DNA from: Phycisphaerales bacterium
GTDB taxonomy: Bacteria; Planctomycetota; Phycisphaerae; Phycisphaerales; SM1A02
DNA length: 64,000 nucleotides
NCBI GenBank assembly: GCA_029260575.1
Contig: JAJDDB010000001.1
Coordinates: forward strand, 1 to 64,000
Direction: 5' to 3'
The position numbers and the translations under genes were made by a program. Shown here piece by piece: positions 1 through 64,000 of this stretch. The first letter of the stretch is position 1; every line of letters begins with the position of its first letter. The notes beneath the pieces were generated by a model, which did no database searches, was not told the origin of the DNA, and saw nothing but the letters and a program-made list of their open reading frames with translations.

Positions 1-249
1 CCGGTCGTACACGCTCTGCCACGTGCCGTAGCGATCGGGCATGTCGCGCCACTGCGCGCCGCTGTTGAGTATCCAGAACATACCATTGAGCGTTGTGCGA
101 TGATCGTTCCATTTTCCGCCACGGGTTTGTTTCGGCAGCAGTGGTTCGATGCGCTGCCATGCTTCATCGCGCAGTTCATACCGGCGTCCCAGCCGTCCAT
201 CGACGCTGCGTCCCGTTCGCGTCTTTTTGTTTGAAGCGTGTGTCTTCAT
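1..249 (-). CDS. IS5-family transposase, N-terminal part (runs off the window)
   Basis: Reading the minus strand from an ATG at 249 gives 83 uninterrupted codons to the first base of the window, so the gene continues outside. The protein begins MKTHASNKKTRTGR and then carries the DUF4096-type N-terminal domain of IS5-family transposases, recognisable by YELRDEAWQRIEPLLP, then GGKWNDHRTTLNGMFWIL and SGAQWRDMPDRYG. In this family the domain precedes the DDE catalytic core, which would lie beyond the window, so intactness cannot be judged. Upstream there is about 80 bp of likely IS end before unrelated sequence. Identification is from family motifs and is firm for the domain. Confidence 0.85.
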   Translation of the reverse strand, partial: MKTHASNKKTRTGRSVDGRLGRRYELRDEAWQRIEPLLPKQTRGGKWNDHRTTLNGMFWILNSGAQWRDMPDRYGTWQSVYDR

Positions 250-414
250 CGTCGGCCTCCTTGCCGGAGACCAGCATCACATTACACGATCAATCGCGCA
301 ACCGTACATGCGCCGAACAAACGATCCGTCAGACAGGGCCTAGTCTGGATACAGACAATTGAATCGCACTTGTCCGCAGTCGCCCAATTCTGCAATCCGC
401 ATCTGATTGACCTT

Positions 415-480
415 TCCCCCTAGATCTGATTCACGCCAGAGTACCATTCTGAACATGGATCAGATTTGAGGGGGCACGCC
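415..480. repeat. Short IS3-type mini-element or IS end with inverted CCCCCT/AGGGGG termini
   Basis: The stretch starts CCCCCTAGATCTGAT and ends ATCAGATTTGAGGGGGC, an inverted pair enclosing about 30 bp. The core (CCAGAGTACCATTCTGAACATGG) is found again in opposite orientation at 7300-7335 beside an IS3-type orfA. It is therefore read as an IS end or a MITE-like derivative of that element. No transposase lies between the arms. Confidence 0.6.
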
Positions 481-621
481 ATCTGCCAGGTCTTCGATCC
501 TGAAACACAGAAAGCCCGCATGGAGTTTCAGAAGACGGACGCCCATCCCTTCGTCAAAGCTGCACGCATTCACTGGACACACGGCGACCATGATCCTCGT
601 GACGTTTACAAATTCGAGTGA
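481..621 (+). pseudogene. 3' remnant of an unknown gene truncated at the IS end
   Basis: Directly after the repeat ending at 480, the plus strand reads 46 codons, beginning ICQVFDPETQKARMEF and ending DHDPRDVYKFE before a TGA at 619-621. Composition and the natural-looking end suggest the C-terminus of a real protein whose 5' part was lost to the insertion. There is no start codon or ribosome site of its own. No family could be assigned. From 622 to 729 nothing further is seen. Confidence 0.35.
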
Positions 622-729
622 GCGTGTGCCTGCATGGCAATGCAGTCCCAAGGCGACTTAACAGCCGCCTAGAGATCCGATAGGTGATGTGTGACATGTC
701 TTGCTTGTTTGCATACTAGGATTATGAAA

Positions 730-1887
730 CTATTCCAGAGAACCATCAGACTCTGGAAGTGAGAGATCGTACATTCTCAGCGCGAGCCATGTCTTGAGTT
801 CGCCGATTTCTTGCTCTGGTACGGGCCTAAGCATGTTACGCTTTCGGCTGCCGGGTGCGTCCCTAAACCACTCTCGAACGACGAATGCCGCCATGTCGCG
901 CGCTAGAATCGGTGTCGGACTGCCGCTTCCGTGTGGCATCGGCGGTATCTCACCTACTTGTTCAGAGTCGCCGAGTAACTCAAAAGCAGTATTCATCACT
1001 GGCATCGTTGGGGGAATCTCGTCAAGAAGAGCTATGTAATGCTGCCGCTCGGGTGCTTCAGACACCTTTGCATTCTTAAGAATACTGTCGAGTGCATCTT
1101 CATCACCGAGGAAAACGCGGGTAACAAACAGACTATTCGTGGCCCTTCGATAAAGCAGCTCGGGTGTAGCGTATCGATTCTGCTCGGTGGCGAGTTTGTC
1201 ATCAAGTCCGTCGTGGGCTGCAATGACTGCCTCAAGTAACTCCTCCGCATCGATTCCAGATTGCTCTCGGAGATATGTCAATACTGAGGGTAGCATCTTG
1301 ATTGGAACACGGTCGTCTCGAAGATCGACGAGCAACCGGTGCGCAAGGTCCAATTTCAGCTTCGCACTATCATTTTCAGGAGCGTCTTCTAAAACAATCA
1401 GCCGATCGCCTAATCCACCATATTCGAGCACGTTCTTATGCACATATGTCAGCCACGTCTCTGCAATCTCCGGCTCCCCAAGCAGAGGGCCAACGTACTT
1501 CATTGCACGCCCCATTCGAGCCGCATTGCCTGAACGGATGGCCTGGCGCACAGCATCGTTGCGGAGATCCGGAACTAAGAGCTCATTCTCAAACACCAAG
1601 TCGCGGATAGAACGGTCTGGGTGATCTCGCAATTCTGGAAGAAGCGGAACGATCTCCGGATGAACCTCGACAATTGAGCCCATTCGGTCGCGAAAGTTCT
1701 TCCAAGCTGTTCGCTGTTCAGATGACGGCAACTGCCTTAAATCATCCATCGAAAACGAGCGAAAACGTTCAACAAGCTGCTCCTTTGTCTCAATCGGAGG
1801 TTCGTCGTTTGGAACGAACGGCTCAGCAAGTGCAGGAGCACATATGCAGAGAAACAGACCAATAGCAGCAGTAAGTCTCAATTTCAT
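730..1887 (-). CDS. Secreted protein of unknown function, coupled to the beta-helix protein
   Basis: The 385-residue product starts with a clear signal peptide (MKLRLTAAIGLFLCICAPALA), so it is exported. The mature part is mostly charged and helical, with HEAT-like alternation of short helices (for example EIVPLLPELRDHPDRSIRDL) and no recognisable catalytic motif. Its ATG overlaps the TGA of the upstream 1502-residue gene in an ATGA arrangement, so the two are almost certainly co-transcribed and translationally coupled. That suggests a joint role at the cell surface, but the function is unknown. The start is fixed by the overlap and the signal peptide. Confidence 0.85.
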   Translation of the reverse strand: MKLRLTAAIGLFLCICAPALAEPFVPNDEPPIETKEQLVERFRSFSMDDLRQLPSSEQRTAWKNFRDRMGSIVEVHPEIVPLLPELRDHPDRSIRDLVFENELLVPDLRNDAVRQAIRSGNAARMGRAMKYVGPLLGEPEIAETWLTYVHKNVLEYGGLGDRLIVLEDAPENDSAKLKLDLAHRLLVDLRDDRVPIKMLPSVLTYLREQSGIDAEELLEAVIAAHDGLDDKLATEQNRYATPELLYRRATNSLFVTRVFLGDEDALDSILKNAKVSEAPERQHYIALLDEIPPTMPVMNTAFELLGDSEQVGEIPPMPHGSGSPTPILARDMAAFVVREWFRDAPGSRKRNMLRPVPEQEIGELKTWLALRMYDLSLPESDGSLE

Positions 1888-4800
1888 GGTACTTGCCTCG
1901 CTTCGTTAACAATCACTGCTTGGCGCAGTGTGATGTGTTTTGAGTGATCAGCAAATGGACCCATTAGGTTTCCAGTAAGCTCCCAATCCCATCGTTGTGC
2001 AGCGGGTACTCCACCTTGGGGAAAGGTGTGATCGAATTGTGGGTTTGCTGATGCTGGCGGATCGAAGATGAGGGTTAGATACGACAGGTGATGTCCAGCT
2101 TCATGGGCATAGACTTCGCCCCGATCATCATTGTCAAATCCACCGCTCATTTCATCGTCCCCAAAGATATAGCCTAAGTTGCCTTCCGTAAACGCTTCTG
2201 CGCTATTGTCTAATGTAGCATCATCATCCGGAGGACAATCAGTTTCCACTTCCGGGTACAGAACCCAGGTGAGTTCGGCACGTTCTTGCTGCCAAAGCGC
2301 CTCGGTGACGATCACATCTTCACCGTCTTCGGGTTCACATTGGCCGTCACCGTCGGTGTCTGGACCATAGGCCTGAATCACATCACCGAGGTCATGGGTC
2401 GATAGGTTAAAACTATAGAAGAATGTCGGTTGTCTTTTTGCAAAGCGAATATTTGCTTGCTCCGCCCAAATCTCGTTTGCAACAGCGAAAAATGCATTTG
2501 CATCTGTTGCAGTGATCTGTGACGTATGTCCAGCTGAATCAATGAGCTTCACTACGCCGATCTCTAACGTGCTTTCTTTCAAGACATATGCACGCAGACG
2601 ATTAATGACCAATTGATCAGGTGTGTCCATATATGCTTCGATGAGTAAGGACCCCGTTGCGTTGGGATCGCTATTCAGGACGACGACTCCATTGACGCCG
2701 ATGGGTTGTTCAACAGGCAGTGGCTCTGCGAGTGTGACGTTTGTGGACCGTAGGAGCACGTTAGCTCCGTCAACATTAACGTCAACGACATTGATATTGT
2801 CGGCAGGCACCATGAGTCCTCGCGGATTGATTGTGTGATCAAATCCGGCAGTCACTTTTGTGAACTCCACATCTACAACGGTCAACCGCACGCTGTCATT
2901 GCACGATGGCATCGGTCCTGTTGGACCATCTGGGTCAAACTCAACATCAATCGTTATCGATCCAGCATCAATTCCTTCAATGTACAGCTTGAGTGTGTCC
3001 TCACTCCCGCTAAGAACCGTCGAAAGCGTGTATGTCACACCCGAACCGATGAAGTGGCCGGGTTGCGGATCGCCAAGATCACGTCCCGACCGATTCTGGT
3101 TCCCGTTCCTAGTCCAGAGTCGGCAATATCCATGAAATGAACTACTAGAACCAGGATCCATCCATCGCCTGTTTGGTGGCGCATTGTCACCCTGGTCGTC
3201 GAATGCCAATTGCATCGGATCAGATGAGTTGTAATTGATTGTGAAAGTTGCTACTGCTGGATCCGTTGCGCCTGTGAATTTCAGCTTAAGCGGAATGAAG
3301 TCATCTTCATCCGGATTTGAGTCATCCTCATTACCAACGATGCCGTCGCGGTCGTACCCATCACCATAGTCGTCAATCCGTTCGTGGATGGTGTCACTAT
3401 TGAAGTATGGCTCAGGATCATCATCATTGTCCCGATTCACGGGCACATATTTGCCCTTATGTCCGAGAGCGTTCTCAAGCAAGTCTTCTGCCGGACTACC
3501 ATCCGGATTGCCGGTGCCATTGGTATTGTCACTATCGATATCCAGGTCAACACCGGCAACGGTAATCGGTATTGTCTGGTCCTCACAGCATCCATTTGTC
3601 GCGTACAGTGACACATTGCCCGGCGATTCAAAGTGAACGTCAATCGAATCACCCTCAGCACCTGGCGTCAGTATGGTCGCACCAGATGATTGCGGGTTGG
3701 GGATCGACCATTGCCATGCAGTTTCATCACACACATCCAGGCACGTCGGGGAACACGGTAGTGCTGAATACGTCTTGGTTTCGCCTGCACACACCAAGTC
3801 AGGCTCGTGCACAGGATCCGGCTGCCCTATGCAGAAAAAACACAAAGACTCACCTGACATCACTGGATTGAACGGCACTGCACCACCGCAGCCACCAGGA
3901 CCATCTGGTAGATGAAGTGCAAAGCTCGATGACTGGTCCCAGATCGTTATCTCACCCATGACGGGGACGATTGAGCCATCATACTTCGATTCAGCAACCC
4001 ATCTACATTCATGTCCCGGTAGTATACTGCCACCAACCACTTCTATAGTCCATACGCCCGCCAACAGAACTCCTCGTACTTCATACGACTCACATTGGCG
4101 CAATGTTATTGTCTTCGATCCGACATATGGGCTCTGTTGACTACCGTCACTCAAAACAAGATGTCCGTCTACCTCCATGCCAAAAAGGCCTCGCGGATAT
4201 TCGTTGCCACCACTTATGCCTATGTGAACAGTAATGACTTCTGATGGATCAGGAGGTAAGCCGCCATCCGATGCGTCAAGCGGATCGCTACCTTGCGCCA
4301 GTTCATCATGATCGCTAATGCCGTCGTTATCAGTATCGACATCATTTACATTCGTGCCTGCAATCCACTCTTCAAGATTGGTGAGTCCATCTCCGTCGAA
4401 ATCCTCTTGCCAATCCGGAATGCCATTGCTGTTGATATCACCCGCCAGCGGATCAGTCCCGAATTCAAGCTCCAAACCATCAGGTATCCCATCATTATCA
4501 CTATCAGCGTCATTCGGATTCGTTCCTGCGCACGATTCCTGAACATCAGACAACTCATCACCATCGGTATCAAGAAAACCGGCGAGCCAGTCACATACCA
4601 CATCACCGCCGAGGAAAGTACCTCCTGCGGTTTCGCAGTCCGTTCGAATGAGCATTTCACACGAACTACCAGCTATACAACATGCGCCAAGCGGATTCGG
4701 GCAGTTGCCAAACGACTCAAGCAGCTCCAGCATGTCAAACACATCGACGGCACAATCAAGGCCGTCATCTGTCGCATTGGTGATGTCTCCCAGACAATGC

Positions 4801-6392
4801 GGCGGGCACGGATCGGCGCACTGCCCCCAGACCGCCAATACTCCAAGCAGGTCAAAGACGTCAATCACGCCGTCCGGCGTCGGACCGTTCGCGTCGGCAA
4901 TGTCTGCCAGACAGCCCAAGGCTGGGTGTTCGTACGCTCCAATATCAATGATTGGGGCTGAACCAGCGCCCGTATCCGCGACGAATTCCACATTCGCAAG
5001 ACGCGGATTGCCGCCAAGATCAAACACAGCAGCAAAGACACCATTATCACCTGCATCAATCGCAGGCGAATCAGTCCGAAGGCGATAATCATTGTCTTCG
5101 AAGGTGAGCGGATCATCATCAAAACCATCCGCATCCATAAACAACGGGTCCGTATCCAGCACGCCACCGTTGGACGGACCGGCCCAGCCGCCCTGAACAA
5201 TGCTGTACGACACAACTGTTGTTGCCTGCGGAGCAACAATCTGCTCCGGTGCATTGCCCCACAGAATACAATTCGTGACTGAATGCGAGTCATCACTCCC
5301 GCTGTATATGCCACCGCCTTCGCTCGAAGCAGTATTGCCGATGAACAGGCAATTCGACACAGTCGGATCACTGTAGTTCCAGATGTGCATCCCACCGCCT
5401 GTTGATGCATCATTGCCGGTAAACACGCAGTTCGTCACTGTCGGACTACTGTTGTCCACGTTGTGCATCGCGCCGCCGTTATAGGTGGCCGTGTTGCTGG
5501 TGAATGTACAACTCGCCACCGTTGGACTGCTGGACTCATTGCGCATCGCGCCGCCGTTGTAGGTGGCTGTATTGCTCAAGAATGTGCAGTTTGTCGCCGT
5601 TGGACTGCTGAAGTACTCGTTGTACATCCCGCCGCCATTTGAGGCGGTGTTGTCTGTGAACGTGCAACCTGCAACCATCGGACTGCTGTTGTCGTTGTGC
5701 AGCCCTCCACCGTCTGTCGCCGTGTTGCCTGTGAACGTACAACCCGTCACGGTTGGACTGCTGCTCAAGTTGCGCATTCCGCCGCCTCTAGTTGCAGTAT
5801 TGTCAACAACACTGCAGTTTGTCACAGTCGGACTGCAGTTACTTCTGTTGTAAATCCCACCACCGGAACCAGCCGTGTTGTCAATGAAGGTGCAGTTCGT
5901 CACAGTCGGACTGCAGTTGACCCAGTTATTCATCCCCCCACCGGCAGCAGCTGTATTGCCCGTGAACGCGCAATTCGTCACAGTTGGACTGCTGTTGTCG
6001 AAGTTGTGCATTCCACCGCCGTGTACCCCATTACCGCCAGTGATCGTCAAACCGTCGATGACAGTCTGCGGCCCTTCGCCGGAGTTGCAGGTAATGACGG
6101 TACCGTCACCTATGCCATTGATATCGACATCACCATCCAGAATTGTCACCGCCACTACCGCTGGATCCAATGGATCCGTCGATCGCAATGTGATTGACTT
6201 GCCGCCCATATTGATCAGTTCGCGGTACGTTCCAGTAGCAAGAACAATCTCATCACCGGCCACCGCTGCATCGATTGCCTCCTGAACCGTCGCATAATCA
6301 GTAGGCACATTGATCGTCGCTGCCACCGCATTATTGGCAGTCATCAGAGCAAATGCGCATACAACAACCGGCCACAGATTCTGCTTTGTCAT
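1884..6392 (-). CDS. Large secreted modular protein: beta-helix, dockerin-like, TSP3-like repeats, C-terminal HEAGH motif
   Basis: The 1502-residue product has a signal peptide (cleavage near residue 25, after NNAVAA). Residues about 30-400 form a right-handed beta-helix with some nine repeats of the type PTVTNCTF..NTA..GGGMYN. At about 495-560 there are two dockerin-like units (DGVIDVFDLLGVLAVWG and CAVDVFDMLELLESFG), followed by a GACC cysteine-rich module. Residues about 600-710 hold TSP3-like calcium repeats such as DSDNDGIPDGLE. Near the C-terminus AHEAGHHLSYL places an HExxH motif at His1430-His1434, the signature of zinc metallopeptidases. The stop overlaps the next gene. It is probably a calcium-dependent surface protein; peptidase activity is inferred from the motif alone. 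Confidence 0.85.
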   Translation of the reverse strand: MTKQNLWPVVVCAFALMTANNAVAATINVPTDYATVQEAIDAAVAGDEIVLATGTYRELINMGGKSITLRSTDPLDPAVVAVTILDGDVDINGIGDGTVITCNSGEGPQTVIDGLTITGGNGVHGGGMHNFDNSSPTVTNCAFTGNTAAAGGGMNNWVNCSPTVTNCTFIDNTAGSGGGIYNRSNCSPTVTNCSVVDNTATRGGGMRNLSSSPTVTGCTFTGNTATDGGGLHNDNSSPMVAGCTFTDNTASNGGGMYNEYFSSPTATNCTFLSNTATYNGGAMRNESSSPTVASCTFTSNTATYNGGAMHNVDNSSPTVTNCVFTGNDASTGGGMHIWNYSDPTVSNCLFIGNTASSEGGGIYSGSDDSHSVTNCILWGNAPEQIVAPQATTVVSYSIVQGGWAGPSNGGVLDTDPLFMDADGFDDDPLTFEDNDYRLRTDSPAIDAGDNGVFAAVFDLGGNPRLANVEFVADTGAGSAPIIDIGAYEHPALGCLADIADANGPTPDGVIDVFDLLGVLAVWGQCADPCPPHCLGDITNATDDGLDCAVDVFDMLELLESFGNCPNPLGACCIAGSSCEMLIRTDCETAGGTFLGGDVVCDWLAGFLDTDGDELSDVQESCAGTNPNDADSDNDGIPDGLELEFGTDPLAGDINSNGIPDWQEDFDGDGLTNLEEWIAGTNVNDVDTDNDGISDHDELAQGSDPLDASDGGLPPDPSEVITVHIGISGGNEYPRGLFGMEVDGHLVLSDGSQQSPYVGSKTITLRQCESYEVRGVLLAGVWTIEVVGGSILPGHECRWVAESKYDGSIVPVMGEITIWDQSSSFALHLPDGPGGCGGAVPFNPVMSGESLCFFCIGQPDPVHEPDLVCAGETKTYSALPCSPTCLDVCDETAWQWSIPNPQSSGATILTPGAEGDSIDVHFESPGNVSLYATNGCCEDQTIPITVAGVDLDIDSDNTNGTGNPDGSPAEDLLENALGHKGKYVPVNRDNDDDPEPYFNSDTIHERIDDYGDGYDRDGIVGNEDDSNPDEDDFIPLKLKFTGATDPAVATFTINYNSSDPMQLAFDDQGDNAPPNRRWMDPGSSSSFHGYCRLWTRNGNQNRSGRDLGDPQPGHFIGSGVTYTLSTVLSGSEDTLKLYIEGIDAGSITIDVEFDPDGPTGPMPSCNDSVRLTVVDVEFTKVTAGFDHTINPRGLMVPADNINVVDVNVDGANVLLRSTNVTLAEPLPVEQPIGVNGVVVLNSDPNATGSLLIEAYMDTPDQLVINRLRAYVLKESTLEIGVVKLIDSAGHTSQITATDANAFFAVANEIWAEQANIRFAKRQPTFFYSFNLSTHDLGDVIQAYGPDTDGDGQCEPEDGEDVIVTEALWQQERAELTWVLYPEVETDCPPDDDATLDNSAEAFTEGNLGYIFGDDEMSGGFDNDDRGEVYAHEAGHHLSYLTLIFDPPASANPQFDHTFPQGGVPAAQRWDWELTGNLMGPFADHSKHITLRQAVIVNEARQVP

Positions 6393-6799
6393 CGATGAAA
6401 TCCTTGATGAAACTCGTGTGATCTTTCAACCCAGGACGTGACATGTACTGACACATAGTTGGACGACAAATCGCCGAAGCACTTTGCATGTGTCTACCTA
6501 TACGCAAACATCACTTGCGCAGTTCGCACTCTTTCTGCCGAGAGCTTCTTCACTGCACGCATAGGTGTCAAGAACATTCTGAGAAGTGGATGTATCCGTC
6601 ATGGCACAGAGGATTTTGCACAATACTGCTCGCTGCAGCATCTTCATCGACTTGGGTAATGAACTCGAACCGCCGGTTGCGAAGCTGCCATGCGAAGAGT
6701 GTTTCGGCGGTGCTTGACCGTGCGCGCGGGCAGGCTCGGCCAGGGCGACATACGCAGTCACCCCTGCTTATTGCAGCTGATATCGCCGCGCTACACTGC
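6393..6799. other. Intergenic region without a supported gene
   Basis: Short open frames occur on both strands, but none has a ribosome site, family motif or codon pattern that would support a gene. The region probably includes the promoter of the 1502-residue gene next to 6392 and decayed IS3 sequence towards 6800. Confidence 0.4.
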
Positions 6800-6926
6800 G
6801 TGCCGATCGCGGTAGACCTCGGTGTGTACGCATCCGATGTCGGGCTTTGACGAACGTGTCTTGCAGTTCGATGATCGACGAAGCGATCACGCACCGCGTG
6901 AACCGCTCGCCGCGTCTTCCGCGGGC
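6800..6926 (-). pseudogene. Decayed IS3-type orfB (transposase) start
   Basis: Just past the orfA stop, the shifted minus-strand frame reads LLSPRKTRRAVHAVRDRF followed by VDHRTARHV. This resembles the opening of IS3-family OrfB (LLsP.RRR.AV..V..RF.vS.R.A.R). The resemblance then fades and no DDE integrase core is found before 6400, so the catalytic half is missing or badly mutated. The element cannot transpose by itself. Confidence 0.5.
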
Positions 6927-7205
6927 TCAGAAGTTTCCCCGGGCAACCTCCTGCAGCATCGCCTTGTCAAGGTGCACCTCAGCGAGCAGCCTCTTGAGCC
7001 GCGCGTTCTCATGCTCGAGTTCTTTGAACCGTTTCGCCTGATCCGTCTTGAGACCGCCGTATTCTCGGCGCCACTTGTAGTACGTCTGATCGGTGACGCC
7101 GATCTGCTTGCACACCTGCGCGACCGTCGTGCCGTTCGCGATCAAAACCTCCGCTTCGCGGAGCTTGTTCACGATCTCTTCCGCTGAATGCCTCTTCCGT
7201 GCCAT
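6927..7205 (-). CDS. IS3-family OrfA (helix-turn-helix subunit)
   Basis: The 92-residue product starts MARKRHSAEEIVNKLREAEV and carries the transposase_8 helix-turn-helix (TTVAQVCKQIGVTDQTYYKW). After it comes the leucine-zipper-like segment FKELEHENARLKRLLAEV and the family's usual ending, close to EVA.GNF. A longer open frame upstream is ignored because this ATG has the family N-terminus and a GGAGGATTTGGGCG ribosome site. OrfA alone binds IS ends; with OrfB destroyed downstream it is an orphan. It lies 45-70 bp inside the IS end at about 7250-7280. Confidence 0.85.
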   Translation of the reverse strand: MARKRHSAEEIVNKLREAEVLIANGTTVAQVCKQIGVTDQTYYKWRREYGGLKTDQAKRFKELEHENARLKRLLAEVHLDKAMLQEVARGNF

Positions 7206-7249
7206 CGCCCAAATCCTCCTTGATCCAAACCCAACACTACCAGTTTGGA

Positions 7250-7358
7250 AATGGATCAGAATTAGGGGGGCACGCCAGATGTGACCTGCCCCCTCAATCT
7301 GATCCATGTTCAGAGTGGTACTCTGGCTCGGATCAAAGAGAAAATGGATCAGATTTGA
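7250..7358. repeat. Back-to-back IS3-type ends and an ~80 bp inverted-repeat mini-element
   Basis: On the plus strand ATGGATCAGAATTAGGGGGGC is the outer end of the orfA element. A second, oppositely directed end (CCTGCCCCCTCAATCTGATCC) starts about 10 bp later. It is closed at 7340-7358 by ATGGATCAGATTTGAGGGG. The inner segment shares its core with 415-480 in inverted orientation. It looks like an IS end with a non-autonomous derivative inserted next to it. Confidence 0.6.
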
Positions 7359-7512
7359 GGGGGGAAGGCCAATTGGCTGAGTATGGGTCTCGAACAGGCG
7401 GTCAAATTGATTGATTCTCAATTCGACGAAGATCCTCAATAATCTGATCCGAATCAACTCGTAATTGTTCTTGGGGTGCTCGCGACCGAGCGGCTTAACG
7501 AGCAATCTATCG

Positions 7513-8697
7513 ATGACGCATGACGACTTCAGTGACAGCAGTCGACGGATGACGAGGGCGATGAGGCTCGGCCTAATTGCCTGTTGTGTTTGCCTTGTGA
7601 GTTTGGAAAGTGCTATGAGCGACAATGTCTTGATGATTGCCGGAGGTGTTGCCAGTCTCAGTTCTGGGTTGATTTGTCTGGAAATCTCTGAGTCACAACT
7701 TCAATGTGTCGAACTGTCGACAGGAAATGTCGTCAGCACAATTCCGGGAAACAACCTTCGGCCGCTGACGTGGATCCAGGGCAAGCTGATCGGATGGCAA
7801 CCCGAGATTATCGATCACTGCGTTGTGAAACCCTTTGTCGCTGACGTTTCGTCGGACGTAGCAAGTGTGGTGGCGTTGCCGGCGCTGACTCTGCCCGATT
7901 GGGTTAATGTCGATAGCGTTGATGTCGAACGGTTCTTCATTACGGCAACTGAAGAAGGCCTCAACGCAGTCTTTCGGTGGCGTGCACGCACAGAATACGA
8001 GGGCGGAGCGCCCGCTCCGCAGGATGTTCTGGAAGCCTGCAGACACTCAGCCACTGGAACCGCAGTTTACAACGTCGAAACAAAAGAGCTTATGTCTTCT
8101 GAGATCTCAGATCAGAATGCTAAGTCCACCTCAGAAGAGGGGCATGCAAGCGTCCTCGATCCTCCACAGGGAACGCATCGTGTTCCGTATCGAAGAGGCA
8201 TGAAAATACAAAGCGACCCGTGGATTGTCGATGGGAAAGCCATCGCGCTTTGGCCGCACGACGATGGTGAAACTCAGGGGCTGAGCCTTGTGTCTACACA
8301 AGACGCCGCTGTCGAAAGAGCCACCGTAACCTCGCAGCGGCTTACGCGGCGTTCGATTGATCCGGCAAAAGACAAGATTCACATTTCTGCTGATGGTCGC
8401 CAGATATTCGTCGGCGCATTGAAAGACGAAGCAGAAAAGGATGCCCGTTGGCTGGTGTTTGATGCGCACGGAAAGAATGTCGGTTCGGTTCCCCGAGAAC
8501 CAGGAACTCAGGATATTGTGATAGCCGGAAATCACCTCATTTACATAGTGGACGTAGTGGCAACGGTCGAGCGGGGTAATCGCCGGCAAAGATATCTTAA
8601 AGTCCGGGACTTTGCATCCGGACAATTGCTTTGGACAGTGCAGGTGTTTGATCGGATTGACGAGCCTCCCCTATCTCCAGCCCCTTGTGCCATTTGA
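7513..8697 (+). CDS. Exported beta-propeller-like protein of unknown function
   Basis: The product is 394 residues from the ATG at 7513, or 382 from the ATG at 7549. The hydrophobic stretch LGLIACCVCLVSLESA fits a signal peptide, best with the 7549 start. The body is rich in short beta strands (SGLICLEISESQLQCVELSTG, IKSDPWIVDGKAIAL type segments and RQIFVGALKD), as in WD40 or PQQ-like propellers, but the blade repeat is too weak to name. It is followed 59 bp later by the BNR/PQQ protein on the same strand, so the two may be co-transcribed. The upstream 7359-7512 bp holds IS debris and possibly the promoter. Confidence 0.7.
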   Translation: MTHDDFSDSSRRMTRAMRLGLIACCVCLVSLESAMSDNVLMIAGGVASLSSGLICLEISESQLQCVELSTGNVVSTIPGNNLRPLTWIQGKLIGWQPEIIDHCVVKPFVADVSSDVASVVALPALTLPDWVNVDSVDVERFFITATEEGLNAVFRWRARTEYEGGAPAPQDVLEACRHSATGTAVYNVETKELMSSEISDQNAKSTSEEGHASVLDPPQGTHRVPYRRGMKIQSDPWIVDGKAIALWPHDDGETQGLSLVSTQDAAVERATVTSQRLTRRSIDPAKDKIHISADGRQIFVGALKDEAEKDARWLVFDAHGKNVGSVPREPGTQDIVIAGNHLIYIVDVVATVERGNRRQRYLKVRDFASGQLLWTVQVFDRIDEPPLSPAPCAI

Positions 8698-8756
8698 TAC
8701 CAAACGGTCAGCAATTCCAACCGGCTTCAGCTCACAACTAACGACGGAAAAACACC

Positions 8757-11700
8757 ATGGCCGACATCAAAGCAATTCCAGCGGAGACACTGGCGCGTCT
8801 GGAATACGATTACAATCTGACGGCGGACGCACTGGAAGAGATATCTGACGCGCAACTGCACCGCGCAATTGATAAGCTTGAATTCCCGGATCGGCCTCTT
8901 CGCCGCATCCAGTATCGGCGTTTAGGCATGCTTAATGATGAGGGAGAAATCCCTCACGGCGCACCGGAACGGGCGCGAGATCAATTGAACACCATGCGCG
9001 CGGCTGTTGCCGGTCGCGAATTCCGAGCTCAGATGCCGGTGGGAGAAGCGCCTCTTGAAAAGGCGATGACGGCAGCGGCGCCAGGTCCCGGATTAAGTCC
9101 TGCGAACGCCGGCTGGACGGGGCTAGGCCCCGGCAATATCGGCGGACGGATTCGGTCTATGGTCATCGACCCAACGGACAGTGCGACACTGTTCGTCGGC
9201 AGCGTGGGGGGTGGAGTATGGATCACCAACGACAGTGGTGCCCACTGGCGTCCTGCCGACGATCTCATGGGAAACCTGGCCGTTTGCTCTATGATCATGG
9301 ATCCCATCAACAAGCAGATCATGTATGCGGGAACCGGCGAGGGTTTTGGCAACGTCGATGCCATTCGAGGTGCCGGGATATTCAAAACCACGGACGGCGG
9401 TGCTAGTTGGTCGGTGCTTCCGGCGACAGCGCCTGATCAACCACCGCCAGCACCAACAAACACGAATTTCTACTATGTCAACCGACTGGCGATCGCGAGC
9501 GATGCAAGTGTCATCGTGGCGGGAACCAGAACCGGCATCTTCCGTTCCACAGATGGCGGCCTGACATGGACGGCGACACTGCAGAATGCCAATATCGGTC
9601 GCGTTGCTTTCGCGCCCGGTGATAACACCAAATTAGTGGCATCCGGCAATAGTAATGACGGCCGCGTCTTCTACAGCACCAATGGCGGTGCAGCCTGGAC
9701 GGTCGGCACGCGTGCTAGTGCCGGCTTCGGGCGAGTCGATCTAGCCTATGCAAAAGGCGATGCGAGTATCGTCTACGCTTCGGTAGACGCATCCCCTTCC
9801 CCGTCCGAACTCTGGAAGTCATCGGACGGTGGAAAAACGTATTCAAAACAACAGGCGAAACTGGCCAGTGGTGCCGCAGCTAATTTTCTGGGAGGGCAGG
9901 GCTGGTATGACAATATCGTTTGGGTCGGAGATTCAACCAATACCAATTTGCTGATCGTCGGCGGTGTGGATTTGTTTCGAAGCACCGATGGCGGCAACAC
10001 GTTGACGCCGATTTCTACGTGGTGGGACAATCGATCGGCGCACGCTGACCATCACATCATCGTTGAAGATCCCGGCTACAACGGAACGACCAACACGAAA
10101 GTCTGGTTCGGAAATGACGGTGGGATGTATTTCACCAACGATGTAAAAACTGTTGGAAATAATGCGGCCGCGCCTTACGTAAACGGATGGGTCAATAAGA
10201 ATTCGAAATTTGAAGTCACGCAGTATTACGGTGTTGCCTCAGATGCAACAACAAAAACCGTGGTCGGCGGTGCCCAGGATAACGGGTCACTGCGGTACAC
10301 ACCTACCGCCGGAGCCAACCAGTGGAACTCATGGTATGGCGGTGATGGCGGACAGGTGGCGGTGGACCCTGGCAACCCGAATCCACCTGCTATAGGTCCG
10401 ACTTATTACGGTGAGTACGTTCAACTGCGAATCTTTCGTAACACCAATAGCGGAGCATCCTCCAGCGCAAGTCAGTATATCTGCGGCCGGTACTATGACG
10501 CGGCAGCCGGTGGCTGGCAATGGAAACCCGCGCCGTATCTCATCCCCGATGCCGTCGGTGATCAGGGAGCTAATTTCATTGCGCCGTTCACGATGGACCC
10601 GAGTAATGCCAATCGCATTCTCGCCGGCGGCGTATCGCTATGGGAGACGACCGATCCGAAAACCCTGAACACAAATGCAACCGGGCCGACATGGACAAGC
10701 ATCAAGCCCGGTATCGGCAGCAAGATGAGCGCCGTAACGATCGGACCTTCTAACCCGAACCTGATCTACGTCGGTTACAACAACGGGCGAATCGACAAGA
10801 GCGTCAATGGAACAGCGAAACCTCCGGTCTGGACCACCGTAAGCGGACCCATCGGCGTCAATCGGATGTGTACCTGCGTTGCCATAGATCCCAAAGACAG
10901 CAATGTCGTGTATGCGACGTTTGGTGGATACACATCGGGCAATGTCTGGAAATCGACTGACGGTGGAACGACCTGGTACGACATCTCAGCCGAACTGCCG
11001 GAGGCACCAGTCCGCTGGGTGACGATTCACCCGACCGACTCGGATTACGTCTACCTTGGGACCGAAGTAGGTGTCATCGTCAGCGATGATGCGGGTGTTC
11101 ACTGGAATCCGACCAATGAGGGGCCGACCGATTGTTGCGTCTATCAACTAAGCTGGATGGATTCGACTCTGCTTTGTGCAACTCACGGCCGAGGCGTGTT
11201 TCAAATTGATCTCACGATTCATAACACGGCCAGCACTGTGGTTGTGGGTGACAGCTCTGGCGATGTCTACGCGCTCAATGGTCAAACCGGCTCGCAAGAA
11301 AAGCTGATTGATGTCGCGTCGCCAGTAACTTCTGCTGCGCTGGTTGTGAACGATGCCCTTTTTCTTGGAGCGGGTAGTGAGGTACGGCTGCTCAACGCCA
11401 ACAGTTTCACCGAACTGTGGAAGCAGTCTGTTGGGACGGGCCCCGTCGATGCCGCACCGGCACTCGACACCGTTGGCCCGGGACTCAACGACGATGTCCT
11501 CTATGTCGGCACCTCCGCTGGTTGGCTGTATGCACTTAATCCCGTAACCGGGGCTCAGAACTGGAGCTTGAATGTCCAGAATCTGAACGCGGGTATATCA
11601 AAGAAGGTTGTTTCAACGCAGGTGATGAACCGTTGGGTGTATCTGTCGGGTGTTGCGGGTGTTCAGGCCGTTGACCTGCAGAAAGCCGAAGAACACAAGC

Positions 11701-12281
11701 CGAATCCAGTTGGCTGGACGAACACTACTGTGGCCAGTCGGCCGGTCCTTCTTGCGGCTGGCAGCGTTTTTGTGCCAGGTGATGCCGGGTCATTGCTCCG
11801 CCTTGACGGGCGCAGCGGAGATCCCGTTTGGGAATACCGTCCGGGCTCGCAGATCTCAACCGCGCCGGTGTGGGTTCTCGGCGGCATCTGTTTCGGTGAC
11901 AGTGACGGGAATCTGGTCATCGTGAGTTACCGCGATGGACAACCGCTGGCCAGCAAATCATTCCAACAGGAGACCATCGAAGCGCTGACCGCAGACGGGC
12001 AGACGCTATACGTTGTGACCAGCCAAAACAATGGAACCCTGAGTGCTTGGAACGTGCGCGTCCAGCACACCGGCTGGGCGCTAACCCTTGACTGGTCGGC
12101 GCCGCTTCCCGGCGGTGTTTCACAGGCTCCAACCATTGTTGGAAAGACGCTCTATGCCACTGCGAATGACGGGATCATCTATGCGTTCAATATCGCAGAA
12201 CAAGTTCCCGGAGACCGCAGACTGTGGAACTTCGCAGCCAACACGCCTGCCGTTGCTAGTCCGGCACCCGTCTTTGTCTGA
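8757..12281 (+). CDS. BNR (sialidase/VPS10-like) propeller protein with C-terminal PQQ-like propeller
   Basis: The 1174-residue product has a charged 100-residue N-terminus without a signal peptide. A long series of BNR/Asp-box blades follows (FRSTDGGLTWTATL, WKSSDGGKTYSK, FKTTDGGASWSVL, WKSTDGGTTWYDI), typical of sortilin-like and exo-alpha-sialidase-like folds. From about residue 825 there is a second propeller of PQQ type (VVVGDSSGDVYALNGQTG, LYVGTSAGWLYALNPVTG, PVWEYRPGSQIS). Such proteins usually act as binding scaffolds outside the cell, which makes the missing signal peptide notable. The segment LEYDYNL..ISDAQLHR near residues 15-36 resembles the N-terminus of the next gene, which follows 47 bp downstream. 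Confidence 0.8.
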   Translation: MADIKAIPAETLARLEYDYNLTADALEEISDAQLHRAIDKLEFPDRPLRRIQYRRLGMLNDEGEIPHGAPERARDQLNTMRAAVAGREFRAQMPVGEAPLEKAMTAAAPGPGLSPANAGWTGLGPGNIGGRIRSMVIDPTDSATLFVGSVGGGVWITNDSGAHWRPADDLMGNLAVCSMIMDPINKQIMYAGTGEGFGNVDAIRGAGIFKTTDGGASWSVLPATAPDQPPPAPTNTNFYYVNRLAIASDASVIVAGTRTGIFRSTDGGLTWTATLQNANIGRVAFAPGDNTKLVASGNSNDGRVFYSTNGGAAWTVGTRASAGFGRVDLAYAKGDASIVYASVDASPSPSELWKSSDGGKTYSKQQAKLASGAAANFLGGQGWYDNIVWVGDSTNTNLLIVGGVDLFRSTDGGNTLTPISTWWDNRSAHADHHIIVEDPGYNGTTNTKVWFGNDGGMYFTNDVKTVGNNAAAPYVNGWVNKNSKFEVTQYYGVASDATTKTVVGGAQDNGSLRYTPTAGANQWNSWYGGDGGQVAVDPGNPNPPAIGPTYYGEYVQLRIFRNTNSGASSSASQYICGRYYDAAAGGWQWKPAPYLIPDAVGDQGANFIAPFTMDPSNANRILAGGVSLWETTDPKTLNTNATGPTWTSIKPGIGSKMSAVTIGPSNPNLIYVGYNNGRIDKSVNGTAKPPVWTTVSGPIGVNRMCTCVAIDPKDSNVVYATFGGYTSGNVWKSTDGGTTWYDISAELPEAPVRWVTIHPTDSDYVYLGTEVGVIVSDDAGVHWNPTNEGPTDCCVYQLSWMDSTLLCATHGRGVFQIDLTIHNTASTVVVGDSSGDVYALNGQTGSQEKLIDVASPVTSAALVVNDALFLGAGSEVRLLNANSFTELWKQSVGTGPVDAAPALDTVGPGLNDDVLYVGTSAGWLYALNPVTGAQNWSLNVQNLNAGISKKVVSTQVMNRWVYLSGVAGVQAVDLQKAEEHKPNPVGWTNTTVASRPVLLAAGSVFVPGDAGSLLRLDGRSGDPVWEYRPGSQISTAPVWVLGGICFGDSDGNLVIVSYRDGQPLASKSFQQETIEALTADGQTLYVVTSQNNGTLSAWNVRVQHTGWALTLDWSAPLPGGVSQAPTIVGKTLYATANDGIIYAFNIAEQVPGDRRLWNFAANTPAVASPAPVFV

Positions 12282-12328
12282 TTCGATTATTCATCAGCTG
12301 TAACTGAAACCGCACCGAGGAGAACACC

Positions 12329-14014
12329 ATGAAGATGCCCCAATTGAGCGACCAGGAAAAGGCTGATCTTGAATATGTCACCAGCCTTAAGCCGCAGGGT
12401 GTACACCACCCGCTGGATCTATCGGATGAAGCGCAGCACCGGTTCCTGATGCGTCAGGTGCAAGGTTCCGGTGCAACACCAGATCGCTACCCGCAATTCT
12501 TTGCCGATCTCGCTGAGACTCGAAAGGCTCACCAAGACTGTAGCCCCGAAGCGACGAACGCAATGGCGACTGAGACAACCTCAGGATTGACCGACGCCAA
12601 CCTGGTCTCTGCTTTTGGACCAGATCCCTACAGCAAAGCCGCCGCACAGGGGTTCTCTTCGATTCCGGGAGGCACCTATTCGACCCAATTGTCGATGCAG
12701 GTATTCGACGTGGCGACTGGCGCACTGCTATCCAGCACCCTGCAGCCACCAGTCTATGGCCAGGGACAGTATCAGCCCATCCAGACGGTTGGAAATCCGG
12801 CGACCCCGGGCATGCGGACTGTGTTTACCTACTCCTATACTCCAGCATCGACCGGTATTCCCCAACACGGAACCGTGCATTACACAACAGAGGAGCGCCC
12901 GGCAGCCGATCCAACCATTACCCAGCCGACGCAGAAGACAAACCACACTGCGAGCCCATATATTATCATCGGCCTCGGTCGCGGCCTGCAGAATTCAACA
13001 GATGTTGATTATTGGTTTCAACAGCCGCATCTTAGCGCTGTGAATGTGGTCGTCCCTTTCGTCGGCAGCGTAACTTTTAACAGCAACATCGTTACACCGC
13101 TGAATCAGAATACTAATTTCCAGGCGACTATGTTCGTCGTGAAACCAGCCGCCGGGGGAGGACAGCAGATCATTCTTCCGGCCGGACAGAATCTGCTCGA
13201 CTTTATCTCGGTGAATCCGGCGAACGCAAAACAGCTCATGTTCAATATGCCCTCGGGGCCAAACCGTGGTGACGGTGGCAGCCCTGCAACCTTCGGCGCT
13301 GCACCTTGGTCGGCGGACACCATCATCTATTTTCACTTTACGGTCGCCATTAAGACTGCCACAAGCGGGCAGGACTTTGTATTCGCCAATGTGATCAGCG
13401 CGGATCAGGCTGACACTGATCCGGTAGACGGCACAACCTATATCAAACCGCTGCAGTTTACCTGGCACTGCCTTGTGGAAGGTACTCCGATCAAAATGGC
13501 GGACGGAGGGACTCAGCCGGTCGAGGCACTGACCGGAGGCGAACGTGTTGTTGTGGATGCAAATGGAAATACGCTCACGGTCAGAGCGACGATGGCTCAG
13601 GTGAAGCAATGCTCAGTCTGGCGCATCTGCACAAAAGACGGTGGTAAGGTAGATGTCACTGGTGAACATCCCATGATCGGGCCCAACAGCATTGTTCGGG
13701 CTCAGGATGTGAAACCCGGGGACACGCTTTGTACACAGAACGGTGTCTCTGAAGTGGAGAGTGTCAAAGAACTCGATTTCCAAGGTGGCATCTTCAATGT
13801 TTCGCTGGGGATTGAAGGCGAAGATCAACACATTGGCGAGTACGGCACCACCCTGATTGCGGGCGGAATCCTTGTTGGCGATATGCAGATCTACCATACG
13901 CACCGGGAAAAACTACGGTACGACCCCGATCACATTCGCACACATCTTCCCGAGAGATACCACCGGGACTTTCAGAGTTCGCTGGAAGATGTGGCATCGC
14001 CTTTGTCACGATGA
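12329..14014 (+). CDS. Protein with C-terminal Hint (hedgehog/intein-type) autoprocessing domain
   Basis: The 561-residue product has a good ribosome site (GAGGAG before the ATG) and no signal peptide. The first 375 residues are a beta-rich region of unknown family. From Cys381 a Hint domain follows: the A block is HCLVEGTPIKMADGG, and the B block is DVTGEHPMIGPNSIVRAQDVKPGD, which holds the TxxH motif (Thr444-His447). These are the nucleophile and the activating residues needed for an N-S acyl shift. The HN dipeptide plus downstream nucleophile used for splicing is not seen near the end, so cleavage or hedgehog-like transfer is likelier than splicing. The N-terminal motif LEY..SL and SDEAQHR recalls the upstream propeller protein. 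Confidence 0.8.
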   Translation: MKMPQLSDQEKADLEYVTSLKPQGVHHPLDLSDEAQHRFLMRQVQGSGATPDRYPQFFADLAETRKAHQDCSPEATNAMATETTSGLTDANLVSAFGPDPYSKAAAQGFSSIPGGTYSTQLSMQVFDVATGALLSSTLQPPVYGQGQYQPIQTVGNPATPGMRTVFTYSYTPASTGIPQHGTVHYTTEERPAADPTITQPTQKTNHTASPYIIIGLGRGLQNSTDVDYWFQQPHLSAVNVVVPFVGSVTFNSNIVTPLNQNTNFQATMFVVKPAAGGGQQIILPAGQNLLDFISVNPANAKQLMFNMPSGPNRGDGGSPATFGAAPWSADTIIYFHFTVAIKTATSGQDFVFANVISADQADTDPVDGTTYIKPLQFTWHCLVEGTPIKMADGGTQPVEALTGGERVVVDANGNTLTVRATMAQVKQCSVWRICTKDGGKVDVTGEHPMIGPNSIVRAQDVKPGDTLCTQNGVSEVESVKELDFQGGIFNVSLGIEGEDQHIGEYGTTLIAGGILVGDMQIYHTHREKLRYDPDHIRTHLPERYHRDFQSSLEDVASPLSR

Positions 14015-14073
14015 TGTTGGCGTTGAGTTGAAGTGATAACGTCGCGCCTTCACGCCATTCCAAATGCTTCCTG

Positions 14074-14793
14074 ATGAGTCTTTTTGTTCTTCCAGTTGTG
14101 TTTGTCGCATTCCTACTCTCCGCATGCGTGGGGATGGGCGGTTCACTCATTCTCATTCCCGCCCTTGCCCTGATCATCGGGGGTAAACCGGCAGTCATTC
14201 TCGGTGCGTTACTGCTGGCGGGCAACAATGTTGCCAAAGTGATCGTGTATGCCAAGACCATCCCGGTCCGAAAATCGGCCTTGCTGGTCCTAGCGACCGT
14301 CATCGGCGGGTATGGTGGAGCGTCATTGTTGGTTGCGGCGCCGGAATGGGCAGTCGATTGGGCGGTTCTTCTTTCGGTGTCCGGAACGTTCTGTTATGAG
14401 TGGCACCGCAAGCAGTCGGCGGGCGACATGTCTGGAAAATGGCATTGGGCTCCACCGATGTTAGCGCTCTCCGCTGGAGCGACTTCAGGATTCTCGGGCA
14501 CTTCAGGACCGCTGAAAGGCGTGGCCCTTCGCGCCCAGGGCTTCAACCGAATTGAACTCGTCAGCGCGGCATCTGCCGTATCTCTGTTCGGCGATGCCAG
14601 CAAGGTGCTGGCGTTTTCGCAGTCCGGCTTCTATACCGGTTTGAATGTGCAGATTCTGCTGATGGCACTTCCGTTGATGCCGTTGGCGGCATGGTTAGGT
14701 AGGCGGTTCAATACTCAATTGGGGGAACAGATTTACGGAGTTCTCTTCTGGTCTGTCATGTGTAGCTACGGCGTTCGGCTCTTCTTCGTCTGA
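14074..14793 (+). CDS. TauE/SafE (TSUP) family membrane transporter
   Basis: The 239-residue product is almost wholly hydrophobic, with about seven to eight membrane helices. It shows the two-repeat pattern of the TSUP family: a first half opening LLSACVGMGGSLILIPALAL and a second half with SAGATSGFSGTSGPL near the middle, where related exporters have a conserved glycine-rich G.(I/S)(S/G) segment. Members move sulfite, sulfoacetate or other small organosulfur or carboxylate anions across the inner membrane; the substrate here cannot be read. It lies 59 bp after the Hint gene on the same strand and may be read through from it. Family assignment is firm. Confidence 0.8.
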   Translation: MSLFVLPVVFVAFLLSACVGMGGSLILIPALALIIGGKPAVILGALLLAGNNVAKVIVYAKTIPVRKSALLVLATVIGGYGGASLLVAAPEWAVDWAVLLSVSGTFCYEWHRKQSAGDMSGKWHWAPPMLALSAGATSGFSGTSGPLKGVALRAQGFNRIELVSAASAVSLFGDASKVLAFSQSGFYTGLNVQILLMALPLMPLAAWLGRRFNTQLGEQIYGVLFWSVMCSYGVRLFFV

Positions 14794-14955
14794 ACATAGA
14801 ATGCACGCGACGACGAATAGTGCATCTATTCAGTCAGTCTGCAATCCCTAAGTCTGCAATCGTAAAACACGTGTGGATGTGGCACTGATTCAGGCGAGTC
14901 ACCAGATGTACCGCAAACTCGAACGATGCCTGACTAGATTCGTCCGCTTGAATTG

Positions 14956-15117
14956 ATGCGGCTCTACTTCGCTCGAAGAGTTACAGATCGCGATCGAGAG
15001 TTCAATCTGTATCTGCGAATTGAGAGCGTCGGTATTGGTCGGATTTACTCAAATCGCAGTGCCACAACTCAAAGTGGCGTGGTGCATCAATTCAATGTTG
15101 AGGCGAGAGGGTATTGA
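14956..15117 (+). other. Possible 53-codon open frame in a 327-bp intergenic stretch
   Basis: The region between the transporter and the LuxR-type gene contains ATG..TGA for 53 codons (MRLYFARRVTDRDREF to VHQFNVEARGY). The residue mix looks coding, but no ribosome site is visible upstream and no family is recognised. It could be a remnant. The rest of 14794-15120 shows nothing further. Confidence 0.2.
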
Positions 15118-15120
15118 CCA

Positions 15121-15771
15121 TCACAATACCTTCATTGCTGTGTCTGGATAAAGGCAGAGTAGACCGGCACGCAAGCCAATCAGGACGAGGTCTCTCAAGC
15201 AATCCGACTTTAGTTTTCGTCGCACTGCCGCACGGTGGCAATCAACGGTACGACGACGTATGCCAAGACGATCCGCAACTTCTGTCGTGAGCTTTCCATG
15301 AATGACCATTTCAAAAACTACTAATTCCCTTGGAGAAAGCGCGCCGAGGCAGCCTCGGTTGATCTTGGTTGCTCTTTTGAAGTATTCAGATCGAATGCTG
15401 TGTTGAGCGTTGCGTATCAGGCAGAGTGGGCGAATTGAAACGGCAATTGCCTTTCGCGAAACCGTGCCATATGGCATTGCTCTTGCCGTACAATGCAGGC
15501 CCTCACTCAGATCAAGGACGTCCATAGAGAGCCTCTGATTCGAAGCCAATGCTTCACTAGCCAGATTGAGAATCTCATTGGTGAAATGTGCCGGAAGAAA
15601 GCCACCGAGCGGTTTCTCGATTGCTCGATGCTGTTTTGCACCGAACCACATAGCAGCTGATTGATTGGCAAAACTAATGATCGACTCATCATCAATGATG
15701 ATGAGTCGAGTGTCCACATCCTGATCAATGAGTGCCTGAAGCGCCTTGATCCAGTTCGCCGGTAGGTCCAT
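15121..15771 (-). CDS. PAS-LuxR type transcriptional regulator
   Basis: The 216-residue product has a PAS-like sensory domain in the first 100 residues (LIIIDDESIISFANQSAAMWFG). It ends with a LuxR/GerE helix-turn-helix: LSPRELVVFEMVIHGKLTTE, VADRLGIRRRTVDCHRAAVRRKL. There is no receiver phospho-acceptor domain, so it is not a classical response regulator and may sense a ligand or redox state directly. The ATG at 15771 is preferred over upstream ones because AGGGAGGGC stands just before it. It starts about 230 bp from the ECF sigma gene on the same strand and may belong to the same signalling block. Confidence 0.75.
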   Translation of the reverse strand: MDLPANWIKALQALIDQDVDTRLIIIDDESIISFANQSAAMWFGAKQHRAIEKPLGGFLPAHFTNEILNLASEALASNQRLSMDVLDLSEGLHCTARAMPYGTVSRKAIAVSIRPLCLIRNAQHSIRSEYFKRATKINRGCLGALSPRELVVFEMVIHGKLTTEVADRLGIRRRTVDCHRAAVRRKLKSDCLRDLVLIGLRAGLLCLYPDTAMKVL

Positions 15772-16001
15772 CAGCCCTCCCTGACAAGTCATGGTCACAA
15801 GCTCGCAAATTGGCAACACGCAAATAGATGGCGTGTGCATCTAGACCGTAGACCAACGCTCCACAAGTCAGTACGAATCGTGTCGGGTCGGATTATGAAA
15901 GAAGTCAAAAATTCAGGTGATGATACGTACTGGGCAGCAACGACAGTCCGTATTGAGGTCGAGACGGTGGCCACGTCTCGCGCATCCGGCGACGTGTCGA
16001 A

Positions 16002-16739
16002 TCACATCAACATCGCCTGGATAGATTCATACTCCGCCCTACTATCGGCGGGATCACTGACCGTACGCGCGACAGTCTGCTCGATGACGGCCTTTAGGCG
16101 CTGCTTGACCGTGTGTACTGCGACGGACACATGCCCCTCATCTGAAAAGCCTAGTTGTTGTGCAATTTCGTCTCGAGGCATCGACAGATTGCCATATAAA
16201 GCCGGCTGTAGTACCCAGAGGTTGAACGCACTCCAATACTCGGGGTGGTTTTTCTCGCCGAAGTGCCGTTCACACTCTTCTATTGCCTGCTCCAGGATCG
16301 AAAGCGCCCACCGTTTGTCGAATGCCTCGTCGGGAGATACGCATGCGTTACGAGTCTGAAACCTCTCTTCCAACTCAAGCACGTCTGACTCGTACTGGAA
16401 TCGTTCCAGTTGCCGGCGCTCGCTTCGATGACAGTCAGTGAGATAGTTCTTGAGTGAAGTCTTGAGCCAATCGCGTAGTCGACCCTTAGTCATGTCAGCT
16501 CGTTCGAAGAGTCGCCGTGCAAGAACAACATCCTCGAAGAACCCTTGAGTTGTCTCCGCTGCCTTGTCAGCCGGCAAGCCCTTCTGACGAAGCCATGCAA
16601 ACACTGGCGGCCAGTATCGCTTGGCAAGATGCTCGGCGGCACTTCGCTGGCGCGATTCGTTCGAACACTTGAGTTCTTGAAGGATTGTCCACTCAGTTGT
16701 CTGAAACTGAGCACCGGTCCGTTCCAGGTTTGACCGCAT
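16002..16739 (-). CDS. ECF-type sigma factor of the planctomycete kinase-associated kind
   Basis: The 245-residue product opens with TTEWTILQELK and RSAAEHLAKRYWPPVFAWLR. This matches the planctomycete sigma-70 family that begins T.W..I/V and carries a (C/A).RYWPPVYA segment in region 2. A region-4-like helix-turn-helix lies near the end (MPRDEIAQQLGFSDEGHVSVAVHT split over two helices). A GTG five codons upstream is possible, but the ATG at 16739 has GTGGGG nine bases before it. It is divergent from the membrane kinase at 16907, and such sigma/kinase pairs are a known planctomycete arrangement. The 167-bp gap must hold both promoters. Confidence 0.8.
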   Translation of the reverse strand: MRSNLERTGAQFQTTEWTILQELKCSNESRQRSAAEHLAKRYWPPVFAWLRQKGLPADKAAETTQGFFEDVVLARRLFERADMTKGRLRDWLKTSLKNYLTDCHRSERRQLERFQYESDVLELEERFQTRNACVSPDEAFDKRWALSILEQAIEECERHFGEKNHPEYWSAFNLWVLQPALYGNLSMPRDEIAQQLGFSDEGHVSVAVHTVKQRLKAVIEQTVARTVSDPADSRAEYESIQAMLM

Positions 16740-16906
16740 AAAAAAATACCCCACTGAGTTGCTCAGCCATCATAATGACGGAGCCTGTGCATTCAATCAA
16801 GACCTTTTCTTAATGCGACCGGTGAGAGCTCGTATGTGTAGAGGGAGGATTACTTCATTGGCGAGTATTCACGGTCGGTCAAGATATGTCAGGAGGACTT
16901 TCGACC

Positions 16907-18316
16907 ATGCCCGACTCTAACGGTGCCAATGGCCATCCGTCGCGAATACCAGATATTGATGTGGGACGTCGCTTTCTTGAGGCTCTATATGACGTGGATT
17001 TAGATATCAAGCCCGAACCAGGTTGGCCGGTGATCCCGGGCTATCGACTTGTGCGCCAACTTGGTCGCGGAGGTGGCGGCAACGTGTTCCTCGGGCTGCG
17101 CGATGGAAGCGAGAACCTTTGCGCGGTCAAGGTAATCCATCGTCACGTTACTGATGAATCGCATGCAAAACGAGCGTGGCGCGAGTTGGATGTCTTGCAA
17201 CGACTCAAGTTGCCCTTTGTGCCGAGAGTACTCGACTACGGTATACATGAGGGGCGGCTGTACTTTGCATCCGATTTCATTGAGGGTTCTGCTCTTGACG
17301 CGCATTGCAATGAACTCAAACTGCCGATTCGAGACCGGGTCGAAATCCTCGAGCGACTTGCTCGACAAGTACAGCAGTTGCACGAGCAAGGTGTGTCGCA
17401 TAGAGACCTGAAGCCGAGCAACGTCATCGTTGATCTGCAAGGCGATTGCCACATCATTGACTTTGGGATCGCCAATCTTGTCGCAGAAGAAAAGGTTGAC
17501 ACGATTACGGAAACAGGGTCAATCTTGGGTAGCCCTGCGTATATGGCGCCTGAGCAGGCACGTGGTGATCGACGGCTGATCTCAACACGAAGCGACGTCT
17601 ATACACTCGGTGCAATCGGCTACAAGATTCTCACAGGCGAACCGCCTCATGCGTCAACCGGGCAACCGCACGTACTGCTGCGACGTGTTGCTTCGGAGCC
17701 TGCTCGCTCGCCGAGAAGTATCGATCCACAATTGCCGCGCCCGATTGATGCAGTCCTGATCAATGCTGTCGAATTTGACCCGACGTCGCGCATACCGACC
17801 GCTCTTGAACTTGCGGATGAATTGCGTCGTTGGCTCGACGGTGAGCCAGTTCGCAGTCATCGCATCAATCCCTTAGCTCATCTTTGGCTTGGAATGAAGC
17901 GGCGACCGGCACTGGCGGCCGTCACTACTCTTGCCATCGTTGCGCTCGCGGCATCGATCTTCCTCGGCGCTATGGCAGTATCCAACGCACGCAGTGCTAA
18001 GAGAATCACGGCATTGAAGGAACAACAGGACTCCATTATTCTCAGCGGAATAGCTGGCCTTACCCAGTCCCTTGATGAACAGCGCTTCAAACGTGCAATG
18101 CAATATCTGAATGCACTCGAGCTCTTCCGGGAATCAGGGCTTACCAAAGAAGAATACCTCTCGCAACTCGATGGAACGAGGCGCAACCTCATTGAGGCCG
18201 TGCTTGAAGCGGCATATGGCATTGAAGATCTTGAACAGTCTGATGTAGCCGAATCGTTTGATCGGCTTGTGAGCGAGCTGTCGGAGGCAGGCGCTCAAGA
18301 TGTTGTCCGGAAGTGA
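16907..18316 (+). CDS. Transmembrane serine/threonine protein kinase
   Basis: The 469-residue product starts at an ATG with AGGAGG at 16891-16896; another ATG seven codons upstream lacks a site. The kinase domain is complete: glycine loop GRGGGGNVF, VAIK-type lysine CAVKVIH (Lys75), catalytic HRDLKPSN (His165-Asp167), DFG (Asp185), and APE-type MAPEQARGD. A single membrane helix follows (AAVTTLAIVALAASIFLGAM, about 335-358). The remaining ~110 residues form a mostly helical, presumably periplasmic or extracytoplasmic tail without PASTA or TPR repeats. The divergent ECF sigma gene and the small gene 15 bp downstream are its likely partners. Confidence 0.9.
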   Translation: MPDSNGANGHPSRIPDIDVGRRFLEALYDVDLDIKPEPGWPVIPGYRLVRQLGRGGGGNVFLGLRDGSENLCAVKVIHRHVTDESHAKRAWRELDVLQRLKLPFVPRVLDYGIHEGRLYFASDFIEGSALDAHCNELKLPIRDRVEILERLARQVQQLHEQGVSHRDLKPSNVIVDLQGDCHIIDFGIANLVAEEKVDTITETGSILGSPAYMAPEQARGDRRLISTRSDVYTLGAIGYKILTGEPPHASTGQPHVLLRRVASEPARSPRSIDPQLPRPIDAVLINAVEFDPTSRIPTALELADELRRWLDGEPVRSHRINPLAHLWLGMKRRPALAAVTTLAIVALAASIFLGAMAVSNARSAKRITALKEQQDSIILSGIAGLTQSLDEQRFKRAMQYLNALELFRESGLTKEEYLSQLDGTRRNLIEAVLEAAYGIEDLEQSDVAESFDRLVSELSEAGAQDVVRK

Positions 18317-18331
18317 TATAGGAGAAAGACC

Positions 18332-18721
18332 ATGCCAGTAGATACTGTTAAGCAATGGTTGGAAGAACTGAAGGAGTCCGCGTGCGCAGCTAATGAGATT
18401 GCGATGAACTATGTCGCTGGAATGGGTCTGCGCTCTGTCACGCCCATCGTGCAACTGAGCGTCCTGGTGGCCAAGACCAAAGCTGAAACCCTTCTCAATC
18501 CAGACAAAGAACCCAGTTTCAATCCGCCTGATGCCGGTAGCAATTACACGCCAATCGGCATACCCGATCCTAATCTCGTGAAGTACGCCTCGACATTGAA
18601 AGAAGAGGCATGTGAAGCGCTCGAGAAGTATTGCAACGGAGATACCGATGGCGCAGCCAAGCATGTACGCCGTCTCGTTGGAATCTTTGCACCGTACGAA
18701 AGCGCGATCGGCACCACCTGA
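18332..18721 (+). CDS. Small soluble protein of unknown function downstream of the kinase
   Basis: The 129-residue product begins 15 bp after the kinase stop with a strong ribosome site (TAGGAG before the ATG), so it is in the kinase operon. It has no signal peptide or membrane helix. It is made of an amphipathic helical N-terminus (VKQWLEELKESACAANEIAM), a proline-rich middle (NPPDAGSNYTPIGIPDP) and a helical C-terminus with two cysteines. No family was recognised. Position suggests a substrate or regulator of the kinase or sigma factor, but this is inference only. Confidence 0.7.
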   Translation: MPVDTVKQWLEELKESACAANEIAMNYVAGMGLRSVTPIVQLSVLVAKTKAETLLNPDKEPSFNPPDAGSNYTPIGIPDPNLVKYASTLKEEACEALEKYCNGDTDGAAKHVRRLVGIFAPYESAIGTT

Positions 18722-18840
18722 TCAATCACATGTGTAAGAGCTACCCTGGTTGACCTGTTGAGCCGTGATGCGCCCAGCAGGTCCCGGGGTGCTCTTGGTC
18801 GATGCGTACCCGAGCCTCATACGCCGATCTGCACATACCG

Positions 18841-18872
18841 AAAAAGCCCCGGCAGACAACAAGTCCGCCGGG
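18841..18872 (-). terminator. Rho-independent terminator, minus strand
   Basis: On the minus strand CCCGGCGGAC, loop TTGTT, GTCTGCCGGG form a 10-bp stem with one G-T wobble, followed by GCTTTTT. It would stop transcripts arriving from the hydrolase gene, whose last stop lies about 450 bp upstream on that strand. On the plus strand it has no T-run. Confidence 0.75.
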
Positions 18873-19324
18873 AATCGCGTCACGAAGGAGTTTGCACTCC
18901 ATTCCGTGCAACTGCTATTGTATCTCGTCTTGTTCCAATAATCATCCGACATGCAAACATCTGAAATAACAAGCGGATACAGATAGACTTGGGCACCTAG
19001 ATTTGATCGATTTTGCTGCGATTTGAATTTCTAGGCCGGCGTCATTCTCGCGTTTCAGTTGTTACAGACGCTGCAACTGGCCACTGGCCAAAGTGGAACA
19101 AAGTGAAAAATTGGATTCCACTAGGAAGAATTGCGTGTCCCGCGGAATGACGCTTCCGTGGTATGACCATTCCCTTCTTGATGTGGCCCAAAGCACCACT
19201 CTCAACCTGGATCAGATTGAGGGACAAATGTCATCAACGCATGTTTGCTAACCAATCGCAGATCATGTCGTAAACTCGCAGAATGCACGCATCAGACATG
19301 TTGGCGACGAAACTGGATCAGCGG
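18873..19324. other. Gene-free stretch between terminator and hydrolase remnant, with one IS-end-like site
   Basis: No supported gene is present. CTGGATCAGATTGAGGG at 19207-19223 matches the arm of the IS3-type ends at 415-480 and 7250-7358, indicating a further decayed end. The stretch would form a long 3' leader to the minus-strand terminator at 18841, or might encode a small RNA. Confidence 0.35.
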
Positions 19325-20092
19325 TCATTGCGATGAATCGCTCTCAACCCACTCCGTCACTAAAGGCCACCACTTCGAAGCGTAGTACTTCTCCAAGATT
19401 TCACGATACTTGGCTGTACGTACTGCCGTGTCGGATTCTCTTCGTGCTTCAAAAAAGAGATTTTGCGCTGGTTTCTCATGTTCGTTGCGCAATTTGGCGT
19501 ACTCCTCAAGTACAGGCCGCGCCGCCGAAGTAAACGCAAAGTCACGGCGAAACTTCCAAAAGTCATCCACCCATTCATTGGAAACGGATACTTCAATGGT
19601 TTCGAGTAGTGACGATGCCTGGGGCGCTGCCAGTTCTTCGATCAGCGCTTCCATCAGTTCAAGGCGCCACGCTTGAACTTCATCGGTATCAAAATCGAGA
19701 GCTCGAGTGAGCGCCGCATATGCACCGCGATATTCGCCAATCTTCATCTGTTCATCAGCAACTGCGATAAGACCGTCTACATCATGACTTGTCATGGTTT
19801 CAAGCCAGCGTACAGCTTGATCAACCGGCAAGCGCCCAAACATGTGGCCAGCCGTCTCGTGAGAAAAGAATCGGATGGCGGGAAACTCGCCATCTTGTAA
19901 CGCACGATAGCAATATTCTCCGCCGCTGAAGTCAACGACAGGATCGTTCTTGCCATGGATCAGTGCAAATGCAACGGAATGTTGGTTGGCGCGCGCAGCA
20001 CCGTCTGTAAAACGATCCGGTTCACATTGGACGAGCAGATTACAGGACATTGGAAACGCGCCGGCAATCAGCTCGGGATAGAACATCGCCAC
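19325..20092 (-). CDS. C-terminal piece of the split hydrolase (Asp/His part)
   Basis: This 255-codon frame begins two codons after the TAG, at a GTG (then GCG, ATG) with no ribosome site. It holds the acid and base of the hydrolase triad: HGKNDPVVDFSGGEYCYRAL and FFSHETAGHMFGRLP. A tail of TPR-like helices follows (EQMKIGEYRGAYAALTRALD). Without the upstream nucleophile it could not hydrolyse anything. It probably is not translated as a separate functional protein. Confidence 0.5.
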   Translation of the reverse strand: MAMFYPELIAGAFPMSCNLLVQCEPDRFTDGAARANQHSVAFALIHGKNDPVVDFSGGEYCYRALQDGEFPAIRFFSHETAGHMFGRLPVDQAVRWLETMTSHDVDGLIAVADEQMKIGEYRGAYAALTRALDFDTDEVQAWRLELMEALIEELAAPQASSLLETIEVSVSNEWVDDFWKFRRDFAFTSAARPVLEEYAKLRNEHEKPAQNLFFEARRESDTAVRTAKYREILEKYYASKWWPLVTEWVESDSSQ

Positions 20093-20095
20093 CGC

Positions 20096-20875
20096 CTACG
20101 TGAGAAATCCACCCTGGGAATGACCGCCGATGAACCAGCGATCAATCGGAAGCACGTCCTGAAGTTCCTGAAGTGCCTCGGCAACGAGGGCTGGACTTTG
20201 TAGGTGTGCCCATTTCGGGCCAGCCCCGGGTCCACCAAAATTCACATATGTGTATTTGTACGCCATGCGCTCAGGTTTGGCGCCGCGACTCACTTTCTCT
20301 CCATCGAGACCAACCAGGATGAAGTCGTCTGCGATATCAGGCCACGTGGCGACAATTGTCTCGACGTATGCACGGGAACTCATGTTCGAACCGTGCAGGA
20401 TCACGATTGCCGACATAGAGCGCTCTGGATTGAACGATTCTGGTACGCGTAACCAGAAATTGAGCATGCTCTTGGTCTGTCCCTTCACGATCTGCCCAGC
20501 TACAGGCTCTGGCATTGATGGCTTGACTCCGTATGCGCCCCAGAACCCCACCTCACCGCGTGCGCTGCTGTATTCGCCTGTGAGCAAAGTGCGTTGGTCA
20601 TCAATCTCGAACCAGCCGCTCGCACCATTCTGTCCGTAGGTGAATTCAAGTCGATCACTCTTCACACGACCTTCGATCGGGTTCTCAGCATCAAATCCAT
20701 ATGTCCCTGTGACTCGTAGTCCTTCTTGTGTGAGTTCCATGGGCCCAAAGCTGGATGCCCAGGAGCCCGAGAAATCGCTCACACCACGTGGCTTTCCATC
20801 ACGAATAACGGTGAGTGAGCGCAACTCCCCAAGACGTAATTTCGCTCCTCCGTGTGCAAGCTCCACATGTTGCAT
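20096..20875 (-). CDS. Middle piece of the split hydrolase (nucleophile part)
   Basis: This 259-codon frame starts with ATG immediately after the TAA of the previous piece. It contains the end of a small beta repeat (GAKLRLGELRSLTV), a lipocalin-like strand-rich domain (GLRVTGTYGFDAENPIEGRV, LLTGEYSSARGEVGFWGAY) and the first half of an esterase/PHB-depolymerase-like fold. The oxyanion segment is IVILHGSNMSSRAYVE and the serine nucleophile is in GGHSQGG, four residues before the TAG. It lacks its own signal peptide, which sits in the upstream piece. Confidence 0.5.
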   Translation of the reverse strand: MQHVELAHGGAKLRLGELRSLTVIRDGKPRGVSDFSGSWASSFGPMELTQEGLRVTGTYGFDAENPIEGRVKSDRLEFTYGQNGASGWFEIDDQRTLLTGEYSSARGEVGFWGAYGVKPSMPEPVAGQIVKGQTKSMLNFWLRVPESFNPERSMSAIVILHGSNMSSRAYVETIVATWPDIADDFILVGLDGEKVSRGAKPERMAYKYTYVNFGGPGAGPKWAHLQSPALVAEALQELQDVLPIDRWFIGGHSQGGFLT

Positions 20876-21154
20876 TTAAAGTGCGAGCGTTCCTCGCAAC
20901 TCGTACCCACCATCGGTTAGTGCGATGAATTCCTGTGACGACTCATGCTCGCCGAGATTCGCGATCGTTAGCAATTTATCGAGGTCGATGTGTGCAGTTC
21001 CAAACTCGGTCGACATGAGGATCGCAGGTACATCGATCGCACAGTTGATCGTACGATCATCCCATGTTTCAATGATCACTTCTGTTGCAGATGCTGTTTG
21101 AGAAAGTAGGACCGTGATGAGAAGGACGCAGGCGATCTTGCAGATGGTCAACAT
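20876..21154 (-). CDS. N-terminal piece of the split hydrolase (signal peptide and first beta repeat)
   Basis: This 92-residue frame begins at an ATG preceded by GGAGCACTCGCA. It has a signal peptide (MLTICKIACVLLITVLLSQT) and the first of two small beta repeats (DRTINCAIDV..TAHIDLDKLLTIANLG). The second repeat (YELRGTLAL) is cut by the TAA and resumes in the next piece as VELAHGGAKLRLGELRSLTV. This continuity across the stop is the main argument that all three frames were once one gene. It lies about 110 bp downstream of the kinase gene on the same strand. Confidence 0.5.
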   Translation of the reverse strand: MLTICKIACVLLITVLLSQTASATEVIIETWDDRTINCAIDVPAILMSTEFGTAHIDLDKLLTIANLGEHESSQEFIALTDGGYELRGTLAL

Positions 21155-21268
21155 TGCGAGTGCTCCGATCAAGGCTTAATTTATGGCCCACCTATCTCAT
21201 CTACAGAATCATCGCGGACATAAAATTCAGTTGCATGTGACTGACAGCATCACCAAGAACGTAAAGTA

Positions 21269-23539
21269 TTACGGTGATCCTGACTCCATTGGATGCAATT
21301 TGGTGAGATGCTCATTGACTCTTTGAGTCCGGTAGTCTTCTTCACCGAACCGATCCAACAGTGTCTTTCTTGCAGCTTCAAGCTGAAACCTTGCGTCTTC
21401 AATATCACCAAGCAAGGCAAGACATTCTGAATACTTGGCGCGTGTCAATGCGGTGCGCCAATGTCCCGGCTCCAGCTTCTCATGTAGCTCCAACGCATCG
21501 CGCAGAAGAAGTTCCGCATTTCTTGCGTCGGTGGCCATTAAGATGGTTCCTCGTACCAGCTTGATGCGCATCTCAATTGTGCGACGCTGTGTAGGAGTAG
21601 CGCTAAGCTCTATCTTGTTGGCTCGTTCAAGCTCGTCGAGCGCCCGCTCGGTCTCTCCATTGACCCACAGTGCTTCAGCAAGACTCATACGCCCCAGTGC
21701 GTGATTCGGATGATTGAAGCTGAATTGATTTTGGAACGTCACGGCAGATTCCAACAGATCGACCGCGTCTTGTAGATCGTCCTCATGATCGAGGATAAGC
21801 GTTGCCAGATCCCACCTGATCTCAGCTACATTGTCATGATCGTCAGGAGACCACCGCGTTAATTCCAGAACATGCTGCAGTTCATTCAGTGTTGTGCGGT
21901 AAACCTGCTCCGAATCGTCGAGATGGCCGAGATCGTGCAATGTCACAGCAAGCTTGTGTCGCAAACGAAGAACTCGCAACGCCAATGTGTAGCTTGAGAG
22001 ATTTACTGTCGCATCTCGAACAACGCCGTTTCCGTAACCTGCAACTGCTAGCGCGTCATTTATCAGATCATGAGCCTCTTCAAGCTTGTCAGAAGAGCGC
22101 AACGCATCAATCAGAACGTCATACGCACGCAATGTCTTTTCATTGTCTGGTCCGTGAATATCGCTCACAAGCTCTAGGTGTCTTCGAAACTCCGCTTCCG
22201 CCCAGTCCACCTCACCAATCTCCAGCCACACACGACCGAGCATATCGCGCGTTCTGGACTCGTAAATCGGGTCATCTTTAAAGATTATCCCGGCGCTGTC
22301 AGACAACTCATGAAGCAACTCAATATTCGCCGAGAGAGTGCCCCAGATTGCAGCCTCTTCATATTGCACATCTAGAAGCCACCGAAGAAGTTGGTGCCGA
22401 AGTTCCGTCTCATGCTCTACTCTTGACGCCTGCCAGAGAACACCGATCAACCCAAGCGAAAGCATAAGAACCACACCGGCTATGCCTGCGACGAGCGATT
22501 TGTGTTGATTTGCAAATGTCCGGATCTGGTATAGTTTGCTGGGCGTCCGAGCAAGGATGGCTTGTTGACCGAGATACCGACGAATGTCATCACCAAATGC
22601 AGCAGCTGATTGATATCGGCGAGCCCGGTCCTTTTCCAATGCCGTGAGTACGATGACCTCTACATCACCTCGGAGAGATCGCTCAAGTGTCGATAGACGT
22701 GCAGGATTCTCAATACAAATCGTATTGAGCATTTGCGAGCAGGATTTGTCAGTCATCGAGTATGGCATGCGGCCAGCAAGTAGCTGGTACAACACAACAC
22801 CCAATGCATAGACATCCGATCGCGTGTCAACCTCACGAATATTGCCGCTCGCCTGCTCGGGACTCATATACGGGATTGTGCCAATGAGACGACTTGCATC
22901 TGTCGCCATTGTAGTAATCTCGATGTCCGAATCTGTTGCCCGAGCAACGCCGAAGTCAACGATCCTAGGACGACCGTGCAAGTCAACAAGGATGTTCGAA
23001 GGCTTCAAGTCACGATGGATAATGCCTTTCTGGTGCGCATGCTCAACAGCATCACACACGACTGTTATCAACTCAAGTTTCTGACGAACTCCAAGTCTCG
23101 CCTCGCGTGCGTAGCGAGTGATTGATCTCGCGCCTTCGATCAACTCCATCGCTAGATAGGGGCGACGTCCCTCCGACGTTTCGGCTATGGCGGCTTCATA
23201 AATGTGTGCGATAGCAGGATGCTGGAGGCGGCCGAGGAACTCTGCCTCGAACGAAAACCGACGAGTCTTCTGTATCGTCAATGACTCTGATGCAAGCACC
23301 TTCAGCGCTACCATGCGCCTCGGCGATTGCTGCTCAGCTTGATAGACGAGTCCCCCTCCACCTCGACCGAGTAGTCTCAAAATACGATAGCCGGCAATCT
23401 GAGCAGGAACTCGCGGCCTGCGGTCAAGTGATCCGGCAGCGTCGCGGACAGCATCCCTTATCAAGAGACGCGAGTCATCTAACCTCTTCTGTCCAGAGTG
23501 ATCCATTGTGCTCTGCAATCTCTCTTGAATCAGACCCAT
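21269..23539 (-). CDS. Transmembrane serine/threonine kinase with TPR-type tail
   Basis: The product is about 756 residues from the ATG at 23539; a GTG three codons earlier and an ATG 11 codons later are alternatives. The kinase domain is intact: GRGGGGLVY loop, lysine in VALKVLAS, HRDLKPSNILVD (His175), VDFGVARA and YMSPEQASGN. A membrane helix follows (LVAGIAGVVLMLSLGLIGVL). Beyond it about 380 residues of tetratricopeptide-like helices (LGRVWLEIGEVDWAEAEFRR, MSLEAL-type repeats) presumably face the periplasm side and bind partners. It lies 40 bp after an ECF sigma gene on the same strand, a same-operon version of the sigma/kinase pair at 16-18 kb. Confidence 0.88.
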   Translation of the reverse strand: MGLIQERLQSTMDHSGQKRLDDSRLLIRDAVRDAAGSLDRRPRVPAQIAGYRILRLLGRGGGGLVYQAEQQSPRRMVALKVLASESLTIQKTRRFSFEAEFLGRLQHPAIAHIYEAAIAETSEGRRPYLAMELIEGARSITRYAREARLGVRQKLELITVVCDAVEHAHQKGIIHRDLKPSNILVDLHGRPRIVDFGVARATDSDIEITTMATDASRLIGTIPYMSPEQASGNIREVDTRSDVYALGVVLYQLLAGRMPYSMTDKSCSQMLNTICIENPARLSTLERSLRGDVEVIVLTALEKDRARRYQSAAAFGDDIRRYLGQQAILARTPSKLYQIRTFANQHKSLVAGIAGVVLMLSLGLIGVLWQASRVEHETELRHQLLRWLLDVQYEEAAIWGTLSANIELLHELSDSAGIIFKDDPIYESRTRDMLGRVWLEIGEVDWAEAEFRRHLELVSDIHGPDNEKTLRAYDVLIDALRSSDKLEEAHDLINDALAVAGYGNGVVRDATVNLSSYTLALRVLRLRHKLAVTLHDLGHLDDSEQVYRTTLNELQHVLELTRWSPDDHDNVAEIRWDLATLILDHEDDLQDAVDLLESAVTFQNQFSFNHPNHALGRMSLAEALWVNGETERALDELERANKIELSATPTQRRTIEMRIKLVRGTILMATDARNAELLLRDALELHEKLEPGHWRTALTRAKYSECLALLGDIEDARFQLEAARKTLLDRFGEEDYRTQRVNEHLTKLHPMESGSP

Positions 23540-23579
23540 TACCCCCACTCAGGCGACGCTGCGCGGCTGTACTTACACA

Positions 23580-24194
23580 TCAACCGCTGAAAAACTGAGA
23601 TTCAGAGCCGATGAGCTCACGCAGGCGATCTAATGCCCGTTGATGCAGTAGGTAGACGGCTCCGTATGTGCGCTCTAATGCAGACGCTGCATCTGCAATG
23701 CCTTGTTCCTTGAAATAGACGAGACGAACGACGTCCGCATAGGCCACAGGAAGTTCAGCGACTTTCATTTCCAAAACATCATTGATCTCATCATGTGCGA
23801 TCTTGCCAGAAGGAGAAAACGCACTGCCAGTTAGAAAATTCCATAACCAAAGAACGGCGTCCTGTTCCACAGGTGCATTTGTCCGCCGGTCCGGATGCGG
23901 TCGCTTTTCACGCTCCAGGCCTTTGATGGCGTCACGCAGGTTGTTCTGTGCGATTGATCGCAACCACGTTCCCAAGCTGGCCTCATCGCCCTGGAACTTC
24001 GAAAGGTCAAGAACGGCCTCCATGTACGTTACTTGAAGGACATCATCCACCTCAAGTATTGATCGCCATTTCGGGTTGATGTCAATTGATACACGAAGAG
24101 CTGTATCGTGCATTTGCAAAAGTTGCTCAATTGCAATCTGGTCGCCAGACCTAGCTCGTTCAAGCAGTATCGATGAATTGATTCCTTGCTGCAT
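23580..24194 (-). CDS. ECF RNA polymerase sigma factor
   Basis: The 204-residue product has region 2 (RSILEVDDVLQVTYMEAVLD, LGTWLRSIAQNNLRDAIKG), where the core-binding and -10 recognition helices lie. It ends with a region 4 helix-turn-helix (VVRLVYFKEQGIADAASALE, YGAVYLLHQRALDRLRELIG). No anti-sigma gene is adjacent; instead the membrane kinase follows after 40 bp, which points to control by phosphorylation, as proposed for planctomycete kinase-linked ECF groups. The upstream 415 bp has no gene and probably carries its promoter. Confidence 0.85.
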   Translation of the reverse strand: MQQGINSSILLERARSGDQIAIEQLLQMHDTALRVSIDINPKWRSILEVDDVLQVTYMEAVLDLSKFQGDEASLGTWLRSIAQNNLRDAIKGLEREKRPHPDRRTNAPVEQDAVLWLWNFLTGSAFSPSGKIAHDEINDVLEMKVAELPVAYADVVRLVYFKEQGIADAASALERTYGAVYLLHQRALDRLRELIGSESQFFSG

Positions 24195-24609
24195 TTGCTT
24201 GATTTCTCAAGTGTCTCGGGATCGGGATAGTCATTACCCCCGGCTTCAGTCAACATTCCTTTAATAGATGTCCACTCGCTGAGCCTTTGTGCCTTTCACG
24301 ATCGGTGCTCACACCGAAGTAGTCATTGTAAGTACCTACGGCTACTGAGGATCAAGATTATCTGCAGTCAGTGATTTAGTGTGAAGTCGTATCGCCATTT
24401 TGGCAATGAACGCCTTGTCAGATGCGTCAAGAACGCTGCGCTATTTACAACGTTCAAGTTGAATGAAATGGGGTGTATGAATGGCCCTTGGATGTCGCCT
24501 AGATAAGAAGTGGAGCGACAGTGTCAATTCGGATGGAACGGCGTTAGGGGACACATCGCGCGGATTATGCCAGCCACCCATTTGCCGTTCGTAGACAACG
24601 AGGTGTCAA
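24195..24609. other. Divergent intergenic region
   Basis: This 415-bp gap separates the minus-strand sigma gene from the plus-strand secreted protein gene, so it should hold both promoters. No consensus promoter, RNA gene or repeat could be picked out by eye. Confidence 0.35.
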
Positions 24610-25236
24610 ATGACCGGTTTTCAAACTAGGACTCATTGCACTGATAGTCCATTTCAATCTCGATTCTTGCTGATCAGTTGCACATTGATAGCCCTCGGGC
24701 TCACGGTGACGGCTCAAGGTTCTTTGATTCCGACAGTCTTCGTAGACACACCAACAGAACTTGTTGTTGTATGGGACTGGGACGAATTTAATGCCGGTGG
24801 TGCACAGATCGCGGATTTGGACATTCCTCCCTTAGTAAACTGGGATGTCACTTTGACCACGACACCGGCCGGTCCTATTCCCACATGGACGGTTGAAATT
24901 GACGTGTTCCACGTAACAAATCCCCATCCCGGTGATGTGGGCGGAGGTGGTATTGCCACTCTCACGAAGATATTCGATGACGATCAGTTCCTGGGTGCAC
25001 CGGTCCCGCCGAATGTGTTTGCGATAGTGAGTCATCCTGCTATCGGTCATATTGATGCGTACGAAATGCAGGTGTTCCATTCCCTCAACGGCACAACGAA
25101 TGTCATCAAGTTGACCGGCAAGCACATTCCTGGTCCTGGTGCGTTGAGCCTGCTCGGCCTCGCTGGATTAGCTGTTCGACGCCGACGGCGACAGCGACAT
25201 CCTTCACCAAGAACACAACCACACTGGATGCCGTAG
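24610..25236 (+). CDS. Secreted protein with PEP-CTERM-like C-terminal anchor
   Basis: The 208-residue product has a signal peptide (LISCTLIALGLTVTAQG) after a long N-terminal extension. A 130-residue beta-rich body of unknown family follows. The C-terminus reads PGPGALSLLGLAGLAVRRRRR, i.e. a proline-glycine motif, one membrane helix and an arginine cluster, as in PEP-CTERM-type sorting signals used with exosortases. About 15 further residues after the arginines are unusual and may come from a drifted stop. No exosortase is in the window. The next secreted protein gene begins 69 bp downstream. Confidence 0.75.
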   Translation: MTGFQTRTHCTDSPFQSRFLLISCTLIALGLTVTAQGSLIPTVFVDTPTELVVVWDWDEFNAGGAQIADLDIPPLVNWDVTLTTTPAGPIPTWTVEIDVFHVTNPHPGDVGGGGIATLTKIFDDDQFLGAPVPPNVFAIVSHPAIGHIDAYEMQVFHSLNGTTNVIKLTGKHIPGPGALSLLGLAGLAVRRRRRQRHPSPRTQPHWMP

Positions 25237-25305
25237 CAGTAGTTGCGCAGCGGCGCATCTCGGTTGTTTTATCAACGACCAAATGTATGAACACAGGAGA
25301 AGGGC

Positions 25306-27648
25306 ATGCTCGGTATCAAGCAGTGCAATACAAGAACCGACGTATTCACAACAATCGCAATTGCCCTCATTGTTGCTTTGGTTGGACAGGGTACATCGGC
25401 GCATGGGCAGAGTAAGTCGTCACATGGCCATGCACAAAAACGTGTAGAACCACCAGTCTTTGAGATTGGACCAATTGCTGGCCTGACTACAGAGTGGCAC
25501 TTGACGCCGGCGGAGACGGCCATCCCTTTGGGGACGGTTGTTTTCTTCCGCCAACCAACTCCGCAGAATGCAAATGTCACGTGGCAGGGGGCAATCGAAT
25601 TCAAACGCGATGCGGATTCTTCCACTGCGATTTGCCCTCTCGTCAATACTGGGCAGGTTGTCGTGCAAGCAGTCGTCAGCGTTCCCTCTGGAGTGGGTGA
25701 TCAAGGCCCTATCTTCTTGAATTCTAGTACCAGCCGCGCGGTATTGAATGTTATGGATGTCGCGGTGGATCAGATAACCGTGTTGCCTCTAGACGTGTAT
25801 GCCGATCCGGTTGAAATCGACGAGAGCCTGCCTCAGGACGAGCTGAACAATCAGACGATGTCGTATTTCTTTCCCATCAGCAAGTCGATCGCACAGCTCA
25901 CGCAAGTTGGCCCAAACCAGTATCGAACTTCAGTCGCTCGCGAACTCACGTTCACCGCCCAGACAAAGCCGGCAGGTTTTGAGTCGTTGATGGAGTGGCG
26001 CCGCGATGGAGAGGCATTCGGCTTCGGCCGAACCGTAGTGCATAAGACAGTCGCTACTCCAGGGACCTTCACGTTCACCGTCGGACCAGATTCACAGCCA
26101 GAGACGATCGAAATCGACACATACAGTGTGACCGTCACCAGCCACACGAGTTTTGTCGATGTGATTCCTCAAGGTGAGCCTGTCACATTCACGGCCGTCA
26201 CCAATCCCCCCGGATACGAGAGCGAGATTACCTGGCTCTCGAGCACGAAGTATGGCGCCGGCTCTCCTGTTCTAGGCAACGGCCCCTCGTTTACCACACA
26301 ATTCAACAACACAGTTGGCCCGGACGGCTTCCAATGGCTTGGAGTTCGAGCAGACAACAGTGCGTTTGTTCAAGACCAGATGCTAGGAGCTTGCTGCTTG
26401 GAGGATGGAAGATGTATTGAAACAAGCGAATTGCTCTGTATGTCTATACCTGGTGAATACCTTGGAGTTGACACCAAATGCGATCCTACAGGAGCATGTT
26501 GTAAAGAGGACGGTTCCTGTGTCGTAACAACCCAGGAGTGCTGCGACAATGTCAATGGCGACTATCAAGGCGATGATACGGATTGTGATCCCACTGGAGC
26601 ATGTTGCAAGGAGGATGGGTCCTGTGTCGTAACAACCGAAGAGTGCTGCGACAATGTCAATGGCGAATATCAAGGCGATGGTACGGATTGCGACCCGCGG
26701 AATCCATGCGCTACCTGCCAACCCACGAGCCCTTTTACACCCGTTTCTTGTGGTGGCCCAGTGGACTGTCCGGCGGTAGCTCTCCCATTCTCTCAAGGAA
26801 CGGCAAGCACGGAGTTCAATCCTAACAAGCTCTGTATCACGGGAGCGGGCGGTCTCAATATCAGCGGTCGATCCTTGGGCGCGGTCCTAACAAGTCTTCC
26901 TAATTCCACAGAGATGACAATCTTCACCACGGCCCCTGCCATGGATGTTGTAAGCGGAGGCGTTGTGACTTCCATTCCTGTGCCGGGAACCTCGATATTC
27001 TGCGCAGGCGCCGATTGCAAGATCAGCGGAGATGTAGCACTGGCAACCGCGTTTGCTGTTACTGATACGCACATTAACGCGCTCAGCGCTTTGGCTCTGT
27101 CCTCGTTTCCTCTTCCTACTGGGACAATCCCAGTGAGTGCAGCGGGGATAGGTACTTGTGGCGGCGGTAATGTGAACTTTCAATTGTGTGTCGAAACGAC
27201 CGGACCAACTATTGAATGCGTCCTTGGGGGTGTTCAGTCTTCGTTTCCAATCCCTGCACCAATCGTCGCACCTCCTCTTTCGTGGACGAATGGTCCAACC
27301 GCCGGTGTATTGGTCTTTACGAATACGACTGCGATTCGAATCAGCGGTGGTGTCCAAACCACATTTGCCTTACCTGGAAACTTTACCGGTTTCATACCAG
27401 CAGCTGGCGGGGTTACGGTCATGACAACCGGCGGCAATCTCTTCGTTGGACTTGCTAATGGAGTTACTATCGTACCGTTCGCTCAGTGCGACACGCCAGG
27501 TGGTGGCTCCATCGCGATGAATATCGCGCCATGTTCATCCTCGATCGCCGCCGTCAGCGCAGGTTGGATGCCTGCCGGTGTTTGTTGTACCCCCAGCGAG
27601 ATTCAAACCGTGCAGGGTGGTCCCTTCGGATTGTGTACGGGACCATGA
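25306..27648 (+). CDS. Large secreted protein with tandem GACC cysteine-rich repeats
   Basis: The 780-residue product has GGAG before its ATG and an N-terminal export segment (TIAIALIVALVGQGTSAHG). Residues about 45-350 look like Ig-like beta domains (VTFTAVTNPPGYESEITWLS). Then come three cysteine-rich modules: one divergent (LGACCLEDGRCIETSELLCM) and two near-identical 35-residue copies starting DPTGACCKEDGSC. The last 300 residues are glycine- and threonine-rich beta sequence. The same GACC module occurs in the 1502-residue protein at 1884-6392. No enzyme motif was seen, so a structural or adhesive surface role is inferred. Confidence 0.75.
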   Translation: MLGIKQCNTRTDVFTTIAIALIVALVGQGTSAHGQSKSSHGHAQKRVEPPVFEIGPIAGLTTEWHLTPAETAIPLGTVVFFRQPTPQNANVTWQGAIEFKRDADSSTAICPLVNTGQVVVQAVVSVPSGVGDQGPIFLNSSTSRAVLNVMDVAVDQITVLPLDVYADPVEIDESLPQDELNNQTMSYFFPISKSIAQLTQVGPNQYRTSVARELTFTAQTKPAGFESLMEWRRDGEAFGFGRTVVHKTVATPGTFTFTVGPDSQPETIEIDTYSVTVTSHTSFVDVIPQGEPVTFTAVTNPPGYESEITWLSSTKYGAGSPVLGNGPSFTTQFNNTVGPDGFQWLGVRADNSAFVQDQMLGACCLEDGRCIETSELLCMSIPGEYLGVDTKCDPTGACCKEDGSCVVTTQECCDNVNGDYQGDDTDCDPTGACCKEDGSCVVTTEECCDNVNGEYQGDGTDCDPRNPCATCQPTSPFTPVSCGGPVDCPAVALPFSQGTASTEFNPNKLCITGAGGLNISGRSLGAVLTSLPNSTEMTIFTTAPAMDVVSGGVVTSIPVPGTSIFCAGADCKISGDVALATAFAVTDTHINALSALALSSFPLPTGTIPVSAAGIGTCGGGNVNFQLCVETTGPTIECVLGGVQSSFPIPAPIVAPPLSWTNGPTAGVLVFTNTTAIRISGGVQTTFALPGNFTGFIPAAGGVTVMTTGGNLFVGLANGVTIVPFAQCDTPGGGSIAMNIAPCSSSIAAVSAGWMPAGVCCTPSEIQTVQGGPFGLCTGP
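26482..26691 (+). repeat. Tandem in-frame duplication, 2 x 105 bp
   Basis: Units at 26482-26586 and 26587-26691 encode 35 residues each (DPTGACCKEDGSCVVTT, then ECCDNVNG, ending DC). They differ at only a handful of positions at both DNA and protein level, so the duplication is recent. A more divergent third unit precedes them at about 26380-26481. Confidence 0.9.
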
Positions 27649-27971
27649 CCGTGCTAAGCAGAAAAAAACAGATCAATCATCACGCAATGTTTCACCTGTC
27701 AACCGACGATCTCTTGTTCTCCATGTAGGTAGCTGATCGATGCATTTGCATGAACGGCGTTCGGAACTCGGACGCCTTTGATCTGGTTTGGATTGAGTTT
27801 GCAATCTCGTACGCTGGCGATCTTGCCGTGGACTTGATTTTGGTTCGGCATAGAACTTTGGAGAGAATCAGTTGTACTGTTACACCGCACAGAGGAGTGA
27901 ATAGCCGACCGTCACGTCTACAAGATCGGAGAAACTGAACCTCGGTCGTTGGATCAGGAGGAAGAATTGCA
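27649..27971. other. Intergenic region upstream of the CTERM protein
   Basis: This 323-bp gap has no supported gene, only short frames without ribosome sites. A promoter for the 27972 gene should lie here, but no consensus boxes are clear. Confidence 0.3.
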
Positions 27972-28892
27972 ATGAGTCAATTGTCAGGAGCGGTGATCAT
28001 ACTCTCGTGTAGTGGACTAGCGCTTGGTCAGAGTACAAGTACGCCGTGTTCAGAGGTGCAGAACCGTGAGTTCTCAGACGATGTTGACGTTGACCAGAAT
28101 GGAGTTTCCGATCCTGGACAAGTGCTCTGGTTCGACTGTTTCGGAGGAGCCTTGGACAACCCGTTTCGGGATGTAGTGGAACCCAACAACTTCGGGCTTC
28201 AAGTAGACGCGTTGGCCAATCGTAACGACAGGCTTTTTCTACCCTTTGTCTCAGACGGTGTCGAGATGATATTTTCGGTCGAAGACGATCGAAATATCTA
28301 TTTTGAACGCGAGCAGACGGGGGCTTTCGGATTGTGGAACGAGAATGTCGCCAGGCAAGATGTCGACGCATTGGAAGTCTGGGGTGATTCAAACTCGGAT
28401 CACCACTCGTTTCAAGGTGATCCGGGCGGTGTGTCACTTGTCTACGAAGGTACGCTCGGTATCCAAAACGTGATGCAGTCACAATTGCTCGCAGGAATTC
28501 AAAGCCTCGGCATTGGGTTGAGCCTTCAGCCCGAGGATCTCGACCTCGACGCTGCAATGCGATGGAACGAGGCGGCCTCAGAGGGCCTCCTCGCGTTTAG
28601 TGTGGTCCCGGTAGATGACGGGTTCGGTAATGTGATACTTGATGGCGGCGAGATCTTCGTTCTCAATCTTGACACATCGACAGCCGAATTTTTGTTCCAC
28701 GGAGGGCATCAATGGGATACGGACTTCGAGGTAATGGGAACGTTCGGCCTCGATAATGAAAACATCAATGCCATCGAGGCGGTTGCACCTACCCCCAGCG
28801 CCCTCGCGTTACTTGCCATAGGCGGGTTCTTTGAGAGGCGACGCTGTCGCAGAATCGGACAAACCTCATCTCATACCTTGCCGCCAGGATGA
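27972..28892 (+). CDS. Secreted protein with CTERM-like tail
   Basis: The 306-residue product has a strong ribosome site (AGGAGGAAGAATTGCA before ATG) and a signal peptide (SGAVIILSCSGLALGQ). The body has an aspartate-rich calcium-like segment (FSDDVDVDQNGVSDPGQ) and beta-rich sequence of unknown family. The end reads PTPSALALLAIGGFFERRRC, a proline-containing motif plus short membrane helix plus arginines, as in PEP-CTERM-like anchors. About 17 extra residues follow. It is separated from the phage-type cassette by an IS-end-like sequence at 28983. Confidence 0.75.
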   Translation: MSQLSGAVIILSCSGLALGQSTSTPCSEVQNREFSDDVDVDQNGVSDPGQVLWFDCFGGALDNPFRDVVEPNNFGLQVDALANRNDRLFLPFVSDGVEMIFSVEDDRNIYFEREQTGAFGLWNENVARQDVDALEVWGDSNSDHHSFQGDPGGVSLVYEGTLGIQNVMQSQLLAGIQSLGIGLSLQPEDLDLDAAMRWNEAASEGLLAFSVVPVDDGFGNVILDGGEIFVLNLDTSTAEFLFHGGHQWDTDFEVMGTFGLDNENINAIEAVAPTPSALALLAIGGFFERRRCRRIGQTSSHTLPPG

Positions 28893-28982
28893 ATCCGGTT
28901 ATTAGAAGCTGCCAATGGTCCGCAAAGGCACTACTCGGCGCTAACAACAGTTGTTGCTGCTCCCCAATCTGCTCTCAGTTCT

Positions 28983-29040
28983 GACCGTTCCCTATAGATC
29001 TGATCTAGATCGGGAGTGGTATTCTGGACATGACTGAATG
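28983..29040. repeat. Decayed IS3-type end
   Basis: CCCTATAGATCTGATCTAGATCGGGAGTGGTATTCTGGACAT has the same layout as the elements at 415-480 and 7283-7340: a CCCTA.ATCTGAT arm, then AGTGGTA(C/T)TCTGG. It marks the boundary between the secreted-protein genes and the terminase cassette. No second arm is clear. Confidence 0.45.
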
Positions 29041-29101
29041 AGGTTACGGCCAGTGACATGACAGCTCAGCGACGAGTTCTCCGTAGACGAAATCGTATTG
29101 A

Positions 29102-30745
29102 CTAGCCCGGAACATAAAGCGTACTCCCCCCAGGACCATCGAAACTCCGACCGTGCGAGTGCATAGCCTGCACGATACGAAATTTGCGATCACGTTTGAA
29201 ACACATCCCCACGGCCATCTCCAGCGCGTCGGGACCGTCATCATGCGCGGCATTGGGGAACTGCGTCATTTGCAGCAGCAGCTTCGATTGGAAGCTTCCG
29301 AACTGCAATATTCCGCGTCGCATCAACGATTGCAAACGCTGTACTCGAGCAACTTTGTCTTCCTTCGGGTACACGGGAACAATTTCGGTCCGGACATTCT
29401 GTTTGAAGCTCAGTCGCCGCACATCAGAAACGAGCATGTACTGGAATTGAACTGCTTCAATCGCAAACGCCTCCAACTGTTGATGGTGGTGTGCTTCGAC
29501 GATGGCGCTGGCGATCTCTATCGGTTGGCGACGACGGATATCTACATCGAGCACATACATGATTCCGGAATGTGAGTCCTTGACGATAATCGCGATGGCG
29601 CTGTCATCGCTCTTCTTGCCAAGCTTGCCCAGTGACGGATCGCACGCTCCGTAGAACAACGCCCGTGAGCCGAGGAACTGAAGCAGCTCGGCGACGTCTT
29701 TGTAGGTCTCCGTCCAATAGTGGAAATCCTCCGTCTGAAACACATTGTGCTCAGAACTGACCGGCTGATTCTGCATCTCCGCACTGAAAGCAGCGCGCCC
29801 TTCCAGCATCATCTCGCGCAGCCGCAGGTAGGAATAACGCTGTGGCCACAGCACCTGCACACCTTCGAGCATTCGGTCCCTGTGGTCGTCAAAATACCGC
29901 TGGGCCCCTTCCGGCCCGGTTGCTCCCTTGAATGTCTCATGCTCAAGGTACAGCTTGTCCCAGTGCTGCCACAGCTGCTCATTGGTTGGTTCTGCGATGA
30001 CCGCCTTATGCACGATGGACTGCCAGCGCGGCGAGCGCTCTCGATCGACCAGATTTGACAGCAGCGAATCCGGATCAAGCAGGTTGCCCACGACGATCAC
30101 ATTGGTATCCGCATCGCCGGCCTTCAGAACTGCTCCCTCAAACCACTCTCGCTTATGGATCCGCGTCTCCTCCATGCGGACGTCCTTTTCATTCTCAATG
30201 TCATCAAGGAGGATCAGACTTGGTCGCTTGCTGCGATGGATACGCCCGCGGACCTTCTGATCGGTACCGAGTGCGACCACCTTGGCGCCGGTGCGCAGCA
30301 CGATCGAGTCCTTGCGCCACGGAATACCGCGCGGCCCGCCGCAAACTTCCGGGAAGTCTTGCTGAAAGAACTCGTTGTTTTCGAGTTCTGCCTTGATATT
30401 GGCCAGCTTCTCGTGGATCTGCTCAGCAGCCTGAGAGATAAGAATCACATGTGACTCAAGTTGATAGCAGAGACACCACAGCGGGAATCCGAAGGTCACG
30501 ATAGTTGACTTGGCGTGGTCACGCGGTGCAGCGCATGCCAGGCGAATGCCGCGGTTCTCATGCCTCGTGGCATTTGGCAGGATATCGAACAACTCCAAGT
30601 GCAATTGACACGGTTCGGCTTCGAAATGCCGCCCAAGATAGATCTTGCAGAACGCTTGCAGAGATCGGAATCCGATGGCGCGTCTCGAATGCCGCAGAAG
30701 ATTGTGCCCGACCAGGACACGTGGATCAGTTGGATTGGCAATCAT
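29102..30745 (-). CDS. Phage terminase large subunit-like protein
   Basis: The 547-residue product starts at the ATG preceded by AAGGAGACACAACC, giving a 20-bp overlap with the upstream gene; a longer frame upstream is not used. An ATPase domain comes first: APRDHAKST (residues 73-81) stands where Walker A lies and LILLDDIEN (177-185) is a Walker B. The C-terminal RNase-H-like nuclease domain has YGACDPSLGK followed by KSDDSAIAI, and ends with the family signature HDDGPDALEMAV. In phages this motor packages DNA into capsids. No portal, capsid or tail gene is present here, so a remnant or a cassette with another use is likely. Confidence 0.85.
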   Translation of the reverse strand: MIANPTDPRVLVGHNLLRHSRRAIGFRSLQAFCKIYLGRHFEAEPCQLHLELFDILPNATRHENRGIRLACAAPRDHAKSTIVTFGFPLWCLCYQLESHVILISQAAEQIHEKLANIKAELENNEFFQQDFPEVCGGPRGIPWRKDSIVLRTGAKVVALGTDQKVRGRIHRSKRPSLILLDDIENEKDVRMEETRIHKREWFEGAVLKAGDADTNVIVVGNLLDPDSLLSNLVDRERSPRWQSIVHKAVIAEPTNEQLWQHWDKLYLEHETFKGATGPEGAQRYFDDHRDRMLEGVQVLWPQRYSYLRLREMMLEGRAAFSAEMQNQPVSSEHNVFQTEDFHYWTETYKDVAELLQFLGSRALFYGACDPSLGKLGKKSDDSAIAIIVKDSHSGIMYVLDVDIRRRQPIEIASAIVEAHHHQQLEAFAIEAVQFQYMLVSDVRRLSFKQNVRTEIVPVYPKEDKVARVQRLQSLMRRGILQFGSFQSKLLLQMTQFPNAAHDDGPDALEMAVGMCFKRDRKFRIVQAMHSHGRSFDGPGGSTLYVPG

Positions 30746-31394
30746 TGGTTGTGTCTCCTTCGTCGCCGTCAGAGTTGTTTGATGGTTCATGCAGAAACTC
30801 GAAGAACCCGGCGATCTGCTGCAGTTGCTCGTGCAACTGTGGATCGCCGCTGCCGAAGTTCTGCTCAATCTGCAGCAGTGCAGTCATCTGCTGAACAAGT
30901 TCGGGTAGCGATACATCCAGGTTCACATCATGGTTTATGGTCGCGGTGATCTGCTGTGGCGCCGCCGCGATGTAACTGGTCTTGACCAGCGTTCGCACCA
31001 GTTCGTTGTAGATCTCGAAGATGGATACCCGTCCCTGTATCCGCAGCTTGGTATCGACAGTGGGGCTTCGGATCTCCCTGCGGATCTGCCCGGCATTGGT
31101 GTGGGCCTCTTTGACCAATTGGCCAATCATCTGGGCTGTGAACTCTGGCGATGGCTCCAGCGCATTGGCAGCCCGGATCGCTTTCAAATCTCTGTAGATA
31201 GTGCGACTGTCCTTCTTGAAGATCCGTGCGAGTTCATCGACACCGACTCCTTCAAGTGTCATGTGCTCAACGCATCGACGCCGATCTTCACCTGTAATCA
31301 TCGACACATCGATATCGCCACTGTGGATCCTGGCAATAAGATCAGTCACAGTTGGTGCCGAGTTGTTGCCGGCGCGCTTCTTATCAGCAGTCAT
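30726..31394 (-). CDS. Terminase small subunit-like DNA-binding protein
   Basis: The 222-residue product starts at an ATG with CAGGAGGTGCCTG upstream, overlapping the methyltransferase stop by 11 bp. Residues about 40-85 form a helix-turn-helix (TLEGVGVDELARIFKKDSRT IYRDLKAIR in two pieces). The C-terminal half is helical (LPELVQQMTALLQIEQNFGS) and ends in an acidic tail. Position between a phage-type methyltransferase and a large terminase, with overlaps on both sides, makes a small terminase role the best guess. Sequence similarity to a named small-terminase family was not recognised. Confidence 0.65.
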   Translation of the reverse strand: MTADKKRAGNNSAPTVTDLIARIHSGDIDVSMITGEDRRRCVEHMTLEGVGVDELARIFKKDSRTIYRDLKAIRAANALEPSPEFTAQMIGQLVKEAHTNAGQIRREIRSPTVDTKLRIQGRVSIFEIYNELVRTLVKTSYIAAAPQQITATINHDVNLDVSLPELVQQMTALLQIEQNFGSGDPQLHEQLQQIAGFFEFLHEPSNNSDGDEGDTTNDCQSN

Positions 31395-32784
31395 CAGGCA
31401 CCTCCTGATCGATGATCCTGTAGCGATCAACAAGCTCAGAACTGACGTTGTCAGCGCCTACGAGGGCTATGTAGCGCCGAACGCAGAGATCGCAGTACCG
31501 CGGTGAGATCTCACAAGCAAAGCAGCGGCGACCAAGTCTGGCTGCGGCAATGATCTGCGAGCCACTGCCGGCGAACGGCTCGTAGCAGATGTCGCCAGCC
31601 ACTGTGTGCTGGCGCATGGTGATTTCAAACAGCTCAGTCGGCTTTGATGTTGGATGTTCCGTTTTGGTTCCGGCGGGAACAGTCGGCACCTGCCAGATCG
31701 TCGATGGATAGTCGCTGGAAATGCGTTTGGGTTTATCGCCCTTTACCCACCCGAAGAAGCACGGTTCGTGCTGCCAGGTGTACCAGCTGAATGTCAGGAT
31801 CGGCCGGTCCTTGGCCCAGATGATCTGCTGGTGCACAAAGGCGCCGTGCTCATTCCAGATTCGTTCAAGCATGGCCTGGTTGCGCGATGCATGCCAGCAG
31901 TACCATGCTGCTTTGGGCATGATGGCTTCGGCGATCGCCGTAGCGATTAACTTCTCATACAGGTCGCCGTTAACTTCGGCATCATCCCAATTGACTGCAT
32001 ACGACTCTGACCAGTTCTTGTTCTTCGCCTCCTTGGCTGCTCTGCGCTGGCGCCGATGCAGCTTGTTGGTTGCGGCATCGGAACGTCGAAGTGTCTCATG
32101 CGTCTTCGTGCTACCGTTGCCAGCTCGTCCGGGATGGTTGGTACCGTCGTAGCCGACCAAATACGGTGGATCCGTGTGGAACAACACGGCCCGTTGGTCA
32201 CACATAAGTCGACGAACCTGATCGGGATCGGTGCAGTCGCCGCAGAGCAAGCGATGCGCGCCAAGTTCGATCAGATCACCTCGTTGGGTCACAACAGCGC
32301 GCTCGCGCCCGCCCTCCCCTTCAACGTCAAACGATTCGGGTTGGCCATGCTGGACCGGCTTGAGCACATCTTCAATGAGGACCTGAATGTCCGATAGATT
32401 GAATCCGCTGAGTTCGACATCGAGTTCGGACTGTTGCACGAGATCATCGAGCATCCGGGCGAGCTTGTCGGTATCCCAATCGCCATCAATCCGGTTGAGC
32501 GCGAGATTGAGAACCTTCTCTTCGGCAAGCGGCAGATCGACGACGACGACGTCGGTCTCGAGATCGCCGCGGGCCTGCAGAACTGCCAACCGTTGATTGC
32601 CGCCGACCGCGTGGCCGGTTCGTTTGTTCCAGACGATCGGCTGAACAAGATCAAAAGTCTCAATTGACCTGGCCAGACTCTCAAACGCGGGATCGCCGGG
32701 TCTGAGCTCAACTCTCGGGTTGTACGGCGCAGGTTTGACGTCCGAGAGCTGGACACGTTGTACATTAATCGCCTTGGTCGTCAT
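31384..32784 (-). CDS. ParB-like domain fused to a beta-class DNA adenine/cytosine-N4 methyltransferase
   Basis: The 466-residue product starts at MTTKAINVQRVQL. Residues 1-120 are a ParB/Srx-like nuclease domain (SDVKPAPYNPRV, HAVGGNQRLAVLQARG, ALNRIDGDWD). Residues about 165-450 are an amino-methyltransferase with catalytic DPPY at 205-208 (HTDPPYLVGYDG) and the SAM-binding motif FAGSGSQ at about 404. Because DPPY precedes FxGxG, it is of the beta class. Such ParB-methyltransferase fusions are typical of phages and mobile elements and protect DNA from restriction. The gene leads the three-gene cassette, overlapping the next by 11 bp. Confidence 0.85.
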   Translation of the reverse strand: MTTKAINVQRVQLSDVKPAPYNPRVELRPGDPAFESLARSIETFDLVQPIVWNKRTGHAVGGNQRLAVLQARGDLETDVVVVDLPLAEEKVLNLALNRIDGDWDTDKLARMLDDLVQQSELDVELSGFNLSDIQVLIEDVLKPVQHGQPESFDVEGEGGRERAVVTQRGDLIELGAHRLLCGDCTDPDQVRRLMCDQRAVLFHTDPPYLVGYDGTNHPGRAGNGSTKTHETLRRSDAATNKLHRRQRRAAKEAKNKNWSESYAVNWDDAEVNGDLYEKLIATAIAEAIMPKAAWYCWHASRNQAMLERIWNEHGAFVHQQIIWAKDRPILTFSWYTWQHEPCFFGWVKGDKPKRISSDYPSTIWQVPTVPAGTKTEHPTSKPTELFEITMRQHTVAGDICYEPFAGSGSQIIAAARLGRRCFACEISPRYCDLCVRRYIALVGADNVSSELVDRYRIIDQEVPDDC

Positions 32785-33622
32785 CACTGATTCCCTTCGT
32801 GATTCAGTAAGCGCGCATGGCATGAATGCACGATGCACATGCGCTGGATTTGCCAATGGAATTGATGAACTGCAGGCGATGATGCCTCGCCGATTGCTCG
32901 CGAGCGAGCGGTTCTTGAATCGGGCTGCATCTTCAGGGAGCGCGCTGCCCGTGCCGCCGAACGCATAACTGAGATGCGAGTGCGAACACGTGGGCTCAAC
33001 CTGATCCGCTAGACGGATTCAAAGATCGGGGGATAGTCGTCTGCCTGAACTTGGTTAGAACTTCGGCCCTCCAGCCGTCGCCGATTCCATAGTGAATGGA
33101 ATAGAGAGATGAACTCTCCATATACCGTCACTTGTTCATATACACGAAGATCTCAAGTGTGCAAACAAAAAAGTCGCAACAAACATGTTGTGAATGAACC
33201 GTTGATCTGCTCATGAATTCGAATTGTGAATAATTCACTATGAATTGTGAATAGTCGTCCACGACCAGATTGACAGACGCCCATCTGTCTGCGTACTGGA
33301 TGCATCTATTTTCAATCTGTAATCCGGCAAATTGCACGGCTGGTTTTGTATTAAATTCGCCGTCTACGGAGCGATGTCGAGACATCGAACAGTGACACAA
33401 CACAAGCCTTTTCATGCAATACAGTTAAGGGCAATCCGGCTTTGCCAGATACTGACAAAACTGACAATTCAACATCCTGCTGTGCCTATCGTTTTGGGGT
33501 CGCTTTCACATCCTCCGGTTTGATGCAAACACCCGCAGCCGAATTGACTGCGGGTGTTGTCGTAATTGCATCGGATGCATCCAATCCGGAAGAACCGGGT
33601 CGCCAGAGTCATCTGGCTCGAA
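32785..33622. other. 838-bp gene-free region, AT-rich towards 33120-33480
   Basis: No open frame here has a ribosome site or a recognised family. Composition drops clearly in GC between about 33120 and 33480 compared with its surroundings, suggesting foreign or regulatory DNA. The promoter of the phage-type cassette should be near 32800-32900. Confidence 0.45.
33221..33253. promoter_or_regulatory. Repeated GAATTGTGAATA motif with central palindrome
   Basis: GAATTGTGAATA occurs at 33221-33232 and again at 33242-33253, 21 bp apart, two helical turns. The perfect palindrome GTGAATAATTCAC spans 33226-33238. Two same-face sites and a palindrome are what a repressor operator looks like, but no adjacent regulator gene is seen. 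Confidence 0.35.
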
Positions 33623-34498
33623 TCACGAATCGACTTCGCCGGCTTCCGCTGAAGTCGCTGGCGGTTGCAAAGCCCGCACTTCCTTTGCACCTGCCTGCTG
33701 TACCGACAGAGCTATCGATGCCCAATAGCTCTTCCATTGGACGTCCGAACGATTGTCAACGCGAACCATGTGCAGTGCAGTGAACATCCAGGGTCCGTCG
33801 GAAATGTCAGAAACCTGAACGCGGCCGGCGTCGTCAGTTACCAGTTCGATCAACGCTTCCGGGTCGGCTTCGCTGACGGCGACAACCCGCAGTCCTTCGA
33901 TCGGCTTGCCATGAAACAAAACCACAGCTGAGAGATCACCGCACGTCTCGTTGGTCGTAGCGTCATCTACGACGATCTCCAATGGAAGTCCAACCGGCGT
34001 ATCGCTTTGGACGTCTGTCGCTGCGCCGAGATTGATCAGCGTCTTGGCGCATCGAACATACACCTCGCGCCCCTGCATATCTGTTTCGCCGCGCTCTCTT
34101 CGCTCCGCACGTATCGAGTCAAGTTTCTCTTCTTCGAGGTACGCTTCAAACGCACTGGCAGAAAGCATGTGCTCTATCTCTTCGCTCTCGAAAACGATCT
34201 GACATGCTCCATTGCCACCCGGCCGCACGAAACTCTGTGCGCCGCCGTGTCGACCAAGAACCGGAAGATGATCATGGTCACGCTGCACAAGTTCGAATCG
34301 TCGTATGACAGATTCATTTCTCGAAACAACGTCGCCGGCAAAGCGCTCGCCATGCATTGTCTGCACTGTGATCAAACCGTTCGCATCAACCGAATAGCTC
34401 GAAGGTTGAATCCAGAATTCATGTGCGATTGCGCTGCGCGCTCCACCGATCATGACGATGACAAGCACAACTAAAGTGCGCAGAGATTGACGTTGCAT
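33623..34498 (-). CDS. DUF4198-type secreted protein
   Basis: The 291-residue product has a signal peptide (TLVVLVIVMIGGARSAIA) directly followed by HEFWIQPSSYSVDANG, the N-terminal signature of DUF4198 proteins (exported HEFWI/L proteins linked in places to metal uptake). A later segment VVLFHGKPIEGLRVVAVSE, with DDAGRVQVSDISDGPWMFTA, forms the carboxypeptidase-regulatory-like beta sandwich usual in the family. The mature N-terminal histidine could bind metal. The gene follows the DUF4331 gene on the same strand after 132 bp. The start at 34498 is set by the signal peptide. Confidence 0.8.
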   Translation of the reverse strand: MQRQSLRTLVVLVIVMIGGARSAIAHEFWIQPSSYSVDANGLITVQTMHGERFAGDVVSRNESVIRRFELVQRDHDHLPVLGRHGGAQSFVRPGGNGACQIVFESEEIEHMLSASAFEAYLEEEKLDSIRAERRERGETDMQGREVYVRCAKTLINLGAATDVQSDTPVGLPLEIVVDDATTNETCGDLSAVVLFHGKPIEGLRVVAVSEADPEALIELVTDDAGRVQVSDISDGPWMFTALHMVRVDNRSDVQWKSYWASIALSVQQAGAKEVRALQPPATSAEAGEVDS

Positions 34499-34630
34499 CG
34501 ATTTGCTCCCATCAGGAATTGTGAGTGTAAGTGAGTAAAAGTAAGTGAAATGCCCAGCCACACCTTTCGGCATGGCTGAAGCACGAGGCGTGCCGGGCAG
34601 GGTGCATGCAAACAGCCCGCCGGGCCTGCG

Positions 34631-36211
34631 TCAGTTGGAGGAGCCGAAGTTGTCAAGCAGAATCAACAGGTCAAAGACGTCAACATCGCCGTCGCCGTCG
34701 ATATCGCCGGGATTGATCGGATCCGGCGCTGGCGCGGGAATCGAATCCTTGCTGTTGTTGGAACCGGAATGCGGCGTCGCTGCATACGGAAAGACTGCGT
34801 TGAACTGCACATCGTTCGCTGCAACATTGTCACCAACGACTGTAATCTCCGCATAGGTCGGACCACTTGCGATCGCCGTCAGCGCAATATCCACCACATC
34901 ATCACCAAACCGCCGGCCGTTTGGCCATCCGCTGGACACACCGCCGGTCAGGTCGTTACCAATGAAGCCCAGCCGGCTGAATCCATCCTGGCCGCTCAAC
35001 GGGACCGGGCCGGTTGTCGTGGCAACACGCAATACATCCGGAATGAACACAGCCACGAGATCCTGACGATCGTTCGTCTGGAACTGTGTGTTGAACACCA
35101 AGTTGATGAGCGCTGCAAGCTCCGAATTCGCTGCGTGTGTTGCAAACTGATTGTCCTGCGTGGGCTTGGTCGAGTTGAAACGATCTTTATCCGCGAAGGC
35201 GACAAGCCCTTCGTTGAACAAAGGATTGCCCAGGCGATTGACCTGAATCCACGGGCCGAAGCTGCGAATGTCATCACCCTGCACGCGTCGAGTCAATGCA
35301 CGACGGCTCACCGACGCATACGCACCCACGCCGGTCTGTTGACCGAAGAACGCATCGTTGTATTGAAACTCCGGAAGCTCACTCAGCGGAATCTGCACAC
35401 CGAACGTGAGAACGTTGAACCCTCTAAAGCCATCGACGCCGTTGCCATCCTGACCAAGTCCGTCAGCAAGCGAGCCGGTGTTGTCGAGAATACGAATGTT
35501 CAGGAGGTCGAACACGCCGGGAATATCGGAATAGAAGCTGTCATCACGCGGGCCCGCAAACAGCGCTTCACCGTTGCTGCCATCCTGAATTGCCTGAAGC
35601 GTCAGGCTGTCTAGTTCCTGCAGAGACGTAGCGCCGGAAACGGAACGACCGTCCGCGTCGTTGTACAACGCCGTGACGTTACTGCCGACGTTCGGCGGCG
35701 CCACGACAATATCTTGGGCGATCCTGCTTTCGCGCCCATTACCACGTCGCACGACGGAGTACGTCTGCGTGTAATTCTGCTGGGCATCACCGATGCTTTG
35801 AATCTGCCCGGGCGCAGTACCGAGGCCGTATGACAGAATCGTGTTGATGTTCTTGTAACCTTCATCCACCGCGGAGAACTGGAAGTCGTATCGAAGTACG
35901 GTTTCGCCAGATGCGGGATTCGTAATGTGAAGGCTGTACCGGGCATCCGGCGAGAACCGATCGTAATGCGGACCGTCGCCCGGCTCAGAAAACGGACGAA
36001 CGTTCGCAAGAACATTGAGTACTTCAATGCTCGGATCGTCGTATTTTGTACCGACGAATGCATACACGTCCGTCAGGTTTGCTTGCGGGTCGAGTTTGAT
36101 CAGAGGAGCGTCACTGTGGCTGGAGGCGCGGGCAATCGGCGAACTGATCGCCGCAAACGCACCTGCAGTAAGAACCACTGCTCCAATCTTCAATGAACTG
36201 TTCCGAAACAT
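34631..36211 (-). CDS. DUF4331 secreted protein with C-terminal dockerin-like repeat
   Basis: The 526-residue product starts with a signal peptide (LKIGAVVLTAGAFAAISSPI) and then ASSHSDAPLIKLDPQANLTD, the classic opening of DUF4331, continuing with VYAFVG. Most of the protein matches the usual length of that family, whose function is unknown. The last 30 residues read GDIDGDGDVDVFDLLILLDN, a single dockerin-like calcium loop plus helix. It is divergently placed to an ECF sigma/anti-sigma pair, a context in which DUF4331 genes are often found, so it is a likely target of that sigma factor. Confidence 0.85.
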   Translation of the reverse strand: MFRNSSLKIGAVVLTAGAFAAISSPIARASSHSDAPLIKLDPQANLTDVYAFVGTKYDDPSIEVLNVLANVRPFSEPGDGPHYDRFSPDARYSLHITNPASGETVLRYDFQFSAVDEGYKNINTILSYGLGTAPGQIQSIGDAQQNYTQTYSVVRRGNGRESRIAQDIVVAPPNVGSNVTALYNDADGRSVSGATSLQELDSLTLQAIQDGSNGEALFAGPRDDSFYSDIPGVFDLLNIRILDNTGSLADGLGQDGNGVDGFRGFNVLTFGVQIPLSELPEFQYNDAFFGQQTGVGAYASVSRRALTRRVQGDDIRSFGPWIQVNRLGNPLFNEGLVAFADKDRFNSTKPTQDNQFATHAANSELAALINLVFNTQFQTNDRQDLVAVFIPDVLRVATTTGPVPLSGQDGFSRLGFIGNDLTGGVSSGWPNGRRFGDDVVDIALTAIASGPTYAEITVVGDNVAANDVQFNAVFPYAATPHSGSNNSKDSIPAPAPDPINPGDIDGDGDVDVFDLLILLDNFGSSN

Positions 36212-36354
36212 GATGTGCCTTTCCAGAGGAGGTTGAATGTGTCATGTCGCGCACGTGAGTTGTCGTGACGCGACAGGCAACGAAGGAGTCCGTCGATTGC
36301 CTATGCCAAGAGCACGGCAAACCATCGACCCCTCCAATCCGACATACGGCACCT

Positions 36355-36454
36355 CTGAGTTTTTGATTTTCGAAGAAAACTTCGTCCTTCGGGTACACCC
36401 GCAATCAGGTTCGAAACATTGATTTGGCTTATTCCCGAAAAATCAAAAACTCAG
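36355..36454. repeat. 100-bp element with 16-bp terminal inverted repeats
   Basis: CTGAGTTTTTGATTTT at 36355-36370 is repeated inverted at 36439-36454. The enclosed ~68 bp has no open frame and no flanking target duplication that can be seen. It lies in the 561-bp gap between the divergent DUF4331 and sigma genes. It could be a MITE, a long hairpin RNA or a composite regulatory site. The rest of 36212-36772 shows nothing else firm. Confidence 0.65.
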
Positions 36455-36772
36455 TCAAATTGACCGGCGAATGAATTAGTGAGGAATCTCAGCCTGCGAA
36501 GCGCGTTGGCGACTCTGAACGATCCGTCACATAACACGATTGGACCCACCACGTTGTCTGCCTGCCAGTGCCATCCCAAGCAATGCATCGAGAGCCACCC
36601 GCATCCGTGTGGCAATGCTGGTGGATTGCATCCGATGACGGCAGGCCCAGATGCACAGTCAAATTTACTTCTGTCGCATCGCATGCAGCTTCGGTATCAT
36701 TGGCCTGTCAATGGTCTTACGGTGGACCGAAGCCTTCGACCAAACTTCAGCGCTTCGTTCGGACTGCATGTG

Positions 36773-37342
36773 ATGTCAGATCATTCCGTCGAATTCGAAT
36801 CCAGCGACGTTCAGTTGATCGGTCGTGTTGCCCAACGGGAACATGATGCGTTTCTTCAGCTGTACGATCGCCACGCCCCTCGAACGCTTGGCATCATCCG
36901 GCGGGTGCTTCACAATCAACACGATGCTGAAGATGTGTTGCAACAGGTCATGCTTGAGTTGTGGACTCGGCATGCCGCGCGTTACAACCCGGTGCTGGGG
37001 CGGGTTGACACATGGATCTTCAGACTTGCACGCTCCCGGGCGATTGATCGTGCCCGAACCAATGCGCGACGCCACGCGAATCAGCAGCGTGCACAGGATC
37101 AGCGCGCACCTGAGTCGCTGATCAATATTGACTCTCAGATTGGTATCGATCTGCGTACTGAACTGGAGACGCTCGATAAGGATCTACGTGCGCCGATTGT
37201 GCTCGCATTCACGTACGGAATGACGCGCGATCAGATTGCTGAACATCTCGACATCCCGGTTGGTACTGTAAAATCACGAATACGAAATGGAGTTGCCCAG
37301 CTGCGCGAGCGGCTGTGCGCATCGGAGACTGTCGCGCCATGA
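36773..37342 (+). CDS. ECF sigma factor (SigK/ChrR-partner type)
   Basis: The 189-residue product starts at MSDHSVEFESSDVQL; the open frame runs 98 codons further upstream, but that part has no family likeness. Region 2 is clear (LGIIRRVLHNQHDAEDVLQQ, VDTWIFRLARSRAIDRAR). Region 4 reads IVLAFTYGMTRDQIAEHLDI followed by PVGTVKSRIRNGVAQLRERL, the RpoE/SigK pattern. The TGA overlaps the ATG of the ChrR-like gene (ATGA), so sigma and anti-sigma are made together. The divergent DUF4331 gene is a probable regulon member. Confidence 0.88.
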   Translation: MSDHSVEFESSDVQLIGRVAQREHDAFLQLYDRHAPRTLGIIRRVLHNQHDAEDVLQQVMLELWTRHAARYNPVLGRVDTWIFRLARSRAIDRARTNARRHANQQRAQDQRAPESLINIDSQIGIDLRTELETLDKDLRAPIVLAFTYGMTRDQIAEHLDIPVGTVKSRIRNGVAQLRERLCASETVAP

Positions 37343-37953
37343 CGTGCGAATTTGACAATCTGCTTGACCAGGCTGCGATGTACGCAGCCGGTACCTTGCC
37401 GCCGGACGAGTTCGAACAATTCGAGTCGCAACTGCTGGCCGGCGATTCCGAACATCTGCACGCGTTCAGTGAAGTGCAGAACGTCGTTGATCAATTCCTG
37501 CACGAGGAACAGTCCGAGGAACCAAACTTGATCGTACGGAGCAATCTGATCAGCGCTATCGCGCCTTCGAAACCCGACCCGGTCTTTGCATCCGTGGACG
37601 AGACCGATGACACGCTTGCAGAAGATCCATCTGCAATGGTCATTCTGCGCGGTGATGACATCGGCTGGCGCGAGACAAATGTTCCCGGTGTTCGATCACG
37701 CAACCTCTTCGTGGACCGCGAATTGAATCGAGTCACGCTGTTGCTCAAACTCGAGCCCGGCGTCGTCTTCCCGGATCATGAACACCCCGGCGTGGAAGAG
37801 TGCCTCATTCTCGAAGGAGATCTCGAACTCGCAGGCAAGACGCTGCACAGATCCGATTACATTCGCATCCCAAAAGGTGGACAACATGGTGTACCGCGAA
37901 CCCGCTCCGGGTGCGTTCTGCTTGTCATTTCGCCATTGACTGACGCTGCCTGA
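37339..37953 (+). CDS. ChrR-like zinc cupin anti-sigma factor
   Basis: The 204-residue product begins MTCEFDNLLDQAAMYAAGTL, an anti-sigma zinc-binding-like domain with the ALGTL-type motif seen in RskA/ChrR proteins (here AAGTLPPDEFEQFE). Residues about 110-200 are a ChrR-type cupin: LEPGVVFPDHEHPGVEECLI, then EGDLELAGK and IPKGGQHGVPRTRSG. The two histidines, glutamate and later histidine form the usual metal site. In ChrR relatives the N-terminal domain holds the sigma factor and the cupin senses oxidants such as singlet oxygen or organic peroxide. The zinc-binding H..CxxC set of the N-domain is incomplete. Confidence 0.8.
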   Translation: MTCEFDNLLDQAAMYAAGTLPPDEFEQFESQLLAGDSEHLHAFSEVQNVVDQFLHEEQSEEPNLIVRSNLISAIAPSKPDPVFASVDETDDTLAEDPSAMVILRGDDIGWRETNVPGVRSRNLFVDRELNRVTLLLKLEPGVVFPDHEHPGVEECLILEGDLELAGKTLHRSDYIRIPKGGQHGVPRTRSGCVLLVISPLTDAA

Positions 37954-38201
37954 ATAGCGCTTTGAACAGAAATCAAAATCCGAAAACGTTGAGCAGCAAG
38001 AATTTTTCGAATTCCTCACTGCAGTCGATTCGTGCGCCCAACATCACCGCAACAACTGTACACCCCGGAATCTGCGCATCGATTCAAAGCGTGGGTCGCT
38101 CGATTAGAACTCCCAGAGCCGCGAGAATGTCTAATGAGTGCCTTGCGCATACTTTGCTGCAGGCGGCCTGAACATGTTTTAGGTATAAACATGCATAACT
38201 C

Positions 38202-40508
38202 ATGCAACGATCGACCTCGCTGACAACGCAGAGCAAGATGATGCGACGAGCAATCTGGATCGTTGCAATTCTTCTGGCTGTCGCACCAGCCGCAGGCCAA
38301 ACGCCCACAACCGCAACTGAACCAGCCTCTGAAGAAGCTGCCCTCCCGACACCCGAGCAGCGGATTACCACCCGCCTCGCTGATATCAGCGAAGAACTGC
38401 AGCGTGTGCAGGATCAGCTCGCCCAATCGGGTGAAAAGCCTCCGCCACATCTGTTGCAAGTCGAAACTATTCTCAAGCGCATTGAACTTGCACTTGGCGA
38501 ACAGAGCGCGACACTGCAGCAGACCGCTGAATCCACACAGACACTGCAAGAATTGCAAACAGCACTTGTGGACCTGCAGACCAACGGTCCGCCGGAATCC
38601 GCACCGTATTCAATTCTGGTTATCGATTCGGTCCGCAACGAACTGCAGACCCTGCACGGCCGTGAAGCGACGCTGCAAGCGGGCATTGAAGCAGCCACAC
38701 AGGCCCGTGAGGAAGCTGCAAAAACGCTCGAACAAAAAGAAGCTGCACGCCGTCAGGTACGCGAGCGCCGTGATTCCAATACGGATGACGCACAGGTCGC
38801 AACGCTGACACAGGCGCTGCGCATTGCTGAACTGGAAAGCCAACTGGCTGCACAGCAACTTGAACTCCGCAAGCTTGAAACCCAGCGCCAGGCGGTTCTC
38901 AAGGACACCTACGAGGCGCGGGTCGCAGTGCTCGAAGAGCGCGATACATGGATGTCCCGTCAGTCCACATTCTCATCAAGCGATCTGCAATCCAAGCTTG
39001 TCGAGTACGACGCCAAGGAGGCTGCGCTTAAGGAGCAACAGGAGCTGCTGCAGATTCGCCTGACGATGCTCGAGCGCCAATGGGTCGACGCCCGCGAGCG
39101 CCTCGAAGCCAATGCAGAAGATCAGGCCGTTGCAGAAGAGGTCAATGCACGCCGGCTTTCGTTCCAGGTTCGGCAGCGCGACATTGCAACACTCTCGCGC
39201 CGCCAACAGCGCATCACCGACACCAAGGAACTCTGGCGGCGGCGCTACGACATCTGGCGGGCACTGCCCGAGCGTGCTGTCCTTTCCAAGTGGGATGAAG
39301 AAGCCCGCGTCCGGCTCGAATCACTGGACTCCGAATATGCGCTGCAGGAACTCGAATTCAGAGATCTTCGCCAATCACTCGTCGCATTGCAGGACAAACT
39401 CGACGCTGCGGACGCACAGTCGCCTGCCGTCAGCCGCTGGATTCGTGAGCAGATACACCTCACCCAGGAACTCGATCAGGTCTACGAATCGAACGTTGCA
39501 AGCATAGAGAGCACACGCCTCGCAGCAGAGCGCCTGCTCGGCGACATAAGCAAACACGTCTCAACCGTCGGCTTCAGCGAGCATGTAGCTGCGTTTTGGG
39601 ATGGCGTTGTCGAAGTCTGGAATTTTGAAATCACATCAATCGACGATCGCCCGATCACAGTCGGCAAGATCGTCGTCGGTCTGATTCTGCTGTTTCTCGG
39701 GTTCTTCGCAGCTCGGCTCATCAGCGCATGGCTCGGCAGACGCCTCCTGCCACGAGTTGGCTTCAATGAAGGTGCAGCCGCAGCGATTCGTTCCGTCATT
39801 TTCTACGTGCTGCTCATCAGTTTCGTCTTCATCGCCCTGCGCACAGTAAACGTCCCACTCACCGCATTCACGATTCTTGGCGGTGCTGTTGCAATCGGCG
39901 TCGGATTCGGCAGCCAGAACATCATGAACAATTTCATGAGCGGGTTGATCCTTATAGCAGAACGACCCATACGCGTTGGCGATCTCATACAGATCGGCGA
40001 ACTCTACGGCGTCGTGCAGCATCTCGGCGCACGCAGCACACGGATTCTCACCGGTGACAATATCGAAATCATTGTGCCCAACAGCTCATTCCTCGAAAAC
40101 AACGTCATCAACTGGACGCTTTCGGAAACGCGCGTGCGCATCCATGTCTCAGTCGGCGTGGCCTATGGATCGCCAACCGACAAAGTCACCGAACTGCTGC
40201 ATAAAGCCAGCAGTGAACACAAACGCGTGTTGGCCACACCCGCTCCGATCGTCCTGTTTGAAGAATTCGGCGACAATTCGCTCAACTTCGAAGTCCATTT
40301 CTGGATCGTCATGCGCCGGCTGATGGATCGGCGCATCATCGAAAGTGAAATCCGCTATCGCATAGATACCCTCTTCCGCGAAGAAGGTATCGTCATCGCC
40401 TTCCCGCAGCGGGATGTTCACGTGAATGCACTTGCGCCGCTGGACGTTCGCATTCTGGCGCAGCGCAACAACGACACATCTACTGAAAGTGCTGACAAAT
40501 CCAGCTGA
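38202..40508 (+). CDS. MscS/MscK-type mechanosensitive ion channel with long coiled-coil periplasmic part
   Basis: The 768-residue product has an export signal (MMRRAIWIVAILLAVAPAAG); an alternative start at 38238 fits that signal better. Residues about 40-460 are charged heptad-rich coiled coil, presumably periplasmic. Three membrane helices follow (VGKIVVGLILLFLGFFAARL, SVIFYVLLISFVFIALRTVN, FTILGGAVAIGVGFGSQNIM), the last being the gly/ala-rich pore helix of MscS. The cytoplasmic beta domain has GLILIAERPIRVGDLIQIG and IIVPNSSFLENNVINWT. Such channels release solutes at osmotic downshock. The corA-like gene starts 37 bp downstream, so the two are probably an operon for ion balance. Confidence 0.9.
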   Translation: MQRSTSLTTQSKMMRRAIWIVAILLAVAPAAGQTPTTATEPASEEAALPTPEQRITTRLADISEELQRVQDQLAQSGEKPPPHLLQVETILKRIELALGEQSATLQQTAESTQTLQELQTALVDLQTNGPPESAPYSILVIDSVRNELQTLHGREATLQAGIEAATQAREEAAKTLEQKEAARRQVRERRDSNTDDAQVATLTQALRIAELESQLAAQQLELRKLETQRQAVLKDTYEARVAVLEERDTWMSRQSTFSSSDLQSKLVEYDAKEAALKEQQELLQIRLTMLERQWVDARERLEANAEDQAVAEEVNARRLSFQVRQRDIATLSRRQQRITDTKELWRRRYDIWRALPERAVLSKWDEEARVRLESLDSEYALQELEFRDLRQSLVALQDKLDAADAQSPAVSRWIREQIHLTQELDQVYESNVASIESTRLAAERLLGDISKHVSTVGFSEHVAAFWDGVVEVWNFEITSIDDRPITVGKIVVGLILLFLGFFAARLISAWLGRRLLPRVGFNEGAAAAIRSVIFYVLLISFVFIALRTVNVPLTAFTILGGAVAIGVGFGSQNIMNNFMSGLILIAERPIRVGDLIQIGELYGVVQHLGARSTRILTGDNIEIIVPNSSFLENNVINWTLSETRVRIHVSVGVAYGSPTDKVTELLHKASSEHKRVLATPAPIVLFEEFGDNSLNFEVHFWIVMRRLMDRRIIESEIRYRIDTLFREEGIVIAFPQRDVHVNALAPLDVRILAQRNNDTSTESADKSS

Positions 40509-40545
40509 GCGCTGATTGCGACCGTCGATTGCGTGGAGTCTTTAT

Positions 40546-41619
40546 ATGTTTCACAAACAGCACCCACCCGCCGGTTCACGTCCCGGAACCCTTGTCATTT
40601 CAGACAATGCCCTGCCGCCGCGCATTACCGCTATGCTGTATACGAAAGACGATGTACACGTGCATGAGAGTGCTGACATCGAAACATTACAGACGTTGCG
40701 CGCCCAACCCGGCAAACTCTGGATAGATGTGCAAGGCCTCGGCGACGAACAGCTCCTGCGTACACTTGCAGCCGAATTCAAAATCCATTCGCTTGCCCTC
40801 GAAGATGTCATCAACGTCCCCCAACGACCCAAGACCGAAGAGTTCGATCTCCATCAACTCTACATCTCCCGCATGGTCAAACTCGACGAACGAGGATCTG
40901 TCGACATCGAGCAGGTCAGCATTTTCTTCGGCGAGAATTTTGTCCTGACCTTTCAGGAACTCTACGGCGATGTGCTCGATCCCGTGCGCCAACGCATTCA
41001 CCAGGGCGCCGGGCCGATGCGCAAATCTGGGTCGGATTACCTTGCCTACGCAATCATCGACACAATCATTGACCATTACTACCCGGCAGTGGAATTCATC
41101 AGCAATGCGCTTGAACGCGTCGAGACGCAGGTCATGAACGATGTTTCACAGGATATTCTTGCGACAATCAACCGCATGAAGCGCACGCTGCTTGATCTGC
41201 GCCGCGGCATCTGGCCGCAGCGTGATGCAGTCAATGCGCTTGTGCGCGGTGACAGCCCGTTCGTGTCAAAAGATGTCCGCGTGTATTTCAGAGATTGCTA
41301 CGACCATGCGGTACAGATCGTCGATGTCATTGACGCCTCGCGCGACATTGCTTCCAACCTGTTCAACACATACCTGTCCGTCGTCAGCAACCGCATGAAC
41401 GAAGTCATGAAAGTGCTGACAATCATGGCAAGTATCTTCATCCCGCTGACATTCATGGCAGGAGTCTACGGCATGAATTTTTCGGACATGCCCGAACTCA
41501 GTTACAAATGGGCATATCCCGCACTGCTCGTGAGCATGTTATTCGTCGCAGGCGTTATGTTGCTGTACTTCCGCCGTAAAGGCTGGATCGGCCGAACTGC
41601 ACCTCCGGCAGACGATTGA
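40546..41619 (+). CDS. corA: CorA-family magnesium/cobalt transporter
   Basis: The 357-residue product starts at MFHKQHPP with TGGAG upstream. The long cytoplasmic N-domain has the CorA look (LWIDVQGLGDEQLLRTLAAE, HSLALEDVINVPQRPKTEEF). The C-terminus has two membrane helices: TIMASIFIPLTFMAGVYGMN, which holds the family's GMN selectivity motif (YGMNF), and YPALLVSMLFVAGVMLLYFR. Between them MPELSYKWAY is the usual loop. It forms a pentameric channel for Mg2+ (also Co2+, Ni2+). It follows the MscS-type gene in one operon. Confidence 0.92.
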   Translation: MFHKQHPPAGSRPGTLVISDNALPPRITAMLYTKDDVHVHESADIETLQTLRAQPGKLWIDVQGLGDEQLLRTLAAEFKIHSLALEDVINVPQRPKTEEFDLHQLYISRMVKLDERGSVDIEQVSIFFGENFVLTFQELYGDVLDPVRQRIHQGAGPMRKSGSDYLAYAIIDTIIDHYYPAVEFISNALERVETQVMNDVSQDILATINRMKRTLLDLRRGIWPQRDAVNALVRGDSPFVSKDVRVYFRDCYDHAVQIVDVIDASRDIASNLFNTYLSVVSNRMNEVMKVLTIMASIFIPLTFMAGVYGMNFSDMPELSYKWAYPALLVSMLFVAGVMLLYFRRKGWIGRTAPPADD

Positions 41620-41809
41620 AAACATCAATTCCGCCCAACACGATACGCCGCCAATAGATGCCGCTGCTCAACCGCCCAATGCGGTTTGCCTTTCCATTCA
41701 AGTTGCATCGAGTACAAGGCGATACCGCGGCGAACGCACGAATTGACATTGCAGACCTTTTCTGCACTGAATGAACTTCGTCCGTGAAGCGGCAGAAACT
41801 AAACCTGAC

Positions 41810-43765
41810 TTATGAATCTGATTCAAATCGACCGCTGGAATTCGCCCCATCCCATCGCAACATCACCGCAGCCAGCGGCGGCAGCGTCAATTCCAGCGCA
41901 TATTCATAGCCGTGATATGCGTGTTTCGTTGATGGCAACCCGCCCATGTTCCCCTGCCCCGAACCGCCGAACTCGGTTGCATCGCTGTTGAATATCTCTT
42001 TCCACCACCCGCCCATCGGCACGCCGATGCGGTAGCTGCTGCGCACTTCAGGCGTTGCGTTGAGCACCACCGCAATCACATCGCGATCACTGCTGCCGCG
42101 CCGTAGAAACGAAAACACCGATTGATCCGCATCGTTCGGATCTAGCCAGGCAAAACCACTCGGCAGACAATCCTGCTCGTACAGCGCCGGCTCCTCGCGA
42201 TACAACCGATTCAACTCGCGCACAGTGTTCAGCACACCACGATGCGATTCGCTGTCCAACAGATGCCAATCCACCGACGATTCGTAATTCCACTCGCGCC
42301 ACTGCCCGATCTCTCCGCCCATGAACAGCAGCTTCTTACCCGCTGCGGTCCATTGCGCGCTGAGCAGCAATCGCAGATTTGCAAACCGCTGCCAGTCATC
42401 GCCGGGCATCTTGCTCAGCAACGAACCCTTGCCATGCACAACTTCATCGTGCGACAAGGGCAGCAGGTAATTTTCCGCAAACTGATAAATTGCCCGGAAC
42501 GTCATTTCGTGGTGGTGATATTTCCGATGCACCGGCTCATGCTGCATGTACGCGAGCGTGTCGTGCATCCATCCCATGTCCCACTTCAGCCCGAAACCGA
42601 GCCCGCCTACATAGGTCGGCCGCGAGACCATCGGCCAGGCTGTTGATTCCTCAGCTATCATCTGCACATCCGGAAACGCGCCATACACCGCGCAGTTGAG
42701 CTGACGCAGAAAACCAATCGCATCAATGTTCTCGCGCCCGCCGTATTCATTGGCAATCCATTCACCCTCGCGGCGCGAATAATCACGGTACAACATCGAC
42801 GCCACTGCATCGACGCGCAAACCGTCAATGTGATACTTGTCAAACCAGAACAGTGCGTTGCTGATCAGGAAGCTGCGCACTTCATTGCGACCATAGTTGA
42901 ATATTGACGACTTCCAGTCCGGGTGAAAACCCAGCTTGGGGTCGGCATGTTCGAACAGATGCGTGCCATCAAAAAACTGCAGCCCGTGTTCATCTGTCGG
43001 AAAGTGCGATGGCACCCAATCCAGAATCACACCAATGTCGTGCTGATGCAGTTTGTCAATCAGGTACATCAAGTCCTGCGGTGAACCGAACCTGCTGGTC
43101 GCAGCGAAATACCCGGTGATCTGATACCCCCACGACCCGCCGAATGGATGTTCCATCACCGGCATGAATTCAACATGCGTGAATCCGGTCTTCTGCACAT
43201 GTTCAATCAGCAGCGGCGCAATCTCACGATACGACAGCACCCGATCGTTTTCGACATGCCGGCGCCACGAACCAACATGCAGTTCATAGACCGACATAGG
43301 CTGCGTCACGGTGTGCCGATCGCTGCGATGCTGCATCCACGCCGCATCGTTCCACTGATACTCCAGTTCATGCACAACCGACGCGGTTTTGGGCGGCTGC
43401 TCATGCATCACGCCGAACGGATCGGCTTTCTGCGCCGCGTATGCTTTGTGATTCGACACGACGTGGTACTTGTACAACGTTCCGGGCCCGAGATGCGGCA
43501 CGAACACTTCCCAGATTCCGGATTTGTCGCGCATCTGCATCTGGTGCAGCGCCGGCTTCCAGTTGTTGAAATCGCCAACGACAGAAACAGCCTGCGCGTT
43601 CGGCGCCCACACTGCAAACTGCACGCCGCGGCGCCCTTCACGCGACACGATATGCGCCCCCAGATGCTGATACAGCCGGTAGTGCGTGCCCTCGTTGAAC
43701 AGATGCAGGTCATCATCCGACAGAAGGCTCTGCATCTGCTGCTCCGTGTGGTGCGTGCGTGTCAC
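41810..43765 (-). CDS. glgB: 1,4-alpha-glucan branching enzyme
   Basis: The 651-residue product has a CBM48 N-domain (GVQFAVWAPNAQAVSVVGDF, NNWKP). The GH13 barrel shows the branching-enzyme markers MSVYELHVGSW and MEHPFGGSWGYQ. Catalytic residues are present: nucleophile Asp in GLRVDAVASMLY, acid Glu in MIAEESTAWP and the transition-state His-Asp in LSHDEVVHGK. Length is close to the usual 630-730 residues. It makes alpha-1,6 branches in glycogen. No other glycogen gene is adjacent; dtd lies 19 bp upstream-side on the neighbouring minus-strand position and may be unrelated in function. Confidence 0.95.
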   Translation of the reverse strand: MTRTHHTEQQMQSLLSDDDLHLFNEGTHYRLYQHLGAHIVSREGRRGVQFAVWAPNAQAVSVVGDFNNWKPALHQMQMRDKSGIWEVFVPHLGPGTLYKYHVVSNHKAYAAQKADPFGVMHEQPPKTASVVHELEYQWNDAAWMQHRSDRHTVTQPMSVYELHVGSWRRHVENDRVLSYREIAPLLIEHVQKTGFTHVEFMPVMEHPFGGSWGYQITGYFAATSRFGSPQDLMYLIDKLHQHDIGVILDWVPSHFPTDEHGLQFFDGTHLFEHADPKLGFHPDWKSSIFNYGRNEVRSFLISNALFWFDKYHIDGLRVDAVASMLYRDYSRREGEWIANEYGGRENIDAIGFLRQLNCAVYGAFPDVQMIAEESTAWPMVSRPTYVGGLGFGLKWDMGWMHDTLAYMQHEPVHRKYHHHEMTFRAIYQFAENYLLPLSHDEVVHGKGSLLSKMPGDDWQRFANLRLLLSAQWTAAGKKLLFMGGEIGQWREWNYESSVDWHLLDSESHRGVLNTVRELNRLYREEPALYEQDCLPSGFAWLDPNDADQSVFSFLRRGSSDRDVIAVVLNATPEVRSSYRIGVPMGGWWKEIFNSDATEFGGSGQGNMGGLPSTKHAYHGYEYALELTLPPLAAVMLRWDGANSSGRFESDS

Positions 43766-43783
43766 AAGAATGATTGTACCGGA

Positions 43784-44239
43784 TTATGACTCAGGCTCAC
43801 GGTGCACAAGCAGCGTCACCGGCCCGTCGTTTACAAGACTCACTTCCATCATCGCGCCGAAGATACCTGTCTCGACCGGCAGATTGTGGCTCTCGCGCAA
43901 CTCTTCAGCCACACGCTCATACAACTTCTCGCCAAGCGCCGGCTCCGCCGCGTGCATAAAGCTCGGTCGATTGCCCTTCTCGCAGTTGCCCGCCAACGTA
44001 AACTGGCTCACAAGCAGCACCGAGCCGTCAATGTCCTGCACCGACCGATTCATCTTGCCGTGAGTATCATTGAAGATGCGCAGCCGCGCGAGCTTGCCCG
44101 CAATCCACACCGCTTCACGCTCGGTGTCGCCCTGCACGACTCCAAGCAAGACCATAAGTCCACGGCCGATGGTTGCGGAATATCCCTCCCGCTGCACTCG
44201 AACCGATGCTTCGGAAACGCGCTGCACGACTGCGATCAT
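43784..44239 (-). CDS. dtd: D-aminoacyl-tRNA deacylase
   Basis: The 151-residue product has the full Dtd signature: start MIAVVQRVSEASVRV, the catalytic-loop motif SVLLVSQFTLAGNCEKGNRP and the cis-proline region VSLVNDGPVTLLV. Its length is that of the family (about 145-155). The enzyme removes D-amino acids (and glycine from tRNA-Ala) in the cytoplasm and so protects translation. It sits upstream of glgB on the minus strand with an 18-bp gap, so the two are probably co-transcribed. Confidence 0.95.
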   Translation of the reverse strand: MIAVVQRVSEASVRVQREGYSATIGRGLMVLLGVVQGDTEREAVWIAGKLARLRIFNDTHGKMNRSVQDIDGSVLLVSQFTLAGNCEKGNRPSFMHAAEPALGEKLYERVAEELRESHNLPVETGIFGAMMEVSLVNDGPVTLLVHREPES

Positions 44240-44338
44240 GTCGCGCAGTGTACAGAAGGTCCACGTACTCGCGTTCCCTTCCGCCGCGCATTATTTCAAT
44301 GGTCTATGTGTTTGGCTGTCTGGCTTTTTGGCTTTTCT

Positions 44339-45538
44339 TCAGTGCAGCACAATCGCAGCGCTCGACACCAGCACGTGCCCCTGATCATCGCACGCCTGAC
44401 GATAATCGATCAGTTCCAATGCCTTCGGTTTGGCCAATTGCAGGACCGCAGCCATATTCCCGACACTGCACCATCGCGTGGGATTCTTGTTCCACTTCAT
44501 CGCGCCGATGAATTCCTCCGCATCGCCGCTCAGAAATTTCGCAAGCATGTCGCGATCGTGTCGTTCGACATCGAATTTGCGCTGATCATCCACCGGCCGA
44601 GGCTCACCGAACTGCGGACCGACATGACTCAGATCCGATGACGCAATAAAGAACGTCGTCCCGCCGACTTCGTCAAGCGTTTCGCGCAGTGCATCGACAA
44701 ATTGCTCTGTTGTCGTCCGCTCGCCGTCGTCATCAAGCATCGGCGCAAACGGATCCGGCAGCAGCGCCGCAACAACCGGCACGTTGCCGAAGAAGTATTG
44801 AATCCACGGTAGCTGCAGTTCAATGGAATGTTCCGGCAGGTGATCAAGCTGATCGACAATATACGGCCGTCCGAGCTTGTCTTTCATTGCGCTGACAACG
44901 ACATCATCAGCGGGGCACGTCCCCAACGGCGATTGGAATCCATACTCAGAGCCCACCACTCCATCGCCCATCCCGAAATGGTTGGTGCCGAGAATTACAA
45001 CGCGATCAGGCGGGTCCATATCACGCAGCGCGTAGTACGCCGCAGCAAAATTCGGCCAACCGCGTTCGTAATCAAGATGCGGCGCAACCAGGCCAATCAC
45101 CGGCTCCTCAAGTTCCGGATCTTCGGTCTGTTCGATATACGAATCGAGCTGCGCGCGACACGCCTCTTCCGACTCGCCGAGCATCGCCGAGGCTATCGCT
45201 GGAAACGCACCCGCATCGGCCACCCGCTGTTTGCACTGTTTCTCCAGCTCCTCGAAGTTCGGACCCCACAACAAACCAACTCGATCAAGTCCCTCAGCCA
45301 GCTTGGCAAGTTGCTCGGCGGGTGCGGATAACTGCTCTGCGATTTCCTCCACTGTCAGCTCACCGCGGAACGCCTGCAATGCCTTAAGCGCCTGCGGAGG
45401 AATCACCACAGTTTCCTTGCTCAGCATCATCGGATCCCGCAGCGCAATCAGTGTCTGGTCATCCTTCTTTATGGGCATCGGCTGGATCGGCCGGATGTGC
45501 GGCTTTTGAAGATGTTCGGGCACTGGAGTCGTGGTCAT
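44339..45538 (-). CDS. amrB: AmmeMemoRadiSam system protein B / MEMO family
   Basis: The 399-residue product has a 140-residue N-terminal extension (KDDQTLIALRDPMMLSKETV) and then the MEMO1-family core: VIGLVAPHLDYERGWPNFAA, RVVILGTNHFGMGD, GTCPADDVVVSAMKD, HSIELQLPWIQYFF and FIASSDLSHVGPQFG. These histidines line a metal-dioxygenase-like pocket. In many prokaryotes MEMO occurs with an AMMECR1 protein and a radical-SAM enzyme; neither is next to it here. Its biochemical role is unsettled. It lies about 100 bp upstream of dtd on the same strand. Confidence 0.85.
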   Translation of the reverse strand: MTTTPVPEHLQKPHIRPIQPMPIKKDDQTLIALRDPMMLSKETVVIPPQALKALQAFRGELTVEEIAEQLSAPAEQLAKLAEGLDRVGLLWGPNFEELEKQCKQRVADAGAFPAIASAMLGESEEACRAQLDSYIEQTEDPELEEPVIGLVAPHLDYERGWPNFAAAYYALRDMDPPDRVVILGTNHFGMGDGVVGSEYGFQSPLGTCPADDVVVSAMKDKLGRPYIVDQLDHLPEHSIELQLPWIQYFFGNVPVVAALLPDPFAPMLDDDGERTTTEQFVDALRETLDEVGGTTFFIASSDLSHVGPQFGEPRPVDDQRKFDVERHDRDMLAKFLSGDAEEFIGAMKWNKNPTRWCSVGNMAAVLQLAKPKALELIDYRQACDDQGHVLVSSAAIVLH

Positions 45539-45933
45539 GGAGCCATCCGAGAATCATGGGGGGTCAATTGAAAGAAAACCGCTATGAGCAAACATACACC
45601 TGCAGCGATCAAGAGACTGAGCATACTCCGCTGAACCTGCGCCGAACAGGCATTTGCCCCATCGAACATACAAATCAGCATCAGTCCGAGAATGCTCAGC
45701 ATTCACCCCCCGATGCGAGGCATCTATGGAATTCATTTTGACAGGCAATACGATCGGATCACGGTCGTTCAGTCTCTACGGCGGATTGCTGGAAAGACCC
45801 GGTGTTTTTGCCGTTTGAGCGTTGGGGAGGGGTATTCTCAGGCCGATGATCTTTCGCAAGCCCCTATCGCGGCCGACACGTGTTGATGTAAGTACCTGTA
45901 AAACAAGATTTTGTGCAGGCGGGAGAACAATCC
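45539..45933. other. Divergent intergenic region
   Basis: This 395-bp gap separates the minus-strand MEMO gene from the plus-strand lipoprotein gene. It has no supported gene, RNA or repeat. Both promoters must be here; none is close enough to consensus to mark. Confidence 0.3.
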
Positions 45934-47823
45934 ATGCGACAGAAAATCACCCTTTTGGCAACTCTCTGCGTGAGCGCATCGCTCATTCTGATCGGTTGTG
46001 AGCAATCCGGCCCGGCCGCTGGCGAAGCATCCGCTGAAACAGCCTCCGCGACCAAGAACGTCAGTTCTGACGCTGCAATCACCGTTGAAAAGACACCAGC
46101 AGCAGCAGAAAAATCGGCGGCGACCAAGACGGAGTCGACCAAGTCAAAGCCAGCGAGCACTGCTTCTGCTGATGGCGGTCCCGATCCCACTCATATTGAC
46201 TACAACGATCTTGCGGCTGGTCTCACAAACCCCGGCGATGCCAAGCCGATCAAACGCGCCAACTTCAACGAGGACAATGTCGCTGGCGAGCTGACCGTTC
46301 GAGCCGAACCAGAAGCGCTGGACCTCGGCGAGATACCCACCGGCGATGCCAAAACTGGAATTGTCAAACTCGTCAACTTCGGCAGCGAAGCTGTAAAGGT
46401 CGTCGACTGCAAGAGCAGTTGCGGCTGCACCGCTGCGAAATGCCCGCGCAACAAAATCATCGAGCCCGGCCAGTCGGTCGATGTTGAAATCAAAATGAGC
46501 GCCGGCAATAAGCCGCAGACCATAACCAAGGTCATGCGCTTCATGATCGAGGGACAGCCGCAGTTGCCGCTGTCCGTTTCATCGCAAGCAGTCAGCTACG
46601 TGCTCGCTGAGCCGTGGACGATTGACAAGGACAAGGATGAAGCCGAAGGCCGATCGACTGGTACGGTCACTTTGAACTCAAAAGACGAAGTAGGTTTTCG
46701 CGTTCTTCGAATGCACCCCCCGATCGTTGAAGATTTTGGTTCAGACAGCCTCGCCAAGCACGAAATCAACCTTGATTGGGAACGCTGGGAAGAACTCGGT
46801 TCCACGCGCCGCCTGACTTTTTACACCGATCACCCGAAATGCGACAAGATCTTTGTCAACGTGCAGGCCATTTACAAGCCTGTCAACCGTGGCAATCAGG
46901 TCGCCCAAAACAACAACACCAACCCGGCAGTGCCGACCCAGACGGGTGGCGCTCTGAAGCCCGTCGATGGTCGTGAATTCAATCCGCCCAAGCCCGAATA
47001 CATCCAGCCGGCGAACAACGCACTGCTGCTCATCAAGAATGGCAACGCTGACAAGCTGATCGAACTGATCGACTCCGGCGAAGTCGATCTCGAAGAACAG
47101 GATCGGACCGGCGCAACCCTTCTCGCGCTTGCAGCACACAACGGCCAACTCGAAATCGTCTCACAGCTTGTCGCACTTGGTGCTGATGTCGAAGCTCGTG
47201 ATCGCATCGGCAAGACCCCGCTTATGTGGGCTGGTCATGCCAAGGACGTCAATATTATCCGTGAATTGCTCAATGCCGGCGCCGATATCCGTGCTCGTGA
47301 CTCGGTCGTCGGCACCGCACTCTCCTGGACAGCTGGTTTCGGCGATGGCGCATCCGTTCGCACTCTCATCGAAGCTGGTTCGGATGTGAACGTCGGCGGC
47401 ACAATGGGCTTCACACCGCTGATCTGGGCGGCACTCACAGGTGAAGCTGAATCCGTCACCGCGCTTCTCGAAGCTGGCGCAGATGCTGAAGTCAAGGACA
47501 TGACGCCCGCTGGTTCGACGCCGCTCATGCATGCTTCACAGACCGGCAATGCGGACAACGTCAAGGCGCTCATCGAGCATGGCGCAAAGATTGAAGCAAC
47601 CGATCGCGAAGGCAAGACGGCGCTGCTAGTCGCTTCGGAAAAGTCCGGCGGCGACCTCAAGACCGTCAAGACGCTCGTTGAAGCTGGTGCTGATATCACC
47701 GCGACCGATCTGCGTGGCCGTAATGCTCTGGACCTGGCGCAAATGCGAACTGATCCGCGTTCTTCTGAAGTCCTTGAATACCTTGAGTCGCTTTTGACCA
47801 ACACCGAAAGCGACAAGGAGTAG
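45934..47823 (+). CDS. Lipoprotein with DUF1573 domain and ankyrin repeats
   Basis: The 629-residue product starts MRQKITLLATLCVSASLILI and has the lipobox LIGC, so it is a lipoprotein. A low-complexity Ala/Thr/Lys linker follows. Residues about 115-230 are DUF1573 (LDLGEIPTGDAKTGIVKLVN, CKSSCGCTAAKCPRNKIIEPG), an Ig-like domain. Residues about 360-620 hold six or seven ankyrin repeats (GATLLALAAHNGQLEIVSQL, GKTPLMWAGHAKDVNIIREL, GSTPLMHASQTGNADNVKAL). Ankyrins outside the cytoplasm are uncommon, and the fusion suggests a protein-binding role at the membrane. A terminator follows the stop. Confidence 0.85.
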   Translation: MRQKITLLATLCVSASLILIGCEQSGPAAGEASAETASATKNVSSDAAITVEKTPAAAEKSAATKTESTKSKPASTASADGGPDPTHIDYNDLAAGLTNPGDAKPIKRANFNEDNVAGELTVRAEPEALDLGEIPTGDAKTGIVKLVNFGSEAVKVVDCKSSCGCTAAKCPRNKIIEPGQSVDVEIKMSAGNKPQTITKVMRFMIEGQPQLPLSVSSQAVSYVLAEPWTIDKDKDEAEGRSTGTVTLNSKDEVGFRVLRMHPPIVEDFGSDSLAKHEINLDWERWEELGSTRRLTFYTDHPKCDKIFVNVQAIYKPVNRGNQVAQNNNTNPAVPTQTGGALKPVDGREFNPPKPEYIQPANNALLLIKNGNADKLIELIDSGEVDLEEQDRTGATLLALAAHNGQLEIVSQLVALGADVEARDRIGKTPLMWAGHAKDVNIIRELLNAGADIRARDSVVGTALSWTAGFGDGASVRTLIEAGSDVNVGGTMGFTPLIWAALTGEAESVTALLEAGADAEVKDMTPAGSTPLMHASQTGNADNVKALIEHGAKIEATDREGKTALLVASEKSGGDLKTVKTLVEAGADITATDLRGRNALDLAQMRTDPRSSEVLEYLESLLTNTESDKE

Positions 47824-47875
47824 TCCTCAGCCTCCCAGCCCTGCCCCCGCAGGGTTATATCAACATGTTCAGGTT

Positions 47876-47914
47876 CCGGAGCGTCTCCTGCGAGGCGCTC
47901 CGGCCTGCGTTTTG
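47876..47914 (+). terminator. Hairpin terminator after the DUF1573-ankyrin gene
   Basis: CCGGAGCGTCTC (47876-47887), loop CTGC, GAGGCGCTCCGG (47892-47903) form a 12-bp stem with one T-G wobble, followed by CCTGCGTTTT. The T-run is short and offset, so it is probably a moderate terminator. Confidence 0.6.
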
Positions 47915-48007
47915 GACTCCATAAAAACCGGCATGACACCGCCGAAACTGCTGATACCATGGGTGATTGCAACTCCACGATTTTGAATTTTCCAGGAGAA
48001 TCGTCCC

Positions 48008-49555
48008 ATGACGACCACCGCAACACGCACTGCAGGCTCTACCCAGCAGGCCTACGAAACGCTCCTCAAACTTGCCCGCGACGCCCAGCAGCTGCACGCA
48101 ACTCTTGAGATCATGCACTGGGATCAGGAGGTCAAAATGCCCGCCCGCGGTGTCGAGTACCGCAGCAAACAGATCGCCCAACTCGCGCGCATTCATCACG
48201 AAGCCGCAACTGATAAACGAATCGGCGAATTGCTCAGCGAGTGTGAATCCGATTCCTCGCTCACCAGCGATCCACGCAGTATCGAAGCAGTCAACATCCG
48301 TGAACTCCGCCGTGTGTACGACCGCAGAACCAAACTGCCGACCGAGCTCATCGAAGAAGAAGCACGACTGTCCAGCGTCGGCCAGCACACATGGGCACGC
48401 GCGCGCAAGAATTCCGACTTCAGCGAATTCAAACCGATGCTCAAGGACATCATTACCCTGCTCCGCCGAAAAGCTGATTGTTTCGGCTGGGCCCCCGGCG
48501 GCGAACCGTGGGATGCCCTTGCAGAAGACTACGAACCGGGATGCACCGCAGCGGATGTCGAGAAAGTCTTCACTCCGCTTCGTGATCGTCTCGTTACCTT
48601 GCTCAACGATCTCATGGGCAGCTCCAATCCACCGAGCAACGCCTTCAATGCGAAGATCATCCCCATTGAAAATCAGCGCCAGTTCGTACGCTTCGTTGCT
48701 GAAGCAATCGGATTCGATTTCGACCGCGGGCGCATCGACATCTCCACACATCCGTTCTGTAGCGGCACGCACTGCAACGATGTCCGCATCACCACGCGCT
48801 TCCACGAGAACAACGTTAACGATGCGCTCGGCAGCACGATGCACGAATGTGGACACGGCATCTACGAACAGGGCCTGCTTGAACAGCACATCGGCACGCC
48901 TATGGGCGAGTCCGTCTCGCTGGGCATCCACGAAAGCCAAAGCCGAATGTGGGAAAACCAGGTCGGCAGATCTCAGGCGTTCTGGAAATGGTGCTATCCG
49001 AAGATGCCCGAACACCTTAGTGGCGCGGTCAAAGACCTTTCCTTTGACGATGTTTACGGCGCAGTCAATATCGTCAAACCGGATTTCATCCGCGTGGAAG
49101 CTGATGAAGCCACCTACAACATGCACATTATGGTTCGCTTCGAAATCGAACGCGGAATCATCGCGGGCGATATCAACGTCGATGACATTCCCGAAGTTTG
49201 GAACGAGAAGTACAAGCAATACCTCAACATTGATGTGCCCAATGATGCAAAGGGCTGCCTGCAGGACATCCACTGGTCAATGGGTTCAATGGGTTACTTC
49301 CCAACGTACACCTTCGGCAACCTTTACGCAGCACAGTTCTTCGAGAAGGCGCTCGATGATATGCCCGACCTGTACGCGCAATTTGAAAAAGGCAAGTTCG
49401 ATGCACTGCGCACCTGGTTGAATGAAAACATTCACGCACACGGCCAGCGCTATCGTGCTGCCGAACTCTGCGAACACGTCACCGGCAAGCCGCTTAGCGC
49501 TGATCCGCTGCTGCGCCATCTCGAAGGCAAGCTCCGCCCAATCTACGGCGTGTGA
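48008..49555 (+). CDS. M32-family metallocarboxypeptidase
   Basis: The 515-residue product has the family opening (ETLLKLARDAQQLHATLEIM HWDQEV in two parts) and the zinc-site motif HECGH at residues 279-283 (GSTMHECGHGIYEQG), a valid HExxH. Further family markers are GVSxGIHESQSR-like SVSLGIHESQSRMWENQVGR and GSMGYFPTYTFGNLYAAQ. Length is as expected (about 500). It removes C-terminal amino acids from peptides in the cytoplasm; no signal peptide is present. A strong terminator follows at 49605. The ribosome site is CAGGAG in front of the ATG. Confidence 0.93.
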   Translation: MTTTATRTAGSTQQAYETLLKLARDAQQLHATLEIMHWDQEVKMPARGVEYRSKQIAQLARIHHEAATDKRIGELLSECESDSSLTSDPRSIEAVNIRELRRVYDRRTKLPTELIEEEARLSSVGQHTWARARKNSDFSEFKPMLKDIITLLRRKADCFGWAPGGEPWDALAEDYEPGCTAADVEKVFTPLRDRLVTLLNDLMGSSNPPSNAFNAKIIPIENQRQFVRFVAEAIGFDFDRGRIDISTHPFCSGTHCNDVRITTRFHENNVNDALGSTMHECGHGIYEQGLLEQHIGTPMGESVSLGIHESQSRMWENQVGRSQAFWKWCYPKMPEHLSGAVKDLSFDDVYGAVNIVKPDFIRVEADEATYNMHIMVRFEIERGIIAGDINVDDIPEVWNEKYKQYLNIDVPNDAKGCLQDIHWSMGSMGYFPTYTFGNLYAAQFFEKALDDMPDLYAQFEKGKFDALRTWLNENIHAHGQRYRAAELCEHVTGKPLSADPLLRHLEGKLRPIYGV

Positions 49556-49604
49556 TTCCGACTCCTGTTCCCTCATGGGAAAGACATACAGAATCAACAT
49601 CAAA

Positions 49605-49632
49605 GCCCGGGACTCCTGTCCCGGGGTTTTTC
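49605..49632 (+). terminator. Rho-independent terminator after the M32 peptidase
   Basis: CCCGGGAC (49606-49613), loop TCCT, GTCCCGGG (49618-49625) form a perfect 8-bp GC-rich stem followed by GTTTTTC. This is a textbook terminator and it ends the carboxypeptidase transcript 50 bp after its stop. Confidence 0.9.
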
Positions 49633-49677
49633 TTGCGCGCCCGACTATCATGAATGTGTCCATTTCGGAGCTACTCA

Positions 49678-50703
49678 ATGAGCAATCGACCCGCAATTCA
49701 CCTCAGTTCTGCTCTCATTGCCATCACGCTGCTGCTCAGCGCCTGCGTTGAACGCAAAGAGACGCTCGTCATCAATCACGATGGCAGCGTGCACATAAAC
49801 GTCGAGCACAGCTCCGACAGCGAACACGACCTCATGGACGGCGATGCGCCCCCCGCTCTCGATCGCGGCTGGTTCGTCGAACGTTCAGTTGAAGAAAAAG
49901 AAGACGGCGAACAAACTCACATCCTTACCGCCGAAGCGAACTTCCTGCCCGGCGAAGCGCTGCCGGACAACTACGCGTCTGTGCTCGATCCCTATCCCGA
50001 CACTAACCTGCAATTCCCGACCACCGTTGAATGGGAAGATCGTCGCGACGGTATCTACTGTCACGTCAGCAGAATCTACGAAGCCCGACCCTGGGCGTAT
50101 CTCGAGCGCCCGCGGGCTCTGCTCGAAAAGCGGGTCAAAGACATTGTCGACCGCGATGTCAAAGACATGTCTCCAGCCGAGCGCGCGACAGTACTGAACA
50201 TGGTCGCCCGCGTTGAACTCTTGAAGATTGAATCATTTGCCAAAGCCTCGTTTGATGATATTGCCCCTGAGATGCCCCAGGATCTGTGGCTGCGCATGCG
50301 TCGCAACATCAAGGATGCAATCGACGCGTTCGACACCGCACGTCTGGTCGAAATACTGGCTGAAGATGAAGGCGTGTTCGACGAAACAGAACTTGTCATC
50401 GAACAGCAGAAACTCGAAAACGCTGCCATCGAAGCTATGCACCGCGCGCTGGGCGACACATCATGGTTCGGAGCCGGCGCATCAAACTCGTTTATGGATC
50501 GCTACACACGCCACCACAGATTCTTTGAAATCACTGAAGACCTCGGCGATGAGAAATTCGAAATCACCATCGAAATGCCCGGCGAGATCATCGCGCACAA
50601 CGCAGACAAAGTAAACGGCAACCGCGCAACATGGGAGTTCTCCGGCGATTTCATCCGCGACCGCACACACCAACTTCTCGTCACATCCCGCCTGCCACAA
50701 TAA
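49678..50703 (+). CDS. Lipoprotein of unknown function
   Basis: The 341-residue product starts MSNRPAIHLSSALIAITLLL and has a lipobox LLSAC, so it is lipid-anchored. It then reads VERKETLVINHDGSVHINVE, a pattern seen in exported planctomycete proteins, followed by a mixed alpha/beta body with an acidic helical middle (IVEILAEDEGVFDETELVIE split by a few residues). No named domain was recognised. The upstream ATG at 49654 is unlikely because it lies only 22 bp after the terminator T-run and lacks a ribosome site; GGAG stands 8 bases before 49678. Confidence 0.75.
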   Translation: MSNRPAIHLSSALIAITLLLSACVERKETLVINHDGSVHINVEHSSDSEHDLMDGDAPPALDRGWFVERSVEEKEDGEQTHILTAEANFLPGEALPDNYASVLDPYPDTNLQFPTTVEWEDRRDGIYCHVSRIYEARPWAYLERPRALLEKRVKDIVDRDVKDMSPAERATVLNMVARVELLKIESFAKASFDDIAPEMPQDLWLRMRRNIKDAIDAFDTARLVEILAEDEGVFDETELVIEQQKLENAAIEAMHRALGDTSWFGAGASNSFMDRYTRHHRFFEITEDLGDEKFEITIEMPGEIIAHNADKVNGNRATWEFSGDFIRDRTHQLLVTSRLPQ

Positions 50704-50724
50704 TCGTGACATCACAACCCATGA

Positions 50725-51078
50725 ATCGGCGCTGCACAAGACCTTGCAACTCCCAAGAAAAAACCCAATGCAATCGCTTATGTCCAGTCGCCGTATCGGG
50801 TCGTAACTGATGCCGATTGTAAATCTTTCAATCGGCGATGGTCACTTGAGGTTACGGAAGTTCATGATCTTGCCGGCAGTTTATTGTCGCCGATTGCAAT
50901 TGATGGACAGGACGAAACGCAGTTTCTTGTTCACGATGACAACAAGCCACCGACGTACTACTTCATCAGTTTCCTCGGCGCACAGTTTGACTACCCGGAT
51001 TCGAATATTCCGATCTACCACCGATTCGATTCAGAATCACAGATGGCCTTCATGTGCTTCGGCGTTCAAATCGAATGA
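50725..51078 (+). pseudogene. Coding-like remnant without a start codon
   Basis: From the stop at 50722-50724 the plus-strand frame stays open for 117 codons to the TGA at 51076. It reads as a plausible folded protein: AIAYVQSPYRVVTDADCKSF, NRRWSLEVTEVHDLAGSLLS, then GAQFDYPDSNIPIYHRFDSE. No ATG, GTG or TTG with a ribosome site opens it; the first ATG in frame is not before 50884. It is probably the 3' part of a lost gene. The family is unknown. Confidence 0.35.
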
Positions 51079-51091
51079 AGCAGACCCGTTG

Positions 51092-52282
51092 TCACCGTGG
51101 CGTCTTCGCGATGAAACTCTTGGTCTCTGCCTGTATCAACCCGCCCGGCAGACACCACACTCCCGCCACCGGCGCAGGCGCACTGCACCCCGTCACCTGT
51201 GGCAGCGTGATTGCGACTCCATCTGCGCTCAGCGCCCCGAGCACAGCCATGCACGCAGCTTCCCGCGCTTCAATCGCAATACCAAGCACATCAGTCTCCT
51301 GCACAACTGCTGCACACCGCTGATCCAGCAACTGCACCAGTAAGCGATGTTTCGCGCCCCCCCCTGCCACATAAATCTCATCGACAGACTGTTGCTGCAG
51401 CACATCACTGATGCAACCCGCCACCGCCCACACAGCGCTTGCTGCAAGATCTTCCGCAGACAGCTTCCGCAGATGCTTCGTCACCCACGCAATTGTTTCA
51501 TCGCCGGTGCCGAGCGATCTGCCATGCGCAGCCTGCGCCACAAGCGCGCTGCGCAATTCTTCCGCTGCTTCGGCAACAACATTGCCCGATTGCGCAACCC
51601 GATCTTCATCATCATAATTCACGCCCAGTGCCTCGCGCGCCACAGCATCGAGAACCTGATTGCACGCACACACATCAAACCCCTGCATATCCCGCAACTG
51701 CGCTTCATCATCGCCCGCAGGCAACACAGTCATGTTGCAATACCCGCCGAGGTTCACAATCGCCCGACGTTTGTGTGCATCACGAAACAACACCCAGTCA
51801 CCAATCGGCGTGATCGGCGCCCCCTGTCCGCCTGCTGCCAGATCTGCCTGACGAAGATCATGCACAACCGGACACCCAAACCGCTGCGCAATCGGCCAGG
51901 CATTCATCAACTGCCACGACAACGGCGGATCATGAAACACCGTCTGCCCATGCACACACACAAGATGCAGTGCATCGCCACCAATCAACTCCCCAATCAC
52001 ATCCGCATGCAGCTCACCGAACTCGTGCGCGTACCACGCAAACTCACCCGCAGAAATCCGTGACTGCGCCGCTGCGCCGCGCAGCGGGCCGCTCAACGTC
52101 CCCAGTGGCCGACTGCTATGCCGCACAAGCTCCGCATGCATCGCAGAACCATGCCCCGCAACACGAACCAGCGCTGCATCAATCCCATCGATGCTCGTGC
52201 CCGTCATCACTCCCACAACATGCCGAACCGCTGACCGGTCCGACGTCCGATTATCGCCGCGTGTTGAAGCTCCCATCGTCAT
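51092..52282 (-). CDS. anmK: Anhydro-N-acetylmuramic acid kinase
   Basis: The 396-residue product starts at the ATG at 52282, which has AGAGG upstream; the open frame continues 109 codons further but without family likeness. AnmK motifs are clear: GVMTGTSIDGIDAALVRV (phosphate-binding glycine loop), HGQTVFHDPPLSWQL, GAPITPIGDWVLFRD, IVNLGGYCNMTVLP and YVAGGGAKHRLLVQLL. It phosphorylates and opens 1,6-anhydro-MurNAc from recycled peptidoglycan to give MurNAc-6-phosphate. This implies at least some peptidoglycan turnover in the organism. It is divergent from the sugar-nucleotide gene at 52482. Confidence 0.93.
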   Translation of the reverse strand: MTMGASTRGDNRTSDRSAVRHVVGVMTGTSIDGIDAALVRVAGHGSAMHAELVRHSSRPLGTLSGPLRGAAAQSRISAGEFAWYAHEFGELHADVIGELIGGDALHLVCVHGQTVFHDPPLSWQLMNAWPIAQRFGCPVVHDLRQADLAAGGQGAPITPIGDWVLFRDAHKRRAIVNLGGYCNMTVLPAGDDEAQLRDMQGFDVCACNQVLDAVAREALGVNYDDEDRVAQSGNVVAEAAEELRSALVAQAAHGRSLGTGDETIAWVTKHLRKLSAEDLAASAVWAVAGCISDVLQQQSVDEIYVAGGGAKHRLLVQLLDQRCAAVVQETDVLGIAIEAREAACMAVLGALSADGVAITLPQVTGCSAPAPVAGVWCLPGGLIQAETKSFIAKTPR

Positions 52283-52364
52283 ATGCGAATCCTCTTTCAC
52301 CGATGACGATCCCACAACCTGCCGACAACGTAAATCGGATATCCTCTGCTGGCGTATTGAACCC

Positions 52365-52449
52365 CCCCGGCTGACCGGGGGTTGACCGACGCACTTGGAT
52401 AACGCGAGATTCTCGCAACGCTCAACGATCCCCCGGGCAAATCGGGGGC
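52365..52449. promoter_or_regulatory. Three closely spaced inverted repeats in the anmK/UXS divergent gap
   Basis: CCCCCGG-CTGA-CCGGGGG (52365-52382) and CCCCCG..CGGGGG (52431-52449) flank a 13-bp palindrome GCGAGATTCTCGC (52405-52417). All sit in the 199-bp gap between the divergent anmK and decarboxylase-like genes. They could be operators, or a terminator for neither strand since no T-runs follow. Confidence 0.4.
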
Positions 52450-52481
52450 GAAATGAACCAAAAACCAACAGCCCACACCCC

Positions 52482-53462
<981 letters not shown>

Positions 53463-53781
53463 TCCCGGCAGCCACTGATCGATTTTATCTTTTGACGAAT
53501 CACATCATTGTCGTTTGTCTATGCAGGTTGCTCTCACGCGCCCAAAGAAGTCTGCCCCCCTTTGCTGTCGTGACGAGCATCGGTTCCTGTTGTACTGCCG
53601 TCTCCATGGAATTGCCTTTGCGGCCATGCAAACATCGTTTTCCATGGCATACTTTCTGCAGCCCGGCAGTTCTTCTCACCTGTCTGCCCGCCCATCTGGA
53701 GCCGTCATACACTACCCACAGCCGATCGCGGCCTCAGACAAACGATTTCTAACGCACTCAATTTGCAGTAGCACATCCATT
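53463..53781. other. Intergenic region before the subtilase
   Basis: This 319-bp gap is open in the subtilase frame from 53515, but that part lacks a signal peptide and family likeness. Nothing else is seen. Confidence 0.3.
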
Positions 53782-55533
53782 ATGCATGCACGCATCCGCT
53801 ACAACTTCATAGCAATATGCGTTCTCGGACTTACATGCTCGATAACTGCCGCACAGCACATTGCGCCTCGCGAAAACGCTGCCCGCGGCCACCTCCAGCC
53901 GCGCATTGCGCTCACATCCCCTGCTCAGCTCGACCAACCCGCCGGCCCGCACAAACTCGTTATCAAATTCCGTGACACAGCCCAGCTTCGCGTCGACAAC
54001 ACCGAAGTGCGGTCTCTGACAAACGCTGACACCAACGACCTGTCAAACCTTCTCGCGCAGCACAACGCACAGCTCGAACCCCTCTTCAAACTTCCCGCAC
54101 AAACGCTCGCAAATATCGAGCAGCGCGCTGCGCAGCGCAGCGGAAGCGCCCAACCCGACCTCGCCGGCCTGATGCGCATCCGCGGTGCAGATGATCAACA
54201 GCTTGCGCCGCTGGCCCGCGCGCTGCGCAATCTCGACATCGTTGAATATGTGCAGTTCGTAGCAGTACAAGTGCCGCCGCCATGCGATGACATTGCCCCC
54301 GCCACGCCGCCATATCGAAATCAGCAGGGATACCTCACGAGAAACCCCGGCCTGCATGCAGATTGCGCGCAGCTCATTGCCGGCGCCTCGGGAACGGGCA
54401 TCACCATCGCCGATGTCGAATACGGCTTGCAACACACGCACGAAGACTTGTGCGACGTCATCCTCGAGCCCGGCCAGACGATTGCCCAAGGCGTGTTCAA
54501 CAACGGCTGGCATCATCACGGCACCGCCGTTGCTGGCATCATCACGGCGCTCGACAACAACTTCGGCTGCACAGGAATCGTTCCCGATGCGATGTATCGC
54601 TTCTTCAGCGAATGGACCGCACAAGACGGATTCCGCCGTGAAGACGCCTTCGCCGCAGCTATCAACGCGCTCTCCCCCGGCGATGTCATTCTCCTGGAAA
54701 TGCAGGCGTTCGGACCCAACGACGTCTTCGTTCCGGCTGAATACGAACTGGCAATGTGGACGCTTACCCGTACTGCAGTCGATTCCGGCATCATCGTCGT
54801 CGCCGCGGCGGGCAACGGAAACCAGAACCTCGACAGCGCTGTCCACGCCCAATACATGGCACGCGGCGACAGCGGCGCAATTCTCATCGGTGCCGGCACC
54901 GCAGATACCAATCACGCACGATTGTCGTTCAGCAACTTCGGTTCTCGCGTCGACGTGCAGGGCTGGGGCGCTGCTGTTTTCACGCTCGGCTACGGCAACT
55001 TCGCGCAACACGGCAACGATCCCAACCAGGTCTACTCACACAATTTCAACGGCACCAGTTCCGCATCCGCAGTCGTCGCTGCGTCTGTCGTCGCGCTGCA
55101 GTCCATCTCGCTCAACAATTTCAACACATTGCTCACACCCTCGCAGATGCGCGGGCTGCTTATAGCCACCGGCAGACCACAAGGCGGCAACCTCATCGCG
55201 CACATCGGCCCATTTCCGAATCTTGGCAGTGCTGCGCTCGCGCTCGGCATCGACTCGCCCGACTGCGGCGGAAACGGCAACCCCAACATCTGCAGAATCG
55301 ATCTCTACAACGCTGCAGATGTCAACGACAACGGCGTACCAGACAACTGTGATCGACGCGGCGATCTCGATGGTAACGGTGCAACCAACGTCTTCGATCT
55401 GCTCATGCTTCTCAGACAATGGGGCTCCTGCGCAGCTGATTGTGACACAGCATGCTCTGCCGATCTGCTCGTGCCGGACTGCATTGTCAACGAACTCGAT
55501 CTCGCCGAGCTTCTGGCCAACTGGTCATTCTGA
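53782..55533 (+). CDS. Secreted subtilisin-like serine protease with dockerin-like tail
   Basis: The 583-residue product from the ATG at 53782 has a signal peptide (FIAICVLGLTCSITAAQ). A short propeptide-like domain follows (HKLVIKFRDTAQLRVDN). The S8 catalytic domain has all three residues: Asp211 in ITIADVEYGLQ, His246 in HHHGTAVAGIIT and Ser426 in FNGTSSASAVVAAS. The C-terminal 80 residues hold two dockerin-like units: GDLDGNGATNVFDLLMLLRQ, then WGSC, and CIVNELDLAELLANW. Such tails recur in several exported proteins of this window. The protease is probably surface-bound and degrades external protein. Confidence 0.9.
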   Translation: MHARIRYNFIAICVLGLTCSITAAQHIAPRENAARGHLQPRIALTSPAQLDQPAGPHKLVIKFRDTAQLRVDNTEVRSLTNADTNDLSNLLAQHNAQLEPLFKLPAQTLANIEQRAAQRSGSAQPDLAGLMRIRGADDQQLAPLARALRNLDIVEYVQFVAVQVPPPCDDIAPATPPYRNQQGYLTRNPGLHADCAQLIAGASGTGITIADVEYGLQHTHEDLCDVILEPGQTIAQGVFNNGWHHHGTAVAGIITALDNNFGCTGIVPDAMYRFFSEWTAQDGFRREDAFAAAINALSPGDVILLEMQAFGPNDVFVPAEYELAMWTLTRTAVDSGIIVVAAAGNGNQNLDSAVHAQYMARGDSGAILIGAGTADTNHARLSFSNFGSRVDVQGWGAAVFTLGYGNFAQHGNDPNQVYSHNFNGTSSASAVVAASVVALQSISLNNFNTLLTPSQMRGLLIATGRPQGGNLIAHIGPFPNLGSAALALGIDSPDCGGNGNPNICRIDLYNAADVNDNGVPDNCDRRGDLDGNGATNVFDLLMLLRQWGSCAADCDTACSADLLVPDCIVNELDLAELLANWSF

Positions 55534-55731
55534 CTGCTTCTGCGGTCAATCCGCTGAACACGCCCGCCAAATCGATTCTGTTACCTGCAATTTCAGCTGC
55601 TTCCAGACGTTGTATTGCCACACAAGCCGCTGTCGCCGCGCACTGATCGTGCCGATTGCGTTCCAGACAGCATCGCGTATACCCTCAAACGTCAGGACAC
55701 CAACACAATCAATCCACACTTCAAATTGACC

Positions 55732-57219
55732 ATGCACACCACCGCACGAACAACCACACTTCTGCTGACAGTCATGTGTCTCACCGCTGCGCTCATCACG
55801 CAAACCGCCCGCGCGCAGACCACAACTCCTGACACCGGCACAGATCCTGTCGCCCTGCAGGTTCCCCCCAACTATCCGCTGCCCCCCGAAGCAGCTCCGA
55901 TGTTCGCCAGCATCATGGTCCGGCTTCAGGATCTTCGCGAGCTCGAATACACCAATATCGACATTCCGCTGCGCGTCATTCCCGTTGAGAAATTTGAACA
56001 GCGCTTGCGCACTGCTGTCGATGCGATCTATCCACCTGATCGCCATGATGACATTGTCGCTGGTCTCGCGCGCCTCGGCATGATCAACCCCAACACCGAC
56101 CTCGCAGCGCAGACCGTCACCGCGCGCCTCGGCCAATCTGCGATCGTGTACAACACGCGTTCAGATCGCATGCTTCTCATCATGGAGCAGATTCCTTACG
56201 AATATCTCACAAGCAACGCGCCTTGGGTGCTTGCACGAGTATTGCAGGATCAGCACCACGACATCAACGCCATCCTGAGCACAATCGATGCGCTGCAGAT
56301 CGCACAACCCCGTCAGGACGATCAAGCCCTTGCGATTCGTTTCGTGCTCGATGGCGAACCAACCTACCTTCAGTTCAATTCAAACGTCCTCGAAGCCGGC
56401 GACGCTGACCCGATGACCGAGCAGACCGAAGACGAAACACTCAAGACTCTTTCCACAGTCGCCGGCGTGCAGATCACACTCATGACCCGGCCGACGCTTC
56501 GCCGCTACGCCGAGCAGATCGACAAAGGCCGCGACGAACCAATCCTCAGCGCCATGTTCGCAATGGGTGACAGCGCCGCCTACGTCATCAACCCAATCTA
56601 CGTCGCACTCAACAAAGGTGCATACCTCATCTCATTCCTCAAACGTGTCGGCGGCTGGGAAGATGTCCAGCGCGCATACCGTGAACTGCCCGCCTCGACA
56701 GAACAAACACTGCACCCTGAAAAACTCTTCTACGAACCGGACCTGCCCACCACAATCACACTGCCGCAGTTCAACGCTCTCACGCGCGCAAAATGGACAC
56801 CCGTCGATTCAGCGGTGCACGGTGAATATCACCTCTTCAATCTCTTCCGCCGCTGGCAGTTCGACCTCTTCCAGGCGCGTCTCGCAACCTCCGGCTGGGA
56901 TGGCGACATCTATCAGGCATGGAAAAGCCGCGCCGAAACCTACGCCGTCATCTGCGCAACGACATGGGACACCGAGAAGGACGCTGAAGAGTTTTACAAA
57001 GGCTATCTCCGCCTACTCGGCACCAAATATCTCCAGGCCAAAGCAGATGCAGACTTCACCACCAGCCGCTACAGCTACGCCTGCGGCATCCCCGCACTCG
57101 AACACGGCTGGCTCATTCTCCGCGGCCGCGAAGTCTTCATTATCGAGGGTCTCCCCAAAGACCTCGGCACCGAAGTCCTCGCTGAACTCGAAGCGATGAA
57201 GATCGAATACGTTCAGTAA
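55732..57219 (+). CDS. Secreted protein of unknown function
   Basis: The 495-residue product starts MHTTARTTTLLLTVMCLTAA and has a signal peptide ending near TARAQ. The body is mixed alpha/beta, with a helical QDLRELEYTNIDIPLRVIPV region and a later YHLFNLFRRWQFDLFQARLA region. It resembles neither a named protease nor a sugar enzyme; it lacks HExxH and GxSxG. The gene sits 198 bp after the subtilase on the same strand and might share its transcript. Codon use is like the neighbouring core genes. The start at 55732 is set by the signal peptide. Confidence 0.75.
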   Translation: MHTTARTTTLLLTVMCLTAALITQTARAQTTTPDTGTDPVALQVPPNYPLPPEAAPMFASIMVRLQDLRELEYTNIDIPLRVIPVEKFEQRLRTAVDAIYPPDRHDDIVAGLARLGMINPNTDLAAQTVTARLGQSAIVYNTRSDRMLLIMEQIPYEYLTSNAPWVLARVLQDQHHDINAILSTIDALQIAQPRQDDQALAIRFVLDGEPTYLQFNSNVLEAGDADPMTEQTEDETLKTLSTVAGVQITLMTRPTLRRYAEQIDKGRDEPILSAMFAMGDSAAYVINPIYVALNKGAYLISFLKRVGGWEDVQRAYRELPASTEQTLHPEKLFYEPDLPTTITLPQFNALTRAKWTPVDSAVHGEYHLFNLFRRWQFDLFQARLATSGWDGDIYQAWKSRAETYAVICATTWDTEKDAEEFYKGYLRLLGTKYLQAKADADFTTSRYSYACGIPALEHGWLILRGREVFIIEGLPKDLGTEVLAELEAMKIEYVQ

Positions 57220-57248
57220 GAGCGCTTCGCGCTTTCACACGTTTCACA

Positions 57249-57782
57249 TTATCGTTGCGGCGAAAGTTCATTCACACCGCGTTGATGCTGTGCCAGTCCG
57301 TCAACCGGCAGGCCGATCATTTCACGCAAAGTACCCAGCGTAAAATCGAGCAATTCCTCGTACGTATGCTCGGTGTCGTGAAACAGGTTCGGGTGACGTC
57401 CTGATGCCCACCAGGCGCGAAGCATCCGCCGCGGCGCAACAACCAATCCCATCAGACACGCACTGACCACAATGCTCCCGACGTACCAACCAAGTGGTCC
57501 GATGCCCCGCCGAAATTCCCACGCGCTCACTTCTGCCTCGCCGGGAAGGTTGGTTCCATAGCCCGTCGCAATGTGATGCAGATCATGCCGCATGATCGCC
57601 CAACGGTGCTGCGGCGGGTTCGGCACGCTGAAGCGAATTCCAAACAACTTGGCAGGCGAGCGCGCCGCGTCATAATCCGCTGCGTCATATCCGTTCTCAG
57701 ACAGAAACGCATCCAGACTCTGCCGCACCGTCCACGATACAGACATCGGTGCCTCGCGTGATGGCTGTTCAGGGCTGGTCAT
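57249..57782 (-). CDS. COQ4-like protein
   Basis: The 177-residue product contains MRHDLHHIATGYGTNLPGEA, which matches the HDxxH-(x)11-E metal-binding pattern of COQ4 proteins exactly. It is followed by EVSAWEFRRGIGPLGWYVGS and a hydrophobic segment (SIVVSACLMGLVVAP), also usual in COQ4. In eukaryotes COQ4 takes part in ubiquinone ring modification; bacterial relatives are mostly uncharacterised. Planctomycetes generally use menaquinone, so the role here is open. The assignment rests on the motif and its surroundings. No quinone gene is adjacent. Confidence 0.6.
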   Translation of the reverse strand: MTSPEQPSREAPMSVSWTVRQSLDAFLSENGYDAADYDAARSPAKLFGIRFSVPNPPQHRWAIMRHDLHHIATGYGTNLPGEAEVSAWEFRRGIGPLGWYVGSIVVSACLMGLVVAPRRMLRAWWASGRHPNLFHDTEHTYEELLDFTLGTLREMIGLPVDGLAQHQRGVNELSPQR

Positions 57783-57865
57783 ACTTGTTCATATCCTAGC
57801 CCTCGGCAGGTACGCCGCTGCGATTGCAAGATCGTCCCCATAAAAGCTCGGGCAATGACTCCGGC

Positions 57866-58582
57866 CTATTCCAGGCGATAGGTATTTCCAGCATCCGACG
57901 ACTCCGCAACGGTGGTTCGAGTCGAATTCTCACGCAATGCAGGAATCTTCAACTGTTCAGTCGGCACATCTTTGAGATCCAATGCATGCACAGCACTCTC
58001 AACTTTAAGAGCAGACAGCGCAAGACGCCCCATGAGTCGGCTGTACAGAAGATCAAACCTTGAGCCGGCATCAACCACCTGTTCCGCAACAAAGTCACTG
58101 GACTGCGCGAGACCGCCCGTCAGGTACTCGCCGATGCTTAAGCTGTTGCCCTTGTGCTCCAGAGGGTACGCTGCGCCAGCCACAACAGAATGCAGTCTGC
58201 TCAGCAGTTGTCGCGATGTACGCTCCAGACTGTACAGACTGTCTTCACGTGATCGCCGGGCGAATAGCGGCTTGATCATGAATAGCAACAGTATTCCCGA
58301 TGCACACAGCAGCCCGACACAGATCAGCCCGCGCCAGATGTACCCCCCGCCGGAATCCATGAACAACATTCCAAATCCCGCCATCGCCCACCACACACCG
58401 AACAACGCCACGCTCGCAATCATCGCGCCATACAACACCGGCAGCAGGATCATTGCGACTGCGACGACAACAAGACTGAACCCATACAGCGGCGATCGAC
58501 GAATCGGCTCAATACTTCCCGTGAAGTGTTTGGCCAACGCTGCGGAATACGACGCGACAGTTGAAGTGCCATCGGCATTCAT
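57866..58582 (-). CDS. Membrane protein resembling the N-terminus of M48-type peptidases, without catalytic motif
   Basis: The 238-residue product has an N-terminal soluble 30 residues (FTGSIEPIRRSPLYGFSL), then about four membrane helices (VVVAVAMILLPVLYGAMIAS, LICVGLLCASGILLLFMIKP) and LFARRSREDSLYSLERTSRQ. This resembles the membrane front part of long M48-family proteins in planctomycetes. The expected HExxH site that should follow is absent. Instead there are about 100 mostly helical residues. It could be an inactive, internally deleted relative or an unrelated protein. It lies 84 bp upstream of the COQ4-like gene on the same strand. Confidence 0.6.
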   Translation of the reverse strand: MNADGTSTVASYSAALAKHFTGSIEPIRRSPLYGFSLVVVAVAMILLPVLYGAMIASVALFGVWWAMAGFGMLFMDSGGGYIWRGLICVGLLCASGILLLFMIKPLFARRSREDSLYSLERTSRQLLSRLHSVVAGAAYPLEHKGNSLSIGEYLTGGLAQSSDFVAEQVVDAGSRFDLLYSRLMGRLALSALKVESAVHALDLKDVPTEQLKIPALRENSTRTTVAESSDAGNTYRLE

Positions 58583-59011
58583 GCAGTAGAGATAATACTT
58601 TGCCCTGCACTACTGCTGCGCGCGCAATACGCCACTTTGCAGACAAATAAAACTGGATATTCAGAACCGTTTTTCAGCGCCAGAGCTGCGAATTCGCCAC
58701 AGAAGCGCCTCATTGCGCGCGCCCTCCGCTGCCCCCATCCATATACAGAAACACATCACACCAACACCACCCCGCACCGCCCCCAATTCAAGGCGGCGCT
58801 GCCGGTTCACCGGCCGGCGACAAACACACCCACCCCAGAGAACCCCCATGCTCGACAAACCCACCGCCAACAACAACACAACGCACGAAACATCTCCCAC
58901 TTCCCCAAAAATACCCGACCATCATGCGCAGCGCCGCGAAGTGCTCGAAACCGGAAGTATGTACTTGACGCAAAGGCATAGTCCAACGATTAGAGATAGC
59001 ATCGCCACTCA
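58583..59011. other. 429-bp gene-free region at the edge of the accessory island
   Basis: No supported gene. The sequence around 58740-58900 is C- and A-rich with CACCAACACC-like runs and no coding pattern. TTGACG at 58965-58970 may be the -35 box of the gene at 59012, but no good -10 box is at the right distance. Confidence 0.35.
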
Positions 59012-59704
59012 ATGGCAAAGCCTCGGCGGAAGATTCGATTCCTTGATCCGGGCCGCTATTGGTGCTGGATTCTCGGCCAGTCGATCTACTTGGCCGTCCA
59101 CACCACGATTCCCTATGCCATTGGAGCGGCGCTGGGGATCGGGGGCGCGATCGTGCTGATGTTGCAGGACGATCCGACTTGGTATGTAGCGCTTCTAACT
59201 GCAGCAGGAGGTGGCGTAATCGGTGTGGTTGGAGTCTTTATGTATTCAGCGGTTTGTGGTGTTCTTCGCATACCCGTTGAAGAGCACTATCGGTGGCGAA
59301 CACGGCTTCGCAAGCAGCATCATCGACGGAGGCGTACAGCCACGATGTTGCGCAGTCGTTTAGAGGACGTGACGCAGTCTACAAGTGTCTCTACTGATGC
59401 TATTCGGGCAATCGAAAAGCTACTTGAAGATGGCCACGTCCAACAACAGGCAAATAAACGTGATTGGGGACCTGGCGAGACGGGACAGAAAATCTATGTA
59501 GATACATTCCGTTTCTGGCGCGAGGACGTTGCCGATGCCATTAGAGATTACTTCTCTGCTTCCGATGTCGTCTTGGTTGATAGGTGGCATCAAGAATCAA
59601 TCAGAGAGAATCGGTCCGGCACTCAATACTTCCAAGCAAAGAACAGATGGGGATACATGCTCGGCAAGCTGCATGAGTACTTACAGACAAAGAAACAACA
59701 GTGA
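59012..59704 (+). CDS. Membrane protein of unknown function
   Basis: The 230-residue product has a basic N-terminus (MAKPRRKIRFLDPGRYW) and three membrane helices up to about residue 85 (IPYAIGAALGIGGAIVLML, YVALLTAAGGGVIGVVGVFM). Its cytoplasmic tail is highly basic at first (RKQHHRRRRTATMLRSRLED) and then mixed, ending in a lysine-rich stretch. No family was recognised. It ends only 8 bp from the convergent stop of the small acidic gene, so it is packed tightly against the transposase unit and may travel with it. Confidence 0.65.
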   Translation: MAKPRRKIRFLDPGRYWCWILGQSIYLAVHTTIPYAIGAALGIGGAIVLMLQDDPTWYVALLTAAGGGVIGVVGVFMYSAVCGVLRIPVEEHYRWRTRLRKQHHRRRRTATMLRSRLEDVTQSTSVSTDAIRAIEKLLEDGHVQQQANKRDWGPGETGQKIYVDTFRFWREDVADAIRDYFSASDVVLVDRWHQESIRENRSGTQYFQAKNRWGYMLGKLHEYLQTKKQQ

Positions 59705-59712
59705 TGGCACCT

Positions 59713-59874
59713 TTACGCGCCATCGCTTTCGTTTTCTTCATCATGCTTGGGCCAACCGTCTTCCGGGCGTTCTTTGTCGATCGCCTTCTTCATGGCATCT
59801 TCCCAGTCGCCGTCGATATTCAGGCGGTCGGGTTCTGGCCCCGGCTTCATCTTTGATTCGTCTTTGTCCGGCAT
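59713..59874 (-). CDS. Small acidic protein downstream of the IS1595 transposase
   Basis: The 53-residue product starts MPDKDESKMKPGPEPDRLNI and continues DGDWEDAMKKAIDKERPEDG, then WPKHDEENESDGA. It begins 9 bp after the transposase stop, so it is very likely co-transcribed and coupled. It is strongly acidic and has no signal peptide or membrane helix. The codon pattern and composition look coding in spite of its size. Function is unknown; it may be an accessory protein of the element. Confidence 0.6.
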   Translation of the reverse strand: MPDKDESKMKPGPEPDRLNIDGDWEDAMKKAIDKERPEDGWPKHDEENESDGA

Positions 59875-59883
59875 GTCGTCATT

Positions 59884-60885
59884 CTACGCCTTCACTGGCT
59901 CGCGGTACATGAGGCGCTTTCCTTCTGCACCTTTGATGCACGCCTTGAGCCGTTCGCCATCGTCTACGTTGCGATGGTTGTATCGAAACTCGAACTCGTC
60001 CAAGTAGCGCTGCAAGTGCTTTCGGCTGACGTTGTGGAACGTGCCATTGATGCCGCGCTTCAGGATTGCAAAGAACGATTCGATTGTGTTCGTCGTCACA
60101 TTGCCCCGGACGTATACGCGGTTCTTGTGAGCAATCCGCTCATGCCCGCCCTTGAACTCCTTGCCGACCGTGATGTAGCCGGGGTGTTCATCGGTCATGA
60201 GTGTTGACGACAGGTCGATATGCTCTTTGATCGCTGCTTTCAGGTTGAGCGCAGTCACTTCTGGCATGACGCGGGCGCGAACCTGTCCGCCGCGTTCTAC
60301 TGCTGCGAACACCGGGGTCTTGCGATCGCGGATGGTTTCACTGTTGCTTGTGAAGTTGCGGAAGGGTTCCGGGATGCGCGGCAGACGATAGCGCGGCTTG
60401 CCACCGACGTACGTTTCATCGGCTTCCACGATCCCGCTGAGTTTCGGCCCGCCGTCTGTTGGAGCCATTGCGAAACGAATGCGGTGCATCATGAACAGTG
60501 CGCTCTTGTACGTTACGCCCGTCTGCCGTTTGATCTGCAGCGCGGAGACACCCTTCTTGGAAGCGCAGGCAGCCCAGAACGCATAGCACCAGTGTTGCAG
60601 CGGGATGCGGCTGTCCTCGAATACTGTGCCGATGCGGACGGTGTACTGCTTGGTGCAGCTCCGGCAGCGCCAGAGGTAGCGGCGGTTGCGCTCGCCCGTC
60701 TTTGAGTCTTTCATCTGGTAAACGGCTGTATCCCCACAGCGCGGGCAGCACGGCTGCTGGTCCCAACCCCGCATCGCCTCTAGGAACTCCACGGCGGCCT
60801 TTTCTGATGCGCAGGCGGCTGGAATCGCGGTGACGATCTCAGACTTGTCGGATGCGACCTTGGTTTTCTGTCCTTTGCGTGCCAT
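59884..60885 (-). CDS. IS1595 (ISXO2-like) family transposase
   Basis: The 333-residue product has a zinc ribbon first (CCPRCGDTAVYQM, then WRCRSCTKQYTVRIGTVFED). The DDE-type ISXO2-like domain follows: VEADETYVGGKPR (first Asp), LMTDEHPGYITVG (second Asp), NTIESFFAILKRGINGTFH (Glu) and FEFRYNHRNVDDGERL. The domain order and length match intact family members. Transcription is from the near-perfect promoter just upstream. No clear terminal inverted repeats were found around it, and convergent genes abut it closely, so the limits of the element are uncertain. Confidence 0.92.
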   Translation of the reverse strand: MARKGQKTKVASDKSEIVTAIPAACASEKAAVEFLEAMRGWDQQPCCPRCGDTAVYQMKDSKTGERNRRYLWRCRSCTKQYTVRIGTVFEDSRIPLQHWCYAFWAACASKKGVSALQIKRQTGVTYKSALFMMHRIRFAMAPTDGGPKLSGIVEADETYVGGKPRYRLPRIPEPFRNFTSNSETIRDRKTPVFAAVERGGQVRARVMPEVTALNLKAAIKEHIDLSSTLMTDEHPGYITVGKEFKGGHERIAHKNRVYVRGNVTTNTIESFFAILKRGINGTFHNVSRKHLQRYLDEFEFRYNHRNVDDGERLKACIKGAEGKRLMYREPVKA

Positions 60886-60891
60886 GACATC

Positions 60892-60919
60892 ATTATACCT
60901 GACGCAATAGTTGTGTCAA
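60892..60919 (-). promoter_or_regulatory. Consensus sigma-70 promoter giving a leaderless transposase mRNA
   Basis: On the minus strand TTGACA, a 16-bp spacer and TATAAT stand in order, a perfect match to both boxes. The last base of the -10 box is 6 bases before the A of the transposase ATG at 60885. Transcription would therefore start at or within a base or two of the start codon. Confidence 0.8.
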
Positions 60920-60927
60920 ATAAAAAG

Positions 60928-61110
60928 TCATCCCGCCGCAATCGAGTTTAGGATTCTGAGCCAAGCACGCAATAATGCGTTCTTGTGTTCTTTCTCTTGC
61001 ACCCTTTGGACCTCGTTGCGAATCTCTCGCCCGCTCTCAATGATTGCCTCAGTGTTCTCTTTTACCTTATTTGACGCTGTTGCCTTCTCCGATAGTACCG
61101 CGCTTGACAT
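60928..61110 (-). CDS. Small helical protein overlapping the membrane protein gene
   Basis: The 60-residue product starts MSSAVLSEKATASNKVKENT and reads on as one charged amphipathic helix (EIRNEVQRVQEKEHKNALLR AWLR in two parts). Its ATG lies inside the 3' end of the upstream gene (44-bp overlap, different frame) and has CGGAGGCGCAGAACG before it, a good ribosome site. It is probably coupled to the membrane protein as a partner. It is not recognised as any family. The overlap and size keep confidence moderate. Confidence 0.5.
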   Translation of the reverse strand: MSSAVLSEKATASNKVKENTEAIIESGREIRNEVQRVQEKEHKNALLRAWLRILNSIAAG

Positions 61111-61810
61111 CGTTCTGCGCCTCCGATTGCTGTCTGATTCTTGCATCATTATCGCTATCAGTCAACTCAAAGACGTAAATTGTGATTCCGGCGAAGGTTG
61201 TCAAGAAACCCAGAATTGTGCAAAAAATTCCTTCTTTAAGTCGGCGAGATACTCGAAGATTCTTTGATCTAAGATCGTCATATGCTGCTCGAAGACGCTC
61301 AGCCCGCATAAAAATCAGTTCAATTGGTGCCATCGAACACCAATCCTCTAGATCCTCATTATCAGGGAGCACGGTCGAGAGCGATCTACCCTCAGGCCAG
61401 CGAGGCTTGGGGGGCGGATCAACTTTGATCTCTTGTGACCGCTCAGGGGCCCGGGCTTTCAAATAAAGCCACTTTGTGCGCCGCTTGAGACAGTGCCAAA
61501 TGGCGTATGCGATCCGCCTTAAAGTCGGGCGCTGTGTATGCAGGAAATATACGGCTAGCGTAAAGAGGCAAATGGCTGAGACAATAAGCCACCGAAAGAA
61601 CGGAACTGATCGACCATCAATGATCGCCGTGCGACCCTCAGGAGCCCAAAATTCCAGTTTGAACAGACCTAAGCCGAGAAGTACAGCTAGCAGCGATGAA
61701 AGCACCTTGCGACGATTGCGAAGCGTTTCCGCCAAATCAGCTTGGTCATCCCAGAGCGTCTTAACCTGCTCGAAAATCTGGGCGGCGTTCTTTTCTACGT
61801 CGTCTGTCAT
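61067..61810 (-). CDS. Membrane protein of unknown function
   Basis: The 247-residue product from the ATG at 61810 (a TTG ten codons earlier is possible) starts MTDDVEKNAAQIFEQVKTLW. It has two membrane helices in the first 90 residues (VLSSLLAVLLGLGLFKLEFW, WLIVSAICLFTLAVYFLH) and one near the end (GIFCTILGFLTTFAGITIYV). The middle is a soluble basic and helical segment (PIELIFMRAERLRAAYDDLR). No family was recognised. It lies beside the tRNA gene, is followed by the overlapping 60-residue gene and the transposase, and is part of the island. Confidence 0.6.
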   Translation of the reverse strand: MTDDVEKNAAQIFEQVKTLWDDQADLAETLRNRRKVLSSLLAVLLGLGLFKLEFWAPEGRTAIIDGRSVPFFRWLIVSAICLFTLAVYFLHTQRPTLRRIAYAIWHCLKRRTKWLYLKARAPERSQEIKVDPPPKPRWPEGRSLSTVLPDNEDLEDWCSMAPIELIFMRAERLRAAYDDLRSKNLRVSRRLKEGIFCTILGFLTTFAGITIYVFELTDSDNDARIRQQSEAQNDVKRGTIGEGNSVK

Positions 61811-61852
61811 AATCTTGACTACTGAAACATCCGTGTTCAAAATACGCTAAAA

Positions 61853-61938
61853 TGCGGACGGCGGGAATCGAACCCGCAAGGCGGAATACCGCCAGTGGAC
61901 CCCAAGTCCACTGCGTTTGCCAATTTCGCCACGTCCGC
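61853..61938 (-). tRNA. Class II tRNA: leucine-type body with UGG (proline) anticodon
   Basis: The 86-nt gene folds completely. The acceptor stem is GCGGACG/CGTCCGC and the D arm GCG..CGC has AAATTGGCAAA in the loop. The anticodon stem is GTGGA/TCCAC with loop CTTGGGG, the variable arm is long (GGCGG TATT CCGCC), and the T arm is GCGGG TTCGATT CCCGC. The discriminator is A73 and no CCA is encoded. Body, A73 and long arm are those of tRNA-Leu. Positions 34-36 (61904-61902) are TGG, which decodes CCA/CCG proline codons. It is one base (A35 to G) from the Leu UAG anticodon. Either an unusual tRNA, a mutated gene or a sequence error. Confidence 0.85.
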
Positions 61939-61949
61939 GACCGAGTAAT

Positions 61950-61965
61950 GCCCCCGTCAGGGGGC
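61950..61965. other. GC hairpin just upstream of the tRNA
   Basis: GCCCCC-loop-GGGGGC forms a 6-bp stem 12 bp before the tRNA 5' end. Without a T-run it is a weak terminator candidate for the gene at 62062, or a processing or pausing site. Confidence 0.3.
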
Positions 61966-62061
61966 GTCCCAAGCCACAACCTCATGTCCCGCCTTTAGAC
62001 CAGATGGGGTCGAGGTTGTGCTTGCGCGCTGTTGGGCCAGCGCTTATGAGGGGGCGGCATG

Positions 62062-62457
62062 TCAGTCACCTCCTTCAGGGTTGACGAGACGCCAGACCTT
62101 GTCCCGACCACTGCCGGGGGCACAGGCATTCTCGAAGTGCTGTCGGTGGCTCTTATAAAGGACGTACCGGATCGAATCCGCCGGAAATTCGGTGATCCGT
62201 TCGAGTTGGGCAACAGATCGCCAGTCGTTCTTCGCAGACCTGAGCACATCGCGCAGAACAGTGAAACGGGTCGGTTTCACTGATCCGTTCGACGATGATC
62301 GCGCCTTCGGATTCACAGCGGATTGCTGGAGCGCAACGACAAGCTCGTCCAGCAGGACGGGGTCTTCGACAACCAAATCCTTGATCCGCTGGACAACTTC
62401 AAGCCGCCCCTGAAGACGTGATTCCAGTGCGTTTAGTGGAGATGTGGTAACACTCAT
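62062..62457 (-). CDS. Small protein of unknown function
   Basis: The 131-residue product starts MSVTTSPLNALESRLQGRLE; an upstream start adds 22 residues without support. Its first half is helical (VVQRIKDLVVEDPVLLDELV), then comes a short linker (SSSNGSVKPTRFTVLRDVLR). The second half is winged-helix-like (SVAQLERITEFPADSIRYVL YKSHRQHFE in two parts), so it may bind DNA. No clear ribosome site is visible. It lies between the tRNA and recA and is divergent from recA. No known family was recognised. Confidence 0.6.
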   Translation of the reverse strand: MSVTTSPLNALESRLQGRLEVVQRIKDLVVEDPVLLDELVVALQQSAVNPKARSSSNGSVKPTRFTVLRDVLRSAKNDWRSVAQLERITEFPADSIRYVLYKSHRQHFENACAPGSGRDKVWRLVNPEGGD

Positions 62458-62849
62458 GGCGGGGAAGCTATACGACCGCAAGCTGTTCCGCTTGTAATTG
62501 TCAGCAAAAAGCGCTTTGTCCACATGAAGTGCGCGGCCGACCGAGCCAATTCACGAAAGTTACATGCCGGTGAGTTGGTTAGCACCCCGCGATTGTGTGG
62601 TGTTCAAGCGCTTTTTGAGGGGGGTTGCGTCAAGTCTATACTTCCGGAAAAAACATACGAATTTTTACCGAACACCCCTTGACACCGCCGATGAATATGC
62701 GAACCTTCCATATACCGAACAAATTGACCAGAACAAGGGGTTCAGCTATGTTGACTGCAACAGGATCACGAAACGGAATTACACGAAACAGCAAGAGCAG
62801 ATTCGGCGGGAAATCGACCCCAAAGACTCCCAGCAAGATCACAGAACCC
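62458..62849. other. Divergent region upstream of recA
   Basis: This 392-bp gap holds the recA promoter. TACCGAACA occurs twice (62666-62674 and 62713-62721), and TTGACA is at 62679-62684 without a good -10 box. A LexA site would be expected here but no known LexA consensus is evident. Confidence 0.35.
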
Positions 62850-63977
62850 ATGGCAAACCGTAATTCTGACGATGCAGGACGCCTCCAGGCCCTTGAACGG
62901 GCTCTCGGCACCATCGAGAAGACCTTCGGTCAAGGTGCCATCATGCGCCTTGATGATGATGTCTCAAACCTTCCCCCGGGCATCTCCACCGGGGCACTCA
63001 GCCTCGACATCGCCCTCGGCGGACGCGGCATCCCACGCGGACGCGTCATCGAGATTTACGGCCCGGAATCCTCCGGCAAGACCACACTCGCACTCACCAT
63101 CGCTGCCAACGCCCAGAAAACTGGCGGTGTCGCAGCATTTATCGATGCAGAACACGCGCTCGACCCATCCTGGGCCAAACGCCTCGGCGTCAACCTTGAT
63201 GATCTGCTCGTCTCCCAACCAGACACCGGCGAGCAAGCGCTGGAAATCTGCGAGCTGCTCGTCCGCTCAAACGCAATAGATGTCATCGTCATCGACTCCG
63301 TCGCAGCACTCATCCCACGTGCGGAAATCGAAGGTGAGATGGGTGACACCCATGTCGGCTTGCAGGCCCGTTTGATGAGCCAGGCCCTGCGCAAACTCAC
63401 CGGCGCCATTGCCAAGAGCGATACCACCGTCATCTTCATCAACCAGATCCGCGAGAAGATCGGCGTGATGTTCGGCTCACCCGAAACGACGCCCGGCGGC
63501 AGAGCATTGAAGTTCTATTCATCTATCCGTATCGACATCCGAAGAACCGGCGCGATCAAGGATGCCGATTCACACATCGGCAACCGTGTCCGCGCTCGTG
63601 TTGTCAAGAACAAGATTGCTCCGCCCTTCCGTGACGCGGAATTCGACATCATGTTCAACGAAGGGATCAGCGCATCCGGCGACTTGATCGACCTCGCAGT
63701 AAACGACGAAGTCGTGCAGAAAAGCGGTGCGTGGTTCAGCTATGGTGATGTCCGCCTCGGCCAGGGTCGCGAAAACTCCAAGATTTTCCTCAACGAGAAC
63801 CCCGATCTTGCTGCGGAAATCCGTAGAGGTGTCATGGAACATCGCGGTCTGACCGACGCCAAACTGGCTACAGCGCAGGCTGAAGTCAAGGATGGTGCCG
63901 AAGCAACAACCGATATTGATTCGGACGATGGTGAAAAGTCGTCGTCCAAGTCTTCAGGCACGAAGTCAAAACGATAG
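62850..63977 (+). CDS. recA: RecA recombinase
   Basis: The 375-residue product from the ATG at 62850 ([20 protein letters not shown]) has all RecA hallmarks: Walker A GPESSGKT, the make-ATP-work segment [18 protein letters not shown], Walker [11 protein letters not shown], loop L1 [11 protein letters not shown] and loop L2 [27 protein letters not shown] in two parts. The C-terminal tail is acidic and serine/lysine-rich, as usual. The open frame extends 75 codons upstream but has no recA likeness. It promotes strand exchange and triggers the SOS response. It lies next to a tRNA and an IS island. Confidence 0.98.
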
Positions 63978-64000
63978 ACATGCCGGGACGATTCTGACTG

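Follow-up and report, generated by a model that had tools for sequence, protein, structure and literature searches.

We found that a tRNA with the body of a leucine tRNA and the proline anticodon UGG is the cargo of a transposon of the IS1595 family, that this arrangement recurs across bacterial phyla, and that the presence of the RNA goes together with CCA, the codon read by the anticodon UGG, at a few sites in the transposase gene of the same element. This pairing of a Leu-type tRNA with CCA sites suggests that the element reinterprets a portion of its own message. Judged from the sequences, the RNA is probably a transposon-borne missense tRNA, which would place leucine at CCA codons reserved for this purpose in the element's own transposase gene and thereby tune the activity of the transposase.

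The window, i.e. the whole 64-kb stretch of planctomycete DNA that was analysed, holds one tRNA, which was detected by ARAGORN with the anticodon TGG and is matched end to end by the Rfam model RF00005 (57.6 bits, gathering threshold 29). The preliminary description of this DNA had reported an intact Leu-type class II tRNA with the proline anticodon UGG, and both programs as well as the sequence itself bear this out. The gene has a G1:C72 acceptor pair, the D arm GUGGCGAAAUUGGCAAACGC as in tRNA-Leu, a long variable arm, A73 and the anticodon loop CUUGGGG; the CCA tail is not encoded. A class II body, the Leu D arm, A14 and A73 are identity elements of bacterial tRNA-Leu, and all of them are present here, with UGG in place of a leucine anticodon with A35. 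With tRNA-Pro the window tRNA shares the anticodon NGG, but it is of class II with G1:C72, whereas tRNA-Pro is of class I with C1:G72. The host genome (G000; 41 contigs, 4.11 Mb, 95.3% complete, 48 tRNA matches) contains normal class II tRNA-Leu genes with the anticodons UAG, CAG, UAA, CAA and GAG and normal class I tRNA-Pro genes with UGG, CGG and GGG, all three with C1:G72. Normal tRNA-Leu(UAG) and tRNA-Pro(UGG) genes, for which the preliminary description had proposed to look, thus do exist elsewhere in the genome, and because the host holds both sets, the window tRNA is an extra gene.

The tRNA had also been placed beside IS1595 and recA, which is right; more exactly, it lies inside an IS1595-family transposon of 3.7 kb (58952-62646), which is bounded by inverted repeats and encloses the tRNA together with the transposase gene and three ORFs that match no family above the cut-off (Table 1). 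Ends that are the same as or very similar to CGGAAGTATGTACTTGACGCAA were found in L209, L251, L301, L304, L311 and others, and no intact, perfect 8-bp target-site duplication was found at the window copy. The transposase matches NF033547 with an E value of 8e-60 and 202 bits (cut-off 75). In its AF2 model (pLDDT 84.5), residue 22 lies between two short N-terminal helices, residue 142 in a loop preceding the DDE domain and residue 330 in a low-confidence tail, and homologs carry many different residues at the middle and C-terminal sites; going by this model, the three CCA sites look tolerant of substitution. Given a candidate promoter 6 bases from its ATG, the transposase mRNA is perhaps leaderless. 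This consensus promoter overlaps an inverted-repeat-like motif, TTGCGTCA, at 60885-60925, and through this overlap the transposase mRNA is perhaps self-repressed.

Table 1. Features of the window transposon and its surroundings (window positions), and small tRNA-like RNAs at other loci (positions within the named locus)
Feature	Position	Strand	Evidence or remark
Left terminal inverted repeat, CGGAAGTATGTACTTGACGCAA	58952..58973	+	20/22 bases shared with the right repeat
Passenger ORF of 230 aa, possible membrane protein	59012..59704	+	sub-threshold Pfam match PF20712, E 0.003; between the repeats
IS1595-family transposase, zinc ribbon and ISXO2-like DDE domain, 333 aa	59884..60885	-	PF12762, E 7e-39; PF12760, E 1e-9
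CCA codon, residue 330, C-terminal site, model column 324	59896..59898	-	
CCA codon, residue 142, middle-loop site, model column 139	60460..60462	-	
CCA codon, residue 22, N-terminal site, model column 20	60820..60822	-	
Candidate promoter TTGACA-16-TATAAT, ends 6 bases before the transposase ATG	60892..60919	-	12/12 consensus bases, pattern match only
Passenger ORF of 257 aa without family match above cut-off	61067..61840	-	
tRNA, Leu body, class II, anticodon UGG at 61904-61902	61853..61938	-	ARAGORN and Rfam
Passenger ORF of at most 153 aa without family match	62062..62523	-	30% identical to an ORF beside the tRNA in L211
Right terminal inverted repeat	62625..62646	+	~200 bases upstream of recA
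recA, host gene outside the element	62850..63977	+	PF00154, E 8e-133; start inferred from the protein
Mini RNA, L252	L252:5851-5911		beside IS1595 gene
Mini RNA, L254	L254:5532-5600		beside IS1595 gene
Mini RNA, L255	L255:2036-2106		beside IS1595 gene
Mini RNA, L258	L258:7913-7982		beside IS1595 gene
Mini RNA, L397	L397:5059-5125		beside IS1595 gene

A pattern scan of one genome per species in 84,980 species, in which the Leu D arm, UGG and the T arm were fixed, found tRNAs with a Leu body and the anticodon UGG in 42 stretches, which span Planctomycetota, Acidobacteria, Gemmatimonadetes, Verrucomicrobia, several proteobacterial groups, Chitinispirillaceae, Dehalococcoidia and Prevotella. IS1595 ORFs near these tRNAs were sought with a profile built from nine transposases. 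Such an ORF lies at most 1.5 kb from the tRNA inside the fetched piece in 25/42, and in 27/42 if L280 and L307 are added, where it is found just past the fetched piece on the same contig and at most 1.5 kb from the tRNA; counted anywhere in the fetched piece, the figures are 29/42 and, with the same two loci, 31/42. At control loci with other tRNAs and 1.5-kb flanks, the count was 0/57; this set began with 59 loci, from which L066 and L070 were left out as UGG copies with an IS1595 ORF, and contains some pieces that overlap as well as L075, an odd tRNA with a Leu body. In 11 of the 42 stretches no IS1595 ORF was found nearby (L275, L277, L283, L285, L289, L296, L297, L299, L302, L303, L306); IS1595 matches occur on other contigs of the same genome for L275, L277, L283, L296, L299 and L302; none turned up in the genomes of L285, L289, L297/L303 and L306. 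L299 is situated at a contig end, and the Prevotella copies L297 and L303, in which the acceptor stem is weak, are identical to each other.

The scan for inverted repeats gave convincing element ends at 28 of 35 loci. Perfect 8-bp target duplications flank 20 of these 28 elements with mapped ends, and in all 25 tRNA-bearing elements among them the odd tRNA lies between the inverted repeats. Displacement of a host tRNA by insertion of an IS was rejected on account of this position. Ends were not convincing at L179, L271, L278, L287, L293 and L305, nor at L316 and 14 further scanned loci, some of which are short pieces. Two other candidates were discarded: the Thr(UGU) tRNA of L259 lies outside that element and is not its cargo, and plasmid tRNA matches in Microvirga, Sinorhizobium and Pseudomonas (3 of 6 records) are ordinary tRNA-Leu with UAA or UAG.

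The stems of the RNAs covary. In an alignment of 31 RNAs, 98.4% of cells are paired, 16/20 pairs have changed on both sides, and pairing as high was reached in 0/500 shuffles; the acceptor and anticodon stems carry compensating changes. Among 55 RNAs that were excised from their loci, 15 have an extra-long variable arm and a total length of 96-103 nt. The covarying stems and the 42 stretches of like design rule out a sequencing error or a lone pseudogene, and the recurrence contradicts a gene unique to this assembly, which the preliminary description had considered. Nor does its suggestion hold that an extra copy had drifted in an accessory island, because the tRNA is transposon cargo, recurs across phyla and is matched by CCA codons in the transposase. 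That the RNA is a drifting or degenerate copy of a host tRNA-Leu, which its body resembles, has next to no probability in view of the covarying stems, the 42 places over many phyla and the position inside a transposon.

Since the pattern scan itself fixes UGG, the constancy of the anticodon was judged on those copies that were met via the transposase. Among these, 11/16 Leu-type tRNAs have UGG (L251, L261, L264, L265, L267, L372, L373, L374, L385, L388, L423; the anticodons of L374, L385 and L423 were read by eye), and the remaining 5/16 have UUA (L256, L403), AGG (L377), GGA (L394) and UGC (L334). The anticodon is therefore less fixed than the UGG-based scan suggests, which counts against a missense reading. 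In some copies (L209, L211, L423) the anticodon loop has C33, which would weaken decoding in those copies.

In L252, L254, L255 and L258, the element ends enclose small tRNA-like RNAs of 61-71 nt. Those of L254, L255 and L258 have G3:U70 and A73, which we take to be an alanine signature, and UGG in an anticodon-like loop, which consists of seven bases in L254 and is longer in L255 and L258; in L252, neither G3:U70 nor a UGG loop is clear. The RNA of L397, 67 nt long, has G3:U70 as well, and its UGG stands in a loop of seven bases; L258 additionally carries a serine-type tRNA with UAG. According to a review (PMC11415595), AlaRS, SerRS and, less strictly, LeuRS select their tRNAs without the anticodon, in agreement with the earlier statement that LeuRS depends little on it. 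The Leu bodies, the Ala-type bodies and the one Ser-type body found here are hence those of anticodon-indifferent synthetases, as would be expected if the RNAs were built to miscode. In one element, a mini RNA with G3:U70 (L256:6023-6093) and a Leu-type tRNA with the ochre anticodon UUA (L256:6097-6181) stand in tandem, three bases apart; an in-frame TAA target of this UUA tRNA was sought, and nothing clear was found.

Codon use in the transposase was scanned in 40 UGG-linked genes against each gene's own usage, in 340 column/amino-acid tests with at least 10 cases each, with p values that assume independent genes, which are in fact related. Proline is written as CCA in 20/20 cases in column 324 (C-terminal site, p 5e-14), in 20/21 in column 20 (N-terminal site, p 1e-12) and, in the middle loop, in 15/16 in column 139 (p 3e-9) and 13/15 in column 141 (p 1e-7). 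The sole non-CCA result among the five strongest is CGG for arginine in column 318 (25/35, p 5e-9), and all remaining tests gave p >1e-4. The window transposase has CCA at all three sites, N-terminal, middle and C-terminal. A DNA motif as the reason for the CCA sites was rejected, as the third bases of the surrounding codons vary. In L111, where the tRNA has the anticodon AGG, the middle and C-terminal sites are written as CCT; L377, also with AGG, has CCC and CCG there, not CCT.

This matching of codon and anticodon (CCA with UGG, and CCT with AGG in L111), while neighbouring third bases vary, argues against a role of the tRNA outside translation, for instance as a processing signal, transposition cofactor or decoy, in which case the CCA pattern would have some other cause. 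We consider such a role unlikely, even though it would fit the weakened decoding expected of the three C33 copies, the place and strand of the tRNA, which vary relative to the transposase between elements, and the occurrence of anticodons other than UGG. At six conserved proline columns, which were picked after seeing the data, CCA is rarer in linked than in unlinked genes (8/167 vs 12/82, p 0.012), and the two groups do not differ across the remaining proline columns taken together (31/311 vs 18/138, p 0.33), so that avoidance of CCA elsewhere in linked genes would be weak support at best.

Linkage and codon choice were compared on a tree of 93 transposases, which was built with a quick method after 15 named loci, ORFs <280 aa and rows with >40% gaps had been left out, and in which 35/90 inner branches have support <80. 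Linkage is gained or lost 19 times along this tree, and all linked transposases except that of L282 fall into one clade of 58 rows (support 99). Within the clade, CCA is present at at least one of the three sites in 34/35 genes linked to a Leu-type UGG tRNA vs 6/23 others (p 8e-9), where both the three sites and the measure, any CCA at these sites, were chosen after seeing the data. Four of the six others (L252, L254, L255, L258) have one of the small tRNA-like RNAs; if all four are counted as linked, the figures become 38/39 vs 2/19, and 37/38 vs 3/20 without L252. We prefer the Leu-type-only figures because the RNA of L252 lacks a clear UGG loop. Dropping three near-duplicates leaves 31/32 vs 6/23. 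Independent pairs across supported branches were on average 5.9/9 for the association, 0 against and 3.0 undecided (median p 0.03), and 6.8 for and 0 against when the small RNAs were included (median p 0.016); an earlier sign test on the C-terminal codon alone, with low power, had given a median p of 0.25.

The association was also seen in a new set of loci that were fetched by the transposase alone (best 80 of 579, two of which repeat earlier contigs). Among these, CCA is present in 6/6 loci with a class II UGG tRNA (L372, L373, L374, L385, L388, L423) vs 10/72 others (p 3e-5), the unlinked loci being mostly more distant, with a few near-duplicates. L397, counted among the 10 unlinked loci with CCA, holds a UGG mini-RNA, which was found because CCA pointed there. 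Of the loci with other anticodons, L377 (AGG) and L394 (GGA) are without CCA, and L403 (UUA) has one CCA in the middle region. There are exceptions in both directions. CCA occurs, yet no RNA was found, in L257 and L263, whose ends are mapped, in L375, L378, L379, L391 and L401, in L396, L422 and L434 with the class II model only, and, outside the clade, in L343, L351 and L361. Conversely, L272 and L282 are linked yet have no CCA; L282 belongs to another clade, and its linkage may be due to chance.

These observations could be explained as follows. The leucine-type body would be recognised by LeuRS, and the UGG tRNA would consequently be charged with leucine, which is the natural expectation because this synthetase depends little on the anticodon. 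The charged tRNA would then read CCA, and perhaps CCG, and insert leucine; its chief target would be the transposase message of the same element, which has CCA at up to three tolerant sites. The transposase would thus become a mixture of forms with proline and leucine at the CCA sites, and this mixture would adjust the activity of the enzyme to the amount of tRNA that the element provides; that the leucine form is the active one and that it is the damped one appear about equally probable. CCA makes up 84/365 proline codons in eight ORFs of the window and is not rare in the host. For this reason a strong missense tRNA would burden the host, and the tRNA may be weakly expressed, with C33 in some copies weakening decoding further.

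Several findings count against missense decoding. Leucine was found at the C-terminal site in 0/16 unlinked clade members with a readable site, and complete elements without a tRNA keep the N-terminal proline by means of CCC (L250) or CCG (L259, L260). For nematode Leu-type tRNAs with foreign anticodons, the accessible text of the study (PMC4300185) reports charging with leucine in vitro, yet no leucine in the proteome. The proline retained in tRNA-less relatives would agree with an RNA that is charged with proline and merely helps the element to read CCA. This we regard as very improbable, since G1:C72 and the Leu core stand against the C1:G72 of host tRNA-Pro, the host already owns a UGG tRNA-Pro, and some elements use G3:U70 mini-RNAs instead.

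Leucine insertion at the transposase's CCA codons, the explanation that we favour, can be spelled out in two versions. In the first, leucine or another non-proline residue is the functional one at the CCA sites, and full activity needs the element's tRNA, as with a lock and a private code. This possible, rather doubtful version is in line with the C-terminal proline of linked genes, which is never written with another codon (20/20 CCA) while other residues occur there, with the rarity of CCA at the six conserved proline columns (p 0.012, columns chosen post hoc), and with 13 ordinary IS1595 genes of sister clades that have leucine at the C-terminal site. It is at odds with the complete tRNA-less relatives, none of which has leucine at the N-terminal site, with the service of the same sites by Leu-type and Ala-type RNAs, and with the equal use of CCA over all other proline columns. 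In the second version, proline is functional, and the tRNA, the dose of which would rise with copy number, yields a faulty or dominant-negative transposase, by which the element limits itself. The complete tRNA-less elements L250, L259 and L260, which keep proline with other codons, point in this direction, and any non-proline residue would suffice here, as the variety of Leu and Ala types suggests. We likewise hold this version to be possible, on the unlikely side: the sites look tolerant, with residue 142 in a loop, residue 330 in a low-confidence model tail and many residues in homologs, and CCA is, if anything, scarcer at conserved prolines, where a kill site would be most effective.

Leucine insertion by a transposon-borne tRNA may also be part of a broader phenomenon. 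We tentatively propose, as an idea somewhat short of probable, a transposon lineage of many phyla with a local code of its own, in which anticodon-indifferent tRNAs (Leu-type and Ala-type mini RNAs), mostly with UGG, would cause CCA in the element's own transposase to be read as a non-proline residue, so that ambiguity of a sense codon controls transposition.

Natural missense tRNAs are known, but, to our knowledge, usually without a known target. In the present case a single small element carries both the tRNA and its candidate target codons, which makes programmed natural mistranslation directly testable. If true, this would be a new means of self-control for a transposon, and would open a new path along which the meaning of codons could start to shift. 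IS1595-family transposons with passenger genes were reportedly described by Siguier et al. in 2009; the present elements share with these the transposase family, the inverted repeats and, at 20 of the 28 mapped elements though not at the window copy, perfect 8-bp target duplications, and differ in having a recurrent tRNA passenger that is matched to transposase codons. Some phages reassign a stop codon and encode the matching suppressor tRNA themselves. There, too, a mobile element brings a tRNA that alters the reading of its own genes, but the phages change a stop codon genome-wide, whereas the present element would change a sense codon at few sites of one gene.

Extra tRNAs with a conflict between body and anticodon have been described in other settings. 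Nematode nev-tRNAs, in the accessible text (PMC4300185), likewise have a long variable arm and a foreign anticodon, are charged with leucine in vitro and are evolutionarily kept; they are, however, nuclear animal genes with Gly CCC or Ile UAU anticodons, and that text does not name target codons, whereas the window tRNA has UGG, is transposon-borne and accompanies a transposase that keeps CCA. The likeness of the window tRNA, with its long-variable-arm Leu body and non-Leu anticodon, is one of design only, and a shared origin is not claimed. Streptomyces tRNA-ProX genes are bacterial extra tRNAs with a conflict of identity and anticodon and a proposed role in mistranslation; they have a proline body with Ala, Asn or Thr anticodons, and the accessible text mentions no linkage to transposons (PMC11415595), whereas the window tRNA has a proline anticodon on a Leu body. 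Allo-tRNAs, as presented in the accessible text (PMC7609411), resemble it in their long variable arms, many anticodons and suggested role as missense decoders, but are of Ser type with an 8/4 or 9/3 acceptor branch, whereas the window tRNA is of the ordinary Leu type with 7/5 pairing. Among the matches listed in the open literature, there was no transposon with a missense tRNA matched to its own transposase codons. The parts are of known kinds, and their combination is, as far as seen, apparently undescribed.

Some further observations were made in passing. In the closely related transposases of L208, L213, L266 and L268, a single in-frame stop interrupts otherwise conserved sequence; L266 and L268 both have it as a TAG in identical position. 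Near an IS1595 gene, L334 has its Leu-type UGC tRNA at positions 88-171, for which no matching GCA site was found. An odd 68-nt tRNA with GCA and G3:U70 (L311:2970-3037) lies 17 bases from a UGG tRNA in the same element, and two IS1595 loci hold tRNA-like RNAs of 68-69 nt with the T-loop TGCAAAT and without UGG (L420:6653-6721, L425:2227-2294). The relative G009 has a Leu-bodied tRNA with the Trp anticodon CCA (L212:8994-9083) at a distance of 3 kb from a selenocysteine tRNA, and the 18 kb fetched there contain no IS1595 gene. In viral contigs (L088-L207), the Leu-type D-arm motif occurs, among the matches listed, on class I phage tRNAs for Asn (GUU), Gln (UUG) and His (GUG), and class II tRNAs with the motif, again among the matches listed, have Gly, Ala, Ser, Glu, Arg and stop (UUA, CUA) anticodons.
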